This document shows, piece by piece, positions 1-54,843 of a stretch of DNA of 54,843 nucleotides. The position numbers and the translations under genes were made by a program. The first letter of the stretch is position 1. The number at the start of each line of letters is the position of its first letter. Origin of the DNA: Phycisphaerae bacterium. GTDB taxonomy: Bacteria; Planctomycetota; Phycisphaerae; UBA1845. Location of the stretch: positions 1-54,843 of the forward strand of contig JAJDDQ010000036.1 of NCBI GenBank assembly GCA_029260215.1, written 5' to 3'. The notes beneath the pieces were generated by a model. It had not been told where the DNA came from, made no database searches, and was given only the letters and a program-made list of their open reading frames with translations.

Positions 1-99
1 GCACACGTCCGACACCGGCATCTTCTCCACCAGGTGCCGCCGAAGAATCGCCATCTTCTCCTCGCCCATGAACTTCCTCCGTCCGTTCTTCATCACCAT
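1..99 (-). CDS. IS3-type transposase OrfA, N-terminal fragment cut by window edge
   Basis: The 33 visible codons start with ATG at 99 and read MVMKNGRRKF followed by MGEEKMAILRRHLVEKMPVS and DVC. This matches the N-terminal helix-turn-helix of IS3/IS911-like OrfA proteins (basic start, then an [E]EKxxILRxHL helix and a VSDVC turn), which bind the element's inverted repeats. A GGGAGAG ribosome site lies 4-5 nt upstream of the ATG on the minus strand. The rest of the gene, any OrfB and the other insertion-sequence end lie outside the window, so it cannot be said whether the element is intact. No terminal inverted repeat was recognised between 100 and 200. Confidence 0.6.
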   Translation of the reverse strand, partial: MVMKNGRRKFMGEEKMAILRRHLVEKMPVSDVC

Positions 100-539
100 T
101 TTCTCTCCCGGAATACGCTAATCCCGGATCAGGGAATGTCCGATTCCGACTGAGGCAGCACACGCCTTGGTAATTTTGTCTCCATTAGTGGTAACGTCGC
201 CTTGGCCGGTGCTCGCCTACACGACGACAGTTGTCCTGGCAACCCAAACTGCAACTCAGGGTCGGCCTAAGAAGTCCTGCGCTGGCTGCGCAAATCGAAG
301 TGTCCACAGGATAAGACCGAGATTCCACTCTGAGGCCCGTTGCAGGATACCTGTGGGCCCGGCTGGCGTATCGTCGATGTAACTTAACGTCCGCGCCGGT
401 CGTTTGGCTGGTTCGACTTCATCACAATCGCTAAGATCGCTTGGCGTACGGAACGGTGCGTCGTGCGTCGTCAGTCTGCCCATCGCGTCAGTGGGCACGA
501 GGGGCTGGCTGGGCAAAAAAGAGGGACCAAAGGACGGCT
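100..539. other. Intergenic region upstream of the 22-kb operon
   Basis: This 440-bp gap separates the transposase fragment from the first operon gene and must hold the operon promoter, but I see no convincing -35/-10 pair. Short frames on both strands here (for example 167-382 and 256-516) have no recognisable product. The frame of the next gene is open back to 441, but those extra residues look random. The ribosome site AAAGGA near 529-534 favours the start at 540. Confidence 0.4.
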
Positions 540-3500
540 ATGCGCAATCGAGCAACTTTTTGCACGTTTTTCGCCATTCTCGCGATTGGCAATTCCGCAC
601 CGGCCCAACCCATAACCCGGTCGAATGTTGCGTTCAGCGAAGCGCCGACGGTCGAGGAATCGCCGGAAATCGCGAATCTGCTGCGTGTGGCCGACGAAGC
701 CGTCGCGCGGGCGGACTGGAAACTCGCCATCGACTCTCTCACCCGCGTCATCGCCAATCCGGAAGGGCTTCGATCCGCCGGCAACGATGCGATGATCTAC
801 GAATCACCACGCCGGCACGCATACCGCATGCTGGCATCCCTGCCCGACGAAGGCCTGAAAGCGTACCGCATTCTGCATGACGGCCGGGCAAAAGGGCTTT
901 TGGAGCAGGCCCGTGCGAATTACGACGTGTCAGGCCTGCAAAGGGTTTGTGAAGAATACCTCCTCACCAGCCATGGTCTTGAGGCGGCGGAATTGCTGGC
1001 ATCCTGGTTGATCGATCTTGGCCGTGAAACCGAGGCCGCCTACCTGTTGGATGACATCGCGGCTGTCCTGCCTGGTGACGACGCGTTGCCGGACTCGTTA
1101 AACGTCAAACGCGCGCTGGCTGCGAGGCTGATGGGCGACGAAACAGCGGTTTCGACCGCACTAGGGGATATTTCCGATCCCGGACTCGCTGGGCGAATCG
1201 AAACACTTCTGAACGGTCTGAACGTCCGTAAATGGGGTGATTCACCTATTCGCCGGGAACGGTGGACCGGTCCGGGCGGCGGCGGTCCGGCTCGGGGGAT
1301 GATGCCCGCGGTCGATCCGTTGTTCGCAGAGCGTTCGCCGTGGCGGCAGCCCTTGCCATCGTCCATCGCGGGTTTGTGGCCTGAGCTTGACGCGCTCAGC
1401 CCGTCGATGCTGCCGGTGACGCAGCCGATCACCGACGATGGCAGGTTGTTTGTCAAATCCGGCGACGACGTGGTCGCGATCGATCTGCACAGCTTTGCGC
1501 TGCTCTGGATCAGCGATCGTGGTTTGAAATCGCCGCTCGATCGTCAGTGGGGGAAAACCGGCACGAGCGAAGAACGTCTATTGTCGGATTATGTAGCTGG
1601 CTCGCTTTCGACGGCTTTTGGCTTGGTTTTCGACATTCACCGGGACGAAACGCAACTGGTGCCAGCCAACCGGAATCAGCGTGTGCGGAATCGGCAGGTT
1701 TTGGCCAAAGACAAGACCAATACGTTGTTCGCGTTTGACGCTGTCACGGGGCGTGTGCGCTGGAGTCATGGCAGGGCGGGTGAGGATGGCGACGATCTTC
1801 TGGAGCAGGTTCAGTTCCTGGCGCCGCCGGTGGCTGCTTCCGAGGCGCTTTGGGTGCCCTTTGAGCAGTCGCGTGACATTTTCCTGGCGGTACTCGATCC
1901 CGAAACGGGCCAATTGCTCAAGCGTATCTTCCTTTGCACGCTGGCTGGTCGCGACGTGAACAGCCGCGAAGCACTTTTCCCGGCGGTGGCGGACGGTGTG
2001 ATCTACGTGCCCACCGGTCACGGTCTTCTCTTCGCGGTGGATGCAGCCAGCCGGTCGATCCGGTGGGCTTCGCGGTACAGGGTGCCGCCGCCGTTCACGC
2101 GCAGACAGCGCTGGACCAAGCAGCCGCAGGTCGTGCGGGCGGCGGAATGGTTGAGCGGTCCGCCCGTGGTGACGTCGTCGCTGGTTTTGTTGGCTCCGAC
2201 GGATGACGATCGGCTGATCGCGCTTGACCGTCTTAGTGGCGTCGAAAAGTGGTCCGTGCCGCGCGGGCAGTTCCGCTACATCATCGCTGCGGCTGCGGAT
2301 CGCGCGTGGCTTGGCGGCAGTTCGGTCGGGCAACTGCTTTTTGCCGACCTGGATTATGCCTGGGCGGTCGACTCGCCTGGGGAAACCGCGCGGGCGGTGC
2401 TCAGCGGCGATCGCATTTACGTGCCCACCCAGGTCGGGTTGAGCATTATCGACGCGGATTCAGGGGAAGCGATCAGTGCCTACGAATTGCCAGCCGACCA
2501 ACCCCCGTTGGGCAACCTGCTGTGTATGGGCGGCTCGATGATCAGCCTGGACCCCAGCGAGGTTCGGGCGTTTCCAGATCGGGATTCTTACGATCAAACC
2601 TTGGCGGCGCATCAGGCTGATCCGACCGACGCTCGGCTGGCGATTCGCATCGCGTTTATGGAGTTGTGGAACGGGTCGTCTGAACGGGCGTTGGAAGCTT
2701 TGGCGGAAGTTGATGTTATGGGCGAGGACGGCGGAGAGATGCTGGCCCGACACGTCGCCCACCTGAGCGTCGAATCATTGATCAATCTGGGCGAATCCGT
2801 TGGTTTGGCACCGGAAAAGGCGATTGAGTACCTCCGGCGGGCGGCAGATGTGGCTGTCGAGCGTTCCGATCGGACGGAAGCTGTGATGGCACTGGGTCGC
2901 AGGCTCCGGGTTGTGGGTCGATTTCGCGATGCCTATGAGACGTTGATGAATCTCGGTTTGACCGTCAAGCCGAACGAGACAGTGAGCGCAGGCGATACGC
3001 TGCGTAATCCGCGCATCGTCATTGCGCGCGAGCTTCGGCGCATCGAGCCGGAACTCGGCGGCAGTGAGATCGAACGGATCGCATCCGGTGTTCGCGAGAT
3101 TTACGAAACAGGCCGGACCAAGCTGTCTGACTCCCGCGCTTACGGCGAGGGCATTCGTGCGTTGCGGAACCTTGCGGATTGCGGCTTGCTCGGCGGATGG
3201 GATCAGGCTGCGTTGAACGAGTTGGGGCGTTTCGAGCTGTCGCGCGGGAAAATTGAGCGTGCCCAGCAGCATCTCCTCGAATCGGTTCATCGCGGGAGCG
3301 TTCGCGAGCGTTCCGCCGAGGCGCTGCTTATCCTGGCGGAGGCAGCCGTCGATTCCTTTCAAAACCAGCATTTGCAGGCAAGCGAGCTTCTCGACCGACT
3401 CATGCGCGAATACGTAAACGAGACGGTTTCGGGCGAGCATGTTCCGAGGCTCGTCGCGAAGATCGCCAAGCGCGTCGACGAGGGTGTTGTGGCTGCGCAG

Positions 3501-4805
3501 CGTGCTGCGATGGATTCGCCCATTTTTGAATTGACCCGTGAGCTTGCGTTCGAGCGTCCCGGCGACCGCGAGCTGGTTTCGTTGGTGGATGTGCGCGACG
3601 GGCTTGTTCCGGAGCTTTCGGACCGGGCGTTGTTCCTGGTCGCGCCGCGTACCTTGCGGTGTCGATCGGTCGTAGACGGCTCGCTGCTTTGGGAATCGGA
3701 ATTGCTGCTGGATGAATTCGCGTTTGAGACGCCCCGGACCACGGCTGTGCGCATGGAGCAGGGGGCGATCATGGTCGACGGCCAAACGGCGGTCATCAAC
3801 AGTCGTCAGGGGCTTCACGCGGTCGGATTGCTGACTGGTCTCCGTTTGTGGGCGGTTCCGTTTGACGGTGGGCCATTCTTCGGCGATCCGGTTTTGCGTA
3901 ATGATTCCACGGACGCGGGCGCGGGTGTGGTTGCGTACCTGTCCGCTCCGCGGCAATTGGACGTGCGTCGATTGCTGGACGGCGAGCTTCGCTGGCGACG
4001 CATGTTGCGCGGCAAGACCATCGGCTCGGTGCGCATCCGCGATGATTATGTACTGACGGCTGACCCTGTTCTGGAGAACGTGGCTGTCTACCGCGTGGAC
4101 AACGGCGACGCGCTTTGTGAAATAAAATTCGACCAGCCCAAGGGTCGCGTGATTCCCATTTCGTATCACGACGGTGTGCTCTGCGGGCCGAGCGGTTCTG
4201 CCATTGAGGCGTTCGATGTGCGAACGGGCGAGAGGCTGTGGCGACTCGATCTTTCGTCGGAGCCGGTGTGGCTTTTCGAGCCGACCGAGGGGCATTTGGT
4301 CGCGAGCGTGGCGGGGGGCTATCATTGGCTTGTGGAAACCGGAACGGGCGAAATACTGCTGGAAAAACAGACGGATGCTGTGCCCGGCGGTGCGCGTCTT
4401 GGTACGGAGCACGACGGAGTGCTCGTGCTGGCTGGTCTGGAAGAAACGCGCGAGGGCGATCGCTGGCATATAGCCGGCTTCGATCCGGCTGATGGTCGGG
4501 AGCTTTGGCGGCGGGATTATCTGGGGCCGAAGGCGGGGCCGCAGTTTCGGCTGGTAAAGGGTGCGATTTTGATGGCTGCCCTGACGAAATCCGATTCGGG
4601 CGGTCGGGGTGGGCTGCGCGAGGGTGTGGTCATACTGGACGTGCGCACGGGTAATCTGATAGGGTCGCCCGTGTTCCCGGAGATGTCGACGGAACGTTTG
4701 ACCGGCCGGATGGCTGTTTGGCCTGGGCGGTTGGCGTTGCAGACGACGAAGGGCGTTGTCACGCTGCGTACGAATTTGGCAGGCCGATCGGCTGGAGTGA
4801 ACTGA
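540..4805 (+). CDS. Secreted PQQ-like beta-propeller / TPR protein
   Basis: A 1421-residue exported protein. The start at 540 is preferred over the upstream ATG at 441 because it directly gives a signal peptide (MRNRATFCTFF...APAQP) with AAAGGA upstream. The N-terminal ~200 residues are helical and TPR-like. Then comes a first propeller with PQQ/BamB-like blades (DVVAIDLHSFALLW, LFAFDAVTGRVRWSH, LIALDRLSGVEKWSV), a long helical TPR-like middle (~700-1010), and a second propeller (AIEAFDVRTGERLWRLD, VVILDVRTGN). Such blades usually serve as extracytoplasmic scaffolds; there is no evidence that PQQ is bound. It is the first gene of the operon, with 3 nt to the next gene. The exact function is unknown. 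Confidence 0.85.
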   Translation: MRNRATFCTFFAILAIGNSAPAQPITRSNVAFSEAPTVEESPEIANLLRVADEAVARADWKLAIDSLTRVIANPEGLRSAGNDAMIYESPRRHAYRMLASLPDEGLKAYRILHDGRAKGLLEQARANYDVSGLQRVCEEYLLTSHGLEAAELLASWLIDLGRETEAAYLLDDIAAVLPGDDALPDSLNVKRALAARLMGDETAVSTALGDISDPGLAGRIETLLNGLNVRKWGDSPIRRERWTGPGGGGPARGMMPAVDPLFAERSPWRQPLPSSIAGLWPELDALSPSMLPVTQPITDDGRLFVKSGDDVVAIDLHSFALLWISDRGLKSPLDRQWGKTGTSEERLLSDYVAGSLSTAFGLVFDIHRDETQLVPANRNQRVRNRQVLAKDKTNTLFAFDAVTGRVRWSHGRAGEDGDDLLEQVQFLAPPVAASEALWVPFEQSRDIFLAVLDPETGQLLKRIFLCTLAGRDVNSREALFPAVADGVIYVPTGHGLLFAVDAASRSIRWASRYRVPPPFTRRQRWTKQPQVVRAAEWLSGPPVVTSSLVLLAPTDDDRLIALDRLSGVEKWSVPRGQFRYIIAAAADRAWLGGSSVGQLLFADLDYAWAVDSPGETARAVLSGDRIYVPTQVGLSIIDADSGEAISAYELPADQPPLGNLLCMGGSMISLDPSEVRAFPDRDSYDQTLAAHQADPTDARLAIRIAFMELWNGSSERALEALAEVDVMGEDGGEMLARHVAHLSVESLINLGESVGLAPEKAIEYLRRAADVAVERSDRTEAVMALGRRLRVVGRFRDAYETLMNLGLTVKPNETVSAGDTLRNPRIVIARELRRIEPELGGSEIERIASGVREIYETGRTKLSDSRAYGEGIRALRNLADCGLLGGWDQAALNELGRFELSRGKIERAQQHLLESVHRGSVRERSAEALLILAEAAVDSFQNQHLQASELLDRLMREYVNETVSGEHVPRLVAKIAKRVDEGVVAAQRAAMDSPIFELTRELAFERPGDRELVSLVDVRDGLVPELSDRALFLVAPRTLRCRSVVDGSLLWESELLLDEFAFETPRTTAVRMEQGAIMVDGQTAVINSRQGLHAVGLLTGLRLWAVPFDGGPFFGDPVLRNDSTDAGAGVVAYLSAPRQLDVRRLLDGELRWRRMLRGKTIGSVRIRDDYVLTADPVLENVAVYRVDNGDALCEIKFDQPKGRVIPISYHDGVLCGPSGSAIEAFDVRTGERLWRLDLSSEPVWLFEPTEGHLVASVAGGYHWLVETGTGEILLEKQTDAVPGGARLGTEHDGVLVLAGLEETREGDRWHIAGFDPADGRELWRRDYLGPKAGPQFRLVKGAILMAALTKSDSGGRGGLREGVVILDVRTGNLIGSPVFPEMSTERLTGRMAVWPGRLALQTTKGVVTLRTNLAGRSAGVN

Positions 4806-4808
4806 CGC

Positions 4809-5840
4809 ATGATGAATCGCCTCGCGACGACAATCATTCTGATTCTGGTCACGACGTTCGCGCCGATCGTGCAGGCTGAGCGTTCGCTTCCCCTGCATGT
4901 CACGCCCGCAACCGTCGAAGCCATCGACAAGGGTTTGAAATACCTGGTTCGATCGCAGGGGCGCGACGGAGCCTGGCGAAACGAGGGACGTTACGGGCGT
5001 TATCCGGTGGCGATGTCGGCGTTGGCGGGCATGGCTTTGCTGATGGATGGGAACACGACGACGCAGGGTCGCCACGCACCGCAGGTGGACCGTCTTACGC
5101 GCTATCTGCTGGATTCGACCACATCGACCGGTCTGATTTCACGCGGTGGCGAAGATTCCCGCCCGATGTATGGCCACGGATTCAGCATGCTCTTTCTGAG
5201 CCAGCTTTACGGGATGAGTGAAGCCCCGGCTCGCGAGTTGGCATTGAAGCGAATGCTCACGCGCGGTATTGAATTGACTGCGCGATCTCAGAGTCGTCTT
5301 GGCGGGTGGATTTATCAACCGACCAGCGGCGGCGACGAGGGATCGGTTACCATCACGCAGGTGCAGGCGTTGCGTTCCTGTCGCAATGCCGGCTTGGTGG
5401 TGCCCAAGGATGTCATCGACGCCGCTATGAACTATCTGACGATTTCGATGAACAGTGACGGCGGCATCGCGTATCGTGCGGGCACGCCGGGCCCGTCGCG
5501 CGCTCCGATCACGGCGGCTGCGGTCTGCTGCTGGTACAACGGCGGTGAATACGACAACCCGCTGGCTGCTCGGGCATTGAAGTATTCCAAGGAAAAAATC
5601 GGGGTCAACGACAGCTTCGGTCATTGGTGGTACGCGCATTTTTACTTTGCCCAGGCGCTTTACCTGGAAGGCGGCGCGGATTGGAACACTTATTACCCCG
5701 AGCTGCGCGAGCGGCTGCTGCGCTTGCAGAATGAAGACGGTTCTTGGCCTGACACGACGGTCGGGCCTGTCTATGCGACGTCTATCGCGCTGGTCATGTT
5801 GCAACTGCCGTTCAATCAGTTGCCGATCATGCAGCGCTGA
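4809..5840 (+). CDS. Squalene-cyclase-like (prenyltransferase/terpene cyclase repeat) secreted protein
   Basis: A 343-residue protein with an N-terminal signal peptide (cleavage probably after VQA near residue 23). It carries several alpha-toroid repeats typical of the prenyltransferase/squalene-oxidase repeat family: GLKYLVRSQGRDGAW near 40, a GGWIYQP turn near 170, YLTISMNSDGGIAYR near 210, and LLRLQNEDGSWPDTTVGPVY near 300. The catalytic DxDD motif of squalene-hopene cyclases is not present and the protein is about half their length, so a cyclase activity is not supported. Exported short toroid proteins of this type are common in Planctomycetes and usually have no assigned role. It follows the propeller protein by 3 nt and precedes moxR-type ATPase by 46 nt. 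Confidence 0.8.
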   Translation: MMNRLATTIILILVTTFAPIVQAERSLPLHVTPATVEAIDKGLKYLVRSQGRDGAWRNEGRYGRYPVAMSALAGMALLMDGNTTTQGRHAPQVDRLTRYLLDSTTSTGLISRGGEDSRPMYGHGFSMLFLSQLYGMSEAPARELALKRMLTRGIELTARSQSRLGGWIYQPTSGGDEGSVTITQVQALRSCRNAGLVVPKDVIDAAMNYLTISMNSDGGIAYRAGTPGPSRAPITAAAVCCWYNGGEYDNPLAARALKYSKEKIGVNDSFGHWWYAHFYFAQALYLEGGADWNTYYPELRERLLRLQNEDGSWPDTTVGPVYATSIALVMLQLPFNQLPIMQR

Positions 5841-5886
5841 CCCCCACTAATAACTTGAGGAAACTGAAGCGATTCACAATTAGAGA

Positions 5887-6990
5887 ATGTCGAATATGAA
5901 TGATAATTTCGATCACGAACCGGGCGACAGCCCCGCGACAACGACGACTCCGCAGGCGGATGAGATGGAGCGCATCGAACGCCTGAAGTCCGGATGCGAG
6001 CGACTGAAAAAGGAGCTGGCCCGCGTCATCGTCGGACAAGAGGAGGTCATTGACCAGCTCATCGTCGCGATCCTGTCCAATGGCCACGTTATTCTGGAGG
6101 GCGTGCCCGGGCTGGCGAAGACGCTGATGATCTCGACGCTCGCGAACTGTCTGAAGCTGACATTCAACCGCATCCAATTCACGCCCGACCTGATGCCTTC
6201 GGACATCACCGGCACGGATGTGATTCAGGAGGACAAGAGCACAGGCCAGAGGGCGCTGAAGTTCATCGCCGGGCCGATTTTCTCGAATGTCATCCTGGCC
6301 GACGAAATCAACCGCACGCCGCCCAAGACGCAGGCTGCGTTGCTGGAAGCGATGCAGGAGCGGCACGTTACGGTCGGCACGCATCGGCATGACCTGTCGC
6401 AGCCGTTCTTCGTCCTCGCGACGCAGAACCCGATCGAGCAGGAGGGCACGTATCCGCTTCCGGAGGCTCAGCAGGACCGTTTCATGTTCAAGGTCTTTGT
6501 GCGCTATCCGTCGTACGAGCAGGAATACGAAATCGCCGAACGCACGACGGTCACGGTGGATACGAGTGTCAGTCAGATTTTTTCCGGGGAAGAGATTCTG
6601 GAGTTCCAGCGTCTTGTACGCCGCATACCAGCCGCTCCGAACGTGATTCGACACGCGCTCGATCTGGTTCGCGCATCACGACCGGGCGAGGACGATGCAC
6701 CCGAATTCATCAAGAAGATGCTTAGCTGGGGTGCTGGCCCGCGTGCGGTGCAGTCACTGATTCTCGGTGGGAAAGCATTGGCTGCCTTGCGTGGAAGATT
6801 CCATTTATCAACTGACGATGTGCGCGAGCTGGCTTCACCCGTGCTTCGCCATCGCATCGTGACCAACTATTCCGCTGAGGCGGAGGGATACACGCCGGAC
6901 CGTATTATCGACGAACTTTTGGCAGCGATTCAACCTAACGAAACCGGCGTGGCACGCGATGAGCGACTCGGAAAACTACTTTCGTCCTGA
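5887..6990 (+). CDS. MoxR-family AAA+ ATPase
   Basis: A 367-residue cytoplasmic AAA+ ATPase of the MoxR group, which acts as a chaperone or activator for VWA-domain partners. Visible motifs are Walker A GVPGLAKT (72-79), Walker B VILADE (135-140) followed by [18 protein letters not shown], and sensor 1 in [18 protein letters not shown] (178-195). The family's C-terminal lid ([20 protein letters not shown]) is complete. Length and order are normal for MoxR. The 3' end overlaps the DUF58 gene by 32 nt, the classic moxR-DUF58-batA arrangement, so the encoded proteins very likely act together at the membrane. Confidence 0.95.
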
Positions 6991-7894
6991 GATTTTATCG
7001 AAGATCGCGCACCTCGAGTTGCGCGCCCGGCGCGTGGTGGAGGGGTTCGTCAGCGGCCGACACAAAAGCCCGTACAACGGCTTCAGTGTCGAGTTCGCCG
7101 AGCACCGTCAATACGTGCCCGGCGACGACGTGCGCCATCTCGATTGGCGGGCCTACGCCAAGACCGACCGCCTGCTCATCAAAGAGTACGAGGTCGAAAC
7201 CAACCTGCGCACGCACATCGTGCTCGACTGTTCGCATTCGATGGCCTACCCCGAACATCCGCCCTTACCGGGAGAAGACGGAAGGCGCATGACCAAGTGG
7301 GACTACGCAGCCACGGTGGCTGCCAGCCTCGCGTTCATGCTCGTGCATCAGCAGGACGGCGTGGGTTTGACGCTCTTCGATCACGAAATCAGAAGCCAGT
7401 TGCCGGTTTCGTCGCGGCGGGCGTCGCTGGTGGGCTTGATGCGTCATCTACAGGAAGCGACACCGGCTCAGCACACGGATACAAAACTCGTGTTTTCGCA
7501 CCTCGCGGAGCAGTTTCCCAAGCGCGGGATGGTCGTGCTGATTTCCGATCTGCTCACCGACTTTGACGACATCGTCAACGGCTTGCAGCGCTTCCGCTTC
7601 AGCCGTCACGATATTCTGGTCATGCACGTTCTCGATCACGACGAACTCGAATTTCCGTTTACCGACCAGACGCTCTTCGAAGGTATGGAGGGTGTCGATC
7701 TCGAAATCCGAACCGACCCGCAAGCGCTACGCAAGCATTACATGGAGGCTGTCCAATCGTTCATCAGCCGCATCCGCGCGACGTGCCTGAATCACAGCAT
7801 CGACTACGCACTGCTCAGCACCGCCGATTCGCTCGATGTCGCGCTGACGAAATTCCTGGCCAATCGCTTGCACAGGCAGAGGTCCACCGCGTGA
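6959..7894 (+). CDS. DUF58 domain protein (VWA-like, MoxR partner)
   Basis: A 311-residue DUF58 protein. The signature [20 protein letters not shown] lies at ~46-65. It is followed by a VWA-like fold in which DCSHS supplies a metal-ion-dependent adhesion site (DxSxS), and by the DLLTDFDD segment. Family members interact with MoxR ATPases and are thought to help assemble or control the membrane VWA proteins encoded next. The start ATG at 6959 lies inside the moxR 3' end, suggesting translational coupling. No signal peptide or membrane segment is apparent, so it is probably cytoplasmic. Confidence 0.92.
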
Positions 7895-7910
7895 ACAGAA
7901 CGGGAGACAG

Positions 7911-10223
7911 GTGATCGGATTCACATCACTCAATCTATTGGCTGCCTTCGTTTGGCCGACGCTGTTTTGGGGCGGGGCTGCGGCGGTCAGTGCGCCCATA
8001 CTGATCCACCTGTTGGCCCGGCGGCGGTTCAAACGCATCCGCTGGGCGGCGATTCAGTTTCTCATCGATGCCGAACGCCGCAATCGCCGGCGTATTCGCA
8101 TGGAGGATGTCATCCTGCTCCTCTTGCGGTGTCTCGCGCTTCTCTTGATCGCGATGCTCATCGCCAGGCCTTTCTTCGCGCCGAAGGGGTTGGCGGCGCT
8201 GCTCGGCGGCTCGGAACGCACGGAGCGCATCATCATTCTCGACGATTCATACAGCATGGCCTACAGCGGCGGAGCGGACTCCGCATTCGACCAGGCTAAG
8301 CGCGGCGTGCGTTCGTTGATCGAGATTTTCCGCGAGCAGTCGCCGCGCGATTCGATCACGCTGCTGCGCGCGTCGACGGTTGGTACGCCGTCGGCTGCCG
8401 GCGTCGTGCTGGATACGCGCCAAACCGAAGAATTATTCACCAGCATTGAAGGCATGACCGTCTCGCAGCAAGCCCTGGCACCGCGCGATTTGTTCGATTC
8501 GGTGCGAACGCTTCTGGACGAACGCACCGAGTCCATCGCGGTGGCTGTCTATTTGTTCAGCGATTTTCAGCGCAAAGATTGGGTTACAAACTCGACGGAC
8601 GCGCGCGAAGGGGCAGTCAGCCCCGTGGCGATTCTGTCGAACTGGAGCGACGACCAGCGCTCGCTCAAGCTCATTCTTGTGGACGTCGGATTCGACGACG
8701 CTTGCAATACCGCCGTTGCCCGCCTTGCGTCGAAACGCGGCAGCTTCGTCGCGGACGTTCCCGAATACGTTGAGGCTGAGCTTGTCCATTACTGCGATCA
8801 GCCGGCCACCTCGCTTCGCCTGGAAGTGACGGCGGGTGCATCGCCGCAGTCGCTCGCGACCGTCGATCGTGTGCAGCCCAACAGCACGCTTTCCGTGCCG
8901 CTTTCGGTTCGCTTCGCCCGACCCGGCTGGCAGTGGGTCACCGCCGCTCTGCCGGAGGACAACCTGCCGCTCGACAACGAACGAAACCTCGCCATCGAAA
9001 CGGTGGATGCGATGCGCGTTCTGATCGTCAACGGTGAGCCGTCGTCGGACGCTTACCGTGACGAAGTGGGTTTGCTTGCGACCGCGTTGCGACCCCCCGG
9101 TGAGGTGTTCAGCGGCAATGCTCCGGACGTAATCGACGAAACCGAATTCGAGGAAGTCGATCTCAGCCAATACGATGTCGTGCTAATTGCCAATGTGTAC
9201 CACGTCGGCGAGCGCGTCGCGGACGCGCTTTCCACTTACGTTGCGGGAGGCGGCGGTGTCGCATTCCTGCTCGGCGATCAGGTGGACCCCGACGCTTACA
9301 ACACCGTCTTGTTCGATGAAGGGCGAGGCCTGCTGCCCGCGCAACTCAGCGAGCGTTTCGTCTCGCCGGCGGGTGCGCGTATTCAGATCGACGATCGCCT
9401 GCATCCTATGGTGCGTGTGTTGGCCGGCGACGATAACCCGTTCGCAGCCAACATCACATTCGATCAGTATTTCGTGGTAGCACCGACGTCGTTTTCGGGC
9501 ATAGCATCTTCCGATGCGCAACCGGGGGCGCCCGCGACGGACGAGTCCGAATCTGACGCGATTTTCGTCGGAGCGGCTCGAACCCTGGCACACTACTCAG
9601 GGGGCGAAGGGCATCCCGCGGTCGTCGAGCGAACCTATGGCCAGGGTCGCGTGCTCATGTTCACCTCGACCTGCGATCAGGAATGGAACGACTGGGCCAA
9701 GGATCCAAGCTACGTCGTGTCCATGCTGGAATTGGCCCGTTATCTCGGGAGCGGGGCGGGCGTCTCGACGGATCGTCTGGTCGGCGCGCCAATTGAGATC
9801 GAGATCGATCCCGAAAAATATGCTTCCGACGTGCGCGTGCGTACGCCGCGCTACCCGGCTGAACAGGAAGTCCCGCTGACCGCACGCGCGGAGGAGAATC
9901 GCCCCGGTTTCCGGGTACGCTGGAACCAGACCGAGGTCGCGGGCGTCTACCAGTTCGTGCTCACACGCCACAACGGCGAAGAGGAAATTCGGACAGTGGC
10001 CGTCAACCTCGACCCAGCCGAGAGCGATCTGCGACCAGCCGTCGAAACCGAATTGCGACAGTCGCTGACCGAAATGGATTTCGCCTACATCGACAATCTC
10101 GACACGCTTGGCGAGGTCGGCGGCGATGCCCGTCGCGAATACTGGAAGACCGTTTTGATCGCAGTTTTCATCCTGCTGATGGGCGAACAATTCCTCGGAT
10201 GGTGGTTTGGGAGGCGCGCGTGA
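7911..10223 (+). CDS. BatA-like membrane protein with VWA and glutamine-amidotransferase-like domains
   Basis: A 770-residue protein starting at GTG 7911 behind GGGAGA. Residues ~1-85 form the BatA/Bat N-terminal double-membrane-segment domain, with the typical HLLARRRFKRIRWAAIQFL loop between the helices. A VWA domain follows (ILDDSYSM gives the DxSxS metal site near 109). The middle has an amidotransferase-like Rossmann segment beginning MRVLIVNGEPSSDAYRDE. The C-terminus ends in a last membrane helix (TVLIAVFILLMGEQFLGWWF). The large domain is expected to be periplasmic. The stop overlaps the next ATG by one base (TGATG). Confidence 0.88.
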   Translation: MIGFTSLNLLAAFVWPTLFWGGAAAVSAPILIHLLARRRFKRIRWAAIQFLIDAERRNRRRIRMEDVILLLLRCLALLLIAMLIARPFFAPKGLAALLGGSERTERIIILDDSYSMAYSGGADSAFDQAKRGVRSLIEIFREQSPRDSITLLRASTVGTPSAAGVVLDTRQTEELFTSIEGMTVSQQALAPRDLFDSVRTLLDERTESIAVAVYLFSDFQRKDWVTNSTDAREGAVSPVAILSNWSDDQRSLKLILVDVGFDDACNTAVARLASKRGSFVADVPEYVEAELVHYCDQPATSLRLEVTAGASPQSLATVDRVQPNSTLSVPLSVRFARPGWQWVTAALPEDNLPLDNERNLAIETVDAMRVLIVNGEPSSDAYRDEVGLLATALRPPGEVFSGNAPDVIDETEFEEVDLSQYDVVLIANVYHVGERVADALSTYVAGGGGVAFLLGDQVDPDAYNTVLFDEGRGLLPAQLSERFVSPAGARIQIDDRLHPMVRVLAGDDNPFAANITFDQYFVVAPTSFSGIASSDAQPGAPATDESESDAIFVGAARTLAHYSGGEGHPAVVERTYGQGRVLMFTSTCDQEWNDWAKDPSYVVSMLELARYLGSGAGVSTDRLVGAPIEIEIDPEKYASDVRVRTPRYPAEQEVPLTARAEENRPGFRVRWNQTEVAGVYQFVLTRHNGEEEIRTVAVNLDPAESDLRPAVETELRQSLTEMDFAYIDNLDTLGEVGGDARREYWKTVLIAVFILLMGEQFLGWWFGRRA

Positions 10224-12682
10224 TGACGGCGACGCACCAACTCATCGCCCAGATCAACCGCGTGGTCGAGGAGCGGCGTTTCGAGTTCGCGGCTTTGCCG
10301 ACGGGCTGGTCCGCTATTTTCGCGATCGCCGGGCTTGTTGCGGTCTGTTGGATCATCTTCGCGTTCTACCGCACGGAAGGCCGGCGCGGTGCGTCTTCAA
10401 TCCAGCGCATGTTCCTCGCAGTATTGCGGTGTCTGGTCATCCTGACTTTGGCGGGCATCCTCGTTCAGCCGGTATTGGCGACCTATCTGCACCGGTGGAT
10501 CGACTCCTACTGCATCGTGCTCGTGGACGATTCATCGAGCATGGACCTGCGCGATCGATACCGCGAACCGGCGGACGCAGCCCGCGTTGAATCGGTCATG
10601 CCTTCCGAAACAGTCCTGCCGCTACGCCGGACCGACGTCGTCGAACAGTTGCTGACGCGGAATGATTACGCTCTGCTTGAAGGGCTTCGCGAACACAATC
10701 GCGTCAAAGTCTTCACATTCAGCGACGCCCCGGAACTCATCGGCACACTGTCAGCCGCAAGAGAACAGATCGAGCAAGCCGGTCAGGAGGATCAAAACTC
10801 CGAAACGTCGCTGCTGACCACCGACGCCGCATTGCGTACGTCGTTCGACGCTCAAGGGTCCGCCACCAATATCGCCCGGGCGGTTCGCAGCGCTATCGAA
10901 TCTCTTTCGGGGGCGCCGCTCGCGGGCGTTGTGGTATTCAGCGACGGCGGATTCAATCAGGGCGACCCGCTTGAGGTCGTCGCCCGCTTCGTGGGGGAGC
11001 AGGGTGTCCCGCTGCACGTGGTCGGAATCGGCGACCCAGCCGAGCCGCGCAACGTGCGCATCACCGAAATCGCAGCCCCCGAAAACGCCTTCGAAAGCGA
11101 TCCGTTCTCCATCACCGTTCACATCGCGACACAAGGGATGGCCGGCGACTCTCTTGTGGTCGGCTTGTACGACGGCGATTCAACATCGCCGCTTGAAACG
11201 CGCACGGTAAGCGTCAGCCCGACGGACGAGGTCGCACCGATCGTCTTCACACAAACGCGCGAAACACTAGGCCGATCCGTCTACCGTGTGGAGATTCCCG
11301 TACGCGAAGACGAGAGTGTTTCCGACGACAATACCAAGACCTGCACCGTCAACGTCATCGACGACAAGATGCGTGTGCTGCTGATATCCGGCAGCCCAAG
11401 TTGGGAATACCGCTACCTGTCGCGCCTGCTCGTGCGCGACGAAACATTCGATGTAAGCTGCTGGTTGCAGTCGGCGGACACCAACGCGGTCCGCGACGGC
11501 AACACCATCATCGACGCTCTGCCCGCGACGCCGGCTGACCTGTTCAAATACGACGCTGTCGTCATGCTCGACCCCGACCCGGCTGAGTTCGGCCCCGGTT
11601 GGGCCAAGCTGCTGGCCGACTTTACCACCGAACACGCCGGCGGCGTTCTTTACGCAGCCGCCAGACCTTACGCATCGACATTCCTGCGCGACCCAGCCGT
11701 CGCCCGCATCGTGCAACTGCTCCCGGTCACCCCCGACCCGGAAGCGGACCTGATACTCAATCGCGTAGGCCACTACCAGACGCGCGATTGGCCTATCGAA
11801 ATCGAAAAAACCGCCATTGGGCACCCCATCCTCAAACGCCCGGGCGCTTCGTCCGGTGCGGGGTTCTGGCGCGATCTGCCCGGTGTCTATTGGCACTACC
11901 CCGTCCTGCGCGAGAAGCCGGTGGCCACTGTGCTCCTGCGTCACGGCAGTCCGCAGATGCGCAACGCTTACGGCCAACACGTGCTGATGGCCACCCAATT
12001 CGCCGGCTCGGGACGAACCGCGTATCTGGGCATCGACAGTACCTGGCGATGGCGACGACAGGGCGATGCATTGTTCAACACCTTCTGGGTGAACACGCTT
12101 CGATACCTCGTCGAGGGCAAACTGCTCGGTGCGAAACAACGGGCCAGCCTCTTCACCGACGGAGACACGTTCCAGATTGGCGAAGCTGTTATGGTCACAG
12201 CCCGTCTGTTCGATGCACGATTCGAGCCGTTGGAGATCGACTCGGTGACAGCCTCTTTCGGAGCATCCGCGCGCACCACGGATTTCAAACTCAACCGCCT
12301 GTCGGACAGGCCCGGATGGTATGAGGGACGCATCACCCCCAACGCGACCGGCCACTATCGCATCGCTTTGACGCTGCACGCCGGCGGGGCGGAACCGATC
12401 CACACCACACACGAAATCCAGGTGGTCAGACCCAATATCGAAGTAGTCAATCCACGCATGAACCGCGCAGCCTTGCAGATGCTGGCGGAGCGGTCGCCCG
12501 GCGGGCGATACTATGATATCGACGAGATCGATTCGCTAACGGATTCCATCGCGGATCACCATGAACTGACCACCGTTCGATCTCGCCCGGAGCAGCTTTG
12601 GGACCGCTGGTGGACCCTCGCGGCGCTCATCGGATTGCTAAGCCTCGAATGGGCTGTAAGAAAGTGGGTGCGTTTGTTGTGA
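10223..12682 (+). CDS. Membrane-anchored VWA / glutamine-amidotransferase-like protein
   Basis: An 819-residue paralogue-like partner of the preceding BatA protein. ATG 10223 is used because it overlaps the upstream stop as TGATG; an in-frame ATG at 10199 lies inside the previous gene. Two N-terminal membrane helices (~28-50 and ~65-85) lead to a VWA domain with VDDSSSMD (DxSxS) and FSDGGFNQGD. Then follows a beta-sandwich region, an amidotransferase-like domain starting MRVLLISGSPSWEYRYLSRL, and a C-terminal membrane helix before KWVRLL. No amidotransferase Cys-His-Glu triad was identified, so this domain is probably non-catalytic. The gene ends in a GTGA overlap with the next. Confidence 0.85.
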   Translation: MTATHQLIAQINRVVEERRFEFAALPTGWSAIFAIAGLVAVCWIIFAFYRTEGRRGASSIQRMFLAVLRCLVILTLAGILVQPVLATYLHRWIDSYCIVLVDDSSSMDLRDRYREPADAARVESVMPSETVLPLRRTDVVEQLLTRNDYALLEGLREHNRVKVFTFSDAPELIGTLSAAREQIEQAGQEDQNSETSLLTTDAALRTSFDAQGSATNIARAVRSAIESLSGAPLAGVVVFSDGGFNQGDPLEVVARFVGEQGVPLHVVGIGDPAEPRNVRITEIAAPENAFESDPFSITVHIATQGMAGDSLVVGLYDGDSTSPLETRTVSVSPTDEVAPIVFTQTRETLGRSVYRVEIPVREDESVSDDNTKTCTVNVIDDKMRVLLISGSPSWEYRYLSRLLVRDETFDVSCWLQSADTNAVRDGNTIIDALPATPADLFKYDAVVMLDPDPAEFGPGWAKLLADFTTEHAGGVLYAAARPYASTFLRDPAVARIVQLLPVTPDPEADLILNRVGHYQTRDWPIEIEKTAIGHPILKRPGASSGAGFWRDLPGVYWHYPVLREKPVATVLLRHGSPQMRNAYGQHVLMATQFAGSGRTAYLGIDSTWRWRRQGDALFNTFWVNTLRYLVEGKLLGAKQRASLFTDGDTFQIGEAVMVTARLFDARFEPLEIDSVTASFGASARTTDFKLNRLSDRPGWYEGRITPNATGHYRIALTLHAGGAEPIHTTHEIQVVRPNIEVVNPRMNRAALQMLAERSPGGRYYDIDEIDSLTDSIADHHELTTVRSRPEQLWDRWWTLAALIGLLSLEWAVRKWVRLL

Positions 12683-14811
12683 CCACGGGTGACGCCAATC
12701 TCTCACTGACCACGCTTGAGCCGGGGGCGATCGAGCGAAAAGTGCTCGGCCCGCTCACGCGTCTTCGCGCGCGTCTGCGACTTTACGCGCTGACTGTGGG
12801 TATCGCGAGCCTGCTCGTTTACCTGTTGTGCGCATCAATCGTGCAGTTCGCGCTGGACTATTCGTTCCGCCTGCCGCTCGACATGCGTGCAGCTTTGCTG
12901 GCTGTCGTCGTGGGCGGAGCGGGTTGGCTGATCTACCGGCGCATCATCAAACCCCTGCGCGTGTCTTTCGGGCACAACGAGGTGGCTGCCATCGTCGAAC
13001 GTCGCGACCCCGGCCTGCGTTCCCTGCTCGTGTCAGCCGTTCAGTTCGCTCAGGGACAGGTCGGTGCAGAGGCCAGCAATTCCCGCACGTTCGTCGAGCG
13101 TGTGATCGCCGAAGCATGCGCCCGCGCGGACCGCATCCGATTCACGGAAGCCCTGGACCACGGCTTGGCGCGCAGCCGCATGTTTGTCATCGTCGTGGTC
13201 TTCGCGGTTTGGGTCGGCGCGTTCGGGTTAAGTCCGGAGGAGATGGGCATATGGTTTGATCGCAACGTGCTCCTCGGTCACGCGGAGTGGAAACAGCGCA
13301 CGCATCTGATTGTCGAACTGCCGCACGGCGTGTTGACCGGCGCACGCGGTGACGATATCGAAATACGCGCCCGCGCCGAAGGCGATGTGCCGCGCGCGGT
13401 CACCGTGGAATTCGAACTCGCAACCGGTAGAAGCGGTCGCGAAACCATGATCGCGGTCGGCGAACGCGGATTCCGCCATACCTTCCTGCGTGCTGACGAC
13501 GATTTCCGTTTTCGACTCAGCGGCGGTGACGATCAAACCGAGTGGTTCACCGCGCAACTCGCGGATCGACCTGTGGTCGAGGACATCACGCTGAATGTAA
13601 CCCCGCCCGAATATTCCGGCGCACTGCCCTTCACCGCACCGCAAGGCCAATTGGCAATCGAGGTGCTGCGCGGCAGCACGGTGCGCGTCGATGCCCGCTT
13701 CAACAAACCCGTTATCGTCGCGACCTTGATGAGCGGGCAACAACCCGTTGCCCCAGCCGCCGGCGTGGACAACGAATGGTCCGTTTCGATCGCACCGGAG
13801 CAAACAAAAAACTACCACTTCGCCCTCGTCGACGAGCTTGACCTGAGCAACAAGCGACCGGTCCACGTGTCCGTGCGCGTCGTCGAAGACGCAGCCCCGC
13901 GCGTGCGCATGAAAATCAACGGCGTGAGTGATATCATCACCGCCCAGGCGCTTCTGCCGATCGAAATGTCATTCTCCGATTCGTTCGGGTTGGCCGACAC
14001 GGAGCTGACTTATCAGATCGCCCGCGAGGGCTACGAACTCGAGAAAATCCAATTGGACGATTTCGTCCCCGGCATCACCAACTTCGACACGAAACTGCTC
14101 TGGGGTGCGTCGTCACTGCCGCTCGTGCCCGGCGATCATCTGACTCTGTTCGCCCGCGCGACGGACTTCAACGACATCACCGGGCCGGGCGAGTCCAAAT
14201 CCGGAGCCGTCACCCTGCGCATCGTCACGCGCGAGGAAATGCTGGCAGAGCTTGCCCGCCGCGAGCAGGAATATCGACAGGAATTTGAACGCATCATCGA
14301 ACAGCAGGAAGACCTCCGCCGAAACCTGCTGACCCTGATCCGCGAGATGGAAACGGTGCGGGCCGAGGATCGCCTCACCGCCCGCGTCGCACCGCTCGAA
14401 CGTCGCCAAAGACAGATCGGCGGGCAGGTCAATCTCCTGCGGCAGCAGTTCGAGCAAATTGTGGCGGAATTCCGCGTGAACGGCATGGATACGTCCAATA
14501 TCCAGGATCGCCTCGAAGACGGCGTGGTCAAGCCGATGTCCACGCTGGCCCGGCGAAGTCTGGTTTCCGCCGCCGACCGCCTTCGGGCCATCGATCGCAG
14601 CGACGCAGCCGATTCCGCCGAACTGGCAGACGCCGGTCAGCAGATTGTCTTGGACGACATGCGCCGGATATTGGCCAACATGCTAAAATGGGAAGGGTTC
14701 CAGGAGGCGGTCACCATGCTTCGCGACGTGCTCCGCCTTCAGCAGGAATTGCACGGGGAAACGCAGGACGAGATCGAGCGTCGAGCAGCCGATATCCTCG
14801 GCGGCGGCTGA
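12679..14811 (+). CDS. DUF4175-like membrane protein with coiled coil
   Basis: About 710 residues if translation starts at GTG 12679, which overlaps the upstream stop as GTGA; ATG 12649 is an alternative. There are two N-terminal membrane segments (ALTVGIASLLVYLLCASIVQ and ALLAVVVGGAGWLIY), a conserved-looking EVAAIVERRDPGLRSLLVSA stretch, and a third membrane helix near 170. Large extracytoplasmic beta-rich domains follow, then from ~515 a long coiled coil (REQEYRQEFERIIEQQEDLR) with a Gln/Glu-rich end. The layout resembles DUF4175 proteins, which accompany BatA/VWA operons; the assignment is by layout and a short motif only. Confidence 0.7.
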   Translation: MTTGDANLSLTTLEPGAIERKVLGPLTRLRARLRLYALTVGIASLLVYLLCASIVQFALDYSFRLPLDMRAALLAVVVGGAGWLIYRRIIKPLRVSFGHNEVAAIVERRDPGLRSLLVSAVQFAQGQVGAEASNSRTFVERVIAEACARADRIRFTEALDHGLARSRMFVIVVVFAVWVGAFGLSPEEMGIWFDRNVLLGHAEWKQRTHLIVELPHGVLTGARGDDIEIRARAEGDVPRAVTVEFELATGRSGRETMIAVGERGFRHTFLRADDDFRFRLSGGDDQTEWFTAQLADRPVVEDITLNVTPPEYSGALPFTAPQGQLAIEVLRGSTVRVDARFNKPVIVATLMSGQQPVAPAAGVDNEWSVSIAPEQTKNYHFALVDELDLSNKRPVHVSVRVVEDAAPRVRMKINGVSDIITAQALLPIEMSFSDSFGLADTELTYQIAREGYELEKIQLDDFVPGITNFDTKLLWGASSLPLVPGDHLTLFARATDFNDITGPGESKSGAVTLRIVTREEMLAELARREQEYRQEFERIIEQQEDLRRNLLTLIREMETVRAEDRLTARVAPLERRQRQIGGQVNLLRQQFEQIVAEFRVNGMDTSNIQDRLEDGVVKPMSTLARRSLVSAADRLRAIDRSDAADSAELADAGQQIVLDDMRRILANMLKWEGFQEAVTMLRDVLRLQQELHGETQDEIERRAADILGGG

Positions 14812-14843
14812 CATCGTCACCAATCTGAAACGGGAGCGCCAAA

Positions 14844-16946
14844 ATGCCCAGCGCTGAAAAATTTCGTCGGTTCACCACAACCTTGGCTGTGGCCCTGAGC
14901 GTCTTTGCATTCGCACAATTCGCGCACGCACAGGATCAAACAGACAACGCGGATTCCGTAAGCCCGCTGGCAGCCAAGCAGGAGATGATCCGCGATCGCC
15001 TGACCCGCCTCGAAGACCGCATGTTTCGTCTGCGCGAATCGCTGGCGGAGCAGGAACCCGAAAACGCCGCCCGCCTCGAAGCCACGCTGTCCAAAGCGGG
15101 CGAACTCGGCGTCGAAGATCGCGTCGACGGGCTGCTGCGCATCTTTCGCGAAAGCGGCCGACTGGAAGAAGCCGACGTGAAGCAGAAGGCGTTGATCGAA
15201 GACCTTCAGTCCATGCTTCAGGTGCTCACCGAGAAAACCCTCACCGACGAAGAGCAACGCGAACGCGAAATCGAACGCATCGAAGAGGCCCGCGCCAAAG
15301 TCGAGGAATTGCTCGATCGCCAAAAAGACCTGCGCCAGCAAACCGCGCAGAAGAATGACGACAACCGTCGAGCCGCGCAAATCCGTGACGCCATCCGCCG
15401 CCTCGACGACATCAGTTCCCGCCAGCAGGCGATTCAACCGAGCCAACCCAACGCACCGCGCGATCAGGACCGCGTCGCCGACGATACCAAAAGACTGGCC
15501 GACGACGTACGCAAACTGGGCAGCCCCAACAAATCCAGCCCGAAGGGTGATAGCCAAGGCGATCAACCACCGTCGGGCGAAGGTCAAGGCGAGACACCAC
15601 CGTCAGGCCAAGGGCAACCCAGCCAGGAAGGCAGCCAGGGCAGCCCGTCGCAATCGGGCGAATCGCCATCAGGCAAGCCATCGAGCGGCAAGTCGCCGAG
15701 CGGCGGATCGCCAAGCGGCAAATCCTCCAGCGGCAGTCCGTCCAGCGGCAGCCCCTCCGGGGGCGAGCCTTCCGAGAGCGGTGAAAGCGACGACAACGCC
15801 AAGTCCGCAGCCGACAGTCTCGACGACGCCGGCGAACACATGGACTCCGCCAAAAGCGAACTGGATTCCGGCGAAAAAGAAAAAGCCGAAAAAGAAAAAG
15901 CCGACGCAATCGAAAAACTCAAACGCGCCAAGCACAGCCTCGAGGAAGCACTAAAGGAAATCGAGGACGAAGAAAAGCTCGACACGCTCGCCGACGCCCA
16001 ACAAAAACTATCGAAAGAAACCGGTGACGTCGGTGGACAAATGGGTGGCCAACAAGGAGGTCAACAGGGCGGTCAACAAGGAGGACAGCAGGGCGGTCAG
16101 CAAGGCGGACAACAAGACGGCCAGAAAAACGAGCCGCTACCGGGGCAGGAACAGGTGGAGCGTGCTCAGGAAAACATGGAAAAAGCCGCCGAAAAGCTGG
16201 ACCAGGAAAAACCCCGCGATGCGACCGGCGATCAGGACCGCGCCGTAACCGACCTGCAAGACGCACTGGCTGAGCTTGAAGAAGCCCTGCGACAACTTCG
16301 CCAGGAGGAGCAGGAGGAAATCCTGCGCGACCTCGAAGCCCGCTTCCGCGCCATGCTCGTCGCCCAGCTGGAGATCAACGCCGGCACGATCGAGCTGCAC
16401 ACCGTCGGCAAGGAAAACTTCAAACGAGCTGAGCTTCTCCGCGGCGCGGAATTGGCATCCGCCCAGGACGACGTAAGCCAAACCGCCGCCAAAGCATTGC
16501 ACATTCTCGAGGAAGAAGGCACAACGGTCGTCTTCCCCACCATCCTCGAACAGCTCTCCGAGGACATGCACGCCGTGGCAGACCGCCTTGAACAGTTGAA
16601 CGTCGGCATCCTCACGCAATCCATGCAGGAAGACATCGTGGCTCTGCTCAAGGACATTGTCGACGCCATCGAAAAGAAACGCGAGCAACTCGAACAGCAG
16701 GGTCAACAGGGTCAGCCGTCACCCTCCCAGAAAGATCAACCGCTTCTGCCCGCATCGGCAGAGCTAAAACTGTTGAAGTCGCTTCAGGTGCGCGTGCTCA
16801 CCCGTACCGAAGTCATCGAGCAGGAGCGCATCACACCAACAGAATCTCCAGAAGACATCGTCCGTGCCCTGCGCTCCGTCACAAAGCGTCAACAGGAAGC
16901 ATCCAACATCGCCATCGAAATGCGCAAGGCGGAGAACGGGCAATGA
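14844..16946 (+). CDS. Secreted low-complexity coiled-coil protein (Ser/Gly/Gln-rich)
   Basis: A 700-residue exported protein with a signal peptide ending near FAHAQDQ. Three parts are visible: a charged coiled coil (~40-190), a linker of Ser-Gly-Pro-Lys repeats (SPSGKPSSGKSPSGGSPSGK and similar, ~230-310), and a GGQQ tandem (seven GGQ[MQ] units, ~395-425) between further Glu/Lys-rich helices. The C-terminal 200 residues are helical without low complexity. Similar low-complexity proteins follow the BatA/DUF4175 genes in planctomycete operons. The role is unknown; a periplasmic structural or tethering role is a guess. The gene ends ATGA with the next start. Confidence 0.75.
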   Translation: MPSAEKFRRFTTTLAVALSVFAFAQFAHAQDQTDNADSVSPLAAKQEMIRDRLTRLEDRMFRLRESLAEQEPENAARLEATLSKAGELGVEDRVDGLLRIFRESGRLEEADVKQKALIEDLQSMLQVLTEKTLTDEEQREREIERIEEARAKVEELLDRQKDLRQQTAQKNDDNRRAAQIRDAIRRLDDISSRQQAIQPSQPNAPRDQDRVADDTKRLADDVRKLGSPNKSSPKGDSQGDQPPSGEGQGETPPSGQGQPSQEGSQGSPSQSGESPSGKPSSGKSPSGGSPSGKSSSGSPSSGSPSGGEPSESGESDDNAKSAADSLDDAGEHMDSAKSELDSGEKEKAEKEKADAIEKLKRAKHSLEEALKEIEDEEKLDTLADAQQKLSKETGDVGGQMGGQQGGQQGGQQGGQQGGQQGGQQDGQKNEPLPGQEQVERAQENMEKAAEKLDQEKPRDATGDQDRAVTDLQDALAELEEALRQLRQEEQEEILRDLEARFRAMLVAQLEINAGTIELHTVGKENFKRAELLRGAELASAQDDVSQTAAKALHILEEEGTTVVFPTILEQLSEDMHAVADRLEQLNVGILTQSMQEDIVALLKDIVDAIEKKREQLEQQGQQGQPSPSQKDQPLLPASAELKLLKSLQVRVLTRTEVIEQERITPTESPEDIVRALRSVTKRQQEASNIAIEMRKAENGQ

Positions 16947-17983
16947 AAAAAATCACAAAAAATCACGCCGCAGCCTTCCCTGCCTACGCACTCATCGCGA
17001 TGTGTCTCGTCGCACCGCTCACTCTTGCAGGCCCGAAGGTCGAAGAAACCATCTCAGCCTTCATCACCCACGTACGCTCCGCCGACGCGTTCGACGCGAG
17101 CGCCAGGGATTTCATCGAACGCACCTGGAACGAACGAGATCGCGAGGACGACCCTGAAGAATTCCTGCTCGAAGCGCTCGCGGTGTTGTCCAAAGAATTC
17201 TCAGCCGGCCTCGATGCCTACGACGACGAGGACTACGCAAAAGCCCACACGATCATGGCCAACCTGGGCCAACACCCGGACCCATACCTCTCCGCCAACG
17301 CAAAGGTCTACGCGATCAAAAGCCTCGTCGAGGATCGCCGCATCATCGATGCCAAGACCGAGATCGAGTCCTTCCTCGAAGACCCCACCGCCGTCGATCT
17401 CTACACGCCCTACGCCGCCGAGATGGCCTTCGTCAAAGGCTACGTCGCCTTGCAGGCCCTCGAATACGATCAGGCAGCCGCGTCGTTGCAAACATTCGTC
17501 AACCAGTACCCCGACGCAGCCGACCGCCTGCGCGTCTCCGCCAAGCAAATGCTCGCGGAGTTGGCCCGTCGCCAACCCGAACGACTCGGCGACGTAGCCG
17601 ACCTTATGGTCTACTCAGGTCATCGCCTGGGCCACGACTTCACCGGAAAACCCGTGCAGGAAAAACAACAACAAGCCATCGACCTGCTGGACAAACTCAT
17701 CGAAGAAGCGGAATCCGCCGAGAAAAGCGGCGGGGGGGGCGGCGGCTCGGGCAGCGGGCAGCAGTCTCCACAAACACCCATGCAGGATTCAACACTCCCC
17801 GGCGGAACGGGCTCACAGGGACAGAACCTGCGAAACGCCCGCAAGATCAAACCCGGCGAAGCCTGGGGATCGCTGCCACCGGCTGAGCGTCAAAAAATCC
17901 TGCAATCGTTGCGTGACAGTTTTCCGTCCCGCTATCGCAAACTCGTCGAGCAATACTACCAGGACTTGTCCAAAAAACCGTGA
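16943..17983 (+). CDS. Secreted TPR-like repeat protein
   Basis: A 346-residue exported protein with an N-terminal signal peptide (cleavage after LTLAG, ~30). Helical pairs resembling tetratricopeptide repeats run from ~85 to 215 (DAYDDEDYAKAHTIMANLGQ; AEMAFVKGYVALQALEYDQA). A Gly/Ser/Gln-rich linker follows at ~265-290. The last 45 residues hold a conserved-looking motif (KPGEAWGSLPPAERQKILQS then YRKLVEQYYQDLSKK) that I associate with proteins of this operon type. It is probably a periplasmic scaffold. Both ends overlap neighbours by 4 nt (ATGA upstream, GTGA downstream). Confidence 0.75.
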   Translation: MKKITKNHAAAFPAYALIAMCLVAPLTLAGPKVEETISAFITHVRSADAFDASARDFIERTWNERDREDDPEEFLLEALAVLSKEFSAGLDAYDDEDYAKAHTIMANLGQHPDPYLSANAKVYAIKSLVEDRRIIDAKTEIESFLEDPTAVDLYTPYAAEMAFVKGYVALQALEYDQAAASLQTFVNQYPDAADRLRVSAKQMLAELARRQPERLGDVADLMVYSGHRLGHDFTGKPVQEKQQQAIDLLDKLIEEAESAEKSGGGGGGSGSGQQSPQTPMQDSTLPGGTGSQGQNLRNARKIKPGEAWGSLPPAERQKILQSLRDSFPSRYRKLVEQYYQDLSKKP

Positions 17984-19182
17984 CGCGCATCTTCGCATCC
18001 ATACTGCTCGCCCTCACAACGACTGCCTCAGCAGCCGTCGTGACGCTTATCGACGGCCGAGTCGTCCCCTGCGCGTCGGTTTCAATCGCCGAAAACACAG
18101 TCAATCTCAAAGGCACACCGCAAAGAAACGAAACGACTATCACCACCCGCGAACTGCGCGTCATCGATTTCAAACGCACGCCGCAGCGCTCCGCCAGCCG
18201 CTTCGCTGCCGTCGTCTACCACAACCACGGCGGGCGCTTGCGCGGCACCATCACCGCCCAGTCCGAGGACGGCATCGAAGTCGAAACAACCCTGGGCCAA
18301 CACACCTTCGCATTCAGCACGCTCGCCGGCATCTGGTTCGAAAACATCTCATCCAATCCAGCCGTCCGCGCCGAGTTCGATTCCACCCTCTCGAATCGCT
18401 TGCCCGGCAAGGACGTGCTCATCACAGAGCACGACGGCAAATCCGCAGCCGTCAGAGGCCGCATCGCCATGCTCGGACCGGAGGGCGGCACCATCCAAAT
18501 AGGCCGACTCGAACGACCGTTCCAAAGCAAGCGCATCGCCGGAATCGTGTTCGCCACCGGCGCAATCAACCAAGACGCCAAACCAACCCTCGTCGAGCTG
18601 CGCGACAACAGCGTGCTCACAGGCCGACTTATCACCCTGAATGAAAACACGCTCCGGTTGGCCGCCTCATTCGGCCCCGAGCTTGACATCGCCGTCGATC
18701 GCATCGCCCGCCTGCGTTTTCAAAGCGACCTCATCGTCTTCCTCTCCGACATGGTCCCCGTCGCCGACGAAAGCTCAGGCCTCCTCCATCCACCCGCACC
18801 CGCACGCATGGACCGCTCGTTCAGCAATCGAAAACTGTCCATGCACGACCGCGTCTTCGCCAAAGGCATCGGCGTCCGCGCCCACAGCCTCCTTCGATAT
18901 CGCCTCGAAGGTCGATTCAAATCGTTCGCCGCGACAGTCGGCATCGACGACGCAGTACGCCCACGCGGCAGCGTTCTGTTCAAAATCAGCGGCGACGGCC
19001 GGGAACTGCGCACCACCGAAGTCCTCACCGGCCGGGACCAGCCACACGACATCGTCGTCGAGGTGACCGGCGTAAACGAACTGACGCTCGAAGTCCTCCC
19101 AGGCCCCGACGCCGACCTGTCCGACCACGCAGACTGGGCCGACGCGCGACTCATCCTCGATCACAAGGAAACAGGCCCATGA
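17980..19182 (+). CDS. Secreted NPCBM/NEW2-domain protein
   Basis: A 400-residue exported protein; the GTG start overlaps the upstream stop (GTGA). The signal peptide is MTRIFASILLALTTTASAA. The N-terminal ~240 residues are beta-rich repeats of the form RxxxVxIxxxxVxLKG. Residues ~270-395 form an NPCBM/NEW2 carbohydrate-binding-like domain: SMHDRVFAKGIGVRAHSLLR, FAATVGIDDAV, and the closing DLSDHADWADARLI. NPCBM modules bind glycans in glycosidases and are widespread in Planctomycetes without catalytic partners. No catalytic domain is present here. The last bases overlap the protease start as ATGA. Confidence 0.85.
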   Translation: MTRIFASILLALTTTASAAVVTLIDGRVVPCASVSIAENTVNLKGTPQRNETTITTRELRVIDFKRTPQRSASRFAAVVYHNHGGRLRGTITAQSEDGIEVETTLGQHTFAFSTLAGIWFENISSNPAVRAEFDSTLSNRLPGKDVLITEHDGKSAAVRGRIAMLGPEGGTIQIGRLERPFQSKRIAGIVFATGAINQDAKPTLVELRDNSVLTGRLITLNENTLRLAASFGPELDIAVDRIARLRFQSDLIVFLSDMVPVADESSGLLHPPAPARMDRSFSNRKLSMHDRVFAKGIGVRAHSLLRYRLEGRFKSFAATVGIDDAVRPRGSVLFKISGDGRELRTTEVLTGRDQPHDIVVEVTGVNELTLEVLPGPDADLSDHADWADARLILDHKETGP

Positions 19183-20855
19183 AAACCGTCGTGATAGGCC
19201 TGCTCATGCTCGCTTCGACCGCGCCCGCCGCTGACCGCGAACTACGCGAACGCGTCCTCGCCCACGAGCGCGAACGCATCGAAACCATCCGCCGCATAAC
19301 GCCCGCCTGCGTCTGCATCTACGGCGAAGATCGCGCGGGCGGTGGATCCGGTGTCATCATCGACGAACGCGGTTTCGGCCTGACCAACTTCCATGTCGTC
19401 GCGGGCATGATGGCCAAACGCAAAGGCTGGGGCGGCTTGAGTGACGGCGAACTGTACGAACTCGAAGTGCTCGGCGTCGACGTCACCGGCGATGTAGCCA
19501 TGATCCGCCTCAAAGGGCGCGACAGCTTCCCCGTAGCCGAGCTGGGCGACTCGCATTCCGTCAAACTCGGCGACGAAGTCATCGCCATCGGCAACCCCTT
19601 CACCCTGGCCGAGGACTACGTTCCCACCGTAACCACCGGCATCGTCACAGGCCTGCATCGCTATCAGGGCGAAGGCGAAACGCTCGTCTACACCGACTGC
19701 ATCCAGACCGACGCCTCAATCAACCCCGGAAACTCCGGCGGCCCACTCTTCGACGCCGATGGACGCGTCGTCGGCATCAACGGACGCATCTCCGCCGAAA
19801 TGCACAAGTACGCACGCGGGCGAACCAATGTAGGCCTCGGATACGCAATCTCCATCAATCAGGTCAAACGATTCATACCACACCTTCGCGCAGGATTGCT
19901 CGGCAAGCACGGAACGCTGATGGCCACCACCATCGACGACATCGGCTCCGTCGTGTTCGACAACATGTACGACAACGCACCCGCCTGGGACGCGGGCATC
20001 CGCGTCGGCGACAAACTGCTGCGCTTCGGCGGGCAGGACATTCGCTCCGCTAACCACTACGCCAGCCTGCTCGGCACCTTCCCGGAAAACTGGCCCGTAC
20101 CCGTGTCCTACGAATCCGGCGGTCGCACCTACCACAAGATCATCCGACTCGAACCCGTTGATCCACCGCTCAAAAGACCCTACCGCACACCCGAAGAGAT
20201 CAACCGCGAAGCCCTCAAAGACACCATCAAAGCATTCCGCACAGCCGTACTCGGTTCGCAACGGACATCGCCGCCGCGCACATGGCGGATGACCTGGACG
20301 CGCGTAGCCGCCGACGGAACGCACACCACGTTCCAGGATGAAATGAGCGGCGGACGATCGCTCACCCGCACCGAAACATCCAACGACAACGCGCAAGCCC
20401 GACGATGGGAAACCCGTGACGGCGAGGTCTACATCCTCGAAGGGGACAAGCCCTACCTCGCCGACAAATTCGACGCACTTTACCATCAGGCCATCGAAGC
20501 ACTCTTGGGGCGCCTGCTTTTCGAAGACGAAGCATGGTCCCGACCCGGCGCGTCGCACGCCGGCGGAGACGCACTGGTCGAGATAGACGATCACGGATAC
20601 GTCACAAACAAGCGCTTGCTTGAAACCATCGTTTGGCCGGTCTCGGAACACGTTAAGTTAAGTGTCGGCCTGGATTTGAAGTCCCACCTGCCGGCCCGCG
20701 TCGTCATTCGAGACGATGCCGCCAACACCACGCTTGAATTCGAAATGAAAGATTACCAAACCAGCGGCGGAATCAGTTGGCCTCACCGGACCATCATCGA
20801 ATTGCCCTCCGGCACGATCGGCGAACTGCTTACGGATGTCGAAATCAAACCATGA
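19179..20855 (+). CDS. HtrA-like serine protease with PDZ domain
   Basis: A 558-residue exported S1C (HtrA/DegP-type) protease with a signal peptide ending in the AAD region near 19. The catalytic triad is intact: His72 in LTNFHVV, Asp105 in TGDVAMIRL, Ser186 in NPGNSGGPL. A PDZ domain follows at ~255-330 (AWDAGIRVGDKLLRFGGQDI). The C-terminal ~200 residues are an unidentified beta-rich domain. HtrA enzymes degrade or refold damaged envelope proteins. It is the first of three tandem homologues linked by ATGA overlaps and the only one with a functional active site. Confidence 0.92.
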   Translation: MKTVVIGLLMLASTAPAADRELRERVLAHERERIETIRRITPACVCIYGEDRAGGGSGVIIDERGFGLTNFHVVAGMMAKRKGWGGLSDGELYELEVLGVDVTGDVAMIRLKGRDSFPVAELGDSHSVKLGDEVIAIGNPFTLAEDYVPTVTTGIVTGLHRYQGEGETLVYTDCIQTDASINPGNSGGPLFDADGRVVGINGRISAEMHKYARGRTNVGLGYAISINQVKRFIPHLRAGLLGKHGTLMATTIDDIGSVVFDNMYDNAPAWDAGIRVGDKLLRFGGQDIRSANHYASLLGTFPENWPVPVSYESGGRTYHKIIRLEPVDPPLKRPYRTPEEINREALKDTIKAFRTAVLGSQRTSPPRTWRMTWTRVAADGTHTTFQDEMSGGRSLTRTETSNDNAQARRWETRDGEVYILEGDKPYLADKFDALYHQAIEALLGRLLFEDEAWSRPGASHAGGDALVEIDDHGYVTNKRLLETIVWPVSEHVKLSVGLDLKSHLPARVVIRDDAANTTLEFEMKDYQTSGGISWPHRTIIELPSGTIGELLTDVEIKP

Positions 20856-21898
20856 CCCGACGAAACGCCATCCTGATTCCCTTGCTGTGTCTCACCGTCG
20901 CGCACCCGCTTTCCGCGAGCACCGATTTTGACACGGTCATCGAGACAGCCTCCAAACGTGTCGTCCGTCTTTTCGGGCTAAAAGCCGGTCTGTCCGCCGG
21001 GTACGGTTGCGGCGTGCTGATCTCCGACGACGGATTGGTCGTAACCGTAGCCTCGCTCTTGCTCGACGCGGAAAACCTCCGCGCCATCGCCGCCGACGGG
21101 ACCACCTACGGAGCCGACGTCATCGCCCGCGACGACGACCTGCAACTCGCGCTGCTCAAACTCAAACCCTGGCCTCAATACGATCGCCGAGGTCGGCGAC
21201 TCCCCGGCGCGCCCGTCGGACCCGGAAAATTCGAATACTTCACCCCCGGCGATTCCACCACCCTCACCCCCGGTGACTGGATCATCGCAGCCGGCAATCC
21301 GTTCAAAGTCGCTCAGGGCAAGGAAACCATAAGCCACAGCCTCGGCGTATTCAGCGTCCGCACCGAACTCGACGCCCACCGCAAGGCCAGACCCTTTCCC
21401 TACCGAGGCGATGTGCTGGTCGTCGATGCCATCACCAGCACACCCGGGTCACCCGGCGGGGCGTTGCTCAACCTCGACGGAGAATGGGTAGGCTTGCTCG
21501 GACGCATCGTGATCGCCAACCGCACGCACACCAACCTCAACTACGCCCTCCCGGTCGAAACCGTCATGGGCTTCGTCGACGACGCGATGAACCCCGACAG
21601 CCGCGACAAAAGCGAGGACGAACAGGTCGCGACCTACCACGGCATCAAATTATTCGAACTGGGCTATCAGAAAAAAATGGTCTACGTCGATAAGGTGCGG
21701 CGGAGATCGCCCGCCCGTCGCGGCGGAGTCAAAAAGGACGATCTCATCGTCTCCGTCAATGGCCACAGCGTCACGGACATTGAGTCATTTAATGACGAAA
21801 TGGGACGCTTCAAACCCGGTGACAAAATCGAGTTTGTCGTCATCCGAAGCGAGAAAATCAAGATGATCAGTTTCCAACTGGAGCAGGCCAAACCATGA
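20852..21898 (+). CDS. HtrA-like pseudoprotease with PDZ domain (triad lost)
   Basis: A 348-residue exported HtrA homologue. ATG 20852 is chosen because it forms ATGA with the upstream stop and starts a signal peptide. The trypsin-like fold is clear (GCGVLISDDG, IARDDDLQLALLKL, IIAAGNPF, STPGSPGGALLNLDG). However, by alignment to the HtrA consensus all three catalytic residues are replaced: His by Ser68 (VTVASLLL), Asp by Gln98, Ser by Pro201 (GSPGG in place of GNSGG). A C-terminal PDZ domain is retained (RRRSPARRGGVKKDDLIVSV). It should be inactive as a protease and may act as a binding or regulatory partner of the upstream enzyme. Confidence 0.88.
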   Translation: MTRRNAILIPLLCLTVAHPLSASTDFDTVIETASKRVVRLFGLKAGLSAGYGCGVLISDDGLVVTVASLLLDAENLRAIAADGTTYGADVIARDDDLQLALLKLKPWPQYDRRGRRLPGAPVGPGKFEYFTPGDSTTLTPGDWIIAAGNPFKVAQGKETISHSLGVFSVRTELDAHRKARPFPYRGDVLVVDAITSTPGSPGGALLNLDGEWVGLLGRIVIANRTHTNLNYALPVETVMGFVDDAMNPDSRDKSEDEQVATYHGIKLFELGYQKKMVYVDKVRRRSPARRGGVKKDDLIVSVNGHSVTDIESFNDEMGRFKPGDKIEFVVIRSEKIKMISFQLEQAKP

Positions 21899-23070
21899 AC
21901 CGCGCGACCGTCATCCTCGCCGTCGTCGCCTGGGCCGGTGTCGCGTCCCACGCATCCGCCGACCGCACGCGCGATCTGCTTCCCGCCTATCAGGAAATGT
22001 TCCACGAAGCCGTCGATGTCGTGCTGCCCTGCGTCGTAAGAATCCAGACCATCGGCGGCGCTCAGCCGCGATTTGCGACCGATAACGATGACGACGCCCC
22101 TCAGCCCCCGCCCGAAGACGACGGCTCCCCGCCCGAAAAACCCCAGGAACGCGAAAACCTGCCTTTCCGCGATGATCTGGGTGCCAATTTCATGGTGGCC
22201 GACGGCCCGACGGCGGGAATCATCTACGAGTCAGATGGCTGGATTCTGACCAGCAGCTTCAACTTCGTTCGCGAGCCGGCCCACATTACAGTCGAACTGA
22301 ACGACGGGCGAAGGTTCGTCGCGGAACTCGTCGCCAGAGACCGTGTGCGCAAGTTGGCTATTCTCAAAATTGATGCCACCGACCTCCCCACCCCCGAATG
22401 GGTTCCCGACGATCAAATCGAAGTGGGCCAAACCGCGTTGGCCGTCGGTTACGGGTTTGGGGGGGAATCACCCTCTGTGACGGCCGGCGTGGTCAGCGCC
22501 CTGAACCGCATGATGGGCAACGCGACGCAAACCGATGCCAAGCTGTCGCCCGCCAACTACGGCGGTCCCCTCATCGACCTGAAAGGGCACATTCTCGGTA
22601 TTTGTGTTCCGATGGCCCAGAGGCCGGGCGACCTTGCCGGCATTGAGTTTTACGATGCGGGAATCGGGTTCGCCGTTCCCTACCATCGCGTTCGCGAAAT
22701 AGCAGCCGACCTTCAGCGCGGCATCAGCTTCCATCGAGGCTGGCTTGGCGTGTCCATCAGCCGGGGCACCTGCACGATACGGGCGGTGGCAGACCCTTCG
22801 CCGGTCCGGTCGCTGGGCATCCGATCGGGCGACATCATCGCTTTCGCCAATGGCCGGGAATTGCGCAATATCACGAATCTGCGTCAGGCGATCTACATGG
22901 TCCCCGCCGGTGAGACGGTCACCATCATCATACGCAGAGGCCGACTCGAATTCGGCTATGAAGTGGTACTTGCAAGCAATGAGGAACTGGGCAAGCTGGA
23001 GGTGGATGATCCGCTTCCGGACCCCGAAAATCCGTTCACAATTCCGAACAAAGAGCGCTGGCCTCGGTAG
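21895..23070 (+). CDS. HtrA-like pseudoprotease with PDZ domain (triad lost)
   Basis: A 391-residue exported HtrA homologue with a signal peptide ending ASHASA and a Pro/Asp-rich linker (~60-90). The fold motifs align closely with HtrA: DGWILTSSFNFV, ELVARDRVRKLAILKI, and TQTDAKLSPANYGGPLIDLK. Every catalytic position differs: His to Phe122, Asp to Lys153, Ser to Tyr222. A PDZ domain is present at ~280-350 (SPVRSLGIRSGDIIAFANGR). It is the last gene of the operon. The bulky and basic replacements make catalysis impossible by the HtrA mechanism, so a scaffold or substrate-recognition role is inferred. Confidence 0.88.
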   Translation: MNRATVILAVVAWAGVASHASADRTRDLLPAYQEMFHEAVDVVLPCVVRIQTIGGAQPRFATDNDDDAPQPPPEDDGSPPEKPQERENLPFRDDLGANFMVADGPTAGIIYESDGWILTSSFNFVREPAHITVELNDGRRFVAELVARDRVRKLAILKIDATDLPTPEWVPDDQIEVGQTALAVGYGFGGESPSVTAGVVSALNRMMGNATQTDAKLSPANYGGPLIDLKGHILGICVPMAQRPGDLAGIEFYDAGIGFAVPYHRVREIAADLQRGISFHRGWLGVSISRGTCTIRAVADPSPVRSLGIRSGDIIAFANGRELRNITNLRQAIYMVPAGETVTIIIRRGRLEFGYEVVLASNEELGKLEVDDPLPDPENPFTIPNKERWPR

Positions 23071-23896
23071 CCGGTGGCGAAACGCTTAACGGGCGCCGTA
23101 AGACAGTACCCCAACGAGGGTAATCACCCCTATGGTGCTGGCGAGCAGGGCAAGGCCTACTGACCAAAGCCAGTGTCGTTTGCGTTTCCAGCGGACACAG
23201 ACATTTCCGTGCCAGACTCGAGCGTGAGATGTTCCTGCAATAACGCCCATAAGAATTCGTCCGCGTGACCAAATGGTCCCCGCATCGTTTCTCTCGACTT
23301 CCTGCCCGGTCCACTTGAGAATTCGACAATAATCTTTGTCTTGACGGCTGGAATACCGCGTGGGCGTCCAATAACGGAGTTTGTGTCCTTGTGGTCAGCC
23401 ACGCTCAATTGAGCGGCTGACAGTTTTTGACTGGCGGAACTCGGTGCGGTTGTTCGCGGGTTAGTTCTGGTGGTCGCGTCCCTGGCAGCCGTGCCTTGAA
23501 CGCGAAAAAAATATCTGGAAGACTGAAAATCGGGAAAGTGCGCGGCGGACCGCGTGAGGACAGGTTGATTGTCGCCAGCGTCTGCGTTCGCCCTTTCTCA
23601 CAAATGTGTCAAAGGTTGTCTTGCGGGATGATCTCCGCGCGGAAAATGCAAACCGAAACCCGCATGGTGTGTAATATTTGCGGGCGGCGTGCGAATCTAT
23701 TTACGCCGCTTTCGGTTCGAGTCCCCGTCTTGGGGGTACGGCTTGATACGCATTTTGACGTTTTTTTACATGCTTGTTCGCAGATTTGGAGTAGGATGAC
23801 GCCACAAGCCACCGACAACTGTAGGAGGCTTGAAACAGCGAATCTCAGCCCCCCATGTCTTGTGACGTCGGCTGCGATCGAACATCAGGGAGATCA
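23071..23896. other. Intergenic region after the operon
   Basis: This 826-bp stretch lies between two plus-strand genes. On the minus strand one frame is open from 23394 to 23086 and ends in a membrane-like helix (separate entry). Minus-strand frames at 23157-23408 and 23036-23371 overlap it and give no recognisable product. The promoter of the 23897 gene should lie near 23740-23880, but no good -35/-10 pair is seen. The ribosome site AGGGAG at 23887-23892 belongs to the 23897 start. Confidence 0.4.
23086..23250 (-). CDS. Candidate small tail-anchored protein (or gene remnant)
   Basis: From ATG 23250 this gives 54 residues: a basic segment (VRWKRKRHWLW) followed by a 20-residue hydrophobic stretch (SVGLALLASTIGVITLVGVL) and SYGAR at the end, a typical membrane anchor. 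The same frame is open upstream to a stop at 23397 and reads like protein (KLRYWTPTRYSSRQDKDYCR...), but contains no ATG, GTG or TTG start there. This may mean a gene that lost its 5' end or a non-standard start. The ribosome site is weak. No family is recognised. Confidence 0.3.
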   Translation of the reverse strand: MGVIAGTSHARVWHGNVCVRWKRKRHWLWSVGLALLASTIGVITLVGVLSYGAR

Positions 23897-25045
23897 ATGA
23901 CTATGACAACTGGACGAAACTGGAATCGGCGAACCGGACGCACGTTGTTGGCGGTGGTGATGGCTGCGGCTGGCTGGACGGCGTTCGCAACTTCAGACGC
24001 GCGGGCCTGCGACAAGAAGCAAAAATCGCCGCGTGTGATTTTGCAAACCAGCGACCCTGTTGACGACGGCGGAGCCGAGGCTGAGCTTCTTCAACGGCTG
24101 GAGGAACTCGAGGCGGAGATGAACGTTCTTCATGCGCGGGCGGCTGAGCTTCGTGCTCATCGACGGCAGCGACACGCGGTTGCTCCGCCGTCACACGTGC
24201 ATGCGATGCCGCACATGCCGGCGATGCCAACCATGCCAACCATGCCAACCATGCCACGCATGCCGGAGATGCCGTCGTTTCCGCAAGTCGCGTTGGACGC
24301 TGACGACGCTGCGGAGGCGATGCATGAATGGCAAGGCGAGCTGCGCGAATGGCGTAGCGAGTGGCAGGAGCAGTGGCAGGAAGCTCAACAGGAATGGCGC
24401 GAGGAATTCAGGGAGGCCATGGAGGAATGGCGCGAGCATCATCAGGAATTAGCTGAGGATTGGCGCGAACGCGCGCAGGATATGACCCACGAGTGGGCGG
24501 AGCGGGGCTGGGAATTGCAGGAGCGCATCCGCGACCGGGCGGAGCGTCAGTTTGGGCGCCAGCGCGATCGGGCTGACCGGGCGGAGCGTCGCCCGCGTTC
24601 CGAAAGCCGGCGACGGGGTCCACGTGCGGATCGCGGCGCGCAGGGTCAGGCGGTTTACGGTGTCACCGGCCGAGAGGCGGAGACGCTTTATGAGCTGCTT
24701 GCTCCGAGCTACGTTCGCGTCATTGTTTCGCGGGCCGGTGAGCACATCGCGGTGCGCGCTTCCGGTGAAGAGCACGAAGCGTTGAACGCCGGTCTTCAGC
24801 TTCTCGGCTGGATTGATCGGGACGAGGTATTCGATGAGATGGGCGAGGGTAAGAAGGTTTCTCGCAAATATGTAGTCGGGAAAAGCCGTGCCAAACGTCT
24901 CTATGAGATGTTGGCGCCGAATGAGGTGCGCGTGGTCGTTTCTCATGCGGGAAAAGGGACGGTGAGCGTCCGGGGCACCGAGCGCGAACAGGAAGTCTTG
25001 CGAGGTTTCCTCGATGTTTTGAATTGGGAATCGACGGGAGGCTGA
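23897..25045 (+). CDS. Secreted protein with Trp hendecad coiled coil and duplicated C-terminal domain
   Basis: A 382-residue exported protein. ATG 23897 is preferred over 23855 because AGGGAG lies 4 nt upstream and the signal peptide (RTLLAVVMAAAGWTAFATSDARA) is then N-terminal. A short coiled coil (~60-90) precedes a Met-Pro-x tandem (104-126). Next come six consecutive 11-residue units at 144-209, each starting Glu/Asp-Trp, an amphipathic helix. After an Arg-rich linker there are two homologous ~50-residue domains (LYELLAPSYVRVIVSRAGEH and LYEMLAPNEVRVVVSHAGKG). I recognise no known family. It is monocistronic between the operon and the metzincin gene. Confidence 0.75.
   Translation: MTMTTGRNWNRRTGRTLLAVVMAAAGWTAFATSDARACDKKQKSPRVILQTSDPVDDGGAEAELLQRLEELEAEMNVLHARAAELRAHRRQRHAVAPPSHVHAMPHMPAMPTMPTMPTMPRMPEMPSFPQVALDADDAAEAMHEWQGELREWRSEWQEQWQEAQQEWREEFREAMEEWREHHQELAEDWRERAQDMTHEWAERGWELQERIRDRAERQFGRQRDRADRAERRPRSESRRRGPRADRGAQGQAVYGVTGREAETLYELLAPSYVRVIVSRAGEHIAVRASGEEHEALNAGLQLLGWIDRDEVFDEMGEGKKVSRKYVVGKSRAKRLYEMLAPNEVRVVVSHAGKGTVSVRGTEREQEVLRGFLDVLNWESTGG
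24224..24259 (+). repeat. In-frame 9-bp tandem repeat (Met-Pro-Thr coding)
   Basis: Three perfect copies of ATGCCAACC (24224-24250) are followed by a degenerate fourth (ATGCCACGC). The surrounding sequence continues the Met-Pro-x pattern with other third residues. The repeat is in frame with the secreted protein and can expand or contract without a frameshift. Confidence 0.85.
24326..24523 (+). repeat. Six 33-bp units encoding 11-residue Trp hendecads
   Basis: Codons for residues 144-209 form six consecutive 11-residue units: EWQGELREWRS, EWQEQWQEAQQ, EWREEFREAME, EWREHHQELAE, DWRERAQDMTH, EWAERGWELQE. Trp occurs at position 2 of every unit. At DNA level the units are diverged except for the GA[AG/T]TGG codons, which suggests an old duplication kept by selection on the protein. 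Confidence 0.85.
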
Positions 25046-25130
25046 GAAACGGCTGCTCCGCGGAATTGCGCGGGGTTGGCTGAAAGTCGTCGCGGCTGGA
25101 ATTAGGGTCGCGGTGCAACAACACACATCC

Positions 25131-25223
25131 CACGGGTGGCGTCGCTCTTTAACCGGGGCGGCTACGGTGTCGCGACCACACGGCTCACTTCGGTGAGCCG
25201 GGACACCCCACCCGTCCTTTTTT
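25131..25223 (+). ncRNA. Structured element with T-tract (terminator or small RNA candidate)
   Basis: Four complementary segments can be paired by eye. An outer helix joins ACGGGTGG (25132-25139) to CCACCCGT (25208-25215). A second helix joins GGTGTC (25166-25171) to GACACC (25202-25207). An inner hairpin CGGCTCAC-TTCG-GTGAGCCG (25181-25200) has a C(UUCG)G loop. GTCGC (25141-25145) can also pair with GCGAC (25172-25176), which would cross the second helix and make a pseudoknot. A run of six T follows at 25218-25223. It lies 86 bp after one plus-strand gene and about 105 bp before the next, so it may simply terminate the first transcript. No RNA family is recognised. Confidence 0.45.
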
Positions 25224-25327
25224 GCGCATTTCGCGTTTGGGTTGCTCATGCCTGTGATCGCGGATAGCCGATAACATGCCCAAACGCCGCTCGAAATTTT
25301 GGGCGGAAAACCCGCGGAGACTTTCTT

Positions 25328-26944
25328 ATGCGCTTACGGCTGTCCTGGATTATCGGTATTGCGTTGACTTCTTTGTGCGTCCTGACTTTGCCGGCCTGCG
25401 ACCCGGTCGGGCCGTTCTCTTTTCTCAATGACAATGACAACGAAGCGGTGAACGACAACGATAACGCTTCTGATGTGGGCGACAATGCCAACGGCTCGGA
25501 CGCTGGCAATACCAATAGCGCCGATCCTGATAATGCGAACACAGGCGGCGATGCAGACCCAACGGGCGCTGTCGATGGCGATGTCGACTCAGATGGTGAC
25601 GGATTTTCTGACGAGGAGGAGACGACATCGTTTCCCGGTTCGGATCCGAACAACCCCAATGATACACCGGACAACCCGATCGACACCGATGGCGACGGCT
25701 GCTCTGATTTCGACGAGACGAATTTCGTCGGATTTTGCGACGGCAACCCCAATACCGGCGGCGATGACCCGCTCGATTCGACGGCGGCGTTCACGTTCAA
25801 CATGACGGTGGCCCGACACACAGACCTTGTGGTCAGCGAGGCGGAGGTTGATGCGAAACTTGTGGCGGCTGCCACGGTGCTGCGCCTTGTGGAAACGGAG
25901 TGTCCGGACGTTGCTACCGATACAGCCTTCGTGCGCACGGGGTCACTTGGAACGTTCGACGCGGGCGGCGCGAGTGTGACGACGGAAGCACAGCTTGACG
26001 ATGTGTTCGCGGTCGATCAGGACGTCAAGGTTGTCGAGTTCATGGTTGGTGTGTGCGGCGTGCCGGCTGACGATATGACCGTGGTGCTGGGGTGTGCGTC
26101 CGCCGGTGGAACGCTGGTCATCGTCGCCACCGCGCCGGCTGATGTTTGGGCGCATGAGTGGGGTCATGTTCAGGGTTTGACGCATCGCGACGAGTGCCCG
26201 CGTAACGTCATGCATTCGTTCGAGTTGGAAACGAACGCGGTGAATGAGTTTGAGCGAACGGCCTTTTTGAACGAAACACCGACAGGGTTCGCCAAGGTGG
26301 TTGCGCCTGCGGAAATGGACTGGCAGCCGTTGGCCCGTACGGAGGGTGAATCGATGCAGGCGTGGCTGACCCGGTTGGCCACCGGTCGCTATCTCGCGGG
26401 GATACCCGCCCCTGCGTTGGCTGAGGTTGGGTTGATGTCGGCGTCGCTGCTGGAGGAAATGCTGTGGTTGCCCGAATTCGCGGGGAGTCAGGGCAATATC
26501 GCGCGCATGATCGGGTATTCCGGCGAAGGGCGAGCGTGTTCATCGATGATCGCGTGTCCGACGCGGATGGCCGGTGAACTGAGTTTCGATCAGTTGGCGG
26601 CTGTGGCTGAGAGTATTTTGGCTGTTGGTCGCTTGAGTAAACATGATGATTCCGGCGTTGCGTTGCAATGGTTGATCGAGGGCACGTCGGCTGAGGCGTG
26701 GTCGGCGCGGGGTGTGAACTGGAGCTATGCGTCGTTGCAGGGTCGGTCTGCGGCTGAGTTGTCGGCGCGTCTTTCGGTGATGGCGTTGGGATTGACGGAT
26801 AGCCCGGCGGCGCTGGCGCACCTTCGCACGTTGGCGGAAAACTCAATCGTCGCGGCTGAAGTGAAGGAAGCGATCGCGCGGTTGGATGGTACTTGGCAAG
26901 CCAAAATGGCTCAGCCGTCGTTGCGATTGTTGCGTCAGCCGTAG
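25328..26944 (+). CDS. Metzincin-type metalloprotease lipoprotein
   Basis: A 538-residue lipoprotein with lipobox LPAC (Cys24). A mature N-terminal Asn/Asp-rich spacer follows (NDNDNEAVNDNDNASDVGDN and similar), then two thrombospondin-3-like Ca-binding units (DSDGDGFSDEEE, DTDGDGCSDFDE). The catalytic domain carries the metzincin zinc motif HExxHxxGxxH at His276-Glu277-His280-His286 (HEWGHVQGLTH), with a Met-turn-like NVMH shortly after. The C-terminal ~200 residues are helical and may hold HEAT-like repeats. It is expected to be anchored to a membrane facing outward. The specific metzincin family is not identified. Confidence 0.8.
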   Translation: MRLRLSWIIGIALTSLCVLTLPACDPVGPFSFLNDNDNEAVNDNDNASDVGDNANGSDAGNTNSADPDNANTGGDADPTGAVDGDVDSDGDGFSDEEETTSFPGSDPNNPNDTPDNPIDTDGDGCSDFDETNFVGFCDGNPNTGGDDPLDSTAAFTFNMTVARHTDLVVSEAEVDAKLVAAATVLRLVETECPDVATDTAFVRTGSLGTFDAGGASVTTEAQLDDVFAVDQDVKVVEFMVGVCGVPADDMTVVLGCASAGGTLVIVATAPADVWAHEWGHVQGLTHRDECPRNVMHSFELETNAVNEFERTAFLNETPTGFAKVVAPAEMDWQPLARTEGESMQAWLTRLATGRYLAGIPAPALAEVGLMSASLLEEMLWLPEFAGSQGNIARMIGYSGEGRACSSMIACPTRMAGELSFDQLAAVAESILAVGRLSKHDDSGVALQWLIEGTSAEAWSARGVNWSYASLQGRSAAELSARLSVMALGLTDSPAALAHLRTLAENSIVAAEVKEAIARLDGTWQAKMAQPSLRLLRQP

Positions 26945-26978
26945 GGTCTTTGCGAAGAACGCCCTGGAGCGCTGTGGC

Positions 26979-27008
26979 GTCCGCGCGAACTGAAGTTCGC
27001 GGCTCGTT
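26979..27008 (-). repeat. 30-bp palindromic intergenic repeat, copy 1
   Basis: Read on the minus strand, it starts AACGAGCCGCG and ends CGCGCGGAC. The centre is a 7-bp hairpin CGCGAAC-TTCA-GTTCGCG. A second copy lies at 32085-32114 on the plus strand. It differs only at positions 12 and 21, which pair with each other (A-T here, G-C there). It sits 34 bp after the stop of the metzincin gene and 20 bp from the 3' end of the convergent gene. Confidence 0.75.
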
Positions 27009-27028
27009 GGGGGCGGATTGAGGCTGCT

Positions 27029-28591
27029 TTACTGGTTGAACAGGATTTGCAGCAGGCTGAAGTCGTTCCAGTCTTTGTCGCCGTCGTTGTCGTAGTCGGC
27101 TGACGCGCACTGTGTGTCGAGCGGTTGGTTTGGGCCAGTTGCGCAGTCGTTCCAGATTGCGATATCGAAGAGTGATACATCGTCGTTGTTGTCGAGGTCG
27201 GCTGGGTGCCCGCCCAGTGTTCCGTCGTGGTTGACGGTTTGGGCGAAGACATCGTTTGCGTCGTTGCGTCCGTCAGCCCAGATGAGAACCGACGAGCCGG
27301 CTGGACCGGTAGAAGCCATGAGTCGCGATTTGCTCGATGCGACGGAAGAGACGAGTTCGGAATTGGATTTCCAGACCGGTAGGCCGTCTGCTCCGACGCG
27401 GACGGCGTGGATGCGCTGGTTCCCGAACGATAGTGTTTCCACCCAGAATACCATAGCTCCGTTGTGCCGATGCACCGTTCGCACTTGGCCCAGTTCCGTT
27501 GTGGTTAGCGGCGCGATGGTTGTACCGTTCGCGCTCCAGAGTCGTTCGCCGCTGCTGGAGATTCGTTGGCCATAGACACCGAATTCGGGGAATGGGCCAC
27601 CCGCTTCCTCTCTCCAGAAGACGTAGGTGTCGCCCGAGTTGGAGTCGAACATGACATCCGGTGCGGTGCGCGGGCGGGCGAACATTGAGACCGTAACGCC
27701 GTTGTGGCTGAACTGCTCGGTGCCGTCTGCGAGAATGTGCTGCGTGTGTACTTGAAGCGGTGAGACGCTGTACCAGGCGAATGCGGCTCCGCCGTTTTGG
27801 TCTGAGACGAACTGCGGGAAGTTGGCGATTTGCAGCGCTCCGCCGTCGAAGATCGCGGGCGGCGTGTCACCCCACATGGGGCTGCCCTCTGCGTCGAACT
27901 TCTGGGCATGCAAGTGGTTGGGGGACAAAAAGCCGCGCACAAGGGAGATGATTATCGAGCCGTTGTCGGAGGTGTTCATGTCGGCGGCGGATGTCGTTGT
28001 GCCGCCGATTGCGGGAATGGTCAGGCCCGTGCCCCAGAGAATCGTGCCGTTGGGGCTGAGCCTTTGTAGTTTCACCTCGTTGTTACTTTTCCATGCGACG
28101 ACGACGTCGCCGTCGGTCGTGCCGGATATTTTGGGGGCGGCTACGAAGTCGTTTCCGGTGGTCAGTTGCACGCCGGTCGGCCCCCAGAGTTGGACACCCG
28201 TTGGGCTGACTTTCGTCGCGGTGATCTGCGTACCGCCGGAGCGATCGTCGCGAAACGTGAGCAGGGCGTTTCCGGTGACGTCGATGTCGAGGTCGTAGTC
28301 CTGGGTCGAGCTGAAACCCCGGTCTGCCAATAGGACGCCGTTGTGAGGCCACTGTTCGTGACCGGCTGCGTTGAGTCGTTGCAAGTAGACGTCGTATCCG
28401 CCGGTCGCATTGTCGAACCAACTGATGTACGCGCCGCCGTCGGGCAGGGTGCGGATTTTCGGCTGCGTTTGTTCGCCGTTGCGATCGGCGATCGGGAGGT
28501 TGGTTGTGGCGCTTTGAGGCCAATCCGCCTGTAGGGAACTGGTGCTGCTCAAGCTCAAGAATAATATGACGACAAGCGTGGTTCGAAACAT
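27029..28591 (-). CDS. Secreted protein with dockerin-like C-terminus
   Basis: A 520-residue exported protein with signal peptide MFRTTLVVILFLSLSSTSSL. Most of the chain is a run of ~50-residue beta-rich repeats (GGAYISWFDNATGGYDVYLQ, DVVVAWKSNNEVKLQRLSPN, YVFWREEAGG), probably a beta propeller. The last ~60 residues are dockerin-like with two Ca-binding loops: DLDNNDDVSLFDI and DYDNDGDKDWNDF. In Planctomycetes such tails occur on many secreted proteins without a cellulosome; their partner is unknown. It is divergent from the sigma factor gene. Confidence 0.8.
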   Translation of the reverse strand: MFRTTLVVILFLSLSSTSSLQADWPQSATTNLPIADRNGEQTQPKIRTLPDGGAYISWFDNATGGYDVYLQRLNAAGHEQWPHNGVLLADRGFSSTQDYDLDIDVTGNALLTFRDDRSGGTQITATKVSPTGVQLWGPTGVQLTTGNDFVAAPKISGTTDGDVVVAWKSNNEVKLQRLSPNGTILWGTGLTIPAIGGTTTSAADMNTSDNGSIIISLVRGFLSPNHLHAQKFDAEGSPMWGDTPPAIFDGGALQIANFPQFVSDQNGGAAFAWYSVSPLQVHTQHILADGTEQFSHNGVTVSMFARPRTAPDVMFDSNSGDTYVFWREEAGGPFPEFGVYGQRISSSGERLWSANGTTIAPLTTTELGQVRTVHRHNGAMVFWVETLSFGNQRIHAVRVGADGLPVWKSNSELVSSVASSKSRLMASTGPAGSSVLIWADGRNDANDVFAQTVNHDGTLGGHPADLDNNDDVSLFDIAIWNDCATGPNQPLDTQCASADYDNDGDKDWNDFSLLQILFNQ

Positions 28592-28897
28592 CGTGTGACC
28601 CCTTCATGTAGAATTCGTCCCATCGTATCTTTTGTCGATGCCCAATTCAAACTTTCAGTGTGACGGCAGGGTTTTCGGTTGACTGGTTGGGGTGCAACCC
28701 GCAAATCGCTCCACCGTCCAATAAGGCGAAATCGGCGAGTGCGGCTGGGGATATGGAGCGTTCGTTACTGTTCCCGGCGTGCGTTGGCGGGGGCGAGGGC
28801 GATTTGTGCTGCGAAATGCGGTTTCGTCGGAAGTCCTGATGCCTTGGACGTTGTTTTTTGCCTACAATAACGAGAATACCGTTCCGGGGGCTGCGAA
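28592..28897. promoter_or_regulatory. Divergent intergenic region with possible sigma-factor gene promoter
   Basis: This 306-bp region lies between the start codons of the dockerin-like gene (minus) and the sigma factor gene (plus) and must hold both promoters. A good -10 hexamer TACAAT is seen at 28863-28868, 29 nt before the sigma-factor ATG. No matching -35 was found at 16-18 nt; TTGGAC lies only 13 nt upstream. An ECF-type promoter recognised by the factor itself is possible but not demonstrable here. Confidence 0.3.
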
Positions 28898-29473
28898 ATG
28901 GACCAGGCGTCGATCGCCGAGACAACACAACTGCTTCGGGCTGTCAGTGCGGGCGAGCCGGCTGCCGTCGATCGTTTGCTGCCCGTGGTGTACGAGCATC
29001 TGCGTGCGATGGCAGGCAACTACTTCCGTGGTGAGCCGGGCGATCACACGTTGCAGCCCACGGCGCTTGTTCACGAAGCCTATGTCCGTCTGGTTCGCGC
29101 CGATTCGCTCGCATGGAAAGATCGGGCACATTTTATGGCGCTGGCAGCCAACGCTATGAGGCGCATTCTCGCCGATCACGCCCGTGCTCGTTCGGCGGCC
29201 AAACGCGGCGGGGGGTGGGATCGGGTTTCCCTGGATGAGGCTGTGAATCCGCCTGGGGATTCGTTCGTGGATGTTGTCGTTTTGGACGCGGTGTTGAAGG
29301 AGCTGGCTGACCTGGACGAGCGCAAGCACCGCATCGTCGAGCTGCGCTTTTTCGGGGGGTTGACGGTTGAGGAAATCGCAGCCGTCATCGACGTATCGAA
29401 GACTACCGTTGAGACGGAATGGCGCACTGCCCGTGCCTGGCTCAAGTCCGAGCTTGAGCGGAGGCAGCCCTGA
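28898..29473 (+). CDS. ECF-like RNA polymerase sigma factor (kinase-associated type)
   Basis: A 191-residue sigma-70 family factor. Region 2 is seen in HTLQPTALVHEAYVRL and HFMALAANAMRRILADHARA. Region 4 helix-turn-helix is seen in ELRFFGGLTVEEIAAVIDVS with KTTVETEWRTARAWL. The pattern fits the ECF-like group typical of Planctomycetes and Acidobacteria that is encoded next to Ser/Thr kinases. Its stop overlaps the kinase ATG by one base (TGATG). The pair is probably co-transcribed, and the kinase may control the factor. The target genes are not known. Confidence 0.92.
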   Translation: MDQASIAETTQLLRAVSAGEPAAVDRLLPVVYEHLRAMAGNYFRGEPGDHTLQPTALVHEAYVRLVRADSLAWKDRAHFMALAANAMRRILADHARARSAAKRGGGWDRVSLDEAVNPPGDSFVDVVVLDAVLKELADLDERKHRIVELRFFGGLTVEEIAAVIDVSKTTVETEWRTARAWLKSELERRQP

Positions 29474-32064
29474 TGGACCGAATTCGTTTCCGCCGTGTTA
29501 CGGAGCTGTTTGAGGCGGCTTGCGAACTGGATCAAAGTGAGCGCGCGCGCTTGCTCGATGACGCATGTCAGGATGATCGCGCGTTGCGCGAAGCCGTGGA
29601 GCGTATGCTTCAACACGACGACGGTTCGGACGATGCGCGTGACTCGATGGTCGGTGCCGGGCAGCGCGTGTTTGCGGAAGCGGCTTCGTCGATTTCGCCG
29701 GACAGCGGAGGATGGGCGACGGCGAACGGGGCTGAGTTGGTCGGCACGTGCGTTGATGGATACAAGCTGTTGCGCACGCTTGGCGCCGGCGGGATGGGCA
29801 TCGTCTACGAGGCTGAGCAGGAGAGGCCGAAGCGTCGGGTGGCGTTGAAAGTGCTATCGCATGCGCTTGTGGCGCGACGCATGTTTCAGCGTTTCGATTT
29901 GGAAGCACAGGTTCTGGCCCGGTTGCAGCATCCCAATATCGCGCAGATTTTCGATACCGGTACGCTCCGAAGCGATGGTCGGGATCGGCCTTATCTGGTG
30001 ATGGAACTGGTCGAGGGTGAGCCGCTGACGCGCTATGCGGACCGATCGAAGCTCAACGTACGTCAACGTCTTGAACTCATCCTGGCTGTTTGCGAGGGCG
30101 TTGAGCATGCCCATCAGCGCGGTGTGATTCATCGCGATCTCAAGCCCGGTAACATTCTCGTGGACAAGACCGGTCGGCCTAAGATTCTCGACTTCGGCAT
30201 CGCGCGTGTTACCAACGCCGACGTGCGTGTGACGACGTTGCATACGTCGGCTGGTCAGATGATCGGCACATTGCCTTACATGAGTCCGGAGCAGGTGCGT
30301 GGCCAGTCCGACGAAGTTGACATTCGGGCCGATGTTTATGCGCTTGGCGTAATTCTGTTTCAGTTGCTGACGGGCGAATTGCCTCTGGATTTATCGGGTC
30401 GCACCGTTATTGAAGCGGCCAGAATCATCGCGGAGACGGACCCGCCTGCGCTCGGTACGGTGAATCGCTCGCTGCGCGGAGACTTGGAAGCCATCGTGGC
30501 CAAAGCGCTCGAGAAAGACTTGGGCCGCCGCTACGCTTCGGCTTCCGCTTTGGCGGCGGACATCAATCGTCATTTGGGCAACGAGCCGATACTGGCCCGG
30601 CCGGCGAGCAACTGGTATCAGGTGCGCAAGTTCGCACGTCGCAACAAGCCAATCGTCGCGGGAGTAGCCACCGCATTCGTCGCGCTTGTGCTCGGCTTTG
30701 TGGTGACAAGAGTTCAGCTTGCCCGAGCGCTTCGCGCGGAGGAGTTGGCTGAGGCTCGCTTGGTTCAGGTAACCGAAGCCAACGCGGTGGCGGCTGCAAC
30801 CGCAGCCCGTGCCGAACGTGTCAGTGGCTTTTTGCGATCAACATTCAGTCTGGCGGACCCTGACGCGCGCGGCGGGCGGGAACTTACCGTGCGTGTTCTC
30901 CTGGACGAAACAGCCAAACGCATCTCCGGCGAATTACACGATGATCCGCTCGTCGAAGCTTCCATCCACCTGGTTGTTGGCCGTGGGTACGGATCGATCG
31001 GCCTCTATCCTCAGGCGGAAGGGCAACTCCGCGACGCTTTGCGTTTGTATGAGGATCAACTCGACCCGCATCACTCCGATGCGGCGGTAGCGCGCAACCG
31101 GCTCGCCGAGGCGTTGATGCAACGGGGATCGCTGGCAGAGGCGGAGCGGTACGTCATGCAGATTCGCTCCGCGCCGTTTTCCGCAATCAGCCGGGATGAT
31201 GAGCAACGCATTGTGGCGACCAACACGCTCGGCAGAATTCGATTTCGCCAGGGCAGGCTGGACGAAGCGGAGCGCCTGTTCACAGAAGCCGCCGACGCGA
31301 GGGCTGCACGGTTCGGCGATGAAGACCGAATGTCCGTCGTCTACGCAACCAATCTGGGCGTCGCCTGGCTTCGATTGGGTAAGCTGGAGCAGGCAGAAGC
31401 CGTCTTCCGCAGAACACTCAAGCTACGCCGATCTTTGTACGCTGACGGCCGGCGTCACATCGCGGAATCGCTGAACAATCTCGGTTCCACTTTGCGCGCC
31501 GGGCAAAAATTCGAAGAGGCAGAAGCGGTTTTTCGTGAAGCGTTGGATATCTTTCGGAGGCTGTTTCCGAACGATCATCGCCAGAAGCAGACAGCACTGA
31601 GCAACCTGGGGGGTGTCCTGTTGGCCCAGCGTGACTTCGACGCGGCGGAGCCGATCGCGCGCGAGTTGCTCGATGTTCGCCGGGACATGTACGGCGAAGA
31701 AAACGCGTTGGTTGCCAAGGCGATGCACAATCTCGGTGTCGTGCTGCATGCAAAGGGCGATTACCAACAGGCCGCCGAATTGCTCGTGGAAGCGCTCGCC
31801 ATGCGACGCAGGATTTTGGGCGAGGAACATTGGCGAACCGCCGTCGCGAAGACCTCGCTCGCGAGAGCTTACAAGAGTCTCGCGAGACTTGATGAGGCTG
31901 ACCATCTGTTGGGTGAAGCTCAAATCACCTTCCTCGGCCAATTCGGTGAGAACGATCGGCGTACGCTCAAGGTCAAGAAAATCAGGAATCAAATCGCTCA
32001 GGATCGAGCGATCAGTCGGCACGAACCCGACGCGCCTCGCGATACGGCTGTGCCGAAAGACTGA
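29473..32064 (+). CDS. Transmembrane Ser/Thr protein kinase with TPR sensor region
   Basis: An 863-residue PknB-type kinase. The catalytic domain spans ~97-375: glycine loop GAGGMGIVY (104-112), Lys126 (VALKVL), HRDLKPGN with Asp222, and DFG Asp240, then GTLPYMSPEQVRG. An acidic cytoplasmic N-terminal segment of ~95 residues precedes it. One membrane helix lies near 390-415 (PIVAGVATAFVALVLGFVV). The extracytoplasmic part has about eight tetratricopeptide-like repeats (EAERLFTEAADARAARFGDE, EAEAVFREALDIFRRLFPND). All kinase motifs are intact. It likely signals from the envelope to the co-encoded sigma factor. Confidence 0.93.
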   Translation: MDRIRFRRVTELFEAACELDQSERARLLDDACQDDRALREAVERMLQHDDGSDDARDSMVGAGQRVFAEAASSISPDSGGWATANGAELVGTCVDGYKLLRTLGAGGMGIVYEAEQERPKRRVALKVLSHALVARRMFQRFDLEAQVLARLQHPNIAQIFDTGTLRSDGRDRPYLVMELVEGEPLTRYADRSKLNVRQRLELILAVCEGVEHAHQRGVIHRDLKPGNILVDKTGRPKILDFGIARVTNADVRVTTLHTSAGQMIGTLPYMSPEQVRGQSDEVDIRADVYALGVILFQLLTGELPLDLSGRTVIEAARIIAETDPPALGTVNRSLRGDLEAIVAKALEKDLGRRYASASALAADINRHLGNEPILARPASNWYQVRKFARRNKPIVAGVATAFVALVLGFVVTRVQLARALRAEELAEARLVQVTEANAVAAATAARAERVSGFLRSTFSLADPDARGGRELTVRVLLDETAKRISGELHDDPLVEASIHLVVGRGYGSIGLYPQAEGQLRDALRLYEDQLDPHHSDAAVARNRLAEALMQRGSLAEAERYVMQIRSAPFSAISRDDEQRIVATNTLGRIRFRQGRLDEAERLFTEAADARAARFGDEDRMSVVYATNLGVAWLRLGKLEQAEAVFRRTLKLRRSLYADGRRHIAESLNNLGSTLRAGQKFEEAEAVFREALDIFRRLFPNDHRQKQTALSNLGGVLLAQRDFDAAEPIARELLDVRRDMYGEENALVAKAMHNLGVVLHAKGDYQQAAELLVEALAMRRRILGEEHWRTAVAKTSLARAYKSLARLDEADHLLGEAQITFLGQFGENDRRTLKVKKIRNQIAQDRAISRHEPDAPRDTAVPKD

Positions 32065-32084
32065 CGCGGGTCCGCTTGAAATGC

Positions 32085-32114
32085 AACGAGCCGCGGACTT
32101 CAGTCCGCGCGGAC
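32085..32114 (+). repeat. 30-bp palindromic intergenic repeat, copy 2
   Basis: It has the same start (AACGAGCCGCG) and end (CGCGCGGAC) as the copy at 26979-27008, with hairpin CGCGGAC-TTCA-GTCCGCG. It lies 21 bp after the kinase stop and 37 bp from the 3' end of the convergent fmt gene. Copy 1 also lies in a convergent junction. A bidirectional terminator or mRNA-end role is possible, although no T-tract follows on either strand. Confidence 0.75.
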
Positions 32115-32151
32115 TTTGAGAATTCCACAATCGCGAACCACGTCGTATCCG

Positions 32152-33102
32152 CTACCCATTAATCGAAACAAACCGATCACCCGGTTGCACGCGGCGACCG
32201 TTCATGTAATCGCGCCACGGCATGAGCTTGCCCGACTGCGGCTTGATCTCCACGATTTCAAGAGCGCCGTCGGCGAGGCTGATGTTGTGTCGTTCGTCGA
32301 TCACACCGGGCGCGTCACCCGACCCGCCTTCAGCCAAACGAACGCGGGCCAGTGTCACGACCTCTTCGCGCGAACCATCCGCCGACACGAATCGGCACGA
32401 CGCCCCAGGCCACGACCACAACCCGTGAATCCGCCGCACCAATTCCACCGCCGGCTGGTCAAAGACGATTCGCCCGTCGGACTTGGCCAGCTTGGGGGCG
32501 AGCGTGGCTTGACTGTCGTCCTGCTGCACGCCTTCCGGTACCGCTTCGTCGGCGAATAAGGCGAGCGCCTCAAACACAGCGGCCGGGCCAAGCAGAGCGA
32601 GGCGATCGTGCAGGTCTGAGGCTGTCTCGTTCGGCAGAATGTCCGTATCAGCCGACGTCAAAATAGCACCGGCGTCCATACGATCGACCAGCTTGAAAAC
32701 GGTCACACCCGTTCGCTGGTCGCCGTTGAGGACCGCCCGTTGGAACGGAGCAGCCCCGCGTAGTTTCGGGAGCAGCGAAGCGTGCAGGTTGATGCATCCT
32801 CCGCGAATCGCAGATCGAAACGGCTGCTTGATTTTTTGCCCGAACGCGATGACCACACCGACATCCGCACGAAGACCGGCGATACGGTTCACGATTTCCG
32901 CATCGTTGATATTTTCAGCCTCAACCACCTCGATACCCATTTGCATCGCGGCTGTTTTAACCGGCGTCGGCGTGGTTCGCTTACCCCGTCCGGCCCGGCG
33001 ATCGGGCTGGGTAATGACCAGCAGCGGCGCGCAGCCCCGCTCCGCCAGCGCTTCGAGCGTTGGCAACGCAAAATCACCGGATGCTATGAATATCAGTCGC
33101 AT
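32152..33102 (-). CDS. fmt: Methionyl-tRNA formyltransferase
   Basis: A 316-residue enzyme that formylates initiator Met-tRNA with 10-formyl-tetrahydrofolate. The start at 33102 gives the family N-terminus MRLIFIASGDFALPTLEALA; a longer frame from 33135 adds an atypical extension. The catalytic signature INLHASLLPKLRGAAPFQRA (Asn and His of the active site) and the later DRMDAGAIL (active-site Asp) are present. The C-terminal OB-fold domain (GLWSWPGASCRF) is complete. The length is normal. No peptide deformylase gene is seen next to it. A frame ending inside its first codons (33093-33452) may be coupled to it. Confidence 0.95.
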   Translation of the reverse strand: MRLIFIASGDFALPTLEALAERGCAPLLVITQPDRRAGRGKRTTPTPVKTAAMQMGIEVVEAENINDAEIVNRIAGLRADVGVVIAFGQKIKQPFRSAIRGGCINLHASLLPKLRGAAPFQRAVLNGDQRTGVTVFKLVDRMDAGAILTSADTDILPNETASDLHDRLALLGPAAVFEALALFADEAVPEGVQQDDSQATLAPKLAKSDGRIVFDQPAVELVRRIHGLWSWPGASCRFVSADGSREEVVTLARVRLAEGGSGDAPGVIDERHNISLADGALEIVEIKPQSGKLMPWRDYMNGRRVQPGDRFVSING

Positions 33103-33452
33103 AAGACCCGCGTTTGACGTATCGAATACACACAAATTCTCCGTGCCAGCCCACTCGCATTATACGCGCCGTGTTCGCAGAGGGCTGTATTCACCGGCCC
33201 CCAAACCATAGACCCCGCATCTCCCGTCATCGCCTGCGTCGAGGCGATCCGATCGTCATGATAGTACGCAGTCTCGGGCGAAGTCCAGCCGTAATGCGTG
33301 CCCCGCAGAGACTTGCCGGCGCGGGCAGGGTCTTGCCGCGATCTCAACCGGTCCAGTCTATCCGGCTGCTCCCAAAATTCGTACAAGGCATCGAGCTGAT
33401 GAGCTGCCGGCGAACCTGGCCACGTATCGACTCTACCCTCCCGGGTTTTCAA
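33093..33452 (-). CDS. Doubtful 119-aa ORF overlapping the fmt start
   Basis: The frame ends 10 bp inside fmt, so its stop and the fmt ATG overlap, as in coupled genes. The only start is a TTG at 33452 with no clear ribosome site, although the frame stays open upstream to about 33550. The product (DALYEFWEQPDRLDRLRSRQ, GTHYGWTSPETAYYHDDRIA) matches nothing I know. Codon third positions are mixed rather than GC-rich. It is recorded because the junction is suggestive; it may be a chance frame. Confidence 0.2.
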   Translation of the reverse strand: MKTREGRVDTWPGSPAAHQLDALYEFWEQPDRLDRLRSRQDPARAGKSLRGTHYGWTSPETAYYHDDRIASTQAMTGDAGSMVWGPVNTALCEHGAYNASGLARRICVYSIRQTRVLCD

Positions 33453-33693
33453 CGGCTCGCATTTATGCGGAATCGCCGGTGAGCGTATCGCGAAGTCGGC
33501 GGCGTCGCGACGAGGTACACAGTTGACCCGCCGGCGACCAAATCATCCAAAAATCGTCGATTCTGAGCTCAGCCGGGGGCGCGCGCTTTTTTTACCCCAA
33601 AAGCGCGCGCCTCCGACGTTATATTAGTAGGAGACGGCGCCCCAATCATGCGGTACGACCGCCGGGCGACAATTGAATTTCAGGAGCAGCACG
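33103..33693. other. Intergenic region upstream of fmt and of the SDR operon
   Basis: This divergent gap holds the doubtful minus-strand frame near fmt and, at 33578-33611, a perfect 13-bp inverted repeat. After that lies a possible -10 hexamer TATATT (33620-33625) for the plus-strand operon. A plus-strand frame from ATG 33648 has poor ribosome-site spacing and is not annotated. Confidence 0.4.
33578..33611. repeat. Perfect 13-bp inverted repeat
   Basis: The left arm GGCGCGCGCTTTT (33578-33590) and right arm AAAAGCGCGCGCC (33599-33611) are perfectly complementary around an 8-nt loop. It lies just upstream of a TATATT hexamer and 82 bp before a short ORF with a strong ribosome site. It is symmetric, so on either strand the arm ends in U or A runs inside the stem rather than a free U-tract. 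This is not a standard terminator; an operator or protein-binding site is equally possible. Confidence 0.7.
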
Positions 33694-33828
33694 ATGACCC
33701 AAGGGACCGTAAACGCACTACACGTTTTCTCGCCCGCACCAACCGTTCCGATACGAGATTCCCAGCTCCGCCGATTCGGTCACGGCCCCCGAAACGCATT
33801 GCCTGTCGCCTGCCGTGGTTCGGGCTGA
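33694..33828 (+). CDS. Candidate 44-aa leader ORF upstream of the SDR gene
   Basis: ATG 33694 follows AGGAG (33682-33686) with a 7-nt spacer, the best ribosome site in this part of the window. The peptide starts MTQGTVNALHVF and contains Pro- and Arg-rich segments, ending VACRGSG. It stops 46 nt before the SDR start. There is no signal peptide, no run of one amino acid typical of attenuators, and no known family. It may be a small protein, a leader peptide coupled to the operon, or chance. Confidence 0.35.
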   Translation: MTQGTVNALHVFSPAPTVPIRDSQLRRFGHGPRNALPVACRGSG

Positions 33829-33874
33829 CGATTTCACGTATCATTCACGGGATAATCAAATGGAGTAACGAAGC

Positions 33875-34660
33875 ATGAGCGAACTTGCGGGAAAATGGGC
33901 CATCGTGTGCGGAAGCAGTAAGGGCATAGGCCGAGCGTGCGCGATCGGGCTGGCCGGCCGGGGTGCGTCGGTGACGCTGGTGGCACGCGATGAAAGCGCG
34001 CTGGAACAGGTACGCAAATCTCTGTGCAGCGATGCGGGGCAGGAGCATGGCCTGTTGAGCGCTGACTTCGACGATCCGCAGGCGCTTCAGGGCAAAATCG
34101 CCGCCCACGTGAAGGAATCGGGGCCAGCGCACATCCTGGTGAACAATACCGGCGGTCCGAAATCAGGGCCTATCACGGAATCGGAACCGGACGCCTTCGC
34201 ATCCGCGTTTTCGCAGCACATCCTGTGCAACCACCTGCTGACCCAAACGGTGCTGCCGGGGATGAAGGAGGCGGGGTTTGGCCGAGTCATCAACATTATC
34301 TCGACGTCCGTGGTCCAACCCATCAGAGGCTTGGGCGTGTCCAACACCATCCGCGCCGCGGTGGCTAATTGGGCCAAGACGATGGCGAGCGAGTTGGGTG
34401 CGTTCGGGATTACGGTGAACAATGTTCTGCCCGGCTACACGGATACGGATCGATTGAAATCGCTCATCAGCGCGCGGGCACAACGGACGGGCGTTTCCGA
34501 AACCGACGTTGTCGAGCAATGGAAATCGACCATCCCCGTCGGTCGCCTCGGTCGTCCGGAGGAAATCGCCGCCGTGGTCGCATTTCTCGCGTCGCCGGCT
34601 GCTTCGTACGTCAATGGTGTCAATCTTCCTGTGGACGGCGGGCGCTTGGCCGCCCAATAA
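33875..34660 (+). CDS. SDR-family oxidoreductase, BKR-like with non-canonical active site
   Basis: A 261-residue Rossmann protein of the short-chain dehydrogenase family. The cofactor site is GSSKGIG (residues ~13-19) and NNTGG is seen at ~89-93. At the catalytic YxxxK position the sequence is SNTIR within GVSNTIRAAVANWAKTMA, so both Tyr and Lys are missing. This fits the 3-oxoacyl-ACP-reductase-like subgroup known to lack the SDR tetrad, whose members often have an LSNxxR motif. The C-terminus (NVLPGYTDTDR, GVNLPVDGG) is standard. It is followed after 2 nt by the aldehyde dehydrogenase. The substrate is unknown; the context suggests the same catabolic pathway. Confidence 0.88.
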   Translation: MSELAGKWAIVCGSSKGIGRACAIGLAGRGASVTLVARDESALEQVRKSLCSDAGQEHGLLSADFDDPQALQGKIAAHVKESGPAHILVNNTGGPKSGPITESEPDAFASAFSQHILCNHLLTQTVLPGMKEAGFGRVINIISTSVVQPIRGLGVSNTIRAAVANWAKTMASELGAFGITVNNVLPGYTDTDRLKSLISARAQRTGVSETDVVEQWKSTIPVGRLGRPEEIAAVVAFLASPAASYVNGVNLPVDGGRLAAQ

Positions 34661-34662
34661 CG

Positions 34663-36108
34663 ATGGAACGCATTCGGAACTTCATCAACAACGAGTTTGT
34701 CGAGCCGGTCGGCCAATCGTACCTCGACAATGTCGATCCCGCCGTGGGTCATGTGTATTCGCAGGTGCCGGACAGTGACACCGAAGATGTCAACCGGGCG
34801 GTTTCGGCTGCCTCGGCTGCGTTTGCGTCATGGTCGCACACACCAGCCGACGAGCGCTGCCGCATTATGCTCAAGTTGGCCGACCTCCTGGAAAACGATA
34901 TCGAGCGATTCGCCCGGGCGGAGTGTGTGGACAACGGCAAGCCGCTGTCGCTGGCCCGATCGCTGGACATCCCCCGCGCGGTCAAGAATGTGCGTTTTTT
35001 TGCGAGTTCGGTTCTGCACTTCCACGGCGAATCGCACGCGACCGACGACGTGGCCATCAACTACACGCTTCGCCAGCCGCGTGGTGTCGCGGGGATCATC
35101 TCCCCGTGGAATCTGCCGCTGTACCTGTTCACCTGGAAGATCGCGCCTGCCCTCGCGACGGGCAACACAGTGGTGGCCAAGCCGTCCGAAGTGACGCCCA
35201 TGACGGCCTACATGTTCGCGGAGTTATGTCAAAAAGCCGGCCTGCCGCCGGGCGTGCTGAACATCGTTCACGGTCAGGGACCAAAGGCGGGTGCCGCCCT
35301 CGTCGCACACCCGGATGTGCCGACGATTTCCTTTACCGGCAGCACGCGTGCGGGCGGTGAGATCGCCTCGGCCACGGCGCCGATGTTCAAGAAACTCGCT
35401 CTGGAGATGGGCGGCAAGAATGCGAACATTGTCTTTGCCGACGCCGATTTGGCTGCCGCTGTTGATGGCAGTGTGCGGGCAGCCTTCGCCAATCAGGGGC
35501 AGGTGTGTCTTTGCGGTTCGCGCCTGTTCGTTGAGCGTAGCGTTTGCGACAAGTTCACCGAGGCATTCGTAGCCAAGGCCCGCGAGCAAACGGTCGGCGA
35601 CCCGCTCGAAGCGGACACGAAGCAGGGGGCTGTCGTTTCAAAGCAGCATTTGGAGAAAATTCGCTACCATGTCGATCTCGCACGGGAGGAGGGCGGCACG
35701 ATTCTCTGCGGTGGAGAGGCCGTCGCCAACGTCAGCGAGCGATGCAAGGACGGGTTTTTCTTCGCCCCGACCGTGATCGCCGGGCTGGACATGAATTGTC
35801 GTACGAACAACGAGGAAATCTTCGGAGCCGTCGTTTCGATCATCCCCTTCGACGATGAGGAACAGGTCATCGCGCAGGCCAACCAGACAAACTACGGCCT
35901 GTCTGCCAGCGTGTGGACCGGCAGCGTTTCGCGCGCTCATCGATTGGCCGAGCGGCTTCAATGCGGCACGGTGTGGATCAATTGCTGGCTTCTGCGCGAT
36001 TTGCGCGTTCCCTTCGGCGGCATGAAATCCAGTGGTGTGGGCAGAGAGGGCGGTGAGGAAACCCTGCGCTTCTACACCGAGCCGAAGAATGTGTGTGTCA
36101 AACTTTGA
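34663..36108 (+). CDS. Aldehyde dehydrogenase, 2-amino/hydroxymuconate-semialdehyde type
   Basis: A 481-residue NAD-dependent aldehyde dehydrogenase. ATG 34663 is used because the upstream extension of the frame lies wholly inside the SDR gene. Catalytic Cys282 lies in NQGQVCLCGSRLF and Glu248 in LALEMGGKN; FTGSTRAGG is the cofactor loop. The subfamily markers SPWNLPLYLFTWKIAPAL and, at the C-terminus, NCWLLRDLRVPFGGMKSSGV point to 2-aminomuconic or 2-hydroxymuconic semialdehyde dehydrogenases. These oxidise the ring-cleavage product to the muconate acid. A RidA-type deaminase downstream favours the aminomuconate reaction of tryptophan/kynurenine breakdown. Confidence 0.9.
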   Translation: MERIRNFINNEFVEPVGQSYLDNVDPAVGHVYSQVPDSDTEDVNRAVSAASAAFASWSHTPADERCRIMLKLADLLENDIERFARAECVDNGKPLSLARSLDIPRAVKNVRFFASSVLHFHGESHATDDVAINYTLRQPRGVAGIISPWNLPLYLFTWKIAPALATGNTVVAKPSEVTPMTAYMFAELCQKAGLPPGVLNIVHGQGPKAGAALVAHPDVPTISFTGSTRAGGEIASATAPMFKKLALEMGGKNANIVFADADLAAAVDGSVRAAFANQGQVCLCGSRLFVERSVCDKFTEAFVAKAREQTVGDPLEADTKQGAVVSKQHLEKIRYHVDLAREEGGTILCGGEAVANVSERCKDGFFFAPTVIAGLDMNCRTNNEEIFGAVVSIIPFDDEEQVIAQANQTNYGLSASVWTGSVSRAHRLAERLQCGTVWINCWLLRDLRVPFGGMKSSGVGREGGEETLRFYTEPKNVCVKL

Positions 36109-36144
36109 CGTGACGATTGAAGCGTAAACCCGACGGGCAACGCG

Positions 36145-36492
36145 ATGGCAACATGGAACCCACGCAGCATTTTCGGGGAAGAGGAAGAGTCGGCCGTGTC
36201 TCCTCGACGCAAGGCGGAGTCGGTGTCGTCACCTCGATGCGAGGAAGGGTTGGCGGTGTGTCCTCGTTGCAAGAAGGAGGTTCCGGCTGCCGAGCTTCGC
36301 AGGATATGGAGTGTTTTTGCCGAACCTGCCGAGATTCTCCTGTCCGTGGTAGGCTCTGACGAAATCGACGGTGAGTTGGCTCGTTCTTATTGTCCGACTT
36401 GTCGCAGCGTGTTGAATACCGCGTGTTTCCTGGTGGCTGCGTTGGGAGGGGGCGCGATTGTCCTAGCGATTGCGGGATGGTATTGGGGTTGA
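36145..36492 (+). CDS. Small zinc-ribbon protein with C-terminal membrane anchor
   Basis: A 115-residue protein. Residues ~15-46 are three tandem imperfect 10-residue repeats centred on SPRRKA, SPRCEE and CPRCKK. Only the third has both cysteines. A second Cys pair, CPTC, follows near 83-86, completing a zinc-ribbon-like CxxC...CxxC. The last ~25 residues are a membrane helix (FLVAALGGGAIVLAIAGWYW). It lies between the dehydrogenase (36 nt) and the RidA gene (7 nt) and is probably co-transcribed. The function is unknown. The protein has no signal peptide, so the ribbon is predicted to be cytoplasmic. Confidence 0.6.
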   Translation: MATWNPRSIFGEEEESAVSPRRKAESVSSPRCEEGLAVCPRCKKEVPAAELRRIWSVFAEPAEILLSVVGSDEIDGELARSYCPTCRSVLNTACFLVAALGGGAIVLAIAGWYWG

Positions 36493-36499
36493 AATTTCC

Positions 36500-36916
36500 A
36501 TGAGCGAACGAATTGACAGTCAAAAGGCACCCGAACCCGTCGGGGCTTATCCGCACGCCCGGCGGGTGGGGAACCTGTTGTTCCTTTCCGGCGTTGGGCC
36601 TCGTGAGCGGGGGACGAAAGTTATTCCCGGCGTGACGCTGAACGAAAGCGGCGAGATCGTCGCCTACGACATTGAGGTTCAGTGTCGTTCCGTTTTCAAA
36701 AACGTGCGCACCATCGTCGAGGAGGCGGGTTCGGGTTGGGATCGGATCGTGGATGTGACCGTTTTTCTCACGAACATGAAGGACGATTTCGCCAAGTATG
36801 ACAGCATTTACGCGGAGTATTTCGCGACCAATCAGCCGGCGCGAACCACGGTGGAAATCACCGCTCTGCCAACGCCCATCGCCATCGAGTTGAAAGTCAT
36901 CGCCACAATCGACTGA
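36500..36916 (+). CDS. RidA-family protein, 2-aminomuconate-deaminase-like
   Basis: A 138-residue Rid (YjgF/YER057c/UK114) protein. The start at 36500 gives MSERIDSQKAPEPVGAYPHA, the typical family beginning; the ATG at 36470 would lie inside the previous gene. Conserved parts are NLLFLSGVGPRE, IVDVTVFLTNMKDDFAKYDS and PARTTVEI. The active-site Arg and Glu segments of Rid proteins (ARTTVEI, IELKVIA) are present. The GAYPHARR start and a long loop after SGVGPRE resemble 2-aminomuconate deaminases rather than generic RidA. With the dehydrogenase upstream, hydrolysis of 2-aminomuconate to 4-oxalocrotonate is the best guess. Confidence 0.82.
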   Translation: MSERIDSQKAPEPVGAYPHARRVGNLLFLSGVGPRERGTKVIPGVTLNESGEIVAYDIEVQCRSVFKNVRTIVEEAGSGWDRIVDVTVFLTNMKDDFAKYDSIYAEYFATNQPARTTVEITALPTPIAIELKVIATID

Positions 36917-36938
36917 CGCGCGGATCGGCAGCGCGCGT
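36916..36938. terminator. GC hairpin between convergent RidA and mutY genes
   Basis: ACGCGCG (36916-36922) and CGCGCGT (36932-36938) form a perfect 7-bp stem with a 9-nt loop. It starts at the last base of the RidA stop codon and ends 13 bp before the mutY stop. Only three T follow on the plus strand, so it is a weak rho-independent terminator at best, but it fills the whole 35-bp gap and could serve both strands. Confidence 0.4.
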
Positions 36939-36951
36939 TTCCGGGGGGGTG

Positions 36952-38073
36952 TCAGCTTTGTGTGTGAGTGAGCTTGTTCGCCAATGCGAATATCTTTCGG
37001 CTGGCGGTCGACAAGGCGCGTTCGTTCAATTCAATGGTTTTGGCCCACGAGTAATCACCATCGAGGCCGACGCCGTTTCGTCGCGACGGTTGGATGACGA
37101 AAGTTTCAAAGTGCATCAGACGGTGTGTCAGCCGATGGGACAGTACGCCCGCGCGTCGCGGTTGCGTCGCCCCGTCAAAACCCAAACAGTCCAGTAATGA
37201 ATTCAAGACCGTTTTCGCACCACTTTCGACCGGGCATGAGCGATTCGGAAACTCCCAAAGCCCACCCCATAACCCTCCGGTGGGGCGTTTGGTGATGAGA
37301 TAGGCTCCGCGAGACTTCACGACGGCCACCACATGATGTGTTTCGGGCACGGTTTTTTTGGCGGTTTTCACGGGCAACGAAGCGGCTACGCCGGCTTGAA
37401 ACCCGACGCATTCCCGGATCAGCGGGCACAGATCGCAGCGTGGGGCGTTCGGTGTACAAATGGCTGAACCCAGGTCCATCCACGCTTGATTGAAGTCCCC
37501 GCATCGCTGCCGAGGTCTCAAATGGTCCGCCGTTGTCCAAAGGCGTTTTTGAGTGTCACGATCAGACACTGGAGAATCAATATAGAACAATCTGCTCAAC
37601 ACGCGGGCCACGTTGCCGTCCACGGCTGCGACGCGCTCGCCGTATGCGATGGATGCGATCGCACCGGCTGTGTACCTGCCGATGCCCGGTATCTCCTGCA
37701 AACAGGTGGACGAACGCGGCATGCCCCCGATGCGCACGACGTACCCTGCGCCTCGATGAAGATTGACTGCCCGACGGTAGTAGCCCAACCCCTGCCACAA
37801 AGTCAGAACATCGTCCAGCGATGCGGCCGCCAAGGTCTCAACCGTGGGGAAGCGTTTCAGGAATCGTTCGTAGTAGGGGATGACCGTATCGACCTGCGTC
37901 TGCTGGAGCATTACTTCCGCGACCCACTGGGCGTAGGCGTCGGTTGAGCGACTTCGCCACGGAAGATCGCGTTTGTGGTCGTCGTACCAGCGCAGGAGCT
38001 TGCGGCGGATCGCGCGGGCCAGGGTTGGGGATAGCTCGAGTGAAACGGCTGACGACCGATGGCTACGGATCAC
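36952..38073 (-). CDS. mutY: A/G-specific adenine DNA glycosylase
   Basis: A 373-residue base-excision repair enzyme that removes adenine mispaired with 8-oxoguanine. GTG 38073 is chosen because it overlaps the stop of a small upstream gene as GTGA and gives a normal MutY length; the frame itself extends to 38220. Motifs are WVAEVMLQQTQV with catalytic Glu53, the helix-hairpin-helix IPGIGRYTAGAIASIAYG, VDGNVARV with Asp152, and the iron-sulfur cluster Cys-x6-Cys-x2-Cys-x5-Cys (CTPNAPRCDLCPLIREC). A C-terminal NUDIX-like 8-oxoG recognition domain is present (GGLWGGLWEFP). The gene is complete. Confidence 0.95.
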   Translation of the reverse strand: MIRSHRSSAVSLELSPTLARAIRRKLLRWYDDHKRDLPWRSRSTDAYAQWVAEVMLQQTQVDTVIPYYERFLKRFPTVETLAAASLDDVLTLWQGLGYYRRAVNLHRGAGYVVRIGGMPRSSTCLQEIPGIGRYTAGAIASIAYGERVAAVDGNVARVLSRLFYIDSPVSDRDTQKRLWTTADHLRPRQRCGDFNQAWMDLGSAICTPNAPRCDLCPLIRECVGFQAGVAASLPVKTAKKTVPETHHVVAVVKSRGAYLITKRPTGGLWGGLWEFPNRSCPVESGAKTVLNSLLDCLGFDGATQPRRAGVLSHRLTHRLMHFETFVIQPSRRNGVGLDGDYSWAKTIELNERALSTASRKIFALANKLTHTQS

Positions 38074-38240
38074 GACTTGACCAGGGGCTGACCACAATGG
38101 GCGCAGTAGCGTGCCATAGGCCTGTTTACTTCGCGGCAGCGCGGGCACTTTGGTGTGGGGCGTTTGGCTGCCGTTATGAAAACGGCGAATGCCACCACAA
38201 GAGCGCCCGCGAAGAAGCAAATATTTCCACTGAAGAACAT
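38070..38240 (-). CDS. 56-aa membrane-anchored zinc-ribbon protein
   Basis: The protein has an N-terminal membrane helix (FFAGALVVAFAVFITAA, residues 9-25), then KRPTPKCPRCREV and YCAHCGQPLVKS. Two CxxC pairs (Cys32/Cys35 and Cys46/Cys49) are spaced as in a zinc ribbon. It lies 20 nt after the flavin-reductase gene and ends in a GTGA overlap with mutY, so it is a true operon member by position. The helix with basic residues after it suggests the ribbon is cytoplasmic. It is too short for many gene callers. The function is unknown; there is no evidence that it takes part in MutY repair. Confidence 0.7.
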   Translation of the reverse strand: MFFSGNICFFAGALVVAFAVFITAAKRPTPKCPRCREVNRPMARYCAHCGQPLVKS

Positions 38241-38260
38241 CACGATTTAATCCCGCGATT

Positions 38261-38896
38261 TCAAGGTGCGGATGGTTTCGGCAACTCGAATCGATCAGTC
38301 ATGCGCGAGTACCACTCTCCGCCCATTCGCCCGACGAGGTCGATCTTGTCCACGTCCACCGTATCGTTTTCGAGCAGGAAATCGTCCGCCACGTGAAAGC
38401 AAAGAATCTCGCCGATGCAAATGTTGGCCGACAGCGGACCTTCGCCGACTTTGACGATATCGAGCAGCTTGCATTCCATTTGAACGGGCGATTCAGCCAC
38501 GCGCGGCGGCTTGACGAATCGACTCGGCAGGGCGGTGAATCCGGCGGCCTCGAATTCGTTCACGTCGCGTTCGTAGGCAGCCGACGCCTGATTCATCGCG
38601 TCGCGCATCGCGTACGGTACGACCTGCACGACCATTTCGGGCACTTCGCGGAGATTGACCAGCGTGTCCTTGTCGGTGCCGTCGGCCTTAGTCGCGGGCG
38701 AAAAGACGATCGCGGGCGGACTCGATCCCACGCCGTTGAAGAACGAAAACGGCGCCAGGTTGGGCAGGCCGTCCGCCGAAACCGTCGAGACGAAGGCGAT
38801 GGGTCTGGGCAGAACGCAGCTCAACATCGTATGGAAATTCGCCCGCTTCTCCCGCTCGGAGCAGACGAGGGTTTTGTATTCACTGAATGCTTGCAT
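38261..38896 (-). CDS. Flavin-reductase-like FMN-binding split-barrel protein
   Basis: A 211-residue protein of the flavin reductase/DIM6-NTAB family. The start is ATG 38896; the frame begins with TTG at 38902. Family features are LPRPIAFVSTVSADGLPNLA, PFSFFNGVGSSPPAIVFSPA, DTLVNLREVPEMVVQVV and the late conserved MGGEWYSRMTDRF. Such proteins bind FMN and often act as NAD(P)H:FMN reductases or as uncharacterised oxidoreductases next to hydrolases of aromatic breakdown. It lies 54 nt downstream of the FAH-family gene on the same strand, probably in one operon. Confidence 0.85.
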   Translation of the reverse strand: MQAFSEYKTLVCSEREKRANFHTMLSCVLPRPIAFVSTVSADGLPNLAPFSFFNGVGSSPPAIVFSPATKADGTDKDTLVNLREVPEMVVQVVPYAMRDAMNQASAAYERDVNEFEAAGFTALPSRFVKPPRVAESPVQMECKLLDIVKVGEGPLSANICIGEILCFHVADDFLLENDTVDVDKIDLVGRMGGEWYSRMTDRFELPKPSAP

Positions 38897-38950
38897 GCGC
38901 AATCACCGTGCCAGGATTTCTGTAGTGCGTAAGTTACCCAAGTCGGCCGA

Positions 38951-39844
38951 CTAGATGATCGGCGTGGTCAGCACGCCGAGTCGATCGATTTCCAACTCGA
39001 TCGTGTCACCCGGCTCCAACCAGCCGTCCGTGTTCTCCGCGCCCAATTCGAGAATGCAGCCCGTGCCCACCGTCCCGCTACCGATGAGATCGCCGGGGAA
39101 GAGCGTTACGTCGCGCGAGGCCCGGGCAATCATTTGGGTGAAGTCGTGTGTAAGCCCGTTCATATTTCCGCGTGAGATTTCCTTGCCGTTTTTGCGCGCG
39201 ACCATGTTCAGATCGTACTTTCCGGGGCCGATCTTCACGTCCGCCAACTCATCGGGCGTCACGACGTAGGGGCCGATGGCTGAGGCGAAGTCCTTGCCCT
39301 TTGCAGGCCCCAGCATGCACTTCATTTCGTGACGCTGAAGGTCGCGTGCGGAGAGGTCATTCAACACGAGATATCCGAAGATGGCTGCTTCCGCTTCGGC
39401 GCCGGACACGTCGATTACCTGCTTGCCGATTACGCAGCCGACCTCAAGTTCGAGGTCCATTTCCTTGGTGTCCTTAGGCTTGGCGACCGGTTCCATGTGG
39501 CCTCTAAGCGACGAGGGGTTGGAAAAGTAGAAAATCGCAAGCTCGTACCATTCCGGGAGCATTTCCTGCCCACGCTTTTGGCGGCACGTTTTGACGTGCT
39601 GCTCAAAGGCGTAGAAATCGCGAAACGTCCGTGGGTCAGGAACCGGCGGCAGCCACCGCGTTACCTTGTCGATCGGCAGGCCTGTGGCCGCTTTTTCACC
39701 GAGGGCCATCAGCCCATCCACGCCGCTCTGGTCCAGCGCCTGACGCAGGCTGGGTGGGGCATCCACCGGATAAAGCGTGTTATCCTTGGCTACACACAGT
39801 TTTGCGCTTGGATCGTTCTCAAATTCAACAAGACAGAATTTCAC
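38951..39844 (-). CDS. Fumarylacetoacetate-hydrolase-family protein
   Basis: A 297-residue protein. GTG 39844 is a secure start: a perfect AGGAGG lies 6 nt upstream, while the longer frame from 39895 runs through that site. The FAH fold is shown by RDFYAFEQHVK, the metal-site segment DLELEVGCVIG (Glu-x-Glu), LNDLSARDLQRHEM, GPAKGKDFASAIGPYVVT and GDLIGSGTVGTGC. Members cleave or decarboxylate 1,3-diketo-type acids (fumarylacetoacetate, 4-oxalocrotonate, acylpyruvates). With an aminomuconate-type dehydrogenase and deaminase next door, a role on 4-oxalocrotonate or a later product is plausible but not proven. Confidence 0.88.
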   Translation of the reverse strand: MKFCLVEFENDPSAKLCVAKDNTLYPVDAPPSLRQALDQSGVDGLMALGEKAATGLPIDKVTRWLPPVPDPRTFRDFYAFEQHVKTCRQKRGQEMLPEWYELAIFYFSNPSSLRGHMEPVAKPKDTKEMDLELEVGCVIGKQVIDVSGAEAEAAIFGYLVLNDLSARDLQRHEMKCMLGPAKGKDFASAIGPYVVTPDELADVKIGPGKYDLNMVARKNGKEISRGNMNGLTHDFTQMIARASRDVTLFPGDLIGSGTVGTGCILELGAENTDGWLEPGDTIELEIDRLGVLTTPII

Positions 39845-40047
39845 GGATCGCCTCCTTCTGGGGTGTACATCCATCATTTCGTCCGTTCCCGGCACGATGT
39901 GGCTGTATATTATCGCGCGTTCCGACTTGTGGCCACGCCTTGTCGAAAGACGCCTGGATATTCAGCTTGAAGGCGGCCAAGGCTGTCGGTACTCTGGGGC
40001 TTGTGTTTGCCGCGTAAGTCGGTCGGCGACAAGATACTACGGAAGTT

Positions 40048-40668
40048 ATGGCAACCGGGAAACAACAAAGTCGTGGGGAGGACGCTCGCAGCGCTCGGCG
40101 CGAGCGCATCGCTCGTCGCAAGGGGCGAGGAGCAGGCGTCGGGGGCAAGCCCGTTCGCAAGCGCCCCGTCATGCGCGCGATTCTCATGTTCTCGGCCGTC
40201 ATGGGCGGATACTACACGTTCGATTACTTCTACCTGCAAGACTCGGGTATGCTTGACTGGTATCTCTCGGGTATTGCGAGCGTCACGTCCGGTATCATCC
40301 AGATGTTTGGCGAAGAAGCGCAAAATATCGGAACCACAATTCGATCGCCCGGCTTCTCGGTGCGCATCGTGCGGGGCTGCGATGCTCTGGACCCGACGGC
40401 GGCTTTCGTTGCTGCGGTGTTGGCCTCTCCCGTCGGTTGGTCGTTGAAACTCTACGGCACGATCGTTGGCAGCGTGGCGCTGCTGAGTATCAACCTGTTC
40501 CGCATTGTCAGCCTGTTCTTTATCGGCACGCATTTTCGCGAAGTTTTCGACATGATGCATTACGAAATATGGCAGGCGGTGTTCATCGTGCTCGCGATCG
40601 TATTCTGGGCGATCTGGGTGCAGTGGGCCTCGCGACGCAGATCGCGGGCGATTCATGCGACGGCCTAA
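40048..40668 (+). CDS. xrtH: Exosortase, XrtH-like (IPTxxxWG-CTERM-specific)
   Basis: A 206-residue polytopic membrane cysteine protease/transpeptidase of the exosortase/archaeosortase family, smaller than EpsH-type exosortases. A 40-residue basic N-terminus precedes several membrane helices. The family's three catalytic residues are visible: Cys111 (RGCDALDPTAAFVAAVL), Arg152 (INLFRIVSLF) and His171 (MMHYEIWQAVF). The next gene encodes the membrane protein that accompanies XrtH, and two proteins at 42427-47377 carry IPTxxxWG-type signals. The enzyme should cut these signals at the membrane and release or attach the proteins. Confidence 0.9.
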   Translation: MATGKQQSRGEDARSARRERIARRKGRGAGVGGKPVRKRPVMRAILMFSAVMGGYYTFDYFYLQDSGMLDWYLSGIASVTSGIIQMFGEEAQNIGTTIRSPGFSVRIVRGCDALDPTAAFVAAVLASPVGWSLKLYGTIVGSVALLSINLFRIVSLFFIGTHFREVFDMMHYEIWQAVFIVLAIVFWAIWVQWASRRRSRAIHATA

Positions 40669-41281
40669 GCTCGCAACAGAATTTCTTCTCCGTTTTCTTG
40701 TCGTGTTCGTCACGGTGCTTATTCCGTGGCATGGCTTGTATGGCGCGTTTGGCGGTTACTTTCGGGCGTGCGGAAATACGTTTTTCGGTTCCCTGTTCGA
40801 CGACGCGGTGGTCGAATTCAACGAGATCGAAAACGGTGTGGACGGGCGCGACATCGAGCTGTGGCTTGAAAACACGCGCACGCCCTTCGCCGCCGATACG
40901 CAAGGCAGTTCGCGTTGGCTGGGCTACTTGCCTACGGCGTTCTCGTTGTCGCTGATTCTTGCCACCCCGCTGCCGTGGCGACGCTTGGGTTTGGCTTTGC
41001 TCATTTGGTTGCCGCTTATTCATATTTACGTTGGTTTTCGTACTCTTGTTTTGCTTTGGACCGTGTTCAGCGTGGAAGGCCCGTTGGCACTGTTCTCGCC
41101 GAGTCCGGCTGTCTCCAGGGTGCTGGAGTTTCTGAACTGGATGCTGGTGGTGTCTTTCGCAGGAAGTTTCGTGCTTCCGGTATTCATCTGGTTTGCCTGC
41201 TGCTTCAGGCGTTCCAACCTGACGTTGCTGGGTAAACGCATCGGTGTCGATTTCAATTCAGCCGTTCCAGCCGAAGCGTAG
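40655..41281 (+). CDS. Exosortase-H-associated membrane protein
   Basis: A 208-residue protein with about four membrane helices (FVVFVTVLIPWHGLYGAF; GYLPTAFSLSLILATPLPW; LALLIWLPLIHIYVGFRTLV; VVSFAGSFVLPVFIWFACC). Between helices 1 and 2 lies an ~70-residue extracytoplasmic loop. The start overlaps xrtH by 14 nt, so the two are translationally coupled. It corresponds in size, topology and position to the membrane protein that accompanies XrtH in other genomes. Its biochemical role is unknown. Confidence 0.78.
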   Translation: MRRPKLATEFLLRFLVVFVTVLIPWHGLYGAFGGYFRACGNTFFGSLFDDAVVEFNEIENGVDGRDIELWLENTRTPFAADTQGSSRWLGYLPTAFSLSLILATPLPWRRLGLALLIWLPLIHIYVGFRTLVLLWTVFSVEGPLALFSPSPAVSRVLEFLNWMLVVSFAGSFVLPVFIWFACCFRRSNLTLLGKRIGVDFNSAVPAEA

Positions 41282-41329
41282 GGCGAGAGGGCGACAGCTT
41301 GGGCGGCGGTGGCTCCGGATTCGCGAAGG

Positions 41330-42262
41330 TTATGGGGCGTGCTGTTCGCTGAACACTTCTTCGAGCGTCCGTGCCAACCTGACGCCGGCCTGCTTGAGCC
41401 GTAGCTCGATGACACGGTTAGCATACTCGCGATAAGTACGTGTTTCCGTTGGGGAAAGAATTTCCTCGTTCGCGATGGTCCGATTCTCGGACGGGTGCTT
41501 GTAGGCGTAACCGGCTGCTTGGCGGGAAGAGGCGGTGGCCCATGCGGCGGGATCCATTGTGGCGAGCCATTCGACGCGGTCGGCATCTGAGATGCTCGCG
41601 TAGAGGTGGGTGGTGTATTGCTGCCAATCTCCAAAACCAAGTTCTTCCATGCGGCGTTCGATTAGGCCATAGTCCCACATGGCGTGCAGGTTGCCCTTCT
41701 GTGTTCGATCTCCCGAGTTGGTAAAGGTGACGTCGATGTCGTTACCACCCCTGTCTGCTCTGAGGCCTGCGTGCAGGGGCTGGTGGACATCGCCGACGAA
41801 ATGCGCCATGAACTTGAGCGACAGCAGCCTTTTCTTATCGGATGCGTCGGCGTCCGCCAGGACTTTGCGGTAGAACGCAACGGCTTCGACCACGCAATCC
41901 CGGTTCGGACAGGGGAGATTTTCCGGGCAGTTGTTTTTTGGTCTGCAATCTCGTTCTCGTGAGAACGATTCCGCTCCCTCGGGCAGGTTTACATAATGCA
42001 AGGTGCGTGCCCAACGGTACGTCGAGCGGTCGGGATGCGTTGATTTCTTGATGTCGTCGGCCCAGACGGTGGACTCGGACAGGCTGTGGTATTTGTCGTT
42101 CGCGTCGGTGCGGAGCAGGCGGAGCAGGTTGCGTCGCGCCGCTGGTTTCATCTCTTGATAGGCGATCTCGCCGACGATGCGGTGTCCGTCGTATCCCCAA
42201 CCCAGGGCTTCCGTGGAAAACGCCAAGAGCGCGAGAATCGCCAAGTGTCTGCATGTCGTCAT
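41330..42262 (-). CDS. Secreted S1/P1-type nuclease
   Basis: A 310-residue exported zinc-dependent nuclease. After the signal peptide the chain begins WGYDGHRIVGEIA; in S1/P1 enzymes the mature N-terminal Trp itself binds zinc, so cleavage is expected after Gly21. Other metal-site segments are TVWADDIK, LHYVN, KFMAHFVGDVHQPLHAG and GNLHAMWD, the usual three-zinc cluster of phospholipase C/P1 nucleases. It would degrade single-stranded DNA or RNA outside the cell. It converges on the xrtH pair with 48 bp between and carries no C-terminal sorting signal. Confidence 0.92.
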   Translation of the reverse strand: MTTCRHLAILALLAFSTEALGWGYDGHRIVGEIAYQEMKPAARRNLLRLLRTDANDKYHSLSESTVWADDIKKSTHPDRSTYRWARTLHYVNLPEGAESFSRERDCRPKNNCPENLPCPNRDCVVEAVAFYRKVLADADASDKKRLLSLKFMAHFVGDVHQPLHAGLRADRGGNDIDVTFTNSGDRTQKGNLHAMWDYGLIERRMEELGFGDWQQYTTHLYASISDADRVEWLATMDPAAWATASSRQAAGYAYKHPSENRTIANEEILSPTETRTYREYANRVIELRLKQAGVRLARTLEEVFSEQHAP

Positions 42263-42426
42263 TTTGTTTTTCCTCTCTGGTGGAACGGGCGATCACGACT
42301 ACATGGAAATCAGCAGTTCGTGGTGTCCCCAGTGGGGCGATACCTCTTCTCTTAACCTTCAGCGAGGATTGAATCAAGGATCGATTGTCTGGAAATCGTC
42401 TGACACGCTGGTGATACGGAGAAACG

Positions 42427-45400
42427 TCAAGCGTAAACATCAGACCGGCGACGGCGTCCGAAGACGATTGAGCCAGCTGAGGCCAGCATCAACGACATAA
42501 TCACCATCCCCCAGTCAGACGTCGTGGGAATCGTCTCGCACAGGCATGTTCCGTCCACCGGATCGCATACGCCTACGGCGCAGCCGGCATCGAAAGAATC
42601 ACAAACCACGCCGTCGCAGGCGGTGGTGATTCGAATGTTATCGACCTGCCAACCAAGCGTCCCGCTGTCGAATGTGTCGCTCTGAAACTTGAATACAATC
42701 GTAATATTCCGGCCTTCGAATTGCCTGAGATCAATCGACGCATTCACCCATCCGCCGGATGAGCCGCTCAATCGCATCATCCGAACATTGTTGACCGAGA
42801 CGTCGGCGAAATCGAAACCCAATTCGGTATCCAGTGCGTAGCAGAAGTCCAAAGTTGCGTTCCCCAGTGGCAGTTCAATCGGTGGTGATTTCAATCCGCC
42901 GGCATTGCCGTCGCCGTAAATGCAAGCGCCTGCGTTCCCGGCGTAGGCCCAGCTCGAACCGTCGCAGGCGGGTGTCTGGCTGCACGCCCCGGTAACGTTG
43001 AATATCCCTGAGGTCGTCCATCCTGCAGGCAGGCCGTTTTCAAAATCGACATCCAGCAGAACACCCAGCCCGGGTGTCTCGCACTCATCCAGGACGCCGT
43101 TCGCATCAATATCAGTGGACGCTCCGCTGAAAACATCGCAAATGTCCTGGATCGAGTTGCCATTGCAGTCAAAGTGCACCTCGCACTCGTCAGGCCTTCC
43201 GTTCGCGTTGCAGTCCTGGCTGACGGCGTTGATGTCACATTCATCCGGTACGAAGTTGCAGTTGCAATCCATGCTTGTGCCGTTCGGCCAAATGTCGAGA
43301 TGGTCGTAGACTCCGTTGCCGTTGCAATCAACCTGGCATTCATCGGGGACACCATTCAAATCGACGTCCGCACTGAACGCCGAATCAATATCGCAACTGT
43401 CCTGTATTTGGTTCTGATTGCAGTCCACGGCGAACCCGTCAATGAAATCAAAACCGGTCGCAAAGTTAAGCCCGTGATCGTTGCCGCCGATGTGCGTCTT
43501 GCGGAAGTTTCCGGTGCAGACGTTGTACTCGAACATCCGAGCGTCGGTAAGGTGCGAAGCAGCCACGCCCGCAGGAACCGTTTGCTCGCTGTCGATCGGC
43601 CCTGTGCGCGTAACATACACATGCCCGTTGGGGCCGACTCGGATACCCCAGGGGCTGTCCTGCGTGATTCTGGTATCGGTTCCCACTTTCGCCCACTTCC
43701 CGCGCGAACGACCGGTCATACCGTCAAACTCCAGCACCTCGTCCGTACCGAAGCTGGCCACCAGTAAATTGCCGTCAGGTTTGAATGCCAATCCCCGCGG
43801 TTGATCGAGGCCGCCATTGTCCGCCGCAGAAACGAGAACACGCAGAAACGCGCCCGTCGAACCGTCGTACACCATCACTTCATTCGTGCTGCTCGTTACA
43901 TACAGGAGGCCATTGGGACCGAACGTTATACCGAAAGGCCCCGTCAATCCGCCGGCCCCATTTGCAATGAATGCCCCCAAAGGCATTCCGCTTGTTCCAT
44001 CGAAAGCCAGAACCTTGTTGTCGCCTTGATCGGCCACAAGTAGCACCCCAGCGTCCGTCATGAGAAGTCCTGCCGGTGCAATCACACCTGCACCGGCCGG
44101 GACAAAATCGCGTTGAAAAACGCCAGCCGCGTCGAATTCCATGACGCTCGCCCCGCCGAGGTTGCTCGCCAGTATTCGTGCCGTCGGCCCGCTTCCCACG
44201 ATGATCAAATCCTGCGTGCCGCCGACCGTGGCACCGCTTGAGGAAGACATCAAAACGCCAACGTTCGCATGAAACTCGCGCAGAATCGACGAGGCCAGAC
44301 CGCTGCCCACCCACAGGCCATGCGCTCCGCCAAGCTCGTCAAAGTCCGTCATGCCATCGCCGTCACAATCCTGACAGGAATCCAGAATGGCATTGCGGTC
44401 CTTGTCCAACGTCATGTCCGCCTGAATCTCGGTATAGTCGGACACTTCATCGTTGTTGCAATCCGCTTCGCACTCGTCTGGAATATAATTTCCATAGGCA
44501 TCGAGGCTGAACAGCGTGTCGATGTCCTGGGAATCGGGAACGTCGTTGCCGTTGCAGTCTGTTTCGCAAGTGTCGGGTACACCGTTGGAATTCGTGTCCA
44601 GAAATCCTCCCTCGCTGATGTCCATCGGATCCAGCACGCCGTTGCCATTGCAGTCTTCGCATTCGTCGGGAACCGAATTCCCGTTTATGTCGAGGCTCCC
44701 TCCGCCTGCGATCTCTGACAGATCATCCAAACCATTCATATTGCAATCCGCGGGGATGCACGACTGCGATGCCGTGATGTGCGCGTCCATCGAGGTTTGG
44801 ATGAGACGGTGAAAATACTGGTCCGCATTGGCACTCATACCGCTCCATGTCTGACTACAGTATGACATGATCGAGCCGCGTTGAGGCGTCGTGAGGGGAT
44901 CATCACATGTATCCACGCCGATCCCATGCGTGTGCGGGGCACCGCATGTATGCCCCAATTCGTGGGCCGTCACTCTGACATCCCAGGTATACGGGTCCGG
45001 TCTGGTTGGATCGGGCAGGATACCCGCTGCATAACCCACTATGCCATATCCAATGGAATTGCTGCACAGCGAGCCGAGATACGCCTGGCCGCCGAACGGA
45101 TAATCCCGCCGGCCGGAAAAGAGTTGCGCAGAGTCACGCTGTACTGCCGTCATATTGAATGTCCAGAATGGACGAAGCTCGCGCAGCGGATCGGGGCCGT
45201 TGAACAGATCGTCCGGCTGGTCCCAGATGCGCACAAACACGACATCGATCCACATGTCAACATCGCGCATGAACGTCGCACTCACCTCACCATACACGGT
45301 GACTACGTAGTCCATCGCTTCCGTCGCATCATCAAAAAGCTGAAATAGCTCGTAGTCCGTCTCGATGGCCAACTCCATATGTTTGAGAAACACAGTAGAG

Positions 45401-46107
45401 CCACCCCCGCTGCCCGCGGCGATCGTGGAAATCTCCATCTTGGGCTGGTCGACCCACGACCCGCGAAACAGCATCCTGTCGCCATCGATGCCGCAAAACG
45501 GAACACCTGCCGGTCCGCCCTGCGACACGTCGCCGGTCGCAAAGACCGAAACCTGATCGGCGGCCAGCAACGCACCGGTTGAGTCCTTCGACGAAATCCG
45601 GTAGCGCGGCAGGCCGCGTCCCAAATCGACAACCCCCGTCGAGCGCCCGTCGCCCAGGGCAAGAAAGGCATGCGAGCCCGGCTTCCCCTTTACTCGGCCG
45701 TGGAAAAACGAAATCCGATTCCAGTCATAATCAAAGGACCGATCTGCTCCGCCTTTGTTTCCGATGACGATTTGCGTGTCAGCGCCGACAACTTGGAATG
45801 GCTTGAGTTCGAGACTGACCCGACGATCGGGTGACAACGGGAATTGTTCGACAACAAACGACTCGCTCCGAGCGCGAACAGCCGCCAAATACGCACGGTC
45901 CAGTTTCAGGATCGTCGCCCTGGTTTCGGCTCTCGTAACAGTGAACAGGCGAACCGGTTGCGTCGTCGGCGACTCAGGTGCCTCTCGTTGACCAGCACGC
46001 GCCGCAACCGAGAACGTATCCAATGCCCAAGCAGCCACCCCGATTCCGACAGCGACCAGAAAAATATTCGCAGACGTGCGGAAGCAATTGAACGAATGGA
46101 CGTGCAT
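42427..46107 (-). CDS. Large metzincin protease with Ca-binding repeats, NHL propeller and IPTxxxWG-CTERM
   Basis: A 1226-residue exported protein. ATG 46107 is preferred over 46191 since it directly gives a signal-like helix (NIFLVAVGIGVAAWALDTF) behind a G-rich site. The catalytic domain has HELGHTCGAPH (His382, Glu383, His386, His392) and a Met-turn SIMSYC, an M12B/reprolysin-like pattern. Many DCNGNGVPDxCE Ca-binding units follow, then an NHL propeller (PFGITFGPNGLLYVTSSTNE), more DCNxN units, and a jelly-roll-like domain with IRITTACDG. The end is IPTTSDWG (~1193-1200), a membrane helix and RRRR, a sorting signal for the nearby XrtH. Confidence 0.87.
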   Translation of the reverse strand: MHVHSFNCFRTSANIFLVAVGIGVAAWALDTFSVAARAGQREAPESPTTQPVRLFTVTRAETRATILKLDRAYLAAVRARSESFVVEQFPLSPDRRVSLELKPFQVVGADTQIVIGNKGGADRSFDYDWNRISFFHGRVKGKPGSHAFLALGDGRSTGVVDLGRGLPRYRISSKDSTGALLAADQVSVFATGDVSQGGPAGVPFCGIDGDRMLFRGSWVDQPKMEISTIAAGSGGGSTVFLKHMELAIETDYELFQLFDDATEAMDYVVTVYGEVSATFMRDVDMWIDVVFVRIWDQPDDLFNGPDPLRELRPFWTFNMTAVQRDSAQLFSGRRDYPFGGQAYLGSLCSNSIGYGIVGYAAGILPDPTRPDPYTWDVRVTAHELGHTCGAPHTHGIGVDTCDDPLTTPQRGSIMSYCSQTWSGMSANADQYFHRLIQTSMDAHITASQSCIPADCNMNGLDDLSEIAGGGSLDINGNSVPDECEDCNGNGVLDPMDISEGGFLDTNSNGVPDTCETDCNGNDVPDSQDIDTLFSLDAYGNYIPDECEADCNNDEVSDYTEIQADMTLDKDRNAILDSCQDCDGDGMTDFDELGGAHGLWVGSGLASSILREFHANVGVLMSSSSGATVGGTQDLIIVGSGPTARILASNLGGASVMEFDAAGVFQRDFVPAGAGVIAPAGLLMTDAGVLLVADQGDNKVLAFDGTSGMPLGAFIANGAGGLTGPFGITFGPNGLLYVTSSTNEVMVYDGSTGAFLRVLVSAADNGGLDQPRGLAFKPDGNLLVASFGTDEVLEFDGMTGRSRGKWAKVGTDTRITQDSPWGIRVGPNGHVYVTRTGPIDSEQTVPAGVAASHLTDARMFEYNVCTGNFRKTHIGGNDHGLNFATGFDFIDGFAVDCNQNQIQDSCDIDSAFSADVDLNGVPDECQVDCNGNGVYDHLDIWPNGTSMDCNCNFVPDECDINAVSQDCNANGRPDECEVHFDCNGNSIQDICDVFSGASTDIDANGVLDECETPGLGVLLDVDFENGLPAGWTTSGIFNVTGACSQTPACDGSSWAYAGNAGACIYGDGNAGGLKSPPIELPLGNATLDFCYALDTELGFDFADVSVNNVRMMRLSGSSGGWVNASIDLRQFEGRNITIVFKFQSDTFDSGTLGWQVDNIRITTACDGVVCDSFDAGCAVGVCDPVDGTCLCETIPTTSDWGMVIMSLMLASAGSIVFGRRRRSDVYA

Positions 46108-46336
46108 GTGCCCGTATCCCCCGAAAAACCCCGAATTCAGCCATCGCCACCGAAACGTTGCCTGCCGTTCCGATTCCACGGACACCCACAATCAATCTAG
46201 AGAGTCCGTCTGTCAAATTCAAGGGGAAGGATTTCCCAACAAGGGTCCAAGACCGATTAGGCGGAGCTGGAAATCTCGTGTTGGAACGGCTGGTACGGGC
46301 GAAGAAGCGTGTAACGCCTTGGCCGCTTTCACACGA

Positions 46337-47377
46337 TCAAGTCTTGACAGTTCGGTTCGTTCCCGAGCGAGCGATGATCAATGTGCCCGTGGTCAAGACC
46401 ATCAGCGTCATCATGATCATTCCCCATTGGGATGTCGTCGGAACGACCGGTTGAGCGAATTGGAATTTCTGCACGCGGAAGTTGCTTGAATCGGTGACAT
46501 AAACGACCCCGTTGGCACCGGGGCGTATTCCGTAGGGCAGGTTGAATTGGCCTTCACCGCTGCCAAAGGAACCCCATCCCGCCAAGAAGTCGCCCGTGCC
46601 GGTAAACTTCTGCATGCGCGGGAGGTTGCGGTCGTTTACGTACACATTGCCGTCGTCATCGGTCGCGAGGCCACGCGGGAAATTGAACTGGCCGTCGCCG
46701 ACCCCAGCCGACCCCCACGAGGTGATGAACACGCCGTCGTTTGTGAACTTTTGGATGCGCGGGCTGCTGTCGCCGACGAACACATTATCGTCACCATCGA
46801 CAGCTACGCCGTTTGTGCCGTTGAACTGCCCGTCTCCCGTTCCGGTTGTTCCCCACGCCATGACGAAAGTGCCGTCGGTGGTAAACTTCTGAACGCGGTT
46901 TTGATTGCGATCCGCGACGAAGACGTTGCCGTTGCTGTCCACCGCGAGGCCATGATTGTGCTGGAACTGGCCGTCGCCTGCACCGAACGACCCCCACATG
47001 GTGATGAACGTTCCGTCACTTGTAAATTTCTGGACGCGGTTGTTGCCGGTCTCGGACACGTACAAGTTCCCCAACGGGCCAATGCCTATCCCGTGGGGAT
47101 GAAGGAATTGACCGGGTCCGCTGCCGGGGGTTCCCCACTTCATGAGAAAGACGCCCTCACTGGTGAACTTCTGAATGCGGTTGTTGCCGGTGTCCGCCAC
47201 ATACACGTTGCCGTCGGCGTCGACCTCGATTCCGTGCGACCCGCCGAATTGGCCATCGCCGCTTCCATTCGATCCCCATTCCATCACGAACGCCGGTGCG
47301 TTGGTTCCCGCCCAAACACTGCTGGGAACCATTGCCAGCGAGATCGCCAGAACGCATGCATGTGTCGAGAAATTCAT
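46337..47377 (-). CDS. NHL-repeat beta-propeller protein with IPTxxxWG-type CTERM
   Basis: A 346-residue exported protein; AGGAGG lies 6 nt before ATG 47377. After signal peptide MNFSTHACVLAISLAMVPSS there are six NHL repeats of ~47 residues (GDGQFGGSHGIEVDADGNVY, YVADTGNNRIQKFTSEG and so on), a complete six-bladed propeller. The tail is VPTTSQWG (312-319), a hydrophobic helix (MIMMTLMVLTTGTLIIA) and basic residues: the tripartite exosortase signal, with Val in place of Ile. It lies 5 kb from xrtH and next to the other CTERM protein, suggesting a dedicated substrate. A ligand cannot be predicted. Confidence 0.9.
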   Translation of the reverse strand: MNFSTHACVLAISLAMVPSSVWAGTNAPAFVMEWGSNGSGDGQFGGSHGIEVDADGNVYVADTGNNRIQKFTSEGVFLMKWGTPGSGPGQFLHPHGIGIGPLGNLYVSETGNNRVQKFTSDGTFITMWGSFGAGDGQFQHNHGLAVDSNGNVFVADRNQNRVQKFTTDGTFVMAWGTTGTGDGQFNGTNGVAVDGDDNVFVGDSSPRIQKFTNDGVFITSWGSAGVGDGQFNFPRGLATDDDGNVYVNDRNLPRMQKFTGTGDFLAGWGSFGSGEGQFNLPYGIRPGANGVVYVTDSSNFRVQKFQFAQPVVPTTSQWGMIMMTLMVLTTGTLIIARSGTNRTVKT

Positions 47378-47611
47378 CCATCACCTCCTGAATACAAAGT
47401 CGGTCTTTTGCGAAACGACTTGGCTATGAGTTTACTCGCCCGCGAACACCAATTGCAAGGTGACGAAATCAGCCCAATCAGGTATCCGTTAGTTCTCCTA
47501 AAGCAGCAGGGGGCTTGGCGAACGAAAATCTCAGACGGCGGGATAGGAAATCGTCTTGCCGGTGGCTAGAATCGGGGAGTGAGCACGACCACTCAGCGAG
47601 GACAATCTCAG

Positions 47612-48610
47612 ATGCGGATTTTTTCGGCCATGCGTTGCGTACGACCAGCTTTACTCGTTGCGTTTGCGCTACTTTTTTCGGTCCGCGCCGATGCGCACGT
47701 ATTCATCTTCGATTTTTACCGGGCGGGCGCTGCCCCGCAACACGAAGGCCAAGGCTGGATCGCCGAAGTTTATCTCAACATCCCGGACGAATCAGCCATT
47801 CATCTACTGGCTGCGGAACAGTACGTGGAGAAACGCGTTCCCGATTTCACGTTTAGAACGCCCTATATCGATTTTCCCGCCGGTCCGGTCGCCTTCCGTT
47901 TCGACAACGAATTCGAAACGATGGGCGATTTCCTTGACGATTACATCTACGACGTTTCCGATCCTTCAAAGTTGGACGAACCGTTTGGAAACTTCCTGAT
48001 CAAGTTCAGGGGTTACCTGCGCGTTGAGCTTAACGACGATCATACCCTGACGCCGGGTTTGTCCGTGTGGGTTGAATTCGGCACGATTGGTTTTGACGGC
48101 TTTCGCACGGCCATCGAGGAACAAACGATTTATCGGCTTCCGATCGTCAACGAGAACTTCCCGTTTTTTCACGAGAACTCCATCGTTCTCGGGCTTGGCC
48201 TGTTTCCGATCGAAATCACGACTTTCAATCGGTACGATCCCAAGGGAGTCATGCGTCACGCGGGCATCGAGTTTTACAGTTGGCACGGCGGGGCGCTCAA
48301 CTGGCCCGCAGGTGAGAATCTCGTGCATCCGGTTTTCGGGGCTGCAACCATCGTGCCGCCGCGTGTCATCTATCAGTTTGAGGACATTCGGCCGCTGGTC
48401 AAAGGAGATTTCGACGCCGACTTCGATATCGATGTCCTCGATTTCCAATGGTTGCAAACCTGCTTTACAGGCCCCGGTGGCGATGATGTGTTTCTCGACG
48501 AAGGTTGTAACGCTTTGGATTTCGATGACGACAATGACGTTGATGTTGATGACTTTGCGGCGTTTGCAAAAGTTGTCGGCGGTCCGGGGGTCGAGCCGCA
48601 GGTTGAGTAA
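47612..48610 (+). CDS. Secreted protein with dockerin-like C-terminus
   Basis: A 332-residue exported protein. ATG 47612 gives a signal peptide (VRPALLVAFALLFSVRADA); an upstream GTG at 47579 in the same frame has no ribosome site. The body is beta-rich with a Pro/Asp/Phe-rich middle and no recognised fold. The last ~60 residues are dockerin-like, with Ca-binding loops DFDADFDIDVLDF and DFDDDNDVDVDDF separated by a linker. It is followed after 51 bp by the dockerin-like cytochrome gene, so the two may be one transcript. The function is unknown. Confidence 0.72.
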   Translation: MRIFSAMRCVRPALLVAFALLFSVRADAHVFIFDFYRAGAAPQHEGQGWIAEVYLNIPDESAIHLLAAEQYVEKRVPDFTFRTPYIDFPAGPVAFRFDNEFETMGDFLDDYIYDVSDPSKLDEPFGNFLIKFRGYLRVELNDDHTLTPGLSVWVEFGTIGFDGFRTAIEEQTIYRLPIVNENFPFFHENSIVLGLGLFPIEITTFNRYDPKGVMRHAGIEFYSWHGGALNWPAGENLVHPVFGAATIVPPRVIYQFEDIRPLVKGDFDADFDIDVLDFQWLQTCFTGPGGDDVFLDEGCNALDFDDDNDVDVDDFAAFAKVVGGPGVEPQVE

Positions 48611-48661
48611 GTCTGAATCGGTGCGCAGCCGTACGATTGCGGAAGGGTATGGCAAAGGGGA

Positions 48662-50530
48662 ATGAAGAACCGATCGCTCATTCTGTTCGCATTGGCGACG
48701 GGCGGATTGGCTGCTTTGGCTGGCTCAGCCGCGCGCACCGGCGGCGCTCCGTCCATTCTCACAACACTGGAAGACTTCTTTCTTCCAGGGTCGCAGCCGT
48801 CGGGCGACGTGGTGTACGATTCGTTCGTCACCAGCAACAACTGCCGCGTTTGTCACACACAGGACGCTGACGGCGACGAATCACGCATTTACTCAAGCTG
48901 GCAGGGCAGCGTGATGGCCCAAGCTGGACGCGATCCGTTGTTTTACGCCTGTCTCGCCGTGGCGAATCAGGACGCAGCGTTCGCCGGCGACATGTGCATT
49001 CGGTGTCACATGGCTGGCGGTTGGATTTCGGGACGGTCCGAGCCTGCCGACGGTTCGTCTCTGACGCAAGCCGATCGTGACGGTGTGAGTTGCAGCGTCT
49101 GCCATCGAATGGTCGATCCCGTTCTTGAGCCGGGCGTCAGCCCCCCGATCGATGAGAGCATTCTGGTTGCCATCAATCCGCTGCCGGTCAATCCTGGCGG
49201 AGGGAACCTCGTGCTTGATCCCGAGGACCGCCGGCGGGGCCCCTACAGCGATCCCGCGCCGCCCGGACACCTCTGGCTTGCATCGCAATTCATGCGTTCC
49301 GCAACCCTGTGTGCCACGTGTCACGATGTCAGTAACCCCGCCTACATGCGTCAGGCCGACGGTACCTATCAACTTACCGAACTTAACGAGCCTCATCCCA
49401 CCGGCGACAAGTACGACATGGTTCCGATCGAGCGCACATACAGCGAATGGCTTATGAGCGATTTCGCAAAGTTCGGCGTTGATCTGGGCGGGCTTTTCGG
49501 CGGGAATATCAAAGGCGGCGTGGTTTCCACCTGCCAGGACTGCCACATGCCCAAGTTCTCGGGTCGCGGTTGCATTCGTACCGATGCACCGGTTCGCGAC
49601 GATCTCGCTGCACACGATTTTTCGGGTGGAAACACCGTCGTCCAGGACATGGTTCTCAACCTCTATCCTGACGAAAACGTCGTGGCTCAGAATCTCGCGG
49701 ACGGAAAACAGCGCTCGATCGAGATGCTTCAGCGAGCCTGCGATCTTGAAGTCGAACAGTTTGGGTATTACCTGAACGTGCGTATCATCAATCAGACCGG
49801 GCACAAGCTGCCGTCGGGCTACCCCGAGGGCCGGCGCATATGGATCAACGTGCAGCAGCGCGACGCGCGCGGCGATCTCATTCTCGAACTTGGCTCTTAC
49901 AACGCGTTGACTGCGGACCTGACCACGGAAGACACCAAGGTCTACGAAGCCCATTACGGGATCGATGAAGCCGTGTCGCGCGCAACCGGTATTCCGGTGG
50001 ACGAGCCTTTTCACTTCGTGCTCAACAACGTCGTCCTCAAGGACAATCGCATCCCCCCACGCGGTTTTACGAACGAAGCCTTCGCCGCGATACAAGCCTC
50101 TCCTGTGCGTGCCGTTTACGCCGACGGCCAATACTGGGACGACACACGATTTCGTCTGGCACCGGGGGCGGTCAGCGCCACGGCCACGATTCAATATCAG
50201 ACGATAAGCAAGGAGTATGTGGAGTTCCTGCGCGACGAGAATCATACCAATGACGCGGGTGAAATCCTCTACGATCAATGGATGCTTACAGGCCGATCCG
50301 CACCGATTGCGATGGCTGGATCGTTCGTGCAACTCTTGCCATTCGCCGACGGTGACGGCAACGCCGATGGCGCGGTCGATGATTTCGACTTCGCCCTGTT
50401 CGCCGATTGCGTCACCGGCCCGGATGCCGTTGCTGTCCCAACCGGTTGCACTCCCTTCGATCTTGACGGCGACACGGACATTGATTTTGCTGATTTCGCT
50501 GCCCTGCAATACCTCATTGCTCCATACTGA
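48662..50530 (+). CDS. Pentahaem cytochrome c with dockerin-like C-terminus
   Basis: A 622-residue exported protein with AAAGGGGA before the ATG. Five haem-binding CxxCH sites are present: 61-65, 112-116, 144-148, 217-221 and 291-295 (CRVCH, CIRCH, CSVCH, CATCH, CQDCH), all in the N-terminal half. Residues ~320-540 are beta-rich without cysteine pairs. The last ~60 residues hold two dockerin-like Ca loops (DGNADGAVDDFDF and DLDGDTDIDFADF). It is likely a periplasmic or surface electron carrier; the redox partner is unknown. A dockerin-like tail on a multihaem cytochrome is unusual. Confidence 0.85.
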   Translation: MKNRSLILFALATGGLAALAGSAARTGGAPSILTTLEDFFLPGSQPSGDVVYDSFVTSNNCRVCHTQDADGDESRIYSSWQGSVMAQAGRDPLFYACLAVANQDAAFAGDMCIRCHMAGGWISGRSEPADGSSLTQADRDGVSCSVCHRMVDPVLEPGVSPPIDESILVAINPLPVNPGGGNLVLDPEDRRRGPYSDPAPPGHLWLASQFMRSATLCATCHDVSNPAYMRQADGTYQLTELNEPHPTGDKYDMVPIERTYSEWLMSDFAKFGVDLGGLFGGNIKGGVVSTCQDCHMPKFSGRGCIRTDAPVRDDLAAHDFSGGNTVVQDMVLNLYPDENVVAQNLADGKQRSIEMLQRACDLEVEQFGYYLNVRIINQTGHKLPSGYPEGRRIWINVQQRDARGDLILELGSYNALTADLTTEDTKVYEAHYGIDEAVSRATGIPVDEPFHFVLNNVVLKDNRIPPRGFTNEAFAAIQASPVRAVYADGQYWDDTRFRLAPGAVSATATIQYQTISKEYVEFLRDENHTNDAGEILYDQWMLTGRSAPIAMAGSFVQLLPFADGDGNADGAVDDFDFALFADCVTGPDAVAVPTGCTPFDLDGDTDIDFADFAALQYLIAPY

Positions 50531-50917
50531 CGGGCGTTGCCAAGCGCGCTGGGCGCGTACGCCTGGGCAGGAAAAAGTCAATCGAAACTGACTTGCAAGA
50601 CGATTTTGCTCGATAACCGATCGCGAGAATCAATTCCCGAGCGTTTGGCCCAACAACGCGGCGTGCGGCGAGCCGAGAAAGGTCGTTGGATTTCGCTTGC
50701 TGGATCGTTAGTATGGACTCGCAACGCTCCTGATCTGGAAACGATGGCTGCTTTCGCGAGAGGTTGCAGGAAGTGGCCAAATGGTTGCTGGAGCGGCGCA
50801 GCAGCGTTCCAACGTGCCGAGGCGTCATAAGTGCGTTGCCAAATTGCATCCGGTCGGGACGATTGACGCTCCCTCCGCATGCCCAATAAATGTCCTGCGA
50901 ATAGGGGAATTAGGATT
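50531..50917. other. Intergenic region between two secreted-protein genes
   Basis: This 387-bp stretch holds no gene I can support. Minus-strand frames at 50514-50849 and 50578-50886 overlap each other and have no recognisable product. No strong hairpin with a T-tract follows the cytochrome stop. GGGGAATTAGGA at 50904-50915 precedes the next start. Confidence 0.4.
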
Positions 50918-51823
50918 ATGCAATCTGCTTATACCGCCGCCGGCGTCATGCTGATCGCCAGCATCGTCACCGCCCAACCGATTCCGACAGGCAGCAGCAC
51001 GGTCACGGTTAGTTACGAAACAGCGCAGGGCGAAGTGAGCTTCTCCGGTGAGCGAGCATACTTGCCCGACGCAGCCGGGCCCACTGACGCGACTTCGCTC
51101 GGGGCTGCGCCAAATATCCGCGCGTTCAATGCGACCAACTCCTTCGGTCGGCGCACGACGCTCGCCAACAGCAACCCGCAATTCCAGCACGTTCTTGACG
51201 AGGATGAAACGTTGATTACCCACGCATTTTTCAAGAACATTCCCACGCAATTGGGCGAAGTGTATTTCCCCGATCTCGTACCGGATGGACTTGTGACAAT
51301 CACCATCGGACCAATCGAGTTCGCCACGCCTGTTGAGGTCGATCGTGAAACACTCATGCTGCACGCTTTGTGGAACGGTGATCAGGTCGACCAATTGCCT
51401 TTGTTTTACATCAACCTCCACAACCACCACACGGCGGAGAACGTATTTCGCGACATGGAGGATTTCATCAACGGCGGCGTGTTCAGCGACTTCCCCGTCG
51501 CAAATTATGTCCTCGGCGATGTCTCGCCCGTGATTTCCGGCAGCGGCACGAACACGCTGCACCTGACGTTCACTTTCCCTTACGCGATTTTGGAGAATCT
51601 GGAAGAGGCAGGCCAAACCGTTCCCGGCAATCTGCCCGCCCCGCAGGGATTTCTCGAACCGTTCCACATTCACGTGGAGTACGTCGTACGCGAAGCCGCT
51701 GTGGAGGTCGACGCTGTTCCGTTGGCTTCTTTTGGATCGGCGACGGCAATGCAGGGTATCATCCTGTTGGCGTCATTGTTCGTCCTTCGTCGAAGGCACA
51801 AGTCCGCCATCGGCCAAACCTAG
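50918..51823 (+). CDS. Secreted protein with possible C-terminal sorting tail
   Basis: A 301-residue exported protein. ATG 50918 gives signal peptide MQSAYTAAGVMLIASIVTAQ; the frame opens earlier at 50879 but that part is charged. The body is beta-rich, with FYINLHNHHTAENVFRDMED in the middle and no recognised family. The C-terminus has VPLASFG, a hydrophobic helix (TAMQGIILLASLFVL) and RRRHK. This is the same tripartite layout as exosortase signals, but the short motif differs from IPTxxxWG, so it may be a diverged signal or an ordinary anchor. It converges on asnS. Confidence 0.65.
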   Translation: MQSAYTAAGVMLIASIVTAQPIPTGSSTVTVSYETAQGEVSFSGERAYLPDAAGPTDATSLGAAPNIRAFNATNSFGRRTTLANSNPQFQHVLDEDETLITHAFFKNIPTQLGEVYFPDLVPDGLVTITIGPIEFATPVEVDRETLMLHALWNGDQVDQLPLFYINLHNHHTAENVFRDMEDFINGGVFSDFPVANYVLGDVSPVISGSGTNTLHLTFTFPYAILENLEEAGQTVPGNLPAPQGFLEPFHIHVEYVVREAAVEVDAVPLASFGSATAMQGIILLASLFVLRRRHKSAIGQT

Positions 51824-51863
51824 TGCTCCGGCATAGCTCTGTTGATGAGTCGGATGGCACGGT

Positions 51864-51879
51864 TGAGGACGAATCCTCA
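51864..51879. terminator. Weak hairpin between convergent genes
   Basis: TGAGGA-CGAA-TCCTCA forms a 6-bp stem with a 4-nt loop in the 100-bp gap between the secreted-protein gene and asnS. There is no T-tract on either strand, so termination is only a suggestion. Confidence 0.25.
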
Positions 51880-51923
51880 CACGCGAAATTGACTTCCGAC
51901 GTTAAGCCCTCCAAGAATCGGAT

Positions 51924-53435
51924 CTACGGATAAATCTTGCCCATCATCCGCGGATACGCGCTGGTTTCGCGGATGTGTTTGAGTCCGCATATCCATGCGA
52001 CTGTGCGCTCGAGACCAAGCCCGAACCCGCCGTGGGGGACGCTGCCGTAGCGGCGGAGGTCGAGATACCATTCGTAGTCGCTTTGGCTTAGCCCTTCCTC
52101 GTTTATTCGCTTGAGCAGAACGTCGTAGTTTTCCTCGCGCTGGCTGCCGCCGATGATTTCGCCGAATCCTTCGGAGGCGAGCAAATCGACGTTGTTGACG
52201 CGCGTGGGGTCGTCCGCGTTCTGCTTCATGTAGAAGGCTTTGCAATCGCGCGGGTAATGCGTGACGAACGTCGGTGTGTCGTAGAGGCGGCTGATGATGG
52301 TTTCGTTGCTGCCGCCGAGGTCGCCGCCGTCGTCGAAATTCCTGGCCAACTCGATGTGGTGCGGGATGTTTTCGATCTCGACTTCAAGCTCACCCATCTC
52401 TTCACGCAGGTTGTTGACTTCGGCGGTGAGTTTGTCCTGTTGCCACGCTTTCAGTCCGCCACCGGAAAGTTTCGCTTCCGTCTCGGACAGTGCAGCCTTG
52501 ATCTCTTCGACACGCGCGGTCTTGGTTGTCAGGTCGGTTTGGAGCAGCTCTGTGGCCTTGGGGCCTCGGAGTATTTCGGCTGCTTCGGCATGCGTGATCC
52601 GATTGAACGGCTTCACGGCATTCTCGAGCACGTCGATCGAACGCCCGAGCGTTTCCAGGTCGGCACGGTGGTCCTTGAGCACGCGTCGAACGATCGCACA
52701 AACGAAATCCTCAGCCAGCTCGATCACGTCATCAAGATCGGCAAAGGCGATCTCGGGTTCGACCATCCAGAACTCCGTCAGATGTCGGCGTGTCTTGGAT
52801 TTTTCCGCGCGGAACGTCGGCCCGAAACAGTAAACTTTGTCGTGGGCCATGCACGCTGCTTCTACGTACAGTTGCCCGGTCTGCGCGAGGTAAACTTTTT
52901 CGTCGAAGTAATCCACCTCGAACAGGTTTTGCGCGCCTTCGCCAGCGGCGGGTGCGAAAATGGGCGTATCGATCAGGATGAAATCGCGATCGTTGAAGAA
53001 GCTGCGAATGGCGTCAACGATCGTGGCGCGGATGCGAAGAACGATCCAAGGCCTCTGCGAGCGAAACCAGAGGTGTCGATTCTTCATGAGAAAATCCGTG
53101 CCGTGCGGTTTGGGCGTGATGGGATATTCGCCCGAATTGCCCACCACGCTGAACTCGGTCACGTCACGCATTTCGACGCCGCCGACCGCGCGATCCTCGG
53201 CAAAGATCGTGCCCCTGATGCGAATCGCAGCCTCCTGCGGGCACTTCTTGGCCTCATCGTAAAAAGCTGCGGTGACGTCGTTTTTCTCGAGCACGCACTG
53301 GCAAAGGCCGCTGCCGTCGCGAAGGGTGATGAACGACACTTTTCCCGTCGCGCGGGCCTTGGAAACCCAGCCGAAGAGCGTGACTTGGGCGTCAACGTGA
53401 TCCCGCAAATCCTTGATGTATGTTCGATCTTTCAT
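51924..53435 (-). CDS. asnS: Asparaginyl-tRNA synthetase
   Basis: A 503-residue class II synthetase that charges tRNA-Asn. ATG 53435 gives the normal N-terminus MKDRTYIKDLRDHV; the frame extends to 53603 without a matching sequence. The OB-fold anticodon domain (VTLFGWVSKARATGKVSFIT) is followed by motif 2 (FGPTFRAEKSKTRRHLTEFW, ~204-223) and motif 3 (HGGFGLGLERTVAWICGLKH). The ending RMMGKIYP is typical. Compared with the family there is an extra Glu/Lys-rich coiled-coil segment at ~290-355. No aspartyl-type features were seen, so AsnRS is preferred. The gene appears to be transcribed from a promoter immediately upstream. Confidence 0.93.
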   Translation of the reverse strand: MKDRTYIKDLRDHVDAQVTLFGWVSKARATGKVSFITLRDGSGLCQCVLEKNDVTAAFYDEAKKCPQEAAIRIRGTIFAEDRAVGGVEMRDVTEFSVVGNSGEYPITPKPHGTDFLMKNRHLWFRSQRPWIVLRIRATIVDAIRSFFNDRDFILIDTPIFAPAAGEGAQNLFEVDYFDEKVYLAQTGQLYVEAACMAHDKVYCFGPTFRAEKSKTRRHLTEFWMVEPEIAFADLDDVIELAEDFVCAIVRRVLKDHRADLETLGRSIDVLENAVKPFNRITHAEAAEILRGPKATELLQTDLTTKTARVEEIKAALSETEAKLSGGGLKAWQQDKLTAEVNNLREEMGELEVEIENIPHHIELARNFDDGGDLGGSNETIISRLYDTPTFVTHYPRDCKAFYMKQNADDPTRVNNVDLLASEGFGEIIGGSQREENYDVLLKRINEEGLSQSDYEWYLDLRRYGSVPHGGFGLGLERTVAWICGLKHIRETSAYPRMMGKIYP

Positions 53436-53443
53436 GGTGGCGT

Positions 53444-53471
53444 ATGATAGGTTTGCGCGGCGAATTGGCAA
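53444..53471 (-). promoter_or_regulatory. Sigma-70-like promoter for asnS, probably leaderless
   Basis: On the minus strand TTGCCA (53471-53466) and TATCAT (53449-53444) are separated by 16 nt, each one mismatch from consensus. The asnS ATG begins only 8 nt after the -10 box, where transcription would start, and no ribosome site precedes it. The mRNA would have a 5' leader of 0-4 nt. Confidence 0.5.
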
Positions 53472-53718
53472 CCGGCAGCCGAGTAGGGCGGCTGCAAAGT
53501 GTTTACGCGACGGCACTCCGACAAGGACCGCTAAGGACCGGTAAAGCGAACCTCGACCCGGCGGCGCGAGGGGTGACGGCTCGGGACGGCGCTGTTCCGA
53601 CATTGGGAAAAGCAGTCAGCAGCGAGTACTCATGCACCTGTTCGCAGTGCCCATCATGCATCCACGATGGCTTCGACTGACAGCTATCCAACCCGCATAC
53701 TCGCGATCAATCATCTGC
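53472..53718. other. Intergenic region upstream of asnS
   Basis: This 247-bp stretch between asnS and the end of the Cys-rich gene on the same strand shows no supported gene, no T-tract terminator and no repeat beyond a short AAGGACCG duplication (near 53523-53538). Confidence 0.35.
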
Positions 53719-54843
53719 TCAACGTTGCGGCCTAGCCCGTATGCTTACGCGCACCGAGCCGTGATCGACGCTTGAACTGTCAAGATTGCTCATCGCTCCG
53801 ATCAACGAAACACCGGCGAACGGTTGACTCGACGGTGCCAGTTGGACACGCGCGAATCTCGCTCCGGGGCGAGGCTGTATGCGGAGCGTTGCGATTCTTG
53901 CCCAGGTCGCTCCCGTACCGCCACCCAATGCGGATGGGCCAACGCAGCCACCAACGCCTCGAACTCGACCAATGCGCGGCGCAAATTCCGTACTCTGCAG
54001 TAGTGCGAAGTCATCCGCCGAAAAAACGTCTTCCACCCGTAGCTGCGTGGGATCGTACACGACGTCAGCGACCGCACACGCCAATGCATCGATCGAAGCG
54101 AACTCGCGCGATGCCCACACATGCACAAAGAACGAAGCGCCTGCAGGCACCGTATCCGCGCTGGTTGGCAGCACGTCTGCGTAAGACGCAGCGGAGATAG
54201 TTTTCGAGACTACCAGCCGAAGCGCCACTGACCCGGCTCCAGGTGGCTCCGGCGACGGACCGGCAGGGCACGGACAAAACTGTCCAAAACAGCCCAGGAA
54301 GCCTCCAAATTCACCCGTGTCGCCCACACCATTGTTGTTGAAATCGGCACATTCGCAGGCGTCTCCGAGATTGATAACCGCTCCGAAACATCCCAGGAAA
54401 AACCCGAGGTCGCCTGTGTCAACAGCCGTGTTCATGTTGCAATCAAAAATGCATGTATCGACACAAACATCGTTGATTTCATCGCAGGATTCATTGATGC
54501 CTTGGCAAGGCAATGATGCAGACGCACACAGCCCGCCCATACACGCTTCAGCGCCATTGCAGAACAAACCATCATCGCAAAGAAAACCTTCGTTCGCGGG
54601 CAGTGCCTCACAGACGCCCGTCCCTATGTTGCATGTTCCAACGTTGCAAGCGTCATCCAGTACGGAACAGTCGGTTGGAATGCCCGTGCAAACCCCCGAC
54701 ACGCACGCATCGCTTTGGGTACACAGCATTCCGTCGTCGCAGCCGCCGCCCTCGTTGGCAGACGCCGTCTCGCAGACGCCCGTGCCGACGTTGCACACGC
54801 CCACGTTGCAGGCATCGTTCAAGCCCGAGCAGTCGACCGCCGA
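53719..54843 (-). CDS. Cys-rich dockerin-like secreted protein, 5' end beyond window
   Basis: The last 374 residues of a longer protein; the frame is open to the window edge. It begins with Cys-rich modules of ~50 residues (ACNVGVCNVGTGVCE, CDDGMLCTQSDACVSGVC) of the kind found in planctomycete and myxobacterial surface proteins. A dockerin-like pair follows (DCNMNTAVDTGDLGFFLGCF and DFNNNGVGDTGEFGGFLGCF, around 130-195). The C-terminal ~170 residues are a beta-sandwich with a cohesin-like look (VPAGASFFVHVWAS, VVYDPTQLRVEDVFS). There is no exosortase signal at the C-terminus. Start, export signal and full length cannot be judged. Confidence 0.75.
   Translation of the reverse strand, partial: SAVDCSGLNDACNVGVCNVGTGVCETASANEGGGCDDGMLCTQSDACVSGVCTGIPTDCSVLDDACNVGTCNIGTGVCEALPANEGFLCDDGLFCNGAEACMGGLCASASLPCQGINESCDEINDVCVDTCIFDCNMNTAVDTGDLGFFLGCFGAVINLGDACECADFNNNGVGDTGEFGGFLGCFGQFCPCPAGPSPEPPGAGSVALRLVVSKTISAASYADVLPTSADTVPAGASFFVHVWASREFASIDALACAVADVVYDPTQLRVEDVFSADDFALLQSTEFAPRIGRVRGVGGCVGPSALGGGTGATWARIATLRIQPRPGARFARVQLAPSSQPFAGVSLIGAMSNLDSSSVDHGSVRVSIRARPQR

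Follow-up and report, generated by a model that had tools for sequence, protein, structure and literature searches.

The stretch of DNA analyzed here (the window, 54,843 nucleotides) is the whole of contig C30 in a 4.97-Mb draft genome, 97% complete, of a Phycisphaerae bacterium; the three relatives named from one scan are Phycisphaerae MAGs. Exosortases and archaeosortases are Cys-Arg-His enzymes that act on secreted proteins with a C-terminal helix. Two general questions about exosortases are which acceptor receives the cut end and why some types have a fixed membrane neighbor. An earlier note, made from the letters of the window, had described an exosortase, its partner, and two tailed proteins; the genes, the tails, and the residues Cys111, Arg152, and His171 were all recovered at their positions.

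The exosortase H gene, xrtH (40048 to 40668, + strand), encodes 206 amino acids and is identified by TIGR04177, its conserved residues, an AlphaFold2 model, and its place in a tree. The codons of Cys111, Arg152, and His171 lie at 40378 to 40380, 40501 to 40503, and 40558 to 40560, on the same strand. The partner noted beside it is present and overlaps xrtH: its gene (40655 to 41281, + strand) starts 14 nt before xrtH ends and encodes a membrane protein of 208 amino acids, which hhalign, HMM cross-search, its residues, and an AlphaFold2 model characterize as degenerate and exosortase-like.

The next three genes lie on the - strand. An S1/P1 nuclease (41330 to 42262; PF02265, 2.6e-57) separates the partner from the tailed genes; it has no IPT tail and is a neighbor only. 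Next comes a metzincin-type metalloprotease (42427 to 46191) and predicted XrtH substrate, recognized by Reprolysin_5 (5e-15) and NHL (4e-7) in a Pfam scan and by TIGR04174; its zinc motif reads HELGHTCGAPH, and a jelly-roll domain may lie near its C terminus (InhA-like_MAM, below the Pfam cut-off). Its sorting tail, IPTTSDWG followed by a helix and RRRR, is encoded at 42436 to 42531. The last gene (46337 to 47377) encodes an NHL β-propeller protein of 346 amino acids (Pfam NHL, 5.8e-38; TIGR04174), also a predicted XrtH substrate, whose tail, VPTTSQWG followed by a helix and Arg, is encoded at 46349 to 46444.

Identity of the exosortase

The 206-aa protein scored 90.3 bits with TIGR04177 (cut-off, 86), its best-scoring model; the runner-up, XrtX, gave 65 bits against a cut-off of 170. 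With this cut-off passed and the catalytic residues present, the identification as XrtH holds; a better score for a non-XrtH type, which the earlier note had said would count against it, was not seen. All 47 aligned rows keep Cys and Arg, and 45 keep His; the two rows lacking His are long EpsH-type outgroups, and the triad is intact in 45 of 45 XrtH-type rows, the window's included. The AlphaFold2 model of the window enzyme has a pLDDT of 90.4.

This genome encodes five exosortases, two long EpsH-type and three small. The EpsH-type enzymes of the PEP-CTERM system belong to the same superfamily but differ in their tail and in their greater length; the genome holding these two has 34 PEP-CTERM matches at E ≤ 1. 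Among the small enzymes, those on contigs C60 and C86 score 59 and 64 bits with TIGR04177, below its cut-off, and the window XrtH alone passes. Of 198 sampled genomes of the class, 21 supplied the 45 XrtH-type proteins of a tree (matches of at least 50 bits were used); the window enzyme falls in a group of 33 with support of 93/82, which we call XrtH proper. The remaining 12 rows, those of C60 and C86 among them, do not resolve as a single clade. A look within 6 kb of the C60 and C86 enzymes for a signal of their own flagged, besides the helix of the enzyme itself, a single C-terminal helix, in a protein with some four helices encoded 4.2 kb away from the enzyme of C86.

Distribution of the IPT-type tails

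As whole proteins, the metzincin and the NHL protein score 22.4 and 19.6 bits with TIGR04174 (cut-off, 20.5), so that the metzincin tail reaches the cut-off at the C terminus and the NHL protein falls just short; in the genome scan the scores were 22.1 and 23.1 bits. A model built from the genome's own tails gave 58.2 bits for the metzincin and 51.7 bits for the NHL protein, both tails being among the sources of that model. TIGR04174 has 30 matches in this genome at E ≤ 1, of which 16 exceed the cut-off; 8 of 14 control genomes have matches at E ≤ 1 and none has one over the cut-off. The tails are not a chance result, because 16 pass the cut-off here against none in the 14 controls. The own-tail model was built from 28 of the 30 matches, after removal of L011, in which the frame ends six residues into the motif, and L029, which lacks the motif; it finds 36 places at E ≤ 0.1 in the genome. 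There are about 30 IPT-type tails in this genome, and the finding that would have undone the initial reading, an absence of tails outside the window, did not materialize in the genome-wide check.

The enzyme and tails correspond to the named pair exosortase H (TIGR04177) and IPTL-CTERM (TIGR04174, PF18203): the enzyme lies over its cut-off, the tails over or just under theirs, and the two co-occur. They differ from the described pair in that motif position 4, Leu in the family name, is mostly Val here, and in that a genome may carry up to five XrtH-proper copies, with 12 to 52 tail matches per genome in this bacterial family. The "midcut-by-XrtH" protein (NF033207) is likewise an XrtH substrate family by name; however, only the tail segment matches it, at 13.7 bits against a cut-off of 45, and the tails here are C-terminal.

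Thr at motif position 4 had been put forward as a possible planctomycete variant. The genome's 28 tails have Val in 14, Ala in 5, Met in 4, Thr in 2, Ile in 2, and Leu in 1, and the two with Thr are those of the window. At other loci, 52 distinct tails (taken from the best-scoring loci, up to five from this genome and the others from relatives) have Val in 33, Leu in 9, Thr in 5, Met in 4, and Ala in 1. Val is therefore the commonest residue and Thr a minority one, and the variant proposal fails; Thr is scattered among relatives and was also rejected as a lineage marker, being no general mark. A pairing of tail class (a long "AGTIVF" or a shorter "GxxIxF" helix, judged by eye) with XrtH clade was considered and rejected as well. 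In the window's clade the remaining four members have short-type neighbors; because the window tails are long-type and short-type tails also stand beside other clades, there is no clean rule.

Tails and XrtH co-occur across genomes. Of the 19 genomes with XrtH proper, 17 have tails by the own-tail model at E ≤ 0.001, compared with 1 of 16 same-family or same-order relatives without an XrtH-type match (Fisher P = 6e-7, which overstates the significance because the genomes are related); the source genome of the model, G000, is one of the 19. Inside the family the counts are 10 of 10 with XrtH proper versus 1 of 5 without, and outside it 7 of 9 versus 0 of 11. The exceptions are G077 and G125, which have XrtH proper and no detected tail, and G148, which lacks XrtH yet has a strong tail. 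A TIGR04174 search of the 198 class genomes, with at most 39 candidates scored per genome, gave a similar picture: of the 21 genomes whose XrtH-type match reaches 50 bits, 15 have tails, and of the 177 others, 3 do; G166 had 0 tails in this search versus 28 at E ≤ 0.1 with the own-tail model, which was run on 37 of the 198. The co-occurrence supports the earlier suggestion that proteins with IPT-type tails are likely XrtH substrates.

The C60 and C86 enzymes might also process IPT tails, being encoded in the same genome and scoring, even if below the cut-off, with TIGR04177. We regard this as extremely improbable. In stretches of up to 10 kb per side, 19 of 33 XrtH-proper loci have a tail at E ≤ 0.05 and none of the 12 other-type loci does (Fisher P = 0.0004); the 19 include the window, one tail 14 kb off, and the divergent L163 and L166, with E near 0.01. 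Moreover, G142 has XrtH proper, none of the other small types, and 12 tails, and of the two genomes that have the other small types only, one has no tail at E ≤ 0.001 and one a single weak tail. A second exosortase that explains the tails better, the other outcome held to speak against the initial reading, was thus not found. Window XrtH probably processes dozens of tagged surface proteins.

Nature of the membrane partner

Our first search placed a membrane-protein gene at the end of the xrtH-type gene, overlapping or directly adjoining it, at 43 of 45 loci; of the other two, L145 has a partner and L146 has one fused to the exosortase. A first partner type stands at all 33 XrtH-proper loci and a longer second type at all 12 others, with no exchange between them. 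The partner models were built from 32 first-type and 10 second-type sequences, with L164 omitted; L164, L145, and L146 are independent cases of the linkage, because the remaining partners built the models. The natural fusion at L146 (G052) joins a second-type exosortase (residues 159 to 308) and a partner (residues 313 to 600) in one open frame, and lends support to the pairing of exosortase and partner.

The partner could be a helper membrane protein of unrelated origin, resembling an exosortase through shared membrane-protein composition. Identity between partner and XrtH in the profile alignments is just 13 to 14% or so, and the window partner has no match in NCBIfam or Pfam, both of which would fit such an origin. 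The wider set of partners points elsewhere. Among 32 partners searched against NCBIfam, the most frequent match is TIGR04177 itself (7 partners at E ≤ 0.01, the strongest at 3.9e-5), followed by XrtY (3), XrtX (1), heimosortase (1), and NF041730 (2), so that several exosortase families are matched. Hhalign aligned the partner and XrtH alignments over 152 columns with 97.0% probability, a single-pair comparison for which E-values are uncalibrated. Profile scores of the first partner type were 71 with XrtH proper and 78 with the other exosortase types; for the XrtH-proper pair, 60 full shuffles reached at most 20.4, the reversed profile 22, and 60 shuffles within 10-column blocks, which keep local hydropathy, at most 30.6.

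Cross-searches of 4,687 ORFs from the same loci agree with the profile comparison. At E ≤ 0.01, the only non-partner matches of the partner model are exosortases, namely 13 of 33 XrtH and 7 of 12 of the other types; an ORF tagged "other" at L132 is that locus's own partner in a longer reading frame. The XrtH model matches 14 partners and no other ORF, and the remaining ORFs of these loci are matched by neither model. Predicted structure adds to this: the window partner's AlphaFold2 model (pLDDT, 93.8) and that of XrtH, compared by secondary structure, agree in the order of their core elements, namely two helices, three strands, a helix, a 32-residue helix, and one or more C-terminal helices, with the 32-residue helix following the active-site helix in both. 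The XrtH model has one extra low-confidence helix at the N terminus, and the last long helix of XrtH is broken in two in the partner. A PDB fold search with the XrtH and partner models returned nothing at E ≤ 0.001, and we found no solved structure resembling either. In light of these comparisons we consider the unrelated-helper explanation unlikely; profile, HMM, and predicted-topology evidence shows the partner to be exosortase-derived, apparently a duplicate of the enzyme that has lost the cutting residues. The second partner type reaches 79% with the first type in profile comparison but 6.8% with the exosortases it accompanies and 0.4% with XrtH proper. In the L146 fusion the XrtH model matches twice, more weakly (2.3e-4) in the half formed by the partner; because the direct comparison is weak, exosortase ancestry of the second type is a suggestion.

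In the alignment, the window partner has Trp88 at the site of Cys111 and Arg129 at that of Arg152, and the catalytic Cys and His are missing. No partner among 32 has Cys within one column of the aligned position; in L151 a Cys lies two columns off. Arg is kept in 24 of 32 and replaced by Lys in 2, and His occurs near the aligned site in 6, the exact His column being uncertain by about one residue between two profile alignments. Because the Cys site lacks Cys in 32 of 32 and His is mostly lost, the partner is best described as a pseudo-exosortase rather than an exosortase. It could still be catalytic in its own right, for example in delivering an acceptor by means of residues other than Cys and His: Trp25, Pro105, and Trp179 are invariant, and Asp66, Pro93, and Arg110, among others, are nearly so, which indicates strong constraint. 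Still, no Cys is conserved and 7 of 32 partners have none at all, and a catalytic partner seems to us quite unlikely.

A family named "exosortase H-associated membrane protein" (NF041730) resembles the partner by its name, that of a membrane protein tied to exosortase H, and the trait it describes, a membrane protein encoded beside xrtH, is present at 33 of 33 XrtH-proper loci. The family name carries no exosortase ancestry, and membership differs: the window partner is unmatched, and partners of relatives score 29.7, 22.7, and 21.7 bits, below the cut-off of 35, one of them across positions 4 to 181 of 184. The three best NF041730 matches, L172, L173, and L174, lie outside all of our models and match the XrtH model at 16.2, 16.0, and 9.8 bits. 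NF041730 is tied to the window partner because these three match both; the window partner is likely the planctomycete counterpart of that family, although not filed as a member. For a proteobacterial comparison, a plasmid search gave as its sole match an XrtM locus, with a neighbor unlike the partner.

XrtH, IPTL-CTERM, and the "XrtH-associated membrane protein" are already named families; what is new relative to the earlier note is the partner's putative nature as a degenerate exosortase. In the literature searched we found no paper on XrtH, exosortase H, or exosortase pseudoenzymes and, judged by title, nothing relevant on exosortase paralogs and IPTL; in the passages searched, a planctomycete review names exosortase in its reference list only. 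Exosortase ancestry of the partner was likewise not found there, and may have been noticed earlier, since the search did not include Haft 2012.

Neighboring genes and a proposed two-subunit sorting enzyme

To the earlier note, the cluster suggested a dedicated surface-display unit; in such a unit the window XrtH would serve the metzincin and the NHL protein next to it. With 34 tails spread over 4.97 Mb, the Poisson probability of two tails lying within 6.7 kb of an xrtH is 0.004, judged post hoc; the 34 are those of the 36 own-tail-model places that remain once two weak ones are omitted. The note had also taken exosortase targets to be usually scattered, and in these bacteria this is not so: a tailed gene lies immediately upstream of xrtH, on the same strand and within about 0.8 kb, at 14 of 33 XrtH-proper loci (13 plus L127). 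In four genomes (G002, G038, G146, and G174) that gene encodes the only tail detected. These observations would suit a local unit, but those at the window do not follow the pattern. Its tailed genes lie downstream of xrtH on the opposite strand, with none upstream, and synteny of the metzincin, NHL protein, and nuclease with xrtH was rejected, as none has a counterpart beside other xrtH genes save in G160, where a metzincin lies 7.6 kb away. Tail pairs within 8 kb occur in the genome at about the chance rate (three versus 1.8 expected; four if the weak match C33:292364 is counted), and some 30 other tails share the genome with its sole XrtH over cut-off. The window's two predicted clients are best taken as two of many, because they lie downstream, on the opposite strand, and, G160 aside, without counterparts; a dedicated unit, with neighbors unconserved at other xrtH loci and substrate genes on the other strand, is very unlikely.

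We think it likely that XrtH and its partner form a two-subunit membrane sorting enzyme, in which one subunit is a dead duplicated exosortase, and that the neighboring metzincin and NHL protein are two of about 30 clients. XrtH would be the catalytic subunit, its Cys attacking secreted proteins at the C-terminal tail of IPTxSxWG, helix, and basic residues; what is known of exosortases and archaeosortases leads us to expect the cut near the IPT motif. The tail helix would be removed, and the protein then either released or passed to a surface acceptor. The partner, a putative exosortase duplicate that would have lost Cys and His while keeping the fold and usually the Arg, probably positions XrtH, the tail of the substrate, or the acceptor, and may act as a scaffold, specificity, or acceptor subunit in a physical complex with XrtH.

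Archaeosortase substrates of haloarchaea are reported to be lipid-anchored (PMC7157517). An IPTL-CTERM domain is predicted in the S-layer protein of Methylomirabilis lanthanidiphila (PMC8671808), in keeping with display at the surface.

A broader reading, which we hold tentatively and rate at slightly less than an even chance, is that XrtH is an obligate two-subunit enzyme whose dead duplicate gives specificity or anchors the acceptor, an arrangement that would recur in the other small types with longer partners and signals of their own. A dead exosortase as constant partner suggests a heteromeric enzyme, which would explain a possible failure of singly expressed exosortase in vitro. Co-expression would be a direct test, with the natural fused version of the related type as a starting point. 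The four genomes with a lone tail gene upstream of xrtH would provide minimal enzyme-substrate sets; in one of them, G038, a caspase-like domain forms part of the tailed protein.

Variant tails on giant proteins

Directly upstream of xrtH, the exosortase H gene, two loci of the clade that holds the window's enzyme encode very large proteins with a variant IPT tail, the predicted C-terminal sorting signal. The open reading frame at locus L127 (2304-12923) encodes 3,539 aa, and that at L163 (2-9445) encodes at least 3,147 aa, as the stretch ends inside it. Their C termini carry IPVLSGRG and IPVMSNRG, respectively, followed by a helix and then basic residues; arginine thus replaces the signal tryptophan in both. 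When 51 genomes of the family were searched for the pattern, six sites matched, namely these two loci and four elsewhere. The two genomes concerned (G071 and G083) belong to the same genus.

Solitary and orphan tails

A single IPT-tailed protein was found in genome G038; it is encoded upstream of xrtH (L161:10643-11545) and carries a caspase-like domain (PF00656, 2e-14). Genome G148 encodes a strong orphan tail (C8:14539-14625, E = 6e-12), and no XrtH-type match was found in that genome at E ≤ 1e-6.

Other small exosortases and dockerin-like endings

The window's genome encodes one further small exosortase on each of contigs C60 (L138) and C86 (L137). Neither reaches the cut-off of any typed exosortase model in NCBIfam; their membrane-protein partners are 267-306 aa long, and no sorting signal was recognised alongside either enzyme. 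Elsewhere, a single open frame (L146:9272-11206) joins a small exosortase of the second type, outside XrtH proper, to its partner in a natural fusion.

Within the window, a multihaem cytochrome-like protein (48662-50530) has a C-terminal dockerin-like repeat whose match is below the cut-off; judged by eye, the ending of the 47579-48610 product resembles it.
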